DNA from: Xanthobacteraceae bacterium
GTDB taxonomy: Bacteria > Pseudomonadota > Alphaproteobacteria > Rhizobiales > Xanthobacteraceae
Length of the DNA stretch: 38,568 nt
Direction: 5' to 3'
NCBI GenBank assembly: GCA_019745775.1
Contig: JAIESR010000038.1
Coordinates: 1 to 38,568, forward strand
The notes under the pieces were generated by a model that worked only from the letters and a program-made list of their open reading frames with translations, did not search any database and had not been told where the DNA came from. Of this stretch, positions 1 through 38,568 are shown in pieces. Position 1 is the stretch's first letter; the number at the start of each line of letters is the position of its first letter. The position numbers and the translations under genes were made by a program.

Positions 1-2100
1 TAGATGCCGGTGGTCGAGCCAGCCGCGGCATTGGCGCCGATATTGTTGATCGTGAAGCTGACGCTTGTCCCGTTCAGGACAAGACTGCCCGCGGTCAGAT
101 CGGTCGTCGACGGTGGAGCGGAGAACAGGAAATCGCCGCTGACCAGGTTGTTCTTGTCGATATTCTCCAGTGCCAGCGTGTTGCCGCTGCCAAAGTCGAT
201 CACCGTGTTCGCGCCAACCTGCGTCGCCCGCGAGAGCACATCGGCCAGGCTATAGACCCCCGACACATTCCGCAGGTCGATCTCGTCGACGCCACCCGCC
301 CCGGCCGTGAAGTCCTTGATCGCGTCAGCGCCGGTCGAATAGACGAACGTATCGTCGTCAGTTCCGCCCCACATCGTGTCGTTGCCGGCGCCGCCATTTA
401 TGGTGTCGTCCCCGGCTTGGCCAAAGACGATATCCGCCCCGGACGTGCCGGTGAGCGTGTTGGCGCTGTCGTTGCCGAGGATGATCGGTACCGTATTCGA
501 CGCGTTGTTACTCTCGCTGCCCTCGGCGATCTGGCCGTTGTAGTCCGCCAGTACGCCGAGGTAATAGGTACCCGGTGCCAGGTTGCCCGGGAAGGTCAGT
601 GGCGTCCCCAGGTTCGCAGACCCGCCGGCGCTCAGCCCCGATGTGGCAATCGACGTTACCAACGTATCGGCACCCGTGATCGTGCTATCGGTCGACAGAT
701 AGATGCCGGCAGTCGAAGCCGACGCAGCCGCTGTCCCGATATTGTTGATCGTGAAGCTGATGCTGGCTCCATTCAGAGCAACGCCGCTTGCAGTCAAGTC
801 TGCCTGTGGCGGTGCTGGCGAGAACAGGAAGTCGCCGCTGACCAGGCTGTTTTTGTTGATATTGTCCAGCGTCAGCGTATTGCCGCCGCCAAAGTCGATG
901 ACCGTGTTCGCGCCAACCTGCACCGCGCGCGCCAGCACGTCGGCGAGGCTATAGACCCCCGACACCGAACGCAGGTCGATCTCGTCAACCCCGCCCGCCC
1001 CTGCGACAAAATCCCTGATTGCGTCAGCACCACTCGAATAGACGAACGTGTCGTCGCCTGCCCCGCCCCAAATCGCGTCGTTGCCGGCGCCGCCGTCGAA
1101 GGTGTCGTTGCCGTCGATGCCCCACAATTGATTGTCGGCACCGTCCCCGGTCAGCGTGTCGTTGAAGTTAGAACCGACCAGCCCCTCGATCGCGAGATAA
1201 GTGTCACCCGCGGCATCGCCGGTATTGCTCCCCGAGGTGGCCAGGCTTGCCGTGACCCCCATCGACGCGAACATGTAGCGAGCATAGTCGTACCCCGCGC
1301 CGCCGTCGTAAACGTCCGCGCCGGCACCGCCGTCCATCCGGTCGGTACCATCGCCACCCCGGATCAAGTCGTTACCGGCGCCACCATCAATCATGTCGTC
1401 GCCCGCCAACCCAAACAAGGTGTCCGCGGCAGAAGTCCCGGCGAGCGTGTTGGCGCTGTCGTTGCCGAGGATGAGCGCCGCTGTATTCGAGGCGTTATTA
1501 CTGTCACTGCTTTCGGCGACTTGGTTGTTATAGTCAGCCAGCACGCCGAGATAGTAGGTGCCCGGCGTCAGGTTGCCCGGGAACGTCAGCGTGGTTCCCT
1601 GCGCCACCGACGCGCCGGCCGCCAACCCCGATGTGGCCATCGTCGTCACCAGCGTGTCCGCACTGGTGATCGTGCCGTCGGTCGACAAATAGATACCGGT
1701 CGTCGAGGTCGCTGCGGCCTCGACACCCACGTTGTTGATCGTGAAGTCGATGCTGGTTCCGTTCAGGACAAGACCACTTGCGGTCAAGTCAGTGCCCGAA
1801 GGCGGCGCCGAGAACAGAAAGTCGCCGCTGACCAGGTTGTTCCGGTTGACGTTCTCCAGCGTCAGCGTGTTGCCGCTGCCGAAGTTGATCACCGTGTTCG
1901 CGCCAACCTGGGTCGCGCGCGCGAGCACGTCGGCGAGGTTGTAGACGCCCGACACACCCCGCAGGTCGATCTCGTCGACGCCACCTGCGCCGGCCGTGAA
2001 ATCCTTGATCGTGTCGGCGCCGGTCGAATACACGAACGTGTCGTCGGCGGCACCGCCCCACATCGTGTCGTTGCCGGCGTTGCCGTTGATCGTGTCATTG
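1..2100 (-). repeat. Long direct repeats encoding the RTX-linker/CARDB modules
   Basis: Three near-copies of a block encoding 'DDTFVYSTGAD.IKDF.AGAGGVDEIDLR.VSGVY' followed by 'TQVGANTVI.FG.GNTL' are centred near 181-380, 881-1080 and 1871-2070. The shared stretch beginning ttgccg at 181, 881 and 1871 puts the copies 700 and 990 nt apart. The longer spacing contains an extra RTX/linker segment of about 290 nt (roughly 1090-1430). CARDB-coding blocks lie between the copies (about 440-700 and 1440-1790), and a third begins at the window edge. The DNA similarity is high enough to allow recombination between units. Confidence 0.85.
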
Positions 2101-3242
2101 CCGTCGGCGCCGTCGATCGTGTCGGCGCCGTTGCCGCCCGACAGCACGTTGTTCGCGCTGTTGCCGTTGATCGTATCCGCGCCCGTGCCGCCGGTCGCGT
2201 TTTCGATCGTGCAGTTGAAGGCGATCGCGACGTTGTAGGTGAGATAGCCGATGTTGGAATACGATCCCGCGGTCAGGTTGATCAGCTGGTTGGTCGAATA
2301 GCCGGAGCAGTCGAGGGTGTCGGTGCCGCCGGAATCCCAGATCACCAGGATCGGGTCGGGGTTCTGCGCGAAATTGTACACGACCCGGTCGGCCGTCGCA
2401 TTGAAGCCGTAGACGGTGTCGCCGGTGCGCGTGGTCGTGTCGGCGCCATAGGCCGCCTGGATCGCCGCGATGTCGTGGAGCAGCGGGGTCTGTGCATATC
2501 TCCAGGCGCCGGTCGAGCCATAGTGATCGACGAACGATTCGGCCTCATTGGCATCGAAGTAGGACATCACCGTGTAGCGATGGCTGTCCTGCGCGTACTC
2601 GGCATTGTTGGCGTACGTGATGCTGCCGCCGTTGCCGGCGTCGTAGGTCCCGGGATGCGACAGGCCGAGCGTATGACCGATCTCATGCAGATAGGTCATG
2701 AAGCCGTAGCGGCCGAACGCCATGGAGGCGTCGGTGTTGTGCGAGTTCCAGCCGTTGTTCAGCCAGATGTAGGCGCGGGAGAACCCGAAATTGCCGCCGG
2801 ACGAGTAGCCGCTCCACTCGGCGTAGGTGCCGCCGCCCGAGGTGTTCGACGAATAATTGAAGGTGATGTTGGCGTTGGTGTTGCCGGGCGACTCGTTGAG
2901 GGTCAGGGCGATCAGGTCGTCCCACAGCTCGAATGCGAGCCGCGCCCGGTCCTCCATCAGCGGCGTCATGTTGACCAGGCCGGAGGCTTCCGACTGGCCG
3001 GTGACGGCGGTGTCGATGGAATAGCTGACGGTCGTCGTGTTGAGCCACGTCCAGGTCTTGCCTTCCTGGGTGCCGCCCCATTGCGTGCGCAGCTGCGTCT
3101 GGATCTGCGACAGCGTGAATACCGGAGGCGCGCTCGCGCCGCCGGTCACGGTGCCGTCATCGGCCGAGAAGCCGCCGCCGCTGCCCGCGCAGACCGGACA
3201 GGCGCATGTGAAGAAGTGCGTCTCGGAAGCGTCAGAGCTCAT
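1..3242 (-). CDS. Serralysin-like M10 zinc metalloprotease with RTX and CARDB repeats (C-terminus beyond window)
   Basis: Open frame from ATG 3242 to the window edge (about 1080 codons, no stop), so the C-terminal secretion signal is not visible. Residues 186-196 read HEIGHTLGLSH, the metzincin zinc motif HExxHxxGxxH, and the Met-turn VMSYFD has its Met at 226, so the catalytic centre is complete. After about residue 330 come calcium-binding RTX nonapeptides (GGxGxDxxx, for example GGAGNDTMWGG) alternating with CARDB-type beta domains ('FPGNL.PGTYYLGVLADYN'). There is no Sec signal peptide. Known family members leave the cell by type I secretion, and a PrtD/HlyD pair lies at 26015-29103. The N-terminus carries an unusual C13-x-C15-xx-C18 cluster. 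The start is set by the ATG that overlaps the TGA of a short upstream frame. The role as a secreted, calcium-dependent protease is inferred from the family; the substrate is unknown. Confidence 0.9.
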   Translation of the reverse strand, partial: MSSDASETHFFTCACPVCAGSGGGFSADDGTVTGGASAPPVFTLSQIQTQLRTQWGGTQEGKTWTWLNTTTVSYSIDTAVTGQSEASGLVNMTPLMEDRARLAFELWDDLIALTLNESPGNTNANITFNYSSNTSGGGTYAEWSGYSSGGNFGFSRAYIWLNNGWNSHNTDASMAFGRYGFMTYLHEIGHTLGLSHPGTYDAGNGGSITYANNAEYAQDSHRYTVMSYFDANEAESFVDHYGSTGAWRYAQTPLLHDIAAIQAAYGADTTTRTGDTVYGFNATADRVVYNFAQNPDPILVIWDSGGTDTLDCSGYSTNQLINLTAGSYSNIGYLTYNVAIAFNCTIENATGGTGADTINGNSANNVLSGGNGADTIDGADGNDTINGNAGNDTMWGGAADDTFVYSTGADTIKDFTAGAGGVDEIDLRGVSGVYNLADVLARATQVGANTVINFGSGNTLTLENVNRNNLVSGDFLFSAPPSGTDLTASGLVLNGTSIDFTINNVGVEAAATSTTGIYLSTDGTITSADTLVTTMATSGLAAGASVAQGTTLTFPGNLTPGTYYLGVLADYNNQVAESSDSNNASNTAALILGNDSANTLAGTSAADTLFGLAGDDMIDGGAGNDLIRGGDGTDRMDGGAGADVYDGGAGYDYARYMFASMGVTASLATSGSNTGDAAGDTYLAIEGLVGSNFNDTLTGDGADNQLWGIDGNDTFDGGAGNDAIWGGAGDDTFVYSSGADAIRDFVAGAGGVDEIDLRSVSGVYSLADVLARAVQVGANTVIDFGGGNTLTLDNINKNSLVSGDFLFSPAPPQADLTASGVALNGASISFTINNIGTAAASASTAGIYLSTDSTITGADTLVTSIATSGLSAGGSANLGTPLTFPGNLAPGTYYLGVLADYNGQIAEGSESNNASNTVPIILGNDSANTLTGTSGADIVFGQAGDDTINGGAGNDTMWGGTDDDTFVYSTGADAIKDFTAGAGGVDEIDLRNVSGVYSLADVLSRATQVGANTVIDFGSGNTLALENIDKNNLVSGDFLFSAPPSTTDLTAGSLVLNGTSVSFTINNIGANAAAGSTTGI

Positions 3243-3442
3243 TTATTTGACCTGGCTGCATCATGCGGACCAACGACCGCGCTCGCGAAGCCCCTCGAGG
3301 TCTCGACGATCATGGATTCGGAATGTACGCGATACGCAGACGCCCGGCGGCGCAAGCAAACGCCGCCACAGTTGCCGGCCCCGGCCAGAAGGCCGTTGAT
3401 GTCCTGATTGCCGCTAGTCCCGACAGAGCCAACGCCTGGCAT
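3239..3442 (-). other. Short frame overlapping the protease start (possible leader or fossil fragment)
   Basis: A 67-codon frame opens with ATG at 3442. Its TGA (3241-3239) overlaps the ATG of the metalloprotease gene in an ATGA arrangement typical of translational coupling. Near its start it reads GNQDINGLLAG, which resembles the segment at the start of serralysin catalytic domains ('GN..IDGLLSG'). The rest (Arg- and Ser-rich) resembles nothing I know. It may be a leader peptide, the remnant of a second protease N-terminus, or chance. No independent evidence of expression is visible. Confidence 0.25.
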
Positions 3443-3553
3443 CGATGTTCCCTAGACCGAGCCTCGAAGCACCAACGCGCAAGCACTGTGATAAGCTAGG
3501 AGACCGCAAATCTGTCTAAAACTTGTCACTCAAAAAGATATTAATAACTTCCG
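3243..3553. other. Intergenic stretch upstream of the metalloprotease
   Basis: These 311 nt separate the protease start from the end of the methyltransferase gene, both on the minus strand. The part at about 3500-3560 is AT-rich and probably holds the protease promoter, but no convincing -35/-10 pair was found. No U-tracted hairpin follows the methyltransferase gene. Apart from the short frame at 3239-3442 nothing here looks coding. Confidence 0.4.
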
Positions 3554-4372
3554 CTAAATTTTTGCAGAACCGCTGATTTTTTCAGGGTCTACCCCGCCGG
3601 GCTGCGGCGCCGGAACCTCGGCCGCCGGCAACCGGCCCCCCTGACAAGGCGCGGCTTTTTCCACGACAAGCCGCATGCGGAAGGCCGCGAGCCGCCCGAT
3701 GCCGGGTTCGACGAGCCGCTCGATCCGCAACAGCGTTGAGCAAAGCCGGACCGGCAGCAGGCTCCACGGCTTGAACCCTCCGCTCATCGGATAGCTTGCA
3801 AGCGAGAACCAGTCCGCGCCGCGAATCCTCAGCGCCGGAAACCGCGCGTGGAATCGTTCGCGATCGCGGGTCGCAATCAACGTCGGGATGGCCTGATTGG
3901 AATCATATGGATCGCGTTTGGGATCGGGCACGCCGCTGGCCAGCGGATCGGCGGATGTCACCACCGGCTCATGGTGCAGGAGCCGATAGAACAGCGTGCT
4001 GCCCCACGTGATCGCCGGCTCGACCATCACCACCCGACCGCCGGGCCGCAGGACACGCTCCGCCTCCCGAAAGAAATTGATGGGAAACTCGATATGATGC
4101 AGCACATCGACCATCACGATGTTGCCGACGGCGCCGTCCGCGAACGGAAGCTGCTGCGCGTCGGCGACACAATCGAGCCAGGGCCCAAGTTGGATGTCGG
4201 TGGAAACGACATTGTCGAGCCGCTGCTTGAGATTGCCGATCCCGCCGCCGAGTTCGACGGTCAGGCCCGGAACACACGCGGCCGCAATGCGCCGATAGAA
4301 ATCGTCATAGATCAGCCGGAGTACCGGCTTCTGGTTCCACACATCGAGATAGTCGCGCAGCGCGTCCGACAT
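3554..4372 (-). CDS. Class I SAM-dependent methyltransferase
   Basis: 272 residues. The start is the ATG at 4372, which shares one base with the stop of the upstream MT-GT2 gene (TGATG), so translation is probably coupled; the longer frame reaching upstream would overlap that gene entirely. Motif I is VELGGGIGNL at 39-48, followed by 'VSTDIQLGPW', a motif-IV-like 'IVMVDVLHHIEFP' and 'AERVLRPGGRVVMVEP', all standard for Methyltransf_11-type enzymes. 'LHHIEF' and 'FFREAERVLRPGGR' are typical of methyltransferases in polysaccharide loci. The acceptor is not predictable; a sugar or lipid-linked intermediate is likely from the context. It is the last gene of the minus-strand run 10183-3554. Confidence 0.85.
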   Translation of the reverse strand: MSDALRDYLDVWNQKPVLRLIYDDFYRRIAAACVPGLTVELGGGIGNLKQRLDNVVSTDIQLGPWLDCVADAQQLPFADGAVGNIVMVDVLHHIEFPINFFREAERVLRPGGRVVMVEPAITWGSTLFYRLLHHEPVVTSADPLASGVPDPKRDPYDSNQAIPTLIATRDRERFHARFPALRIRGADWFSLASYPMSGGFKPWSLLPVRLCSTLLRIERLVEPGIGRLAAFRMRLVVEKAAPCQGGRLPAAEVPAPQPGGVDPEKISGSAKI

Positions 4373-5832
4373 CACAGCGCCTTGATGCGCAAGAACGCAA
4401 ACAGCACCATCCGCAGCAGCAGGAACCCGTGCCGGAAGCGCGCGATCTGCGTTTCGCCATAGGTCCGGCTGGCGTAGCGGATCGGAACATCGACGATCTT
4501 CAATCCGAGCTTCGAGGCCCCGAACAGCAGATCGAAATCGCCGAACGGGTCGAAATCGCCGAAATACGCTCGGCCGCGCTTGAGGCGCCGGTAGTCGGCG
4601 CGGCGGATCGTCTTTGTTCCGCACAGCGTGTCGGTGATGCGCTGCGACAACAGCCAGGTGAAGGCAAACGAGAAGAACTTGTTGGCGACGAGATTGAGAA
4701 AACGCATGGCCTCGTCCTCCATCGGATAGACGAGCCGCGTTCCATTGACGAACTCGCCTTTGCCGGAGCGCATCGCGTCCCAGAACTTGGGAAGCTGCTC
4801 GGGCGGCATCGTGAGGTCCGCGTCGAGGATCATCAGCACGTCGCCGCGCGCGATTTCGAAGGCGGCGAACACGGCATCGGCCTTGCCCTTGCCCGGCTGC
4901 CGCAGCGCCTTGATGTCGAATTGCGGATAGGCGGCGACGACGCGCTGGATTTCGTCCCAGGTGCCGTCCTGCGAATGCCCTTCGACAAAGATGATCTCGA
5001 GCTCGGACGTGAAACGCGGCAAGCGCCGCACCGCGGCTTCGATATTGCCGCGCTCATTGCGCGCCGGGATCACAACCGTCGCCGACTTGATGTTGTCGTC
5101 GGTGCGGCGCAACGAACGGCACACCGTGTAGTGGCGCAGGCACAGGCTTCGAATGCCGGGCCACGGCGCGATGAATCGATTGATCAGCCGGCCGAGGCCG
5201 AGCAGTCTCGCCGGCGACAGCAGGCGCTTTTCAGCCTTTACCGGCTCGAAGTCGGCAAGCGCGACCAGCGCGCGGACGTCGTCGGGCGACAGGACATTCT
5301 GGGCCGGTTGCGGCATGCGCAGGTGCAAGGCTTCCGCGGCTTTCAAGGCCGGATGCCAAAGATGGGAAAAATAGGCGACGACGAGCCTGGTTTCGCGCGT
5401 GCACAGTCCATGCAGGCTGGCAAACAGGCCCTGGCAGTCGTCGACGAAGCCGATCGTGTCCGCGATCAGGATGACGTCGAACGGCCCGGGCAAGGCAGCG
5501 ATGAATTCGGCATCTTCGACATCGCCGGTCATAAACGTCAGATCGGGATGATTCGCCCGCGCTTGCGCAATCATGCCATCGCTGAAATCGACACCCACAC
5601 CGAACGAAGGCTTGAGCGCCGCCAGCAGATGTCCGGTGCCGCACCCCAGCTCGAGGATGCGCAGTCCTTCCGGAATCAGAAATCGCAGATAACGCAGGTC
5701 TTCGTGATGAAAGAAGCCGGACCGCCTGAGCCATTTTTCACGGTCGGCCGCGTTCGCGTCGCTCAGCGAACGAATGGCGGCCTTGCGCGTCGACATCGAT
5801 TTTGCGGAACCGCTCGGCGCGTCGGAGCACAC
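4372..5832 (-). CDS. Fusion of a SAM methyltransferase and a family 2 glycosyltransferase
   Basis: 486 residues from GTG 5832; an ATG at 5796 would give 474 residues and is a reasonable alternative. Residues 55-205 form a Methyltransf_11-type domain (ILELGCGTGHLL at 59-70, 'GVDFSDGMIAQAR', 'TGDVEDAEF'). From 251 a GT2 domain begins with ATVVIPARNERGNIEAA, followed by 'QPGKGKADAVFAAFE' and the metal-binding DADL (337-340). Further on, 'DTLCGTK' and 'FGDFDLLFGA' are GT2/Dpm1-like features. A C-terminal hydrophobic helix ('LLLRMVLFAFL') may anchor it at the membrane. It probably glycosylates a polyprenyl phosphate and also methylates a related intermediate. It starts 1 nt after the flippase-like gene if the GTG is used and overlaps the next gene by one base, so it belongs to the same operon. 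Confidence 0.85.
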   Translation of the reverse strand: MCSDAPSGSAKSMSTRKAAIRSLSDANAADREKWLRRSGFFHHEDLRYLRFLIPEGLRILELGCGTGHLLAALKPSFGVGVDFSDGMIAQARANHPDLTFMTGDVEDAEFIAALPGPFDVILIADTIGFVDDCQGLFASLHGLCTRETRLVVAYFSHLWHPALKAAEALHLRMPQPAQNVLSPDDVRALVALADFEPVKAEKRLLSPARLLGLGRLINRFIAPWPGIRSLCLRHYTVCRSLRRTDDNIKSATVVIPARNERGNIEAAVRRLPRFTSELEIIFVEGHSQDGTWDEIQRVVAAYPQFDIKALRQPGKGKADAVFAAFEIARGDVLMILDADLTMPPEQLPKFWDAMRSGKGEFVNGTRLVYPMEDEAMRFLNLVANKFFSFAFTWLLSQRITDTLCGTKTIRRADYRRLKRGRAYFGDFDPFGDFDLLFGASKLGLKIVDVPIRYASRTYGETQIARFRHGFLLLRMVLFAFLRIKAL

Positions 5833-5833
5833 G

Positions 5834-6811
5834 TCATATCTCTTTGGCGGCGGCGCGTTGACCGGGCGAATACAGGGTCCAGATCATGGCGCCCGGAAGG
5901 GAGCCCGCGATCAGGACTAGTCCGAACGTCACCGAAAGGGACAATGCCGCCTCCGGCGAAACGCCGTGCGCGCCGAGCAAGGTCACCACGGCGGCCTCGC
6001 GCAGCCCCCAGCCGCCGATGGAGATCGGAAGCAACGCAATCCCCAGCATCAGCACGAACAGGACGGCCGCGTCCAGGACCGGCAGGACAATACCCACCGA
6101 CCGGCCGACGCACCAGATGCAGAGAATCGTGATCGTATGGATCGCGAAGGCCAGCGCGACGATCCAAAACCCCGACCGCGACCTGACAAGCACGGCGTGG
6201 CAAGCCGACGCGACGGTGCCGGCCCAACGCGTGTAGCGCGAGCGCGCGAGCACCGGGGCGATCCATGGCACCACGGCAAGGCCGAGGACGACGCCGAGCG
6301 AGATCAATCCGAAAACCGCAACGATCGCGCTCCGGTATCCCTCCATCGCTATCAGCGCCGACGGCATCAGCAAGATGAAGAAGCCATAGGCGAACAACGC
6401 TGCGACGCCGACGCCGCGATCGATCAGGATACTGATCAGCCCGACCCGCCAATCAGGTCCCGTCCGGTGCAGCAACCAGACCCGCATGGCGTCACCGGCA
6501 CCATAGGGCAGAACCTGGCCGGCAAAAGCCCCGATCCAGGTGATCGCAACGGCGTCCAGCAACGAGACCCGGTGAACCGGCAGCGCCCCGAGAATCGTGG
6601 CCCATCGCAGCCCGATCAGCGGGACTTGCAGCATCGCTCCCAGCACCGCGAGTGCGATCCACGCGACGTTTATCGTCGGAAGCGTTTTTGCGAAGACGGC
6701 AAAGTCGACCTGACGCGCCACATACCAGAAGCACACGACCGTCACGCCGAGCTTCAGAACAACGACGGCGATCTTGCCGACACTCGCCCTTGGACGGGAC
6801 ATCGCTTCCAT
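5834..6811 (-). CDS. YbhN/LPG-synthase transmembrane-region family protein (flippase-like)
   Basis: About 325 residues from ATG 6811 (a second ATG lies at 6802). The frame stays open upstream, but that extension would run through the stop of the preceding gene at 6853 and is not hydrophobic. It has about eight hydrophobic helices and the family features 'GLRWATILGALP', 'WIGAFAGQVLPYGAGDAMRVWLL', 'ILIDRGVG' and 'LPISIGGWGLREAA'. The last resembles the 'P.SiGG.GvrE' motif of the lysylphosphatidylglycerol synthase transmembrane family (PF03706). Members are multi-pass inner-membrane proteins, and some (AglD/YbhN-like) occur beside Dpm1-type GT2 enzymes in lipid-linked sugar pathways. Its place between a GT2 fusion and a large multi-pass protein fits flipping of a lipid-linked sugar; that role is inferred. 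Confidence 0.8.
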   Translation of the reverse strand: MEAMSRPRASVGKIAVVVLKLGVTVVCFWYVARQVDFAVFAKTLPTINVAWIALAVLGAMLQVPLIGLRWATILGALPVHRVSLLDAVAITWIGAFAGQVLPYGAGDAMRVWLLHRTGPDWRVGLISILIDRGVGVAALFAYGFFILLMPSALIAMEGYRSAIVAVFGLISLGVVLGLAVVPWIAPVLARSRYTRWAGTVASACHAVLVRSRSGFWIVALAFAIHTITILCIWCVGRSVGIVLPVLDAAVLFVLMLGIALLPISIGGWGLREAAVVTLLGAHGVSPEAALSLSVTFGLVLIAGSLPGAMIWTLYSPGQRAAAKEI

Positions 6812-6852
6812 GGCTGACGGCCTCACAAGGGGGCGAGTTCGGTTGAAGTCGG

Positions 6853-9468
6853 TCACCTGTGGAATGGCTCGGCTGCCACGACTTCTCGCAACGTGTTCCA
6901 CGCAGGACCGCCCGGCGGCCCCTGCCGGAGTTGCAGGCGCCACGCCGCAACGTCCGGCCGCGTCAACACGTCCACGGGAGCAATCAGGATATTCGATTGG
7001 TCGAGAGCGTCAAAGCGGCCGGTGACGACAAGCGCGAAAGGAACACGACGAACGGCGAGATCGATGAAGCGACCGAAATCGGTCTCGAGATCCGTCATCC
7101 GCACCAGCTTGACGAACTCGGAGACAGACAATGTCGGAACGTCGAGGGAACGCTTGTCGCCATCGGCAACGACCTGGAACCCGGTGATGAACCGGCCCCC
7201 GGGAACGATCATTTCAGTGGCAGAGGGCTCGCCACGCGCGCGCAATGGGCTGGACATCACCGCGTTTGATATCGCCGGCACGATGAGGAACGCGAAACCC
7301 GCCACCGCGATCGTGCCCGCACCATAGGTCCATCGCAGCGACCACGCGTTCAGGTACGACGGTGAGACCGCCGGCGCCGAGAAGCCGGCGGCCAGCACGC
7401 AGGCCAACAGAGCGTGCGTGACATGCAGCGTCCGTACGCCATCGTCGGTGAAGATGATCGCAGCCGAGAGAACGCTGCTGAGGAACAGAAGTATCCAGAA
7501 TACGACCTCGGCGCGGGCCATGCGCCGTCGCTGCGTCAGAACGAGAGACACAAGAACCAATAGCGTCGCAATTCTAGCCACCGCCGTGGAGACTTGATAG
7601 CCAGGCGAATAGCCACCCCATAGAATTCTGGGCAACATTTTGACGTAGCTCATCGCATTGTCAAGAAGCGTGCTCAGAAACACAGATGGATGATCGAAAA
7701 TGTTCTGCCACGCCATCGCCAACAAAAATGCGGCGCGAGACCGTTCATCGGGAAGTTTCTGTAGCTGACTATCGTAGAAGTGCAAGCAATCGCTCCAGTT
7801 GGTTCCAAGCGAAAGCCCGCAGAATGTGAAAGAAAAATTGCTGCCGGACGCAACCAACGGAGACGCATAGAGGAATGCGAGAACTGTGTTCAACGCAACA
7901 ACGGAAATCACGATCCCGCAGGCGACGACAAACAGCCTGAGCCGCCCGCGCCATGTCGGCGCGAACGCCCAGGCCAGCCAGAGCGCGACGACCGGGATCG
8001 TGAACATGCTTCCCATTCGGGTCATCAGGGCCAGCGTCAGGCCCGCGAAGGCGATCAGCGCATGCGGCAACGAATTGAGGCGGAAGGCTTCCATCAGGAA
8101 CACGATCGCAAACAGCGTCCACAGCAAACCGAGCGGCTCCGTCATCGTCGTTTGCAGGAACGGCTTGGCGACGAGATAGATGAGACCGACGAAGGCGATG
8201 CCGGCCCATATTCCGAACCGCTGAGCGACAAAGCGCGCGGCGATGAACGTCGCGGTCGCGAGCAGGCAAAGCTGAACCAACAACGTCCAGACGTACGAAT
8301 AGCCGCCGGCAAGCACCGTCACCTGCCGAAACGCCTCCGCCAACGGCCGGCGGCTGCCGAGCACATCCCAATCGCCAAAAAAAGCGGCACGATAGGCGTC
8401 GGTGAAGTAGGCACGACCGTCGGAATGCGGAGCGAGGCCCGCCAGGCTCACATAATTGAGGTCCGGGACACGAATGTGCCCGCTCCATCCGCCGGCGCTC
8501 ACTGAAATCAGAAAGAGACACAGGATCACTGGCAGGCCCCACCATGCCCAGATCCTCGATAGCAGCCGCTCGGTCTCGCGAATCGGCTCTGCCGGAATCA
8601 CGCCAAAGGCTGCGAGCCATGCCAGCGATGTGCCGGCGGCAGCAAACAGGAGGATGACCACGGGAAGATAAGGTTCCAGGCCGGACAACACGTCCGCAGG
8701 CATCAGATGAAACGCCGTTGCCGTCGGCAGCGCATGTCCCGCCGCCGCGCCATACACAATCGTGCCTGCGTATGCCGCACACGCCGCGATGACCAGCCCG
8801 CTGAGCGCCGGGAACGCCGCCGGAAGCGCCGGAATGAATCGGCGGCGTGGTTGCTGCGTATGTTCGTGAATGATTGCGGTCGAGCTTGCACCGTCGGAAA
8901 TCCGGGCTAGGCGCCCGCGAGCGATCACCAAGCGGAGGCCGACCATCAGCACGAACCAGGCCAGCAGGATGTCGTGGACCGTGCGATAGTACATCACCGT
9001 GTAGTTTGCATGCAGTCTCAGACGAGCGTCGTTGGCGACGCCCTCGGGCAGGGCAAAGCTCAACTCCTGCCGCCGCGCACCCGGTGGCGTCCTGTCACTT
9101 CGCGTGATTCTCGGTGACGGCGTCGCGGGCAGGTCGATAGATCGTCCGTCCTGCAGCAATTGCAACCGTGATTGGGGCGTAATCCGTGCATCGATTTCCG
9201 TCAGACGAACCCCAAGCCAGGCGGGGACAGCCCTGCCGATATCGACGGCATATTGTCCCGGAATCGCCGCTGAGGTCCGGAAGGGTCCGGCGCTCGCCTC
9301 GTGCCGCTGCCAGGCGCCGTATTCGAGCGCGATGCCGACCGACAGCAGGATCAGCAGGACCCAGGAGACGATCCGGACCGTCAGGCGATAACCACCGATG
9401 CGGTCGGCAACGTCGAAAAATCGGGATACCAGCAGGCGCCAAGGCGGCCTTCTAGATGGAGACGTCAT
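6853..9468 (-). CDS. Large multi-pass membrane protein, possible GT-C type glycosyltransferase
   Basis: 871 residues from ATG 9468, which overlaps the end of the upstream methyltransferase by 17 nt. Layout: a first TM helix, a soluble segment of about 120 residues (with 'GPF', 'SRLQLLQDG' and 'LRLHANYTVMYYRT'), a second TM helix, a linker, then about ten TM helices ending with a soluble C-terminal tail of about 130 residues. The central part ('PDLNYVSLAGLAP', 'DGRAYFTDAYRAAFFGDWD', 'TTMTEPLGLLW', 'ALMTRMGSMF') resembles polyprenyl-phosphate-dependent GT-C enzymes, with acidic residues in the first external loops. The N-terminal soluble segment and the 'AMAWQNIFDHPSVFL' region are matched in the frameshifted gene at 11065-13313, so the two are paralogues. 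I cannot name the family. A GT-C transferase using the neighbouring lipid-linked sugar is a plausible inference. Confidence 0.75.
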   Translation of the reverse strand: MTSPSRRPPWRLLVSRFFDVADRIGGYRLTVRIVSWVLLILLSVGIALEYGAWQRHEASAGPFRTSAAIPGQYAVDIGRAVPAWLGVRLTEIDARITPQSRLQLLQDGRSIDLPATPSPRITRSDRTPPGARRQELSFALPEGVANDARLRLHANYTVMYYRTVHDILLAWFVLMVGLRLVIARGRLARISDGASSTAIIHEHTQQPRRRFIPALPAAFPALSGLVIAACAAYAGTIVYGAAAGHALPTATAFHLMPADVLSGLEPYLPVVILLFAAAGTSLAWLAAFGVIPAEPIRETERLLSRIWAWWGLPVILCLFLISVSAGGWSGHIRVPDLNYVSLAGLAPHSDGRAYFTDAYRAAFFGDWDVLGSRRPLAEAFRQVTVLAGGYSYVWTLLVQLCLLATATFIAARFVAQRFGIWAGIAFVGLIYLVAKPFLQTTMTEPLGLLWTLFAIVFLMEAFRLNSLPHALIAFAGLTLALMTRMGSMFTIPVVALWLAWAFAPTWRGRLRLFVVACGIVISVVALNTVLAFLYASPLVASGSNFSFTFCGLSLGTNWSDCLHFYDSQLQKLPDERSRAAFLLAMAWQNIFDHPSVFLSTLLDNAMSYVKMLPRILWGGYSPGYQVSTAVARIATLLVLVSLVLTQRRRMARAEVVFWILLFLSSVLSAAIIFTDDGVRTLHVTHALLACVLAAGFSAPAVSPSYLNAWSLRWTYGAGTIAVAGFAFLIVPAISNAVMSSPLRARGEPSATEMIVPGGRFITGFQVVADGDKRSLDVPTLSVSEFVKLVRMTDLETDFGRFIDLAVRRVPFALVVTGRFDALDQSNILIAPVDVLTRPDVAAWRLQLRQGPPGGPAWNTLREVVAAEPFHR

Positions 9469-10183
9469 GATCCGCCCCGACAACCTTGGCCGGCTTTCGA
9501 ACTGTCGCAATCAAGTTCTTGCCGAACCAGCGCGAAGTCAGACGATCGATCGTGAGGCTAGGACGAACAAGATAACGGTCGTAGATCGAAACAGAGTTGT
9601 TTGAATACTGAAACAGCCCGACTTTTTCGAGAATACGAACTGAAAGCGCTGCGGCAAAGCCAATCGAATCAAAATATCGAATATCAATAGTCTGAAATCC
9701 GGCTGACGCGAGACACCGCTCTAACGTGGCACGCGTAAACCTTTGGACATGCCCTACTTCATCGTCGAGACTTGTCCAAAGAACGGGGAATGCCGGAACA
9801 AGAACAAAAAAGACGGCGCCAGAGCGCATCGAGCGCCGAATGCCATCCAACGCATTCTCGACATTCTGGATGTGCTCCAGGACATTGATAGAGTAGACCA
9901 AGTCATAATGGTCAATCGGTACGTCCGCGATATTGGTGTAGACGTCCTTTGCGGTTTTCGCCAGCATCGCTCGCAATGCTGGATCTGGCTCCACACAGTC
10001 GACCGGCAGATCATTCACAAGAAATCTTTCAGCAAAGACACCGTCACCAGCCCCAAAATCGAGTATGTTTCTCTTGTCTGCACCAACCGCATATACACGT
10101 TTGAAGATTGCGTCGGCGTAACGCTGAGCGTGGCGCATAGCCTCAAGAATCCTATGCCCTTCGTAGCTTCGACCTCCCTCCAT
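9452..10183 (-). CDS. Class I SAM-dependent methyltransferase
   Basis: 243 residues from ATG 10183, preceded by a strong ribosome-binding site (GGAAGGAAG, about 6 nt before the ATG on the minus strand). Motif I is ILDFGAGDGVFAERF (40-54), then 'VDCVEPDPALRAML', 'YDLVYSINVLEHIQN' and a HxxRFT-like 'GHVQRFTRATLERCL', all usual in Methyltransf_11/23 enzymes. The C-terminus resembles those of O-antigen-cluster methyltransferases ('ILEKVGLF'). It is the first gene of the minus-strand run down to 3554 and diverges from the GT2 gene at 10321. GC is 43% at 9661-9720, well below the rest of the window, suggesting a different origin from the genes downstream. Confidence 0.85.
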   Translation of the reverse strand: MEGGRSYEGHRILEAMRHAQRYADAIFKRVYAVGADKRNILDFGAGDGVFAERFLVNDLPVDCVEPDPALRAMLAKTAKDVYTNIADVPIDHYDLVYSINVLEHIQNVENALDGIRRSMRSGAVFFVLVPAFPVLWTSLDDEVGHVQRFTRATLERCLASAGFQTIDIRYFDSIGFAAALSVRILEKVGLFQYSNNSVSIYDRYLVRPSLTIDRLTSRWFGKNLIATVRKPAKVVGADHDVSI

Positions 10184-10320
10184 TAATCTTCCTTCCGAAC
10201 ACCGCTCCCCTCGGCGCGGACGATCGCTTGCTAAATGCGGTTGCGCCGCGCACTACACTTTGACACTTTACCTTCCGCCGCCGATCCCTTCACGCGCTTA
10301 ATTCCCACCATCAACCTAGT

Positions 10321-11028
10321 ATGCCTGAAAACATGCAAACCGTGAGCGTAATCATTCCTGCCTACAATGAGGCAGATTCGATACTCAAGGTGCTGCAAGC
10401 TGTCGATGGCCAACGCAATCACGGGATCTCGCTTGAGATTATCGTAGTAGACGATGGCTCCAACGATCGAACCGTCGAAATCGTCAAATCCTGTCCTCAC
10501 CTGTATTCCAAATTGATTGAGCTCTCGCCGAACGGTGGCAAGGGAAAGGCCGTGAAGGCAGGGCTCGAGCAAGCGACTGGAGATTATATTCTAATTCAAG
10601 ATGCGGATTTGGAGTACGATCCCGCCGACTATCCGCTGCTCTTCTCTCCCGTTCTGAAGCGCGATGCAGACGTGGTTATTGGCAGCCGACTGGTCGCACC
10701 ACCGCTGATTCGAGTTTATTACTTCTGGCACAAGGTGGGCAACAGAGCCATTACCCTTCTGTTCAACATCATGTTCAATACGACATTCACCGATATCTAC
10801 TGCGGCTATCTGTTGTATCGACGCTCGCTCCTTCATCCCACAGAACTAAAAACCGTTGGTTGGGAACAGCACGCAGAAATGCTAAGTCGCCTCGTTTCGC
10901 GAGCGCCCGTCATCTATGAAGTTCCCATAAGCTATTTCGGACGCACCTATTCCGAAGGAAAGAAAATCCGCGCTCGGCATATCGTACCGGTACTCTGGCA
11001 GATTGTCGTCAGGCGGTTCGCCCGCTGA
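10321..11028 (+). CDS. Family 2 glycosyltransferase, dolichol-phosphate-mannose-synthase-like
   Basis: 235 residues from ATG 10321; an in-frame ATG at 10333 is possible, and neither has a clear Shine-Dalgarno. The GT-A core is easy to follow: VSVIIPAYNEADSI (8-21), IIVVDDGSNDRTVEIV (40-55), GGKGKAVKAGLEQATGDYI (72-90) and the metal-binding DADLEYDPADY (94-104). There is no C-terminal membrane domain, as in soluble or peripheral Dpm1-type enzymes. It probably transfers a sugar from an NDP-sugar to a polyprenyl phosphate, which a membrane glycosyltransferase would then use. It is convergent with the split membrane protein gene (36 nt between stops) and divergent from the methyltransferase at 10183. 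It lies inside the low-GC patch. Confidence 0.85.
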   Translation: MPENMQTVSVIIPAYNEADSILKVLQAVDGQRNHGISLEIIVVDDGSNDRTVEIVKSCPHLYSKLIELSPNGGKGKAVKAGLEQATGDYILIQDADLEYDPADYPLLFSPVLKRDADVVIGSRLVAPPLIRVYYFWHKVGNRAITLLFNIMFNTTFTDIYCGYLLYRRSLLHPTELKTVGWEQHAEMLSRLVSRAPVIYEVPISYFGRTYSEGKKIRARHIVPVLWQIVVRRFAR

Positions 11029-11064
11029 GCCCAAAAAGCAATAGACCGATGTTTTCGTACCGGA

Positions 11065-12567
11065 TCAGGATCGTCTCGAAATTGACGATCCAATGGCTCT
11101 AATCGCCCTGGCGGCTTGCGAAATTGCTATTGCAACGAAAAGCGCCAGTGCGAGGACTGCAAGGTCCTGGATATTGGCCATGAACCTCGCCGGTTCAGAA
11201 GTATTAAGCAGCCCCAGACAGGCGCCATACAACAAGACCGTGAGACTAATGACCAATGCGTAGCCGGTTGCTGCTGCGTTACGCCACCATGGAGCCAACA
11301 CAACAAGGATGATGAATGCGACGGCCCCAACAAGCGGCAACAAAAAAAACAAGGGAGCAAAGGGCGAAATATTGCCGACATACAGATTCGTGATCTTCTC
11401 GGCTATCGCTCGTTGCCTAGCATCCTTGTACATCGCAGATGAGCAAGGATGCAGTTCACCCTGCATTGATATCCGGAAAAACCATGGAGCTTCGTCGGAT
11501 ATCGCAGGCGCCGGACAGTTTGTGGGAACTTTTTGACCAATTGACCGATACAAAGACTGACGAAGCGCCTGGACATCAGTTTTGTGCCGGTCAACGTGCA
11601 AAGCCAGGGGAGAATACTCGTAGTACACAAAGCGATATCCCTCGCGAAACAGGCGATAGAAGCTTGCTGCAACGAATCGAAGATATTCAATCGGATGTGC
11701 GCGTATTCCTTCCCATGCGAGCGCAGAATAAATCTCGTTCTGTGTTTCCCTCATCTTGTTGCGCTTAATGTAAGCAGAAATGATGCTCGCCGGACTTTTA
11801 TCGCCGAAGTCAGCGCGCAATTCGTCATCGAACGATCCAAAGACGATCCAATTAGGCCTATAGTTCCCCGCCGAAGCATATTTCTTGCGGTAAGTCTCAA
11901 TGACCGGGCGTAGATTCTCCTTCAGTTCGCGGTGCACGGCGGATTCCAGGTCGATCAGATGTCCGACATGAGACAGCAGGTTATATCCCTCAAATTGGCT
12001 GATGGAAAAAACACCGAACTTCACCTTGTACGCGCTTGCGTAACCGATGATCGCCCCCACAGTGAGCATCAAGAAAATTGCCGTCGAGCGCACCAGCCGC
12101 CAGCGGTGCTCGTGCTCCATCAGCCAGAAAAAAACGTAAAGGAAGAAAACGATCGGCAGGAGGATGATCGCGGACGGCTTTGAAAGGAAATTCAGTACGA
12201 CGACGAGGGCCAGCAAGGCGACGTACCAAAGCGACGTTCGCCAGCGATCGAAATACAAGATCATCGCGGCGAACAAAGCATAGAGACAACGAGAGACATG
12301 CTCCGACATGTGAAGATATTCGAAGCTCACATCCTTCGGAGAAAAGAGCATGAAGGCGAGCACGATCAGAGCAACAACTTTGAACTTCAACCGCGAACGG
12401 ATCGCTAGCGCGAGAACAACAGCACTTCCAATCGAAAGAATGTTGAACCCGAGCAACATTCCAATTGGATGTTGAAACACAAATACGCTTACGGAGGTCA
12501 CCAGCGGCAATCCCATTGTGCGAACCCGGTCGATCGGGAGCCAAGGGGTCTCAAGAATGGGTCGCAA
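11065..12567 (-). CDS. C-terminal part of a frameshifted large membrane protein
   Basis: 500 residues if a TTG at 12567 is taken as start, but this is unlikely to be a true start. The frame reads sensibly upstream to 12600 (G-S-F-H-T-P-D-S-F-G-Y-L just before the TTG) and only then meets a TGA at 12603-12601. 'HTPDSFGYL' looks like the PDS.xYL segment of GT-C type membrane proteins, which would follow the first TM helix of the catalytic part. That helix ('IALRAFLTWFF') is encoded in another frame by the N-terminal fragment. About ten TM helices follow. The motif 'SALAWEGIRAHPIEYLRF' matches 'LAMAWQNIFDHPSVFL' in the intact paralogue at 6853-9468. I read this as the larger piece of one broken gene, the same family as 6853-9468. 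Confidence 0.6.
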   Translation of the reverse strand: MRPILETPWLPIDRVRTMGLPLVTSVSVFVFQHPIGMLLGFNILSIGSAVVLALAIRSRLKFKVVALIVLAFMLFSPKDVSFEYLHMSEHVSRCLYALFAAMILYFDRWRTSLWYVALLALVVVLNFLSKPSAIILLPIVFFLYVFFWLMEHEHRWRLVRSTAIFLMLTVGAIIGYASAYKVKFGVFSISQFEGYNLLSHVGHLIDLESAVHRELKENLRPVIETYRKKYASAGNYRPNWIVFGSFDDELRADFGDKSPASIISAYIKRNKMRETQNEIYSALAWEGIRAHPIEYLRFVAASFYRLFREGYRFVYYEYSPLALHVDRHKTDVQALRQSLYRSIGQKVPTNCPAPAISDEAPWFFRISMQGELHPCSSAMYKDARQRAIAEKITNLYVGNISPFAPLFFLLPLVGAVAFIILVVLAPWWRNAAATGYALVISLTVLLYGACLGLLNTSEPARFMANIQDLAVLALALFVAIAISQAARAIRAIGSSISRRS

Positions 12568-13313
12568 ATAACCAAAAGAATCCGGCGTATGAAAGGAACC
12601 TCAAAGAACCATGTGAGAAAAGCTCGGAGTGCAATTCCGGCAATCAATATCAAACCAAAAGCGATCCAAAACGACGAGCGCGACATTGCCAGATCGGCAG
12701 TTGCTAGCCGTTGGAAGACTTCTCGAGGCCCCGACAATGGACGCTGGTTTGCTTCCAAACGGCGCCACAACGCAACCGCCAGCAGCAACGTGACCAGCAA
12801 CACGATGATATAGCCGCGGACTAGGACTGGATATTCAACGGTGTAACGATATCCGTTGCCGTTGAGGTCGCTGCTGTCCGACGCCGCAAGCGAAACCTGT
12901 GGTCCCCAATGGCTGAAGACGCCGCGACCTTGCTGTTCAATGACAACGCCAACGTCGACACGATTCAAGCGTTTGCCGTTCTCGAAAACCTGAAGCCGGG
13001 AGACCCTGCCGCCGGAGCCACTGGTTGGCGTATAAAACACAAACGGCCATCGGATATCGGCGACAAATGGCTGACCATAGGAATAGCCAGCGCGGTGCTG
13101 AAATGGCCCTTTCAGCACCTCGGTCTGTGTCCAGATGCCGAACTGAAGACTCAAGGCGGCGAGCAGCAGGATCGCCAAAAAGACCTGCAAAGCCGTCGCA
13201 GGCCGGAGGCGCCTGCTGGTTTCCGCTGTGGCCGCTGCCCCGCCGCTCGACACCGTGACGCCCCCGCCCCCGAAGTTCCCCAAATCGATAGGATCGATCG
13301 ACGGAGATCGCAA
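12498..13313 (-). CDS. N-terminal part of the same frameshifted membrane protein
   Basis: 271 codons from TTG 13313; a GTG at 13253 behind a G-rich stretch is a possible alternative start. One TM helix ('LQVFLAILLLAALSLQFG') is followed by a soluble segment of about 110 residues with 'GPF', 'SRLQVFENGKRL' and 'NGNGYRYTVEYPV', then a second TM helix. This is the same plan and partly the same residues as the N-terminus of the protein at 6853-9468. After 'ALRAFLTWFF' (ending near 12603) the frame runs into 'EVPFIRRILLVICDPFLRP', which does not look like the family and stops at 12498. The continuing protein is read in another frame. A single lost base just before 12600 would explain both pieces. 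Confidence 0.6.
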   Translation of the reverse strand: MRSPSIDPIDLGNFGGGGVTVSSGGAAATAETSRRLRPATALQVFLAILLLAALSLQFGIWTQTEVLKGPFQHRAGYSYGQPFVADIRWPFVFYTPTSGSGGRVSRLQVFENGKRLNRVDVGVVIEQQGRGVFSHWGPQVSLAASDSSDLNGNGYRYTVEYPVLVRGYIIVLLVTLLLAVALWRRLEANQRPLSGPREVFQRLATADLAMSRSSFWIAFGLILIAGIALRAFLTWFFEVPFIRRILLVICDPFLRPLGSRSTGFAQWDCRW

Positions 13314-13487
13314 TACGAGAATGCGACGGGCTTGTCTCCCGTTCTCGGCAACGGTAATTACGCTCCTTGGCGTCGGCGGGCATCAGCCTTTGCCTGGTGA
13401 ACTCTCGGGGAACTCATCGGAAGCGACTGTCTCCCATTTGCATGCTCGGTCGGGTGCCCGTTGTTAAGCAGCTAAGCGGGACTGTCA
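13314..13487. promoter_or_regulatory. Divergent intergenic region between the split membrane gene and the ABC exporter
   Basis: These 174 nt lie between genes transcribed away from each other, so promoters for both are expected here. I found no clear -35/-10 pair. The region is not coding in any frame that resembles a known protein. Confidence 0.3.
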
Positions 13488-14297
13488 GTGAACTTCGGCG
13501 CACAACAAGGTCCGGTCGAGATTGCGACCGCGGATATCGTCGCGGGCTTGCGGGGCTATCGCCTGCCGGCGCTCCTGGGCTGGTACGACGTCAAATTGCG
13601 ATACCGCCGATCGACGCTCGGCCCGTTCTGGCTGACGATCAGCATGGCCGTCATGATCGGCGCGATGGCGCTGGTCTTCGGGCAGATTTTCGGCCAGCCC
13701 CTCGCCGACTTCCTGCCGTTCCTCTGCGCCGGCCTGATTGTCTGGGGCTTCATCGCGGCGATGCTGACGGAAGGCTGCATGAGTTTCATCTCGGCCGACT
13801 ACATCATCAAGGAACTGCCGCTTCCGTTGTTCTCACATATCTTGCGGGTCTATTTCCGAAACACGCTGATCCTTTTGCATAACATCATCATCCTGCCGAT
13901 CGTGCTCCTTGCTTTCGGCAAAGGTTTTCCGCTCACGAGCCTGCTCAGCCTTGTCGGCTTTGTCCTTGTGTCGTTGAACCTGCTCTGGATGGCGCTGCTG
14001 ACGAGCGTGCTTTGCACACGCTATCGCGACATGCCGCCGATCATTTCGAATGTCGTGCAGATCGGGTTCTACCTGACGCCCATCATCTGGCCGCCCCACC
14101 TGCTGCCGGGACGGGCTTCTTTGATCGTCGACTTGAACCCGCTCGCACACATCGTTGCCGTGGTGCGAGACCCTTTGCTTGGGCAAATGCCAACAACGCT
14201 CAATTGGACCGTGACTTTCGCTATCGCGATTGTCGGATGGGCGGTCACCATCGTGTTCTACGGTTCCTACAAGCGGCGTATCGCGTATTGGCTCTGA
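13488..14297 (+). CDS. wzm: ABC-2 type polysaccharide exporter permease (Wzm/KpsM-like)
   Basis: 269 residues from GTG 13488. The ABC2_membrane plan is visible: an amphipathic N-terminal segment ('LRGYRLPALLGWYDVKLRYRRSTLGPFWLT', where 'RYRRS.LGPFW' is the usual start of Wzm proteins), then six hydrophobic helices and a basic C-terminus ('YGSYKRRIAYWL'). 'RYRDMPPIISNVVQIGFYLTPIIWPP' is the conserved RD...P..YLTPI.W block before the last helices. It would form the membrane channel that moves a finished polyprenyl-linked glycan across the inner membrane, paired with the ATPase that starts 29 nt downstream. The symbol follows function; the exact glycan is unknown. Confidence 0.92.
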   Translation: MNFGAQQGPVEIATADIVAGLRGYRLPALLGWYDVKLRYRRSTLGPFWLTISMAVMIGAMALVFGQIFGQPLADFLPFLCAGLIVWGFIAAMLTEGCMSFISADYIIKELPLPLFSHILRVYFRNTLILLHNIIILPIVLLAFGKGFPLTSLLSLVGFVLVSLNLLWMALLTSVLCTRYRDMPPIISNVVQIGFYLTPIIWPPHLLPGRASLIVDLNPLAHIVAVVRDPLLGQMPTTLNWTVTFAIAIVGWAVTIVFYGSYKRRIAYWL

Positions 14298-14326
14298 TCC
14301 GATCGAAGTCTGGGAACGAGATACCG

Positions 14327-15076
14327 ATGACATCTATAACCCTGGACAAGGTGATCGTCGATTTCCCGATCTACAATTCAAGCCATCGGTCGCTTAGGAA
14401 TGCGCTCGTGCAGGTCGCAACCGGCGGCCTCATCGGCGAACGCGAAGACGGCCGCGTTGTCATACGCGCGCTCGACAACATCAATCTCTCGCTGGCGGAC
14501 GGCGATCGCCTCGGCATCGTCGGCCATAACGGCTCGGGCAAGACGACTTTGCTCCGCGTGCTTTCCGGCGTCTATCATCCGCCCTACGGGACCGTTCGCG
14601 TCGACGGCGCCGTCACGGCGCTGCTGAATGTCTCGCTGGGCACCGACGCGGAAGCAACCGGACGCGAAAACATTCGGCTGCGCGGCGCCATGCTCGGCAT
14701 GTCTGCGCGGGACATCGAGAAGGTCACCGACGAAATCGCGGAATTCACCGAGTTGGGAAACTTCCTGGATGTTCCAGTTCGCGCCTATTCGTCCGGCATG
14801 CAACTCCGGCTGACGTTCGCGATCGCGACGGCATTGCGGCCGGAAATTCTGCTATTGGACGAGTGGCTGTCCGTCGGCGATGAGGGGTTTCGCGCCAAAG
14901 CAGAGCGCCGGCTGAACGAGATGATCGAGTCGACAAGAATTCTGGTCCTGGCCAGCCATTCGAAAGAGCTGATAGCGAGGATGTGCAACCGCGTGCTTTG
15001 GCTGGAGCATGGCCGCGTCCGCATGGACGGCGATAGCGCAACTATCGTCAGGTCTTATTTTGGTGCGAGTTCTTGA
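14327..15076 (+). CDS. wzt: ABC polysaccharide exporter ATP-binding subunit, short Wzt/KpsT type
   Basis: 249 residues from ATG 14327 with a GGGAACGAG stretch as ribosome-binding site; the frame open further upstream overlaps the permease gene and is not homologous. Walker A GHNGSGKTT (66-74), signature YSSGMQLRL (153-161) and Walker B ILLLDEW (173-179) are all intact. 'LLNVSLGTDAEATGRENI' is the region typical of the Wzt/TagH/KpsT subfamily. The protein ends soon after the D-loop and H-loop ('LVLASHS') with no C-terminal carbohydrate-binding domain. It therefore belongs to the short type that does not read a chain terminator. It energises the Wzm permease encoded just upstream. Confidence 0.92.
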   Translation: MTSITLDKVIVDFPIYNSSHRSLRNALVQVATGGLIGEREDGRVVIRALDNINLSLADGDRLGIVGHNGSGKTTLLRVLSGVYHPPYGTVRVDGAVTALLNVSLGTDAEATGRENIRLRGAMLGMSARDIEKVTDEIAEFTELGNFLDVPVRAYSSGMQLRLTFAIATALRPEILLLDEWLSVGDEGFRAKAERRLNEMIESTRILVLASHSKELIARMCNRVLWLEHGRVRMDGDSATIVRSYFGASS

Positions 15077-15105
15077 CTCCCCTGCCCCATCGCAACCCGA
15101 CGTGT

Positions 15106-15873
15106 CTAACCGCGATAAGTGCCGAACCAGGTTCCCCAAGGGAGGATCTTGGTTTTGCGCAGCAGACCATCCGACACCAGTTTTTCGACCGCGGCGCGAA
15201 CAACCGGAGACTTGATGTTGGGTTCGTTGGATGCGTAATCGTCGATAACGATGGCCGCACCCCGCTGCAACACCTTTCGATATATGCAAATATCGCGGAT
15301 GACCTCCCCATCGGCATCGATGACCAGCAAACCGATCTTGTGACCAGCAAGCAGCCGCTCAACGTCGCCCAGGACTTCATTGCTCCAGCCCTCGATGATC
15401 GTGACCCGGTCAACAACTCCGTACCGATCCAGGTTGCTTTTCAGGTCACGGATAATGTCGTTGCTGGGCATGAGTGGATTTTCACTGCTACCACCGACTT
15501 CAATAGCCAGAACGGGAGCCTCATTGCCCGACCGTTTCATTGCCGAAGCCATCGTGATGGTGCCGCCTCCGACGAACGCGCCGATCTCGAGAATGGCGCC
15601 ACGGCATTTGGTGGCGCATTGGTCGAGCGCCAGCCGCGAGTCGATATGGAGCATCGATATTCCGGAGACCGAGCGTGCCAGCAGGATCGCCCTCATGTCG
15701 GGGCGCAGCATGTCGTCGAGCTTCCTTCCGCACCAGCGCAGCAGGCCACCTGTACGGCGCCTCAAAGCCTCCGGCAGGCGAACGAGCGCCGATGATTCGA
15801 TGTCGAGCGCCGCCTGCTCAAAGGGGGTGTCCTTGTCGCGAAATGCCTGCTCCCGGATACGATGCAGTGACAC
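15106..15873 (-). CDS. Class I SAM-dependent methyltransferase, Methyltransf_24 type
   Basis: 255 residues from GTG 15873, supported by an AGGAGG 6 nt before it (minus strand). About 90 N-terminal residues precede the catalytic fold: ILEIGAFVGGGTITMASAM (94-112), 'PVLAIEVGGSSENPL', 'VTIIEGWSNEVL', 'IGLLVIDADGEVIRDI' and 'AAIVIDDY'. The pattern 'IDADGE...D' followed by 'G.A.IVIDDY' marks the Methyltransf_24 (cephalosporin hydroxylase/O-methyltransferase-like) group, often found in polysaccharide loci. It is convergent with wzt (29 nt between stops) and divergent from the GT4 gene at 16257. The acceptor is unknown; an O-methyl on an exported sugar is the simplest guess. Confidence 0.82.
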   Translation of the reverse strand: MSLHRIREQAFRDKDTPFEQAALDIESSALVRLPEALRRRTGGLLRWCGRKLDDMLRPDMRAILLARSVSGISMLHIDSRLALDQCATKCRGAILEIGAFVGGGTITMASAMKRSGNEAPVLAIEVGGSSENPLMPSNDIIRDLKSNLDRYGVVDRVTIIEGWSNEVLGDVERLLAGHKIGLLVIDADGEVIRDICIYRKVLQRGAAIVIDDYASNEPNIKSPVVRAAVEKLVSDGLLRKTKILPWGTWFGTYRG

Positions 15874-16256
15874 ACGATCCTCCTGCCGTGGTGGCGGTGG
15901 TTATGGCACATTGCCAAAACCGGCAGTCGGCCCGTTCCAACGCATGGCGATCCTAATTCGTTTCAAAATCCGGGACAGCGAAGCCACCAAACATTGCCGC
16001 GCTCGAATCTTTTGACTTCCAGAAAACTTTGGCTAATTTGCAAATTACCCCCAGTTTCTCGTCTGCACTAAACGGAAACGGTCTGGTTGTGCCGGAATCC
16101 ACGCCGCAATCATCAGCCGTTTGCGTAAGTCTGCACGCATCTACCTTTATGGTACATGAGATCGAACGGCGCCGCCTCGACCGGGCCATCTCAGCTTTTC
16201 TGTGTTACACAAAAACGAGAACTCGCAAAAATCATGGTATTTGAGACCAGACTGGA
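15874..16256. promoter_or_regulatory. Divergent intergenic region with a palindrome and a possible promoter
   Basis: These 383 nt separate a minus-strand methyltransferase from a plus-strand GT4 gene. TTGACT at 16012-16017 and TAATTT at 16034-16039, 16 nt apart, could form a weak sigma-70 promoter reading toward the GT4; TAATTT is only a half match to the -10 consensus. The -10-like box is part of a perfect 14-bp palindrome. The leader to the GT4 start would be over 200 nt. No convincing small gene is present in either direction. Confidence 0.4.
16034..16047. promoter_or_regulatory. Perfect 14-bp palindrome TAATTTGCAAATTA (possible operator)
   Basis: The 14 bases equal their own reverse complement, in a locally AT-rich stretch of an otherwise GC-rich locus. 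The palindrome overlaps the possible -10 box of a plus-strand promoter, as operators often do. No regulator gene adjoins it, and the binding protein, if any, is unknown. Confidence 0.4.
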
Positions 16257-17792
16257 ATGCGCGCTGGAAATCGGATCGCGACGGTGAGCGCGTCTCTGAT
16301 CGCGGCAATGCGCGCCATCGCACGTCGGACTTTGCCATGGTCTGTGCGGAATTTTCTTAACCGCGCATACATTACCATGACGCGATGGTCTCCCACCTCG
16401 GCGCTTCGAACAATCGCCAGACGCACCCTCCCGATATCAGCGCGCAATAGATTGATCGGTTTCTATTTCAAGCGGGAGGCCCGTCTAAAACAAGCAATCA
16501 AGAAGCGGTTCGCCCGCAGGCCCGTGCCACTTTCGAGGTATCCCGCCATCCATGAAGCGGCCGCATTTGCGGATGGTCCTGTTCTGCTTGTCAACAATGC
16601 GTTGGCATCGGGCGGCGTGGAGCGGCAGGTCGTCAACACGTTGCGGGCGCTTGGACAACGCGACGATCTCAGCATCGGCTTGCTGTGTTTGCGGCTCGGA
16701 TTTTCGCCAGACCTCGATTTCTTCAAACCGGCGCTCGCGGGATTTCGCGGGTTCGCCAGGAACGCCATGTCGCTGACAGATGCCGAACTCGCGCTCCGCT
16801 CCACGTTGCAGGATTCCAGGCTATCGACGATGCGGCGCTCGCTGGCGTGGATGCCGGCGGATATCCAGGAAGAGATCATTCGCTTTGCTGCGGAATTTCT
16901 GGTCCTTAAACCCCGCGTCGTGCATGCCTGGCAGGACAGCGTAGGCATTTCGGCCACCTACGCCGCTAAGATTGTTGGCGTGCCCCGGATACTGATCTCG
17001 TCACGTAATGTGCGTCCCACCAATTTCGCCTGGTATCGCCCGTATATGGAACTTGGCTACAGCGAGATTGCGTCCTGTCCAGACATCGTGATGATCAACA
17101 ACAGCATTGCCGGCGCTGCCGACTACGCGCAATGGCTGAACATCCCCACCAGCCGCCTTGTGGTAAAGCGGAACGGCCTCGATATGACGGGGCATAGGCG
17201 CGCAACACCCGACGTCGTTTCAAGCCTGCGCGCACGATTCAACATCCCCGAACGGGCAGAGATCGTAGGATCGGTCTTCCGGTTTTATGGCGAGAAGCGC
17301 CCCTTGCTGTGGGTCGAGATCGCCCGTGAGGTGGCGCGTCGCCGCCCGGAAACACACTTTGTGATATTTGGCGAGGGGCCGCTTCTCCAAGACGCTGTTG
17401 CAGCGGCTCGGGGCTACGGCATCGGCGACCGGTTTCATGTGCCGGGCAAGATCGACGACGTTGCCGTCGGGGTGTCGTTGTTCGACATTTTCCTGCTGAC
17501 GTCCGAATTCGAAGGTACGCCCAACGTCGTCTTGGAAGCATCCGCCGTGGGGATTCCTGTCGTGGCGACTGACGCCGGTGGAACCGCCGAAGCAATCGAT
17601 CAAGACGTCACCGGCTTTGTCGTGCATTCGGTCGACCCGTCGGTTCTTGCAGACAAGATCGTCGACCTGCTTTCCAAGCCCTCATGGCGCGCCAACGTGG
17701 CGACAGAGGGTCCGGCGTTTGTTGAGAATCGATTTGGCATGTCGCGAATGATTGCCGAAACCCTCCAGCTCTATAAACTGCCGACAGCCTAG
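16257..17792 (+). CDS. Family 4 glycosyltransferase with a basic, internally repeated N-terminal extension
   Basis: 511 residues from ATG 16257. The GT4 fold begins near residue 106 ('GPVLLVNNALASGGVERQVVNTLRALG', with the glycine-rich donor loop) and ends with 'FGEGPLL' and the nucleotide-sugar signature FEGTPNVVLEASAVGIPVVATDAGG (from about 417). 'RPTNFAWYRPYMELGYSEIASCPDIVMINN' is the linker region common in Bradyrhizobium-type GT4 enzymes. The first ~105 residues are unusual: Arg-rich, with two copies of a 22-residue segment (17-38 and 49-70), perhaps amphipathic helices lying on the membrane. It is followed after 21 nt by a methyltransferase on the same strand. Sugar and linkage cannot be told from sequence. 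Confidence 0.88.
   Translation: MRAGNRIATVSASLIAAMRAIARRTLPWSVRNFLNRAYITMTRWSPTSALRTIARRTLPISARNRLIGFYFKREARLKQAIKKRFARRPVPLSRYPAIHEAAAFADGPVLLVNNALASGGVERQVVNTLRALGQRDDLSIGLLCLRLGFSPDLDFFKPALAGFRGFARNAMSLTDAELALRSTLQDSRLSTMRRSLAWMPADIQEEIIRFAAEFLVLKPRVVHAWQDSVGISATYAAKIVGVPRILISSRNVRPTNFAWYRPYMELGYSEIASCPDIVMINNSIAGAADYAQWLNIPTSRLVVKRNGLDMTGHRRATPDVVSSLRARFNIPERAEIVGSVFRFYGEKRPLLWVEIAREVARRRPETHFVIFGEGPLLQDAVAAARGYGIGDRFHVPGKIDDVAVGVSLFDIFLLTSEFEGTPNVVLEASAVGIPVVATDAGGTAEAIDQDVTGFVVHSVDPSVLADKIVDLLSKPSWRANVATEGPAFVENRFGMSRMIAETLQLYKLPTA
16305..16466 (+). repeat. Tandem 22-residue repeat in the GT4 N-terminus
   Basis: Residues 17-38 (AMRAIARRTLPWSVRNFLNR + AY) and 49-70 (ALRTIARRTLPISARNRLIG + FY) match at 14 of 22 positions and lie 96 nt apart (16305-16370 and 16401-16466). 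The shared core is IARRTLP-S-RN-L. The DNA has diverged more than the protein, which suggests the repeat is kept by selection. Confidence 0.75.
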
Positions 17793-17813
17793 CAGCGGTC
17801 CAGGAATGGCATT

Positions 17814-18626
17814 GTGTTCTCGCTCGATCACCTTCGCACAATCCGAGAGGCTAAGATTGAAAAGTTCACACCGCTGTTTTCGCCGCAGGCACGGATCCTC
17901 GAAATCGGGGCGGGCACAGGGCAACAGGCGTTGACGCTGGCCCAGCGCGGGTTCGATGTCGTCGCGATTGAGATCGCCGACTCGACCTACAAGGATGCCC
18001 GCGTATTTCCCGTAACCGAGTATGACGGCCGACACATTCCGGAAAACGATGCAAGCATCGACATTGTATTCTCTTCCAACGTTCTCGAGCATGTACCGGA
18101 CCTTCATCAATTGAACGGCGAAATTCGTCGTGTGCTCAAGCCTGGCGGCTACTGCGTGCACATCATGCCAACCCACAGCTGGAGATTCTGGACAACACTG
18201 TCAGCGTTTCCGGATGCGCTCCTGTATGCCGCGACGCTTCGGTCGCAATTGGTCCCCCACCCCAGCAACGGGCTGGGCATGTTCAGGCAACTCGCTCAAG
18301 GCTGGTGGGGTGCCACGAAGCATCTGAGCAGACCTTTCAGACAAGTCCGCCATGGCGAGCAAGGAAATCTTATTTCGGAAACGTGGCTCTTTCATCCGAA
18401 CCGGTGGCGCCGGGTATTTGCGGAGGATGGATTTGAGGTGGTTCGAGATTTCCCTATGGGCCACTTCTATACCGGAAACATGCTCTTCGGGGCCCGGATG
18501 TCCATGGCGACACGGGAGCGGCTTGCAACTATCCTCGGGAGCGCCTGCCACCTGTTCCAAGTCCGCCCGACCGCGCATCACGCGATCTCTAACGACGGCC
18601 CGGCAACCGCTGCCTCCGCCCCCTGA
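17814..18626 (+). CDS. Class I SAM-dependent methyltransferase
   Basis: 270 residues from GTG 17814; the ATG at 17806 is in another frame. Motif I ILEIGAGTGQQALTLA (28-43) is followed by 'GFDVVAIEIADSTYKDARVFPVTEYDGRHIP', 'IDIVFSSNVLEHVPDL' and 'EIRRVLKPGGYCVHIMPTHSWRFWTTL', a block typical of Methyltransf_11 enzymes in O-antigen and exopolysaccharide loci. It follows the GT4 gene by 21 nt, so the two are probably cotranscribed and may act on the same intermediate. Its last 49 nt overlap the end of the convergent amidotransferase gene. Confidence 0.85.
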   Translation: MFSLDHLRTIREAKIEKFTPLFSPQARILEIGAGTGQQALTLAQRGFDVVAIEIADSTYKDARVFPVTEYDGRHIPENDASIDIVFSSNVLEHVPDLHQLNGEIRRVLKPGGYCVHIMPTHSWRFWTTLSAFPDALLYAATLRSQLVPHPSNGLGMFRQLAQGWWGATKHLSRPFRQVRHGEQGNLISETWLFHPNRWRRVFAEDGFEVVRDFPMGHFYTGNMLFGARMSMATRERLATILGSACHLFQVRPTAHHAISNDGPATAASAP

Positions 18627-20530
18627 TCGACCCACATGCGAAACCAAAGTTCAAGCATCAGCAGCGGCCAGAGCCGATACTGGTGATTGTACTGTCCACC
18701 TGTATGCTCATCGAGCAATTGCCGCACATAATCCCGCCGGAAGATGCTCCTGGCTGTTGCTGAGTCACTCAGCAGCACATCGTACGCCATGTCCTTGAGC
18801 TCGGCCCGGAACCAGTGATCGATTGGCGCGCCAAATCCCATCTTCGGGCGATAAAGCAGTTCGTGCGGCAGATATGGCTCCATTGCCTTCTTGAACACCG
18901 CCTTGGTCAGGCCGCCCGCCATCTTCTTGCTTTCCGGAATGGTCATTGCCCACTCCATAAAGGTGTGGTCGAGCAGCGGGGAACGAGACTCAAGACCGTG
19001 AGCCATGCTTGCGATGTCAACTTTCACCATGAGGTTGTCAGGTAGATACGTATGAATATCCGCCCAGTTGGCGCCGGTGACCAATGATGGCGCCTCCTCG
19101 AAGTAGGGCTCCAACAGGTCAAGAGCGGACTGCGAGAGATGTTCGCTCATCGCCGGCGTGTAACCTTGCTGCTTCATGTATTCCATGAACGACACGATGG
19201 TAAACTCATAGCGCTTGCTTGGGCGCCGGTCGGAGCCCGCAATCAAATCGCCAAAAGCAGTCAGGCGGTTACCGTAGCGTTCGTGCACCGACTGGGGCAA
19301 TGCCCGGATCCCCCATTTGGACAGCTTGCGCATCCACGGCGGCATCCAATCGAAAGGCGACATGCGCCTGCACGAATCATAGCGGCCGTATCCCATGAAC
19401 GCCTCGTCGCCCCCGTCCCCGTTCAGGGCGACCGTGACCTTGCGTCGCGCGATTTCAGAGACGTAGTAGGTCGGAACCGCGGACGGGTCCGCAAACGGCT
19501 CGCCGTAGTGCCAGACCAGGCGTGACAAGACGGAGAGCGCGTCGGGCTCCACGATGAACTCTTGATGGTCCGTGCCGTAGCGTTCCGCCACCATGCGCGC
19601 GTAGCGCGTCTCGTCGTACTCCTTGTTGGGGAAGCCGATCGAGAAGGTCTTGACCGGGCCGTGGCCAAGACCGGCCATCAGCGCGACCACCGACGACGAA
19701 TCCACGCCCCCCGACAGGAACGCGCCGAGCGGCACGTCCGAGATCAAACGCAGCTTGACCGACTCGCGCAGGCGGTCGACCAGTTCGGCCGCGAGATCCG
19801 CCGTTGACGCTGGCGTCTTGGGCGCGGTCGGCAGCGGCAGCCGCCAATACTGGACCTGCTCGTTTTCCGCCCACCCGCCAGCGGAACGTTCGACCGTGAG
19901 ATAGTGCGCGTTGCGGAGCTTCCTGATCGACGCGAACGCCGTGCGCGGCGCCGGCACATATTGCAGCGACAGGTACTGATCGATCGCGACATAGTCGGGC
20001 GTGCGATCGACCTGCGGCCAGGCGAGGATCGCCTTGATTTCAGAGCCGAACACCAACGCGTCGCCGACGCGCGCATAGCAGAGCGGCTTCTTGCCAAGGC
20101 GGTCGCGCACCAGCAGGAGCTTCTGGTCGGCCGCGTCCCACAGCGCGAAGGCAAACATGCCGCGCAGCCGGTCGACGACGCGCTCGCCCCAGGCGAGATA
20201 GCCATAGATGATCACTTCGGTGTCTGACTGGCTGCGGAAGCTATAGCCCTTCGCCTGCAGCTCGGCGCGCAGCTCCTTAAAATTATAGATCTCGCCGTTG
20301 AAGCTGATCCAGACGCGGCCGTCGGCGCTGCCCATGGGCTGATGACCGCCGGGCGTCAGATCGATGATCGAGAGCCGCGCATGCGCCAGGCCGCACACGC
20401 CGTCGTTCCAGACACCCTGATCGTCGGGACCGCGGTGACGCAGCGGCGCGATCATGCCCCGCAGGCGCTGATCGATATCAAATGGCGGACGGCCCGAGCC
20501 CAGCCATAGAAAGCCGCTAATTCCGCACAT
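18578..20530 (-). CDS. asnB: Asparagine-synthase-like glutamine amidotransferase
   Basis: 650 residues. The start is ATG 20530 because it places Cys2 (MCGISGF) at the N-terminus, as needed for the Ntn glutaminase; it overlaps the upstream GT4 gene by 14 nt. The glutaminase domain (2-~205) shows RHRGPDDQG (31-39), 'FNGEIYNF' (77-84) and 'SDTEVIIYGY'. The synthetase domain shows the PPi-loop SGGVDSS (273-279) and 'ALNGDGGDEAFMGYGRY'. All catalytic parts look intact. Family members make asparagine or amidate other carboxylates by adenylation; those in polysaccharide loci are thought to amidate uronic acids or linked amino acids. It is the last gene of the apparent operon 25622-18578. The symbol reflects the family, not a proven asparagine-forming role. 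Confidence 0.9.
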   Translation of the reverse strand: MCGISGFLWLGSGRPPFDIDQRLRGMIAPLRHRGPDDQGVWNDGVCGLAHARLSIIDLTPGGHQPMGSADGRVWISFNGEIYNFKELRAELQAKGYSFRSQSDTEVIIYGYLAWGERVVDRLRGMFAFALWDAADQKLLLVRDRLGKKPLCYARVGDALVFGSEIKAILAWPQVDRTPDYVAIDQYLSLQYVPAPRTAFASIRKLRNAHYLTVERSAGGWAENEQVQYWRLPLPTAPKTPASTADLAAELVDRLRESVKLRLISDVPLGAFLSGGVDSSSVVALMAGLGHGPVKTFSIGFPNKEYDETRYARMVAERYGTDHQEFIVEPDALSVLSRLVWHYGEPFADPSAVPTYYVSEIARRKVTVALNGDGGDEAFMGYGRYDSCRRMSPFDWMPPWMRKLSKWGIRALPQSVHERYGNRLTAFGDLIAGSDRRPSKRYEFTIVSFMEYMKQQGYTPAMSEHLSQSALDLLEPYFEEAPSLVTGANWADIHTYLPDNLMVKVDIASMAHGLESRSPLLDHTFMEWAMTIPESKKMAGGLTKAVFKKAMEPYLPHELLYRPKMGFGAPIDHWFRAELKDMAYDVLLSDSATARSIFRRDYVRQLLDEHTGGQYNHQYRLWPLLMLELWFRMWVDQGAEAAVAGPSLEIA

Positions 20531-21698
20531 GCATTGTGGTTTTCGTCTGCACGCCGCCCCGATGGCCCTGCTGCGAAATTTCCCGGTACAATGTCTCGTA
20601 TAGCAGACATACCCGGTCAATGCCGAATTGATCCACGGCGCGGGCCCGCGCCTGCTGGCCCATCATCTGCGATTCCGGTGACATCGCCATGTTCCAGCCG
20701 CGCGCCAGCGCTTCGGGATCACGCGGTGGAAAGATCAGCCCGGTATCCGCAACAATGGCGCGACTATCGCCGACATCGGTCGCGACGCAGGGAATGCCGC
20801 AAGCCATCGCTTCGATGAGCACGTTGGGGAATCCCTCGCCGTAAGCGGAAGACAGCGCGAGGACATCGAACGCAGGATAGACGGCCTCCATATCGTTGCG
20901 CACGCCCAACAGGTGGACCCGATCGGTCAATCCTGCCTGGGCGACCAACGCAGAGACCTCGCCGTTGCGATGAAAGCCATCGCCGCACGCGACAAAGCGG
21001 CAATTCGGATGGGAATCGGCAAACAGGCGCGCCGCACGCAAGAAGGCCGGGACGTCCTTCATGGGATGAAGGCGCGCCACGTATCCGATAACTGGATCGT
21101 CGACGCCCGCCCCGATCTCCTGCCGCAGCCGACGCCGCGCCTCCGGACGCGGACGGAAGCGCTCGGTGTCTACGCCATTCGGAATGCCGACCCATTGGCG
21201 CGGACGATAGCCGACTGCCTCGTGATACTGCCTCCCCGCATCCGAATTGCAGACGACCGCCTGCGGCCACGCGGACATGCGCGCGAGCAGCTTGACCAGC
21301 CAGCGCAAATGTCCGGCCTCCGATTGCCCTGGCAGATCGGAACAGCGGATATTCCAGATTAGGGCCGACTCCGGCGCCGCCCGCGACGCAAGCGTCGCGG
21401 CGAGATCGGCATGATAAAGCCAGCTCTGTATGATCGCCGGCCTCGACCGCCGAAGATGGCGAACCAGCGCGAGCATCCCTGATATGGATGGCCGGCCGCG
21501 CCGCATGGCGAGGTTGATGACCGGGATTCCAACGGCGGCGAGCTCGGACGCCATCACGCCCGGCTCGATCAGCGATATGACCTCGTTGCGGAACCGCGCG
21601 CGGTCCAGGCGCGTGACCAGGTTGACGAGCATCCGTTCCGCCCCGCCCGCGTTCAGATCGGTGATGACGTGACAGACGGAGATCAAGGAGCCCCTCAA
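20517..21698 (-). CDS. Family 4 glycosyltransferase
   Basis: 393 residues from TTG 21698; the next in-frame TTG (MISVCHVITDL) is a possible alternative. Standard GT4 features: VCHVITDLNAGGAERMLVNL (8-27), 'IIQSWLYHADLAATLAS', 'VGIPNGVDTERFRP' (170-183), 'VIGYVARLHPMKDVPAFLRAA' and GEGFPNVLIEAMACG (287-301) with the donor-binding E-x7-E pattern. 'SWLYHAD' and 'IRCSDL' recur in GT4 enzymes of exopolysaccharide loci. It lies 21 nt after the methyltransferase and overlaps the amidotransferase by 14 nt, so it is tightly coupled to both. Sugar specificity unknown. Confidence 0.88.
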   Translation of the reverse strand: MRGSLISVCHVITDLNAGGAERMLVNLVTRLDRARFRNEVISLIEPGVMASELAAVGIPVINLAMRRGRPSISGMLALVRHLRRSRPAIIQSWLYHADLAATLASRAAPESALIWNIRCSDLPGQSEAGHLRWLVKLLARMSAWPQAVVCNSDAGRQYHEAVGYRPRQWVGIPNGVDTERFRPRPEARRRLRQEIGAGVDDPVIGYVARLHPMKDVPAFLRAARLFADSHPNCRFVACGDGFHRNGEVSALVAQAGLTDRVHLLGVRNDMEAVYPAFDVLALSSAYGEGFPNVLIEAMACGIPCVATDVGDSRAIVADTGLIFPPRDPEALARGWNMAMSPESQMMGQQARARAVDQFGIDRVCLLYETLYREISQQGHRGGVQTKTTMHVRN

Positions 21699-21719
21699 TG
21701 GCGATGGAATTCGTCGCGA

Positions 21720-22367
21720 CTAGGTAGTCGAGTGGGGCCGGCGAAGTGCCACATCGTAGAGCGCCATCGGATCGTAGGCAAACCACGCAAATTCCCATCC
21801 CTTGCTCACCGCAAAATCGACCACCGCACGGTGCACACCATAGGCGCCGAGAAACGGGTCCATGTGCGCAAAATCGTTGAACACGAGATATCCGCCTTTC
21901 TTGACCTTCGCAGCGGCCGCGTTCGCGTCACGGGTGACGCCGGTGTAGGAATGATCCGCGTCGATATAGATCCAATCGAAGTGCTCGTCCGGAAACGCCG
22001 CCAGCAGCTCGTGTGAGCTGCCTTCGTGAAGATGAACGCGCTGGTTTTCCCGGAGCGCCGGCAACAGCGCGGAAAAATCGAGATCGATGAGATGGAGGCT
22101 GACCGGCGAGCATACGGCAAGGATGTGCTGCGCGAACTCGCCCTTGTCGGTTCCTATTTCGGCAACCCTGCCGCCGCGGGGAAGCGCCGCCACCAGCTCG
22201 TACCGGGACGCGCACATTCGACAGTCCGCGAGCAGCCTTCCTGGCAGCGTTGCCGACGCCGCGCCCCGGGTGACGGCATGCCGCGCCAGCCTGAGTGTGC
22301 GCCTGACCCACGAGGGGAGATTTTTACGAAGCTTGAGAGTTAAGCCGTCGAGCCGCATTTCTTGCAT
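21720..22367 (-). CDS. Class I SAM-dependent methyltransferase, Methyltransf_24 type
   Basis: 215 residues from ATG 22367; a TTG at 22391 would add eight residues and an ATG at 22358 would remove three. After a basic N-terminal segment ('LKLRKNLPSWVRRTLRLARHAV') the fold shows VAEIGTDKGEFAQHIL (68-83), 'SLHLIDLDF', 'FDWIYIDADHSYTGVTRD' and 'GGYLVFNDFAHMD'. The 'YIDADHSY..v..D' motif marks the Methyltransf_24 group. It lies between the A-T-TE gene (57 nt upstream) and the GT4 gene (21 nt downstream) in one apparent operon. Besides methylating a sugar, it could act on the group activated by the A-T-TE enzyme. Confidence 0.82.
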   Translation of the reverse strand: MQEMRLDGLTLKLRKNLPSWVRRTLRLARHAVTRGAASATLPGRLLADCRMCASRYELVAALPRGGRVAEIGTDKGEFAQHILAVCSPVSLHLIDLDFSALLPALRENQRVHLHEGSSHELLAAFPDEHFDWIYIDADHSYTGVTRDANAAAAKVKKGGYLVFNDFAHMDPFLGAYGVHRAVVDFAVSKGWEFAWFAYDPMALYDVALRRPHSTT

Positions 22368-22424
22368 CAGCCTGGGAGCATTTGAGTACAAGATCTAGCG
22401 CAAAGCGACCGGCGACAACTGAGA

Positions 22425-25400
22425 CTAGCGGCCGGTCATCTTGGCAATCAACTGACGCGTCCAACGGAGCGCCGCGGTGACGCGCCAGCTAGTTGAGCTC
22501 TCCATCGCCTCAAGCTTGGTGGCAAGCGCCGCGCCAATCTCCTCGCACGCCGCAAGCCTGGCGCGCAGCTCTGCCTTCTCTCGCTCCCATCCCGCCAGCT
22601 TTCCTCTCTGCTGCGCAGCTTCTTCCACCACCGTGAAGCGCAGCTCAGCCGCGGAGCCATTGCCGGACAACACGAACAGCCGCGGCCGCTCCGTTACGCC
22701 TGGCACGGCGCCGCGCCAGAAAGTGAGATCGAACCCCGCGAATTCCAGCGCAGCTAAGGAAAACTGTTGCGCAATATCGGAACGCGCGGTCCCGCTCGCG
22801 CCATGGCCGAGAAATCGGTCCCCAAGGAAGACCGCGATGATCTGCGCTGGCTTTCGTCGGCAATGATCGACCGCCCAGCCACCAAACCTTACTGCTTCAC
22901 CGTCGGTTGTCACGGTATCAACGTAGCCTTGGATGGCCGCTTCATCGATTGAATAGACCTCGCCCGTGGAGCTTAGAATCGCCTCGCGACCTGCCCGCGA
23001 ATCAAGTTGATAGGAGCGTCCGAATACGGATTCGGGATCGCTGGCGTTCATCGGCTCTCGGTTCAGACATGCTTGCAAAAGAGTGGGCAGTATTGCGTAT
23101 TGTGGTCCACGGCCGGTCCAGCCATGCAGCCCCGGCAATGGCAATAACCGGAATTGGTGGGCGAACCTTTCCCACAAGCGCCGACGGTCCTGGCCCGCGA
23201 CGATAGGCTCACCGGTGCAATAGAAGTAGGTGAGCTCACCTCGGAAGACATCGCGCTCTGATCGGTCACCCAGGCTATGGTGTCGGCTAGCTTTCCAATG
23301 AGCCTGGATAACACGATAGTTGAACGCCTCTATCGGATTTCGAGGCGGAGGGAGTTCCTTGAGAAGCTGGCGAGACACGTTCGCTTCGCCTTCGTCGGAG
23401 CACCTCGAGGGATATGTGTCCAGCAGCCCGAGGAACTCGACCGGCTCGCCCGCCTCTTGCAACTGGAGGGCAATTTCAAACGCTAGTCGCCCGCCGAAAC
23501 TATGGCCCATCAAGCGATACGGCCCACGCGGCCGGACCGATTGTATGATGCTCAAATAGTGTGCGGCCATTTCTGGAATCGTGCTGCAACCCGCGGTCGC
23601 CCAATCCATCCTGGGTGGTTGTAGACCATAACAGGGCTGATCAGCACCTAGAGCATGCAGGACGGAATAGAGATACAGACAGTAGCCACCCGTACCACCT
23701 ATGACGAACAGTGGGCGCTGTGAACCTTTGGTATGGATGCGAATCGTATTGTCGTCCGGCCCCACTGTTCGCGCTTCAATGTGCTGTGCCAACTGCCTGA
23801 CGGTTGGCGCCTCGACCAGCAGGTTCACAGGCAATTGATACTGCAATCTCTCTTCGATGCGACTGATGAGGTCCACGGCAGAGAGCGAGTCGCCGCCGAA
23901 CAGGAAAAAGTCGTCGTCGATCCCAATGTCCCGACGCCTGAGCACATCGCGCCATAGCGGCAACAGCAGCTCTTCAATTTCGTTGACATCCGCGACGGCT
24001 GCTTCGGGCTGGGATCGCGTTTCCGCAGCATTGAGCACCAGCGCAAAATGGCTCGCTAATTCTTTACGGACAAACTTCCCCGTTGGCCCTTTTGGCAATT
24101 CAGCGGCGCAGATAATCACGCGCGGAACTTTGAATGGCGCCAATCGCTGCATCAGGTAGCGGCGCAGTTCCTGAGTCGTCGCCTTCGTACCTTGCCGAAG
24201 TACAACGGCAGCCGCAATTTCCTGATGAAGCGTTGGATGCGACATGGGAAAGCTGACGGCTTCCGCAACGGCTTCATGCGCGAGCAGCGCATCATCAACT
24301 TCACGCGGGGAGATCTTCTCGCCGCCGCGGTTTATGACCTCGTCGTGACGTCCAAGGAGCCTGACGTAACCTTCGGCATCAATGACAGCTTGATCGCCTG
24401 TCCGGTACCATTCGCCACGAAAGACGCGCTGATTGGCGGCTTGATCGTTTTCATAGCCCTCAAAGACGATTGGACCGCGCACAACGACTTCGCCTTCTTG
24501 GCCGGCCTCGAGTACGTTGCCGTCATCATCCATGATTGCGATATCGTTGTCCGGCGAGGCGCCAACGGTACCCGGCTTCCTCTTGCCCACCAGCGAATTG
24601 GCAGCGACATTCCCGGTCTCGGTCGTGCCGTAGACCTCGAGCAGAGGCACGCCAATAATCTTCTCCATGCCCGTCCGAACATCGGCCGCCAGCGGACCCG
24701 AGCCCGCGCGCATGAAGCGAAGCCGATGGCCGTCCAAGACGTTCGGCCGCTGCTGCAGCCATTCAAGGATGGCTTGATGATAGGTGAAGCTCGCGGTGAA
24801 CCAAGTGGGCGAATAGTCACGCATGCAGGCAAGGAACGTCTGGACGTCGAATGCCGGCGGACATATGACGGCACTGCCGGCGACGAGCGGCAACATCAGC
24901 CCGGCATTCAGCCCGTGATGATAACAAAGGGGCATCAGATTCAGGCAGCGGTCGCCCGGCCTCAGACTGAACAGTCGTTGCGACTTTTCGGTTCGCGCCA
25001 CGATGTTGCGATGACTGATCGGCACGATCTTCGACCGCGCTGTCGTGCCCGACGTTCGCAAGACGAAGGCAACGTCACTGCTTAGAGCGGGGCCGCCGTG
25101 CGCGACGACCCTCGAGGGACCGCCCTGAATTCGAAATTGGCCCGCCGGCTCAGTTTCGTCCGTTGTATATTCCAGCAAGACGATATTGGCACGGCGGGCC
25201 AGATCCTTCACGTCGGCGGAAGCAGTTGCCGGCACCAGCAGTGCTCTTGCCCCGGTCTCCGCCAAGCCAAGTTGCACCTCCGCCAACGGTGCGTTGGGGT
25301 TCATGGGCACACAGACGGCGCAACATGCAACGCCGAGCAGCGCCGCCGCAGTTTCCGGCCCACGCGCCCCAAGGACCGCAACACGATCGCCGCGTCCTAG

Positions 25401-25622
25401 TCCGCAGCCATTGAGGGTCGTTCGCATGTCAACAAACTGATTCAGTAACGCTCCAAAATCGAGCGGGACGCGGCCGAGTGCAAAGAGCGCCGCAGCACCG
25501 GGATTCAGCTGAGCCTGATGGGAGAGCAACTCGTATAGACTGCTCGGCGACGCTCCAGCCCGTGGAGTTGCTGCAGGAAAGTCATTGGCGGCAGAGTCAG
25601 TCGACGAGAAAACAGCTGACAC
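22425..25622 (-). CDS. NRPS-like adenylation-thiolation-thioesterase protein with a glycan-enzyme-type C-terminal tail
   Basis: 1065 residues from GTG 25622. Adenylation domain about 30-525: A3 LRTSGTTARSKIV (188-200), A5 YGTTETG (331-337), A7 YRTGD (406-410), A8 GRHDEVINRGGEKISPREVD, A10 PTGKFVRK with Lys516. The carrier domain has FGGDSL (575-580), Ser579 being the phosphopantetheine site. Thioesterase about 636-850: GHSFGG (706-711) with Ser708, likely Asp735 and His833. There is no condensation or reductase domain. The rest is not NRPS-like: a 'GGWAVD...PA.IIAVFLGD' module (899-1000), a coiled coil (about 995-1040) and ESSTSWRVTAALR (1041-1053), a tail otherwise common on polysaccharide glycosyltransferases. 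It could activate an acyl, keto or amino acid and hand it to a glycan or release it. The substrate is not readable by eye. It is first in a probable operon with a methyltransferase, GT4 and AsnB. Confidence 0.85.
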   Translation of the reverse strand: MSAVFSSTDSAANDFPAATPRAGASPSSLYELLSHQAQLNPGAAALFALGRVPLDFGALLNQFVDMRTTLNGCGLGRGDRVAVLGARGPETAAALLGVACCAVCVPMNPNAPLAEVQLGLAETGARALLVPATASADVKDLARRANIVLLEYTTDETEPAGQFRIQGGPSRVVAHGGPALSSDVAFVLRTSGTTARSKIVPISHRNIVARTEKSQRLFSLRPGDRCLNLMPLCYHHGLNAGLMLPLVAGSAVICPPAFDVQTFLACMRDYSPTWFTASFTYHQAILEWLQQRPNVLDGHRLRFMRAGSGPLAADVRTGMEKIIGVPLLEVYGTTETGNVAANSLVGKRKPGTVGASPDNDIAIMDDDGNVLEAGQEGEVVVRGPIVFEGYENDQAANQRVFRGEWYRTGDQAVIDAEGYVRLLGRHDEVINRGGEKISPREVDDALLAHEAVAEAVSFPMSHPTLHQEIAAAVVLRQGTKATTQELRRYLMQRLAPFKVPRVIICAAELPKGPTGKFVRKELASHFALVLNAAETRSQPEAAVADVNEIEELLLPLWRDVLRRRDIGIDDDFFLFGGDSLSAVDLISRIEERLQYQLPVNLLVEAPTVRQLAQHIEARTVGPDDNTIRIHTKGSQRPLFVIGGTGGYCLYLYSVLHALGADQPCYGLQPPRMDWATAGCSTIPEMAAHYLSIIQSVRPRGPYRLMGHSFGGRLAFEIALQLQEAGEPVEFLGLLDTYPSRCSDEGEANVSRQLLKELPPPRNPIEAFNYRVIQAHWKASRHHSLGDRSERDVFRGELTYFYCTGEPIVAGQDRRRLWERFAHQFRLLPLPGLHGWTGRGPQYAILPTLLQACLNREPMNASDPESVFGRSYQLDSRAGREAILSSTGEVYSIDEAAIQGYVDTVTTDGEAVRFGGWAVDHCRRKPAQIIAVFLGDRFLGHGASGTARSDIAQQFSLAALEFAGFDLTFWRGAVPGVTERPRLFVLSGNGSAAELRFTVVEEAAQQRGKLAGWEREKAELRARLAACEEIGAALATKLEAMESSTSWRVTAALRWTRQLIAKMTGR

Positions 25623-26014
25623 GAGAACCCCGACCCAAGCCTGGATAAGGCACGCCTTCTGTTGTCGCGCTTACTTTATCAAGCCCGAGCCCAGGACGTG
25701 AATGATCCAGGCTTCGAAGAACGGCGTCTCGTGCGCCTTGGAGCAACCGCGTCGACCCGATTTTGAAGTTCTTTCGAGATTTTGCTTGCGCTTGCCTCGG
25801 CATTTTGGGCGGTTTGAGCGCTGCCAAATTCCGACGCTCTTCAAGATTTCCACATTTGCAACTATCCTGTGCGAAAGGCCGGAATCCAGCGGCCAGAATT
25901 TGGCCCTAACATCAACTGTTTGGCTCTTGTTCATGCTGTTTTCGAAGAGATCGGTAATGCTCGAATCGGCATAATCAGCGCCCATGCCTCACACCAGCGC
26001 CCGGGGATGAGCCC
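25623..26014. promoter_or_regulatory. Divergent intergenic region between the A-T-TE gene and the type I secretion genes
   Basis: These 392 nt are clearly AT-richer than the flanks and should hold both promoters, but no confident -35/-10 pair was found. A small inverted repeat, GGCCA-gaatt-TGGCC at 25891-25905, lies midway and could be a binding site. Short frames here resemble nothing known. GGGGATGA at 26003-26010 is a reasonable ribosome-binding site for the TTG start at 26015. Confidence 0.35.
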
Positions 26015-27790
26015 TTGCTGCAACGTCCGACCACCAGCGGCCAGCCTGTTCATACGTCCCTGACAGCGGTCCTGGGCGACTGCAAGCGCGCGTTCTGGGG
26101 CGTCGCGCTGTTTTCGGCCATCGTCAATCTGCTGATGCTGGCCGGCCCGATCTACATGCTGCAAATCTACGACCGCGTGCTCGCCAGCCGCAGCGTGTCG
26201 ACCCTGGTGGCGCTCACGATCTTCCTGGTCGGCGCCTACGCGTTCCAGGGCCTCCTCGACATGATCCGCTCGCGCATCGTGGTGCGCGCGACCGGCCTGC
26301 TCGACGACCGGCTGGGCGAAACCGTCCACCGCGCGGTGATCGCGCTCGGCGCCCGCGGCGGCAATGCCGCGCAGGCGCATCAGCCGCTGCGCGATCTCGA
26401 TCAGATCCGTTCGTTCATGACCGGCGCGGGCCCGGTTGCGATCGTGGACTTGCCGTGGATTCCGTTCTTTCTCGCGATCTGCTTCCTGATCCATCCCTGG
26501 ATCGGGATGCTGGCGCTGGCCGGCGCAATCATCCTGGTCGTCATCACCATCCAGACCGAGCGCGCGAGCCGCGGCCTCGCCAAGGCCGTCAACGAGACCA
26601 GCGGCCTGCGAACGACGATGGTCGAATCCGGCCGGCGCAACTTTGCCTCGGTCATTTCGATGGGAATGGCGGGCGCACTCGCCGCACGCTGGGCCAAGGT
26701 CAACGAACGGCATGTCGAGTCCGTCGGCCGCTCGAGCGACGTGGTCAATTCCTATGGCAGCCTCACCAAGGTGCTGCGCCTGCTGATGCAGTCGGCGATC
26801 CTCGGCCTCGGCGCCTATCTGGTGATCCGGCAGGAAATGACGGCGGGCGCGATGATCGCCGCCTCGATCATGATGGGACGCGCACTCGCACCGATCGAGA
26901 CCGCCATCGGCAACTGGCGCGGCTTCGTCGCGGCCCGCGACAGCGTCAGGCGCCTTTCGGCCACCCTCGCCCGCCTGCCGGCGGAACGCGGCGTCACCGA
27001 TCTGCCGAAACCGACCAGCACGCTCTCGGTCGAGAACGTAACGGTGGCCGCGCCGAACACGACCAGCGCAATCCTGACCAACGTCCATTTCCGCCTCGCC
27101 GCCGGCGAGGTGCTGGGCGTGATCGGGCCCAACGGGTCCGGCAAGAGCTCGCTCGCGCGCGTGATCCTCGGAATCTGGCCGCCGGCGCGCGGATCGGTCC
27201 GTCTCGACAATGCCGCGCTCGATCAATGGGACCCCGACGCGCTCGGGCGGCATGTCGGCTACATGTCGCAGATGGTCGAATTGTTCCCCGGCACCGTGGC
27301 CGAAAACATCGCGCGCATGGCGCCGGAGCCCGACAGCGCCGCGGTGCTGCGCGCCGCGCAGGCGGCGGGCGCCCACGACATGATCCTGCGGCTTTCGGGC
27401 GGCTACGACACCGTGCTGGGCGACGGCGGTGAAGGCCTCTCGATCGGACAGCAGCAGCGGATCGCGATCGCCCGCGCGCTTTACGGCGATCCGTTCCTGG
27501 TCCTGCTCGACGAGCCGAGCGCCAGCCTCGACGGCGAGGGCGAAGCTGCCCTGCAAAACGCCGTCAAACAACTGAAGTTGCGCCGTGCCATTGTCATCGT
27601 GGTCGTGCACCGGCGATCGGCGCTCGCATTATGCGACAAGGTGCTGGTGCTTCTGAACGGCCAGCAGCGCGATTTCGGCCCGCGCGACGACGTGTTGCGG
27701 CGAATGTCCGCACCGCAACCGTCGGCGGCCGCGGCGGCGGGCGCCAATCTCAAAGTCGTGGGCGATCCTCCAAGGGAAGAGCGGGGATGA
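26015..27790 (+). CDS. prtD: Type I secretion ABC transporter, PrtD/AprD family
   Basis: 591 residues from TTG 26015 with GGGGATGA upstream; the ATG at 26007 is in another frame. A membrane domain with about six TM helices (starting 'FWGVALFSAIVNLLMLAGPIYMLQIYDRVL', diagnostic of the PrtD/HlyB group) is followed by an ATPase domain: Walker A GPNGSGKSS (from about 370), signature LSIGQQQRIAIARAL (about 475) and Walker B VLLDEPSASLD (about 496). It lacks an N-terminal C39 peptidase or C39-like domain, as usual for exporters of serralysins and other RTX proteins. Its stop overlaps the ATG of the adaptor gene (ATGA). The outer-membrane TolC partner is not in the window. The metalloprotease at the left edge is a plausible substrate. 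Confidence 0.9.
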   Translation: MLQRPTTSGQPVHTSLTAVLGDCKRAFWGVALFSAIVNLLMLAGPIYMLQIYDRVLASRSVSTLVALTIFLVGAYAFQGLLDMIRSRIVVRATGLLDDRLGETVHRAVIALGARGGNAAQAHQPLRDLDQIRSFMTGAGPVAIVDLPWIPFFLAICFLIHPWIGMLALAGAIILVVITIQTERASRGLAKAVNETSGLRTTMVESGRRNFASVISMGMAGALAARWAKVNERHVESVGRSSDVVNSYGSLTKVLRLLMQSAILGLGAYLVIRQEMTAGAMIAASIMMGRALAPIETAIGNWRGFVAARDSVRRLSATLARLPAERGVTDLPKPTSTLSVENVTVAAPNTTSAILTNVHFRLAAGEVLGVIGPNGSGKSSLARVILGIWPPARGSVRLDNAALDQWDPDALGRHVGYMSQMVELFPGTVAENIARMAPEPDSAAVLRAAQAAGAHDMILRLSGGYDTVLGDGGEGLSIGQQQRIAIARALYGDPFLVLLDEPSASLDGEGEAALQNAVKQLKLRRAIVIVVVHRRSALALCDKVLVLLNGQQRDFGPRDDVLRRMSAPQPSAAAAAGANLKVVGDPPREERG

Positions 27791-29103
27791 GCAACACCGG
27801 CGAACTGCACCGCAAGATCCGCAAGCTCAATCTGATCGGGCTTGGGACCATCGCGATACTCGTCTTCGGCATCGGCGGCTGGGCGGCGGTCGCGCAACTG
27901 GCCGGCGCCGTGATCGCGCCCGGATTCGTCGTGGTCGAATCGAACGTCAAGAAGGTGCAACATCCGAACGGCGGCATTGTCGGACAGATCTTCGTCCGCG
28001 ACGGCAGCGTGGTGGAAGAAGGCCAGATTCTCGTACGTCTCGACGACACGGTGCCGCGCGCCAATCTCGGCGTCATCCGCTCGCAGCTTGACGAGCTCAC
28101 CGCCCGGCACGCCCGCCTGACCGCCGAACGCGACAACGCGGAGGTGATTTCGTTCCCGGAGGAACTGACCAATCGCGGTGGCGAAACCCAGGTGGCGAGC
28201 GCGATCAGCGGCGAGCAGAAGCTCTTCGAGTCGCGACGGCAGTCCCGGCTCGGTCAGCGCGCGCTGCTCCAGGAGCGTATCGCCCAGATCGTCGAGGAGG
28301 TGCGCGGGCTGTCCGCGCAGCGCAAGGCGAAGGAAGGCGAAATCAGCCTGATCAGCGAAGAGCTCAAGGGTGTCGCCGAGCTCTATGCGAAGAACCTGGT
28401 CAGCATCATGCGCTACATGTCGCTGCAGCGCGACAAGACGAAGATCGAAGGCGAGCACGGCCAGCTCGGCGCCGAAATCGCGCGGGCGCGAGGCCGTACC
28501 AGCGAGATCGAGCTGCAGATCATCCAGCTCGAAAAGGACTTCGTCACCGAGGTCCTGAAGGAGCTCCGCGATATCGACGGCCGGGTTGCGGAACTCAAGG
28601 AACGCATGATTGCCGCCGTGGACCAGCTGCGCCGCATCGACATCCGCTCGCCCGGGCATGGCACCGTGCTCCAGCTCACCGTTCACACCGTGGGCGGCGT
28701 GATCGGCGCCGGCGAAACCATCATGCTGATCGTCCCGCAGGCCGACCAGCTCGTCGTCGAGGCGCGCGTGGCCCCGGTCGACATCGACCAGATCGTCATG
28801 GGCGCCCCGGTGCAGGTCCGGATCCAGGCCGGAAACCAGCGCACCACCCCGTCCGTGACCGGCAAGGTCACGCACATATCGGCCGACCTGACGCGCGAAG
28901 CCGCCAGCGGCGGACAGCCCGCCCAGGCCTACTTCCTGACGCGCGTCTCGCTGGACGAGGAATCGGTGAAGAGCCTCGGAGACCTCAAGCTCGTGCCGGG
29001 GATGCCGGCGGAAGCCTTGATCGAGACCGGCGTGCGCACGCCGCTCGAGTTCCTGCTGAAGCCGCTGCAAGAGCAGATCGCCCGCACGTTCCGCGAACGC
29101 TGA
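27787..29103 (+). CDS. prtE: Type I secretion membrane fusion protein, HlyD/PrtE family
   Basis: 438 residues from ATG 27787; the four-base overlap with the transporter stop fixes the start, and the longer upstream frame runs inside prtD. One TM helix near 16-38 ('LIGLGTIAILVFGIGGWAAVAQLAG') is followed by 'VIAPGFVVVESNVKKVQHPNGGIV', the usual HlyD start of the barrel/lipoyl region. Then come a long coiled-coil hairpin (about 100-280) with 'LYAKNLVSIMRYMSLQRDK', and 'RIDIRSPGHGTVLQL' returning to the lipoyl and barrel domains. It bridges the inner-membrane ABC pump and an outer-membrane channel. It is cotranscribed with prtD. Confidence 0.92.
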   Translation: MSNTGELHRKIRKLNLIGLGTIAILVFGIGGWAAVAQLAGAVIAPGFVVVESNVKKVQHPNGGIVGQIFVRDGSVVEEGQILVRLDDTVPRANLGVIRSQLDELTARHARLTAERDNAEVISFPEELTNRGGETQVASAISGEQKLFESRRQSRLGQRALLQERIAQIVEEVRGLSAQRKAKEGEISLISEELKGVAELYAKNLVSIMRYMSLQRDKTKIEGEHGQLGAEIARARGRTSEIELQIIQLEKDFVTEVLKELRDIDGRVAELKERMIAAVDQLRRIDIRSPGHGTVLQLTVHTVGGVIGAGETIMLIVPQADQLVVEARVAPVDIDQIVMGAPVQVRIQAGNQRTTPSVTGKVTHISADLTREAASGGQPAQAYFLTRVSLDEESVKSLGDLKLVPGMPAEALIETGVRTPLEFLLKPLQEQIARTFRER

Positions 29104-29130
29104 ACTCCACCTGCGCTCGGAGACCATGAC

Positions 29131-29145
29131 GGCCGCGTTGCGGCC
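29131..29145 (+). other. Short perfect hairpin GGCCGC-GTT-GCGGCC
   Basis: A 6-bp stem with a 3-nt loop lies between the HlyD-type gene and the MraY-type gene, with no T-run after it, so it is not a standard terminator. It could weaken read-through or stabilise the upstream message. Equally it may be a chance product of GC-rich DNA. Confidence 0.25.
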
Positions 29146-29160
29146 TCCTACAATCACCGC

Positions 29161-30189
29161 ATGAGCGGGGCTGGCGTGGCGGACTGGGCGGTCATCGGCG
29201 TTCCGATTCTGGCGGCGGCGCTCTGTGCCGGTGCGGTGGCGCTTCTGTTGCCGTGGCTCAAGTCCTCCGCGCTGGCACACCCCGTCGATCGCTCGTCGCA
29301 TCGCGAGCCGACGCCGCAAGGCGGCGGGCTCGGCGTCGTGTTCTCGACCCTGACCGTGGTCTGGCTCGCCGTGGCCGTCGCCGGACCGTTGCCCGCGGAC
29401 GCGCTGGCGCTGCTGTGGGCGCTGACCGGAGCTGCCGGCTTGCTCACGCTGGTCGGCCTGGTGGACGACATCCACGGCCTTTCGCCGGGCCCTCGGCTGT
29501 TCGCACAGTTGCTGGCGGTCGGCCTGGTCGTGCTGCTGGTGCCGTCCGACACACGTCTGATATCCGCGCTCCCGCTCTGGGTCGAGCGCGCCTGCCTCGT
29601 CGTGCTCGGCGTGTGGTTCGTCAATCTCGTGAACTTCATGGACGGCATCGATTGGATGACCGTGGCGGAAGTCGTCCCGATCACGGCGGCGATCGCCATC
29701 TTCGGGATCGGCGGCATCGTCCCGCCGGTGGTGACGCTCGTCGCGCTCGCCCTGCTTGGCGCAATGCTCGGCTTTGCGCCGTTCAACCGGCCGGTGGCGC
29801 GGCTCTTTCTGGGCGACGCCGGCAGTCTTCCGGTCGGCCTGGTGCTCGGCTGGCTGCTTCTCCTTCTGGCGATCAACGGGCAGATCGCGGCCGCCCTGTT
29901 GCTTCCGCTCTACTATCTCGCCGACGCCAGCATTACGCTGCTGTTGCGGATCCGTCGCGGCGAGACGCCCTGGGAGGCGCATCGCACCCACTTCTATCAG
30001 CGGGCCGTGGCCGGCGGCCTGACCGTGCCCGCCGTTGTCGCGCGCGTGTTCGCAACCAATGTGGCGCTGGCGGCACTGGCAACGGTTTCGGTGATGACGC
30101 GCACGGCGCTTGCGTCCGTGCTATGCGTGGTCGGCGGAGCCGTTTTGGTTGGCGTGTTGCTAGCGCATTTTGCAAAGGCGCAGCGCTAG
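29161..30189 (+). CDS. Polyprenyl-phosphate sugar-1-phosphate transferase, MraY/WecA/WbpL family
   Basis: 342 residues from ATG 29161. About ten TM helices carry the family's cytoplasmic motifs: HPVDRSSHREPTPQGGGLG (40-58), the catalytic LVDDIHGLSPGPRLFAQ (100-116), VNLVNFMDGIDW (154-165), RLFLGDAGSLPVG (214-226) and the C-terminal EAHRTHFYQRA. It would move a (modified) HexNAc-1-phosphate from UDP onto undecaprenyl phosphate, the first membrane step of O-antigen or capsule synthesis. The shorter length and 'HRTHFYQRA' motif point to the WbpL/WecA side rather than true MraY. It is 57 nt after the HlyD gene and convergent with the CapD-like gene (13 nt between stops), whose product may supply its sugar. 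Confidence 0.9.
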   Translation: MSGAGVADWAVIGVPILAAALCAGAVALLLPWLKSSALAHPVDRSSHREPTPQGGGLGVVFSTLTVVWLAVAVAGPLPADALALLWALTGAAGLLTLVGLVDDIHGLSPGPRLFAQLLAVGLVVLLVPSDTRLISALPLWVERACLVVLGVWFVNLVNFMDGIDWMTVAEVVPITAAIAIFGIGGIVPPVVTLVALALLGAMLGFAPFNRPVARLFLGDAGSLPVGLVLGWLLLLLAINGQIAAALLLPLYYLADASITLLLRIRRGETPWEAHRTHFYQRAVAGGLTVPAVVARVFATNVALAALATVSVMTRTALASVLCVVGGAVLVGVLLAHFAKAQR

Positions 30190-30202
30190 CGGAGCCGGTG
30201 CT

Positions 30203-32107
30203 TCACTGGCTTTCAATGCGGAAGTCCGGAATCGAATCGGAGAGCACCTTGAAGGCCGCGGCGCGGTTGCCGTCCGCAACGCCGCGTTCGAGCGCCGCCA
30301 GCCAGTCCTTCATCGCGGCGGGCGGCGGCGTAACGGGCCGCACCGCCATGATGCCCTCAATGCCGATGTCCGAACGCGGCTCGTCGCGCGCGAACAGAAG
30401 CTCCGCCAGCCGCTCGCCCGGCCTGATCCCGGTGAAGACGACGTCGATGTCATGTTGCGGCTCGAGCCCGGATAGGACGATCATGCGCTCGGCAAGTTCT
30501 ACAATCCGCACCGGTTGCCCCATGTTCAGCAGATAGACGGCCGCCTCGTGCGGCTGCGAATCGAGCGAATGAATGGCGGCAGTGACGACGAGATCGCATG
30601 CTTCGCGGATCGTCATGAAGTATCGCACCATTCCGGGATGCGTGACGGTCACCGGTCCGCCGGCCTCGATCTGCGCCTTGAACTTGGGCACGACCGAGCC
30701 GTTCGACGCGAGCACGTTTCCGAACCGGACCGAGATCAGTCGCGTCCGGCGCGGATTGTGACCGGCCGCCTTGCGATCGAGATCCTGGCAATACATCTCG
30801 GCGAATCGCTTGGTCGCGCCCAGCACCGACACCGGCTCGATCGCCTTGTCGGTGGAAATCATCACCATCGCGGCGGCGCCGGCGGCGACCGTCGCATCCG
30901 CGATATTCACCGATCCGAAGATGTTGGTCTTGATTCCCTCGTCCCAGTTCTGCTCGACCAACGGGACGTGCTTGAGCGCCGCGGCATGGAAGACGATGTC
31001 GGGCTTGAACGCGCGGATCAGGTGAAACATCCGCGTACGGTCGCGTACATCCGCGATGCGTCCCTCCACCGCCGCATTCCCCTGCTTGGAGGCCAGCGCC
31101 TCCAGCACCGCATGCAGCGCCGGCTCGGAATTCTCGATCACCAGCACACGGGCAGCGCCGAAGGTCACGATGCGATCGCAGATTTCGGCGCCGATCGAAC
31201 CGCCGCCGCCGGTGACGACGATCGATTTGCCGGCGACCGCCTGCTGCAGCCGGTCGTAGTCGATCCTGACGCTCGGCCGCAGCAACAGGTCCTCCACCTG
31301 GACCGGCGCCAGCTGCAGCGCTTCGCTGCCCTCGCCCAACGACGGCAGCCGTTGCGTCTGTAGCCCCAGCCGGCGCGCCTTGAGCAGGATTTTTTCGGGG
31401 TGAGCCTGCGGCTCCATCGCCGCCGGCGTGAGGATGACCCGGGCGATCGCCTGGTCCCCCGCCGCGGCCTGGGCGACCACGTCTTCAAGGTCGTCAAAGC
31501 CGCCGAGCACGGAAATGCCGCGGATCGACTGGTTCTGGTCCGTCGGCGACGGCGACAGGATGCCGATCGGCCAGATCCGCTTCACTGCGCCGCTTTCGAT
31601 GGCGCGGATGAGCACCTCGGCATCGGCGGCACGGCCGAGCACAAGAACGGGTGACGCGTCGGCTACCCTGGCGGCCCGGCGCGTACGTGCATAGCGGAAA
31701 TAGCGGTAGGCGATGCGCGGTCCGCCCAGAAGGAAAACCTGGAGCAGCCAGTAGATGACGATCGTAATCTTCCCGAACAGGAAGGAGCCGCGAATATTCG
31801 GCGCCACCAGGACGTAGTCGATCACGACCAGCGTGAACGCCAGTACCGTGCTGGCGCCGAGGATGTTGGCCACGTCGGGCAAGGACGCGAAGCGCCACTT
31901 CGACCGATACAGGCGAAATCGATAAAACACGAACGCCGCGAAGACCAGAAATCCGGGCAGCAGCAAGAGGAGTTCGTTGCGGCGCTCCACCAAGCCTTCC
32001 GGCTCGAACCTGAGCAGAAAGGCGGCGACAAGTGCCACCGCCGTAACAAGCACGTCATGAAGAATCGTGAGGACCCGTTGGGGAGCAAGTTGAGGGAGTC
32101 GCAGCAT
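30203..32107 (-). CDS. FlaA1/CapD-type nucleoside-diphosphate-sugar epimerase/dehydratase
   Basis: 634 residues from ATG 32107 (preceded directly by an in-frame TTG). Four N-terminal TM helices and a CoA-binding-like Rossmann domain are followed by the SDR catalytic domain: IVVTGGGGSIGAEICDRI (about 296-313), 'DIVFHAAALKHVPLVEQNWDEGIKTNIFGS', 'MISTDKAIEPVSVLGATKR' and 'RFGNVLASNGSVVPKFKAQI'. This is the full-length WbpM/PglF/CapD layout: inner-membrane enzymes that dehydrate UDP-GlcNAc at C4/C6 to a 4-keto-6-deoxy sugar, the entry to QuiNAc, FucNAc and bacillosamine. C6-dehydratase rather than C4-epimerase activity is inferred from the layout. Confidence 0.9.
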   Translation of the reverse strand: MLRLPQLAPQRVLTILHDVLVTAVALVAAFLLRFEPEGLVERRNELLLLLPGFLVFAAFVFYRFRLYRSKWRFASLPDVANILGASTVLAFTLVVIDYVLVAPNIRGSFLFGKITIVIYWLLQVFLLGGPRIAYRYFRYARTRRAARVADASPVLVLGRAADAEVLIRAIESGAVKRIWPIGILSPSPTDQNQSIRGISVLGGFDDLEDVVAQAAAGDQAIARVILTPAAMEPQAHPEKILLKARRLGLQTQRLPSLGEGSEALQLAPVQVEDLLLRPSVRIDYDRLQQAVAGKSIVVTGGGGSIGAEICDRIVTFGAARVLVIENSEPALHAVLEALASKQGNAAVEGRIADVRDRTRMFHLIRAFKPDIVFHAAALKHVPLVEQNWDEGIKTNIFGSVNIADATVAAGAAAMVMISTDKAIEPVSVLGATKRFAEMYCQDLDRKAAGHNPRRTRLISVRFGNVLASNGSVVPKFKAQIEAGGPVTVTHPGMVRYFMTIREACDLVVTAAIHSLDSQPHEAAVYLLNMGQPVRIVELAERMIVLSGLEPQHDIDVVFTGIRPGERLAELLFARDEPRSDIGIEGIMAVRPVTPPPAAMKDWLAALERGVADGNRAAAFKVLSDSIPDFRIESQ

Positions 32108-32173
32108 CAACCGGGTCCCCTGGGCAAGCGGTGCGGCAAGGTAGCTGTGGCGCCCAAAGATTCAAAAAGAGAA

Positions 32174-32192
32174 ATCAAGTCAACGGCTTGAT
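32174..32192. other. Small inverted repeat ATCAAG-N7-CTTGAT upstream of ugd
   Basis: The 6-bp arms at 32174-32179 and 32187-32192 flank tcaacgg in the divergent region between the CapD-like gene and ugd. It might be an operator. It is short enough to be chance, and no promoter element near it is convincing. Confidence 0.2.
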
Positions 32193-32291
32193 GTCAATCA
32201 TTGAAACGAGTGCTTCGCCCCGTTGGCTATTGACAATGATGGGCGATCCGACGTTCCTGCGCCCGGCAGATCGGAAGATTGAGAGTTTCGC

Positions 32292-33602
32292 ATGCGCGTG
32301 GTGATGATCGGTACAGGTTATGTCGGACTGGTCTCCGGGGCCTGCTTCGCGGATTTCGGTCACGACGTCACCTGCGTCGATCACGATGCCGACAAGATAG
32401 CGGCGCTGAACCAGGGCGACATTCCGATCTACGAGCCCGGGCTCGCCGATCTTGTCGCCGCCAACCGGCAGCAGGGACGGCTTGCGTTCACGACCGATCT
32501 CGCGCCCGTGCGCGAGGCTGAGGCGGTGTTCATTGCGGTCGGCACGCCTTCCCGACGCGGCGACGGCCATGCCGACCTCTCGTTTGTCTATGCCGCGGCC
32601 CGTCAGCTTGCGCCGCTCCTGTCCGACAAGACGGTGATCGTCACCAAATCGACGGTGCCGATCGGGACCGGTGACGAAGTCGAGCGCATCCTGCGCGAGT
32701 TACGCCCGGACATCGCAGTGCCGGTCGTCTCCAATCCGGAGTTCCTGCGTGAGGGCGCCGCGATCCAGGACTTCAAGCACCCCGACCGGATCGTCGTCGG
32801 CACCAGTGACGAGCGCGCCCGCGAGGTGCTCTCGGACCTTTATCGTCCGCTTTATCTCAATGCGTCGCCGATCCTGTTCACGGATCGCCGCACCGCCGAG
32901 CTGATCAAATACGCCGCCAACAGCTTCCTGGCGACCAAGATCACCTTCATCAACGAAGTCGCGGACCTGTGCGAGCAGGTCGGCGCCGATGTGCAGCAGG
33001 TCGCACGCGGGATTGGATTGGACAACCGCATCGGCTCGAAATTCCTGCACGCCGGGCCGGGTTATGGCGGCTCCTGCTTCCCCAAGGACGCGGTCGCGCT
33101 GATCAAGACTGCGCAGGACCACGGCACGTCCCTGCGCATCGTCGAAACCGTGGTGTCGGTCAACGACCAGCGCAAGCGCGCCATGGCGCGCAAGGTGACG
33201 GCCGCGCTCGGCGGCTCGATTCGCGGCAAGACGATCGCGCTGCTCGGCCTGACCTTCAAACCGAACACCGACGACATGCGCGAGGCGCCCTCGATCTCGC
33301 TGGTGACCGCACTGCAGGACCTCGGCGCCGAGGTCCGCGCCTATGATCCGGCCGGGATGGAGCAGGCCAAGGCGCTGATGCCCGACATCACCTATTGCGA
33401 CGGCCCCTATTCGGCTGCCCAAGGGGCGCACGCGGTCGTGCTGGTAACGGAGTGGGAGCAGTTCCGGGCGCTCGATTTCGCCCGTTTGCGGGCCGCCATG
33501 GCAAGCCCGGTCTTCGTCGACCTTAAAAATGTCTACCAGGCCGTCGATATTGCCGAATTCGGGTTTGCCTACGAAAGCATCGGCCGGCCCCACCGCAATT
33601 AG
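32292..33602 (+). CDS. ugd: UDP-glucose 6-dehydrogenase
   Basis: 436 residues from ATG 32292, with GAGAG about 7 nt before it. NAD-binding MIGTGYVGLVSGACFADFG begins at residue 5. 'VFIAVGTPSRRGDGHADLS', 'TVIVTKSTVPIGTGDEV' and 'SNPEFLREGAAIQDF' are family blocks, and the catalytic cysteine is Cys262 in GYGGSCFPKD. The length and the C-terminal UDP-binding domain ('TFKPNTDDMREAPSI') are normal. It oxidises UDP-glucose to UDP-glucuronate. Together with the UDP-glucuronate decarboxylase at 36164-37114 it supplies UDP-GlcA and UDP-xylose for the surface glycan. It is followed after 132 nt by the LptE-like gene. Confidence 0.96.
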   Translation: MRVVMIGTGYVGLVSGACFADFGHDVTCVDHDADKIAALNQGDIPIYEPGLADLVAANRQQGRLAFTTDLAPVREAEAVFIAVGTPSRRGDGHADLSFVYAAARQLAPLLSDKTVIVTKSTVPIGTGDEVERILRELRPDIAVPVVSNPEFLREGAAIQDFKHPDRIVVGTSDERAREVLSDLYRPLYLNASPILFTDRRTAELIKYAANSFLATKITFINEVADLCEQVGADVQQVARGIGLDNRIGSKFLHAGPGYGGSCFPKDAVALIKTAQDHGTSLRIVETVVSVNDQRKRAMARKVTAALGGSIRGKTIALLGLTFKPNTDDMREAPSISLVTALQDLGAEVRAYDPAGMEQAKALMPDITYCDGPYSAAQGAHAVVLVTEWEQFRALDFARLRAAMASPVFVDLKNVYQAVDIAEFGFAYESIGRPHRN

Positions 33603-33734
33603 GCCAGCGGTCTCAAGGGGATAAGCGGCCGCTCGGATCGTCGGAGGGGGATTTTGGGCTCGCCTTCCACGGCCGGCGTGCTAAATTGGTGATCTTCGTA
33701 GGCGGGGACGTCCGCCGCGACAGGGGGTCAGACG

Positions 33735-34298
33735 TTGGGGTCCTTCGACAGCCGAACGGCGTTCCGGCGACTTGCACACGCGGCCATCGTGGTGGCGGCG
33801 AGTGCTCTTGTGGCTGGCTGCTTCCAGCCGCTCTACGGCGATCGCTCGGTCTCCGGCGGTCCCAACCTACGCGCGGCGCTCAGCGGCGTCCAGGTGACGG
33901 AGATCAGAGCGGCCGCCAACACGCCGGAAGCGCGGATGGCGGTCCCGATCCAGAATGACCTGCGTTTCAACTTCACCGGCGGCGGCGAAAGCGGACCGCC
34001 CACGCACCGGCTGCTGTTGCAGATCTCCGGGAGCCGCGCGGTGGTGTCGGCGACCAACGTGACCGGCCTGCCGTTCATCGAGAACTTCACGCTGAACGCG
34101 ACGTACAGCCTGGTCGAGATCGCTACGAACAAGCCGGTGGTGACCGGCCGTGCGTCGACGACGGTCTCGTACGATCCGGCCGGCACGCAACGCTACGCGC
34201 GGATCACCGGTATGCAGGATGCCGAACGGCGCGCCGCCAAGGTGATTGCCGACAACGTGACGACACGCCTGTCGTCTTACTTCGTCAGCGGCAGCTAG
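33735..34298 (+). CDS. lptE: LptE-like outer-membrane lipoprotein (LPS assembly)
   Basis: 187 residues from TTG 33735; there is no earlier start in frame and the ribosome-binding site is weak. A signal peptide ends in the lipobox LVAGC followed by FQPLYGD. 'GC.(F/Q)PLYG' is the hallmark of alphaproteobacterial LptE, the plug of the LptD translocon that places LPS in the outer membrane. The remaining features ('NDLRFNFTGGG', 'YSLVEIATNKPVVTG', 'DAERRAAKVIADNVTTRLSSYF') match the family pattern I know from Bradyrhizobium-type proteins. The usual alphaproteobacterial neighbours leuS and holA are absent here, so this may be an extra copy. A shared terminator follows at 34390-34424. Confidence 0.75.
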   Translation: MGSFDSRTAFRRLAHAAIVVAASALVAGCFQPLYGDRSVSGGPNLRAALSGVQVTEIRAAANTPEARMAVPIQNDLRFNFTGGGESGPPTHRLLLQISGSRAVVSATNVTGLPFIENFTLNATYSLVEIATNKPVVTGRASTTVSYDPAGTQRYARITGMQDAERRAAKVIADNVTTRLSSYFVSGS

Positions 34299-34389
34299 GC
34301 CGCGGCGCTAAGTCGTAGCCAGCCCTTCCTTTATCGCTAACGATTGGGATCGGCAGCGTTGCCCTCTTCATCGGCTTTATGGCCTGCAC

Positions 34390-34424
34390 AAAAAAAAGCT
34401 CCGCCGAAGCGGAGCCAGTTTTTT
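34390..34424. terminator. Bidirectional rho-independent terminator
   Basis: Stem GCTCCGC (34398-34404), loop CGAA, stem GCGGAGC (34409-34415), with an A-run on the left (34390-34397) and TTTTTT on the right (34419-34424). It can stop transcripts from both sides: the plus-strand lptE-like gene and the minus-strand DUF1236 gene. GNRA-type loops such as CGAA stabilise such hairpins. It is the clearest terminator in the window. Confidence 0.93.
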
Positions 34425-34441
34425 GTCTGAAGTTATCTTGG

Positions 34442-35941
34442 TTATTTCTGCTGCTGGTTATTGGGCATTGAGCCGCCGCCGCTCGAAGGGGCCTGCTTGG
34501 CCGCGGGGTTGCTGGCACCACCCTGCCCGGCGCCCAAGCCCTGATTGGCCGGCGCGTTCTGGTTGGAGCCGCCGCCCTGGCCGGTCGTCGGTGACGGGCT
34601 CTGGGACGGATTTCCCTGCTGCTGCGCGCCCTGCTGCCCACCGCCGGACTGGTTGCCCTGCTGGGGAGCGCCGGACCGATCACCCTGCTGCCCGGACGGG
34701 CTGCGCTGCGGCTGGCCGGCGCCCTGGCTGGGTTGGGATGGCTGCTCCGAGGCGCCGCTACCCTGGCCGGAGCTACCCTGGCCGGAGCCACCCTTGCTGG
34801 CGCCACCCTGGCCCGTGGTCGAAGGCTGTTGCCCATCACCACCCTGGACCGAGCGGACCGATACGCCGAGCGAGGTGACCGTGCGGCTATCGACCCGGCC
34901 GGTAACCTGCAGACCCTCCTGCCGCTGGAACTGCATCAGGGCCTGCCGGGTGCGCGGACCCAGACGTCCGTCCACTTCGACCGAGAAGCCGCGCTGGACC
35001 AGCACGCGCTGGACCGCGATGATCTCGTCGCGGCTAAGGTCAATGACGACATCCGTCCGGCTGCCGCGGATCGCCGGACCGCTGCCACCAGCCGACTCCA
35101 CCGGGATCACCTCGACGATACGACGACGGTTGTCGATGATGACGATTTCGTCGCGCACCACGACGTATTGATAGCTGCGGAATCGCGGGTAGATTTCCAC
35201 GATCTCCCGCGGCACCACAGCAACCCTCACACGGGGCGGGACCACCGTGCCGACTGAAACGCGGAAGTTGACGCTGTCAACGCGCGGCACATCGGATCGG
35301 GCAGTGATCGTTTGCCTGATCCGGGTCCGCTGTTCGACACTGAGCTGGGTATTCGTCTGGGTCGACGCTCGGTCGCCGCTCTGCTGCGGATCCTGCTGCT
35401 GCCGGCCCTGACCCACGGTCTGGTCCCGCTCGGTCTTCGGCTGCGCTTGCTTGGCCTTGTCTTGATCCCGCTGACCCTGGCCGGTCGTGTGCAGCTGGTC
35501 GCGGTTCCGATCCGGCTTCGGCTGCGCCTGCTGCTTGGCCTTGCCCTGGTCGCGCTGGCCCTGGCCGGTGGTCTGCTGCCGTTCACGGTCCCGATCCGGC
35601 TTAGGCTGCGCTTGCTGCTTGGCGTTGCCCTGGTCGCGCTGGCCCTGGCCGGTGGTCTGCTGCCGATCCCGGTTCATGTCGGGCTTGGGCTGCGCCTGCT
35701 GCTTGGCTTTGCCTTTTTCAGGCTGACTCTGACTCCGCTGACCCTCGGGGCCTTGCGTCTCATTCTGACGCTGCGGCATCTGCTGGCGGCCCTCGCCGCG
35801 CTGAGCGCCCCCTTGCGCACCCTGGTTTTGGATCGTGCCTTCCTGCTTGCCGCCGCCGCGCGGCATCTCCTGCGCGGAGGCGAACACAAGGCCGCTCAAT
35901 ATGGCAGCCGTCGCCGTACTGACGAGTAGTTGACGTTTCAT
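34442..35941 (-). CDS. Exported DUF1236 protein with peptidoglycan-binding domain and Q-rich repeats
   Basis: 499 residues from ATG 35941, preceded by AGAGGAAAG; the longer frame from 36049 lacks a signal peptide. A Sec signal peptide (MKRQLLVSTATAAILSGLVFASA) is followed by a Q/G/R-rich region with three and a half 28-residue repeats (78-183). Then come a DUF1236-type segment (about 248-282, 'YPRFRSYQYVVVRDEIVIID'), a peptidoglycan_binding_1 domain (303-360, 'VDGRLGPRTRQALMQFQRQEGL'), and a low-complexity G/Q/S/P/N tail to the end. It is periplasmic or wall-associated and probably binds peptidoglycan; DUF1236 has no firm function. The disordered arms could act as spacers or bind polysaccharide. 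It is transcribed alone, 222 nt after the UDP-xylose synthase gene. Confidence 0.85.
   Translation of the reverse strand: MKRQLLVSTATAAILSGLVFASAQEMPRGGGKQEGTIQNQGAQGGAQRGEGRQQMPQRQNETQGPEGQRSQSQPEKGKAKQQAQPKPDMNRDRQQTTGQGQRDQGNAKQQAQPKPDRDRERQQTTGQGQRDQGKAKQQAQPKPDRNRDQLHTTGQGQRDQDKAKQAQPKTERDQTVGQGRQQQDPQQSGDRASTQTNTQLSVEQRTRIRQTITARSDVPRVDSVNFRVSVGTVVPPRVRVAVVPREIVEIYPRFRSYQYVVVRDEIVIIDNRRRIVEVIPVESAGGSGPAIRGSRTDVVIDLSRDEIIAVQRVLVQRGFSVEVDGRLGPRTRQALMQFQRQEGLQVTGRVDSRTVTSLGVSVRSVQGGDGQQPSTTGQGGASKGGSGQGSSGQGSGASEQPSQPSQGAGQPQRSPSGQQGDRSGAPQQGNQSGGGQQGAQQQGNPSQSPSPTTGQGGGSNQNAPANQGLGAGQGGASNPAAKQAPSSGGGSMPNNQQQK
35393..35710 (-). repeat. In-frame 84-bp tandem repeats in the DUF1236 gene
   Basis: Repeat units of 28 residues start 'KAKQQAQPKPD' and end 'TTGQGQRDQG'. 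Copies lie at residues 78-105, 106-133 and 134-161, with a shortened fourth copy at 162-183. At the DNA level neighbouring copies share identical runs of more than 30 nt. The array can gain or lose units without breaking the frame, so length may vary between strains. Confidence 0.88.
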
Positions 35942-36060
35942 GGGAACGCTTTCCTCTCTTTGCCGATGTTTCGGCAACAGGTGCCTCACCGTGCGCCCTG
36001 GCTCGATGTCAGGGAAACGAGCGAACCGAAAATTATGTTCCAACATCAACGTGCGAGAGA

Positions 36061-36085
36061 GCCACGACTACGCCGTGTTCGTGGC
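36061..36085. other. Inverted repeat GCCACGA-N11-TCGTGGC
   Basis: The 7-bp arms at 36061-36067 and 36079-36085 lie in the 222-nt gap between the UDP-xylose synthase and DUF1236 genes. There is no T-run, so a terminator role is doubtful. It could be an operator for the DUF1236 gene or a structured leader. Confidence 0.25.
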
Positions 36086-36163
36086 GAGCTAACGCTGATT
36101 TGAATGTTGCATCCGACCGGAACGTGAGTTCCACCCACTGCTTGGGCAATTTCTGAACGCCCG

Positions 36164-37114
36164 TTAAGGCGTTTCGCGAAGCAGCGCGCGGAAATAGGCG
36201 ATAGTCTCCGTTAAACCATCCTCGAGCGGAACTGCGGGTTTCCAATCGAGGCGCGCTTTGGCAAGCGCAATGTCCGGGCAACGCTGCATTGGATCGTCGG
36301 ACGGCAATGGCTTGAACGTGAGCTTCGAACGGCTTCCCGTCAACCGCAGCACCTCTTCCGCAAGCTGACGGATGGTGTACTCGCTCGGATTTCCAAGATT
36401 GACCGGCCCGATGAAGTCCGCCGGCGAGCGCATCAGGCGGATCAATCCATCGATGAGATCATCGACATAGCAGAACGATCGCGTTTGCGTGCCGTCGCCG
36501 TAGATCGTGATCTCCTCACCTGTTAGTGCCTGTACGATGAAATTCGAGATCACACGCCCATCGTTGGGGTGCATGTTGGGGCCGTAAGTATTGAAGATGC
36601 GGGCGACCTTGACCTCCAGCGCATGCTGCCGGTGGTAGTCGAACATCAAGGTTTCGGCGCAGCGCTTGCCTTCGTCGTAGCAGCTGCGCAGTCCGATCGG
36701 ATTGACGTTGCCCCAGTAATCCTCCTTCTGAGGATGCATGGTCGGATCGCCGTAAACCTCCGACGTCGACGCCTGCAGAATTCGCGCCTTCACCCGCTTT
36801 GCCAGACCGAGCATGTTGATCGCGCCATGCACGCTGGTCTTGGTCGTCTGCACGGGATCGAACTGGTAGTGCACCGGACTGGCCGGACAGGCCAAGTTGT
36901 AGATTTGATCGACCTCGACATAGAGAGGAAACGTCACATCGTGGCGCATCAATTCGAAGTTGGGCGCATCAATCAGCCCCGCGATGTTGCGCTTGGTCCC
37001 GGTATAGAAATTGTCGACGCACAGCACGTCGTGTTGGTCGCGGACCAGGCGCGCGCACAGGTGCGATCCCAGAAATCCAGCGCCGCCGGTGACCAAAACA
37101 GCTTTGTCCCTCAT
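36164..37114 (-). CDS. uxs: UDP-glucuronate decarboxylase (UDP-xylose synthase)
   Basis: 316 residues from ATG 37114 with GGAG a few bases upstream. SDR-extended fold: [15 protein letters not shown] (6-20), '[13 protein letters not shown]', '[27 protein letters not shown]', the catalytic STSEVYGDP (116-124), Y146-xxx-K150, and '[21 protein letters not shown]'. The run 'LACPASP.HYQ.DPV.T.KT' is diagnostic of UXS enzymes rather than other epimerases. It converts UDP-glucuronate (made by Ugd, 32292-33602) to UDP-xylose. It lies 22 nt downstream of the O-antigen-ligase-like gene and is probably cotranscribed with it. Confidence 0.93.
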
Positions 37115-37136
37115 TCACCGCTCCACACGTCTGAAC

Positions 37137-38396
37137 TCATGTCCCGCCTTCGCCACACTCCCTACCGGAGCCGTTGCGCAGCGTCATGCCCCCGAGCACA
37201 CCAACGCCGAAAATGTACATCCAGCCGTGTGTGAATTCGACCAGCGAGGTATTGAAAAGACCCGCGACGATGTTCTGCACGATCAGCGCCGTTCCCACCC
37301 ACGCTACCAAGCCCTCGCCGCGAAACAGCAGGAGATGCGCAAACCACATCGCGCAAAGCAGCGTCGTACCGAGAGCTCCGAATTGAATGGCGACAAACAG
37401 TGTCTGATTATGCGGATTGTCGGTTACGGTGCCCACCAGGCGCTCGTTACCTGAAATCGCGCGGCGAAACTGCTCGCGCTGCGATCCGGTGCCATGCCCG
37501 ATGACCGGCGCCTGCGATACAATGACCAGCGAGTGGGTCCAAAACTCGAGCCGATAGCCCGACGACGTCTCGGCGCTCTTGGTTCGATAGTCCTGGATTT
37601 CCTGAACGACGTTGAGCACCCGCGCGCGCAGATAGGAGGACGACATCCAGGTCACAACGACTGCAATTCCTGCCACCGTCACCGCGGCAAGCGCCTGCTT
37701 CCAGCCAAATCGCTGAACGACGAACAGTAGCAGCAGCGCGACGACCGCGACCAGCGTGCTGCGGGCAGACGCGACATATCCGATGTTGGCCAGAAACAGC
37801 AATGCGACGAGGCCGAACGCAAGCGTCCGCCAGCGCCGCCCGCGGCGCCAAGCATCGAGCGACAGATGCCCTGCCGCGAACGCACATATCAAGAACTCTC
37901 CGCTCTGCACGATGTAGTCTTTTACCGGCACACCAAGAGGTTTCCCGCGCGGTCCCCATGCGGGAACCAGCCAGAGCAGCCATGACACGACCAGCAGCGC
38001 CACGCAGGACACGAGAAATCCGCCGGCGACCCATAGCCCGCGCTCGGAACGTTGAAAGTGCACCAAGAGCAAGCCGACAATCGCGAGTCGCGCAAAAATC
38101 TTGATGCTGCCGAACTGATCGCTCGGTGATGCTTCCGACCAGGCCACGCCGACGATCGCGAGCAGGAGCAACAACAGCGGCAACGCTCCTGCCGGGATCG
38201 TGAAGCTCCGCCGCAGGCCCGCCCAATCGAGCGTCGGCAGGACCGCAAGCAACCAAAACACGATGGCGATGCTCGCCGCCGTCACCGACCATGGCAACGT
38301 CACCGCCGTGGCGATTGCCAGGCCGTCGGCAAGCGGCGCGAGCCGCGCCCGCTCGGAAAGCCTCTCAACGAGCGTCGATCGCGCTGCCCCGGACAT
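37137..38396 (-). CDS. O-antigen ligase/polymerase (Wzy_C/WaaL-like) membrane protein
   Basis: 419 residues from ATG 38396. About eleven hydrophobic helices with one large periplasmic loop ('WMSSSYLRARVLNVVQEIQDY...'), ending in 'GHGTGSQREQFRR' and TDNPHNQTLFVAIQFGALG. His329 in NPHNQ is the conserved histidine of the Wzy_C family, and 'G.GTGS' precedes it as usual. Such proteins join undecaprenyl-linked glycan to lipid A core (WaaL), polymerise repeat units (Wzy) or glycosylate proteins; sequence alone does not decide. With an ABC exporter in the locus, ligase is the more natural role. It is first in the minus-strand run with the UDP-xylose synthase. Confidence 0.85.
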   Translation of the reverse strand: MSGAARSTLVERLSERARLAPLADGLAIATAVTLPWSVTAASIAIVFWLLAVLPTLDWAGLRRSFTIPAGALPLLLLLLAIVGVAWSEASPSDQFGSIKIFARLAIVGLLLVHFQRSERGLWVAGGFLVSCVALLVVSWLLWLVPAWGPRGKPLGVPVKDYIVQSGEFLICAFAAGHLSLDAWRRGRRWRTLAFGLVALLFLANIGYVASARSTLVAVVALLLLFVVQRFGWKQALAAVTVAGIAVVVTWMSSSYLRARVLNVVQEIQDYRTKSAETSSGYRLEFWTHSLVIVSQAPVIGHGTGSQREQFRRAISGNERLVGTVTDNPHNQTLFVAIQFGALGTTLLCAMWFAHLLLFRGEGLVAWVGTALIVQNIVAGLFNTSLVEFTHGWMYIFGVGVLGGMTLRNGSGRECGEGGT

Positions 38397-38568
38397 GGCG
38401 CGGAGTTATACACCCTGCGGGGCGACCGACAACGCCTCGGCACCGCAAAACCCGCGCCACGCTGGCTGCTTGCGAGGCAATGGGAAATCTCCTAGGGTCA
38501 AAACTCATTAATTTTCCGAGCTGACAATACGATCCTGATTCGTTTTTGGAAGGGGATCGGAGTCATGC
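38397..38568 (+). promoter_or_regulatory. Upstream region of a gene starting at the right edge
   Basis: An ATG at 38565-38567 follows GGAAGGGGATCGGAG, an excellent ribosome-binding site (38548-38562), so a plus-strand gene very likely begins here and continues past the window. Nothing can be said about its product. The region before it also contains the start side of the divergent O-antigen-ligase-like gene. Confidence 0.45.

Follow-up and report, generated by a model that had tools for sequence, protein, structure and literature searches.

Gene content and domain organization of the locus

The window, i.e., the whole stretch of 38,568 nucleotides that was analysed, contains on its reverse strand a single open frame for a protein of 1065 aa. 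The frame starts with a GTG codon at 25622 and is already open from 25670, beyond this codon; no strong ribosome site was seen by eye upstream of the GTG. Pfam analysis of the protein revealed four domains, all exceeding the curated cut-offs: AMP-binding (residues 34-390), AMP-binding_C (441-516), PP-binding (552-615) and Thioesterase (636-752). No condensation domain was found by Pfam. The protein therefore has the composition of an NRPS-like A-T-TE enzyme, with a carrier serine and a Ser-Asp-His set in the thioesterase (TE), and both the domain order and the serines S579 and S708 agree with an earlier sequence-only reading of this DNA. The residues S708, D735 and H833 are invariant across four aligned proteins that share the T-TE-GWA arrangement, and a distant relative in genome G1166 has Ser, LLD and HHG at the same positions.

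The GGWAVD module, coiled coil and STSWR tail that the same reading had placed behind the TE were also located. The GGWAVD stretch (~895-997) follows the pattern G...GW[AI]...R.D...F and is referred to here as the GWA module; it is succeeded by a heptad-like stretch (~1006-1040), predicted to be a coiled coil, and by SSTSWRVTAALR (1042-1053). The heptad score of this stretch, which was picked by eye, was equalled in 51 of 5000 shuffles. An AF2 single-sequence model placed helices at ~1002-1041 and 1046-1063 with pLDDT mostly 65-89; its mean pLDDT was 45.4 and the model was unusable outside these C-terminal helices.

Table 1. Position of the A-T-TE gene, its domains and selected neighbouring genes in the window
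Feature	Position	Strand	Basis or remark
A-T-TE-GWA-coiled coil-STSWR protein, 1065 aa	22425..25622	(-)	ORF and domain search
Adenylation domain, residues 34-516, oxalate-CoA-ligase-like clade	24075..25523	(-)	Pfam, tree
Carrier domain (PP-binding), residues 552-615, S579	23778..23969	(-)	Pfam
Type I thioesterase domain, residues ~636-850, S708/D735/H833	23073..23717	(-)	Pfam covers 636-752 only
GWA module, residues 895-997, G...GWA...R.D....GF	22632..22940	(-)	without Pfam family
Coiled-coil helix, predicted, residues 1006-1040	22503..22607	(-)	
STSWR tail, residues 1043-1065	22428..22496	(-)	
SAM methyltransferase (Methyltransf_24), next gene, same direction	21720..22391	(-)	Pfam
GT4-type glycosyltransferase, next after the methyltransferase	20517..21698	(-)	Pfam
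AsnB-type glutamine-dependent amidotransferase, N-terminal MCGI	18578..20530	(-)	14-base overlap with the GT gene
ABC-2 permease and ATPase, O-antigen-export-like pair	13488..15076	(+)	
ABC transporter of type I secretion with HlyD adaptor, divergently oriented neighbours	26015..29103	(+)	
RTX/serralysin-like frame, truncated at the edge of the contig	3-3149		

The A-T-TE gene heads an operon-like run with the methyltransferase, GT4 and AsnB-type genes, which are separated by short gaps or overlap. Elsewhere the contig encodes GT2 and GT4 glycosyltransferases (GTs), several methyltransferases, Wzy_C and Polysacc_synt_2 proteins, a UDP-sugar dehydrogenase, an epimerase and a WecA-like protein; GT-like and other neighbour names were given by eye wherever no Pfam match is stated. 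Judged by these genes, the surroundings are of the O-antigen type. Scans for promoter-like sites (3 vs 2.2 in shuffles) and terminator-like sites (3 vs 6.1) gave no signal. In the same genome, 22 other proteins match the A domain alone, with 24-32% identity, and no second protein matches beyond it. The GWA module is present once. When the DNA was searched for the tail with a strict pattern, the gene itself was recovered, along with 2 sites that do not spell S-S-W-R.

The adenylation domain and its substrate

The nearest solved structures to the A domain were oxalate-CoA ligases, 6qjz, 5ie0 and 8aff (E 1.8e-79 to 1.1e-70), which we take to be the grass pea enzyme, Arabidopsis AAE3 and yeast Pcs60, respectively. 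Similarity to 6qjz and 5ie0 spans residues 29-520, i.e., the whole ligase. Comparison of the motifs gave a divided answer: the scaffold motifs of these ligases are shared, including INRGGEKISP and an A3 core without Gly, whereas SCSA/SCSS is replaced by AGSG, TEA[TS]H by TETGN and FHVHG by CYHHG. Given these altered pocket motifs, oxalate does not appear to be a favoured substrate. Moreover, the fused T, TE, GWA and tail parts are a feature of the 1065-aa protein and not of the oxalate-CoA ligases. The best NCBIfam model for the A domain, a FadD7-type ligase, was far under its cut-off.

In NRPS A domains, the Asp of the FDAS motif binds the amino group of the substrate. His235 aligns with this Asp in two NRPS A domains (L062 and L063), and an alpha-amino acid is therefore an unlikely substrate. 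The A3 core, SGTTARSK, had been described as atypical and as a possible marker of an unusual substrate. Among 18 clade relatives read by eye, Gly is absent in 15, Pro in 2, and both changes occur together in none. The core is mostly clade-typical and was given too much weight in the sequence-only reading; its value as a substrate marker is weakened.

The TE shares the GxSxG motif and the next half of the fold with NRPS type I TE domains (7crn, EntF 2roq/3tej), the match to 7crn reaching 8.3e-21. However, this match is limited to the first ~110 profile positions; the C-terminal half of the TE, behind which the GWA module lies, is divergent.

Relatives of the A-T-TE protein

A search of 391 genomes of the same taxonomic family found matches at E 1e-60 or better in 87 of them, the protein's own genome included. 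Among the matches listed, only those of G080, G239 and G251, together with the protein itself, align past residue 860 and thus share the GWA module. Twenty-nine relatives from this search (L010-L038) were retrieved and read. A tree built from 29 A domains pairs the 1065-aa protein with L077, the distant relative in G1166, as its sister (support 100/99). G080 and G239 cluster there with two NRPS A domains (100/99), although the branches of both were flagged as long; the A domain of G251, a fragment at a contig end, was excluded. A tree of 16 TE domains groups the protein with G080, G239, G251 and L077 (82/92, rising to 97/97 once two NRPS TEs join the group; L077 was flagged as long). Comparison of the two trees suggests that different A domains have been joined to the T-TE-GWA core.

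The three relatives from the same family lie beside other kinds of genes: Phosphonate-bd, DUF2147, Lactamase_B and Amidohydro_2 genes for G080, MmgE/PrpD and one gene without a Pfam match for G239, and an amino-acid permease gene for G251. Glycan genes were found near none of the three in the stretches seen, which for G239 and G251 are contigs of only 3.4 and 5.3 kb. This context disfavours a strict glycan tie of the T-TE-GWA core, and it touches the outcome that the sequence-only reading had named as contrary to its proposal, namely close homologues mainly outside glycan loci. The coiled-coil tail is absent from all three as well. G239 and G251 end directly past the GWA module, and none of the frames over the next 66 codons encodes a tail. 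G080 ends in SASWLDVTRGLW without a coiled coil; this may be what is left of the STSWR tail, or a shortened version of it.

At the level of the phylum, a search of 299 genomes yielded 3 matches outside the protein's own genome, among them the frame in G1166, which is 1497 aa long and has 36% identity over residues 45-1010. A relative combining the same A clade with a GWA module occurred in one genome only in this search, and six other genomes of the genus of G1166 had no match (1/7 in the genus). Past its GWA module, the G1166 frame continues into a sulfotransferase-like part, a coiled-coil-like stretch, an SSRGWR motif and more repeats. The sulfotransferase-like part has no Pfam match and was recognized by hhalign against four sulfotransferases (probability 96, E 4.4e-9); the frame adjoins a Sulfotransfer_3 gene as well as a GT2 gene on the opposite strand.

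The neighbourhoods of nine other A-T-TE relatives were divided evenly: three are clearly glycan-related (G036, with polysaccharide deacetylase and GT4 genes by Pfam; G183, with DegT and ABC-2 permease genes by Pfam; G184:C335, among glycan genes by eye), three are ambiguous by eye (G364, G219 and a Gemmobacter plasmid) and three are, also by eye, not near glycan genes (G339, G127 and G184:C344). Six of them (G036, G184:C335, G183, G339, G364 and G219) share the A clade, at 37-42% identity, and the A-T-TE order; they differ in having Cys as TE nucleophile (GxC[NL]G) in place of Ser, and neither a GWA nor an STSWR motif was found in them. A tblastn search of the whole protein against plasmids gave 2901 records, none of which covered 80% of it; 20 of these were viewed and two were examined further. 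A scan of genome contigs gave one relative with an A domain 25% identical. Over all surveys 1901 genomes were counted, in overlapping samples.

Occurrence of the GWA module and the STSWR tail in other proteins

Pfam analysis of ten GWA examples produced just three isolated weak matches (best E 0.055), and comparison with the PDB gave nothing significant (best E 0.33 for A1 and 0.078 for A6). A likeness to the amidase 8c4d did not reach significance (E 0.33 and 0.091). In L077 the R.D part of the module is missing. Genomes with a match, the protein's own included, numbered at least 2 of 347 in the order, at least 2 of 385 in the class and at least 4 of 299 in the phylum, along with at least 2 of 20 in the genus of G239, all of them lower bounds because the profiles were narrow.

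The module forms the C-terminus of several different proteins. In Azospirillum oryzae and A. lipoferum these are membrane proteins of LPS-type loci, whose genes adjoin asnB, GT and methyltransferase genes; the A. oryzae AsnB has 37% identity to the AsnB-type protein of the window. It is likewise the last part of L040, a GT8-like protein (E 4.1e-4 in Pfam, under the cut-off) set among mostly non-glycan genes, and of L071, a small lipoprotein-like protein whose neighbours include a carrier-like protein and one that combines acyltransferase with phosphopantetheinyl-transferase domains. Finally, the module opens two GWA/coiled-coil proteins (L074 and L075).

Tailed proteins are marked by a heptad-like stretch and, behind it, S[ST]SWR[LIVMF]Tx[PA]LR, both of which the 1065-aa protein has. 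In 150 genomes the tail pattern gave 8 rows vs 4 control matches, and a second pattern requiring Pro, at the position where the protein has Ala, gave 25 rows vs 6 in 299 genomes. Based on the translations of these 25, read by eye, 13 lie in long frames behind a coiled-coil-like stretch and 11 do not, L107 being left out of the classification; among the 8 rows, the protein itself, L047 and L050 have a coiled-coil tail, and L050 is common to both sets. Thirteen of the 14 other tailed proteins contain GT, methyltransferase, sulfotransferase or PIG-L (deacetylase) domains, with two of the sulfotransferase matches under the Pfam cut-off, and the remaining one (L115) has no Pfam match. The claim that such tails recur on glycan-type enzymes is thereby borne out. 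An A-T-TE architecture was seen in none of the 14. The tailed GTs, methyltransferases and sulfotransferases share the heptad-like stretch and the ensuing S[ST]SWR[LIVMF]T with our protein; their catalytic parts, in contrast, are not of the thiotemplate kind, and some carry the tail internally with GT domains behind it.

A possible role in surface-glycan assembly

The combined observations suggest that the 1065-aa protein attaches an activated acid to a glycan of the cell surface. The most likely account, at about even odds, is that this one protein serves surface-glycan synthesis by both loading and transferring an acyl group on its own. The A domain would adenylate a small acid, probably not an alpha-amino acid, which would then be loaded onto the phosphopantetheine of S579. 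The TE serine would accept the acyl group, and a sugar or lipid-linked glycan would then receive it in place of water, on a hydroxyl or an amine. The GWA module and coiled-coil tail would keep the enzyme close to the glycan or to the proteins that assemble it, a part that a similar tail may also play on glycosyltransferases, methyltransferases and sulfotransferases. The domain make-up, the tail kinship and the neighbourhood are seen in the sequences, and from these we infer the kind of acid, its transfer onto the glycan and the docking to the glycan complex.

The intact core and triad residues, the tail kinship, the GWA modules in LPS-type loci and on the GT8-like protein, the sulfotransferase-like fusion in G1166 with its sister A domain, the O-antigen-type surroundings and the 3 of 9 A-T-TE relatives in glycan loci all argue for such a glycan acyltransferase. 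The reading is weakened by the gene context of G080, G239 and G251, by the missing tails of G239 and G251, by the neighbours of L040, by the 3 of 9 relatives outside glycan loci and by the finding of the same A clade with GWA in one genome only. The sequence-only reading was right on the domain anatomy and on the tail. The glycan link that it drew is plausible and partly supported, by the locus, the tail and the G1166 fusion, with the stretches seen around the three same-family relatives standing against it. The TE may also simply hydrolyse or cyclise its acyl chain.

A-T-TE proteins without a condensation domain can make small molecules, and the protein could accordingly be a stand-alone NRPS-like enzyme that frees a small metabolite by hydrolysis, dimerisation or lactone formation. 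Its presence in a glycan locus would then be accidental or due to shared regulation, and its tail would only localise or stabilise it. The three T-TE-GWA relatives without glycan neighbours seen fit this explanation, whereas the operon-like run with GT, methyltransferase and AsnB-type genes, the tail kinship with glycan-type enzymes and the sulfotransferase-like part to which the core is fused in G1166 speak against it, and we regard it as rather unlikely. It is more doubtful still that the locus modifies an RTX protein exported by type I secretion, with the enzyme acylating the glycan on that protein and not LPS. The type I ABC transporter and HlyD genes adjoin the A-T-TE gene, an RTX/serralysin-like frame lies in the window, and the loci of L074 and L075 hold RTX protein, HlyD-like and GT genes (partly by eye), yet the ABC-2 permease/ATPase pair, Wzy_C and the WecA-like gene in the same window point to a lipid-linked glycan. 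An enzyme that activates keto acids, like the synthetases that dimerise aryl pyruvates (atromentin/ralfuranone), despite an identical A-T-TE order and His235 where the amino-group position would have Asp, is highly improbable with oxalate-CoA ligases as the nearest solved relatives.

For the glycan acyltransferase, a more specific and only tentative proposal is a thiotemplate acyltransferase built into glycan assembly, in which the TE would acylate the growing glycan in place while held by the GWA module and STSWR tail, exchangeable A domains would provide different decorations, and the AsnB-type enzyme would amidate a free carboxylate of the decoration. The exchangeable A domains are proposed from G080 and G239, which have the same T-TE-GWA core and another A clade. 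In titles and abstract openings, with few subscription papers in scope, a literature search found no A-T-TE enzyme in glycan synthesis. If the proposal is true, thiotemplate carrier-protein chemistry would be tied directly to surface-glycan assembly within one polypeptide, and unusual acyl groups on bacterial glycans would become accessible by a testable route. The GWA module, which has no Pfam family, and the tail would then be recurring parts of glycan-associated enzymes that can now be named.

Acyl decoration in the Dlt and RfbL-type systems proceeds through separate A and carrier proteins. The likeness to these systems would lie in the placement of a carrier-bound activated acyl group onto a surface polymer; the difference is that they use separate proteins and acyltransferases, whereas here the A, carrier and TE domains are found in a single chain.

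Related proteins and their gene neighborhoods

The type I secretion pair encoded at 26015-29103 (ABC transporter and HlyD adaptor) may have the RTX/serralysin-like protein at the contig end as its substrate. Gene content like that of the window was found in two fetched loci, L078 and L079, in which GWA/coiled-coil proteins are encoded together with HlyD-like, RTX and glycosyltransferase genes. The Azospirillum membrane proteins bearing the GWA module belong to no Pfam family and are annotated as hypothetical.

Among the same-family relatives, the A-T-TE proteins L010, L013, L014, L016, L024 and L028 carry GxC[NL]G as the TE nucleophile motif. Genes of this Cys-type adjoin polysaccharide deacetylase and GT4 genes in genome G036, and DegT and ABC-2 permease genes in genome G183.

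A TubC-condensation-T-TE protein adjoins the A-T-sulfotransferase fusion in L066. The search for relatives in 391 same-family genomes also returned a frame of ~2150 aa in many genomes of genus g24 (L017, L019, L021-L023 and others); judged by eye, it opens with an A-T unit of the focal A-domain clade and continues through a condensation-like part to another A domain.

Coordinates and basis of the features in the window and in fetched loci
Feature	Position	Strand	Basis or setting
RTX/serralysin-like frame with CARDB, cut by contig end	window 3-3149	(-)	
A-T protein fused to sulfotransferase domain	L066:8890-11766		Pfam
A-T protein fused to sulfotransferase domain	L067:8030-10906		likeness to L066 by eye
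Polytopic membrane protein, C-terminal GWA module, next to asnB	L084:6345-8273		Azospirillum LPS-type locus
Polytopic membrane protein, C-terminal GWA module, next to asnB	L085:6288-8267		Azospirillum LPS-type locus
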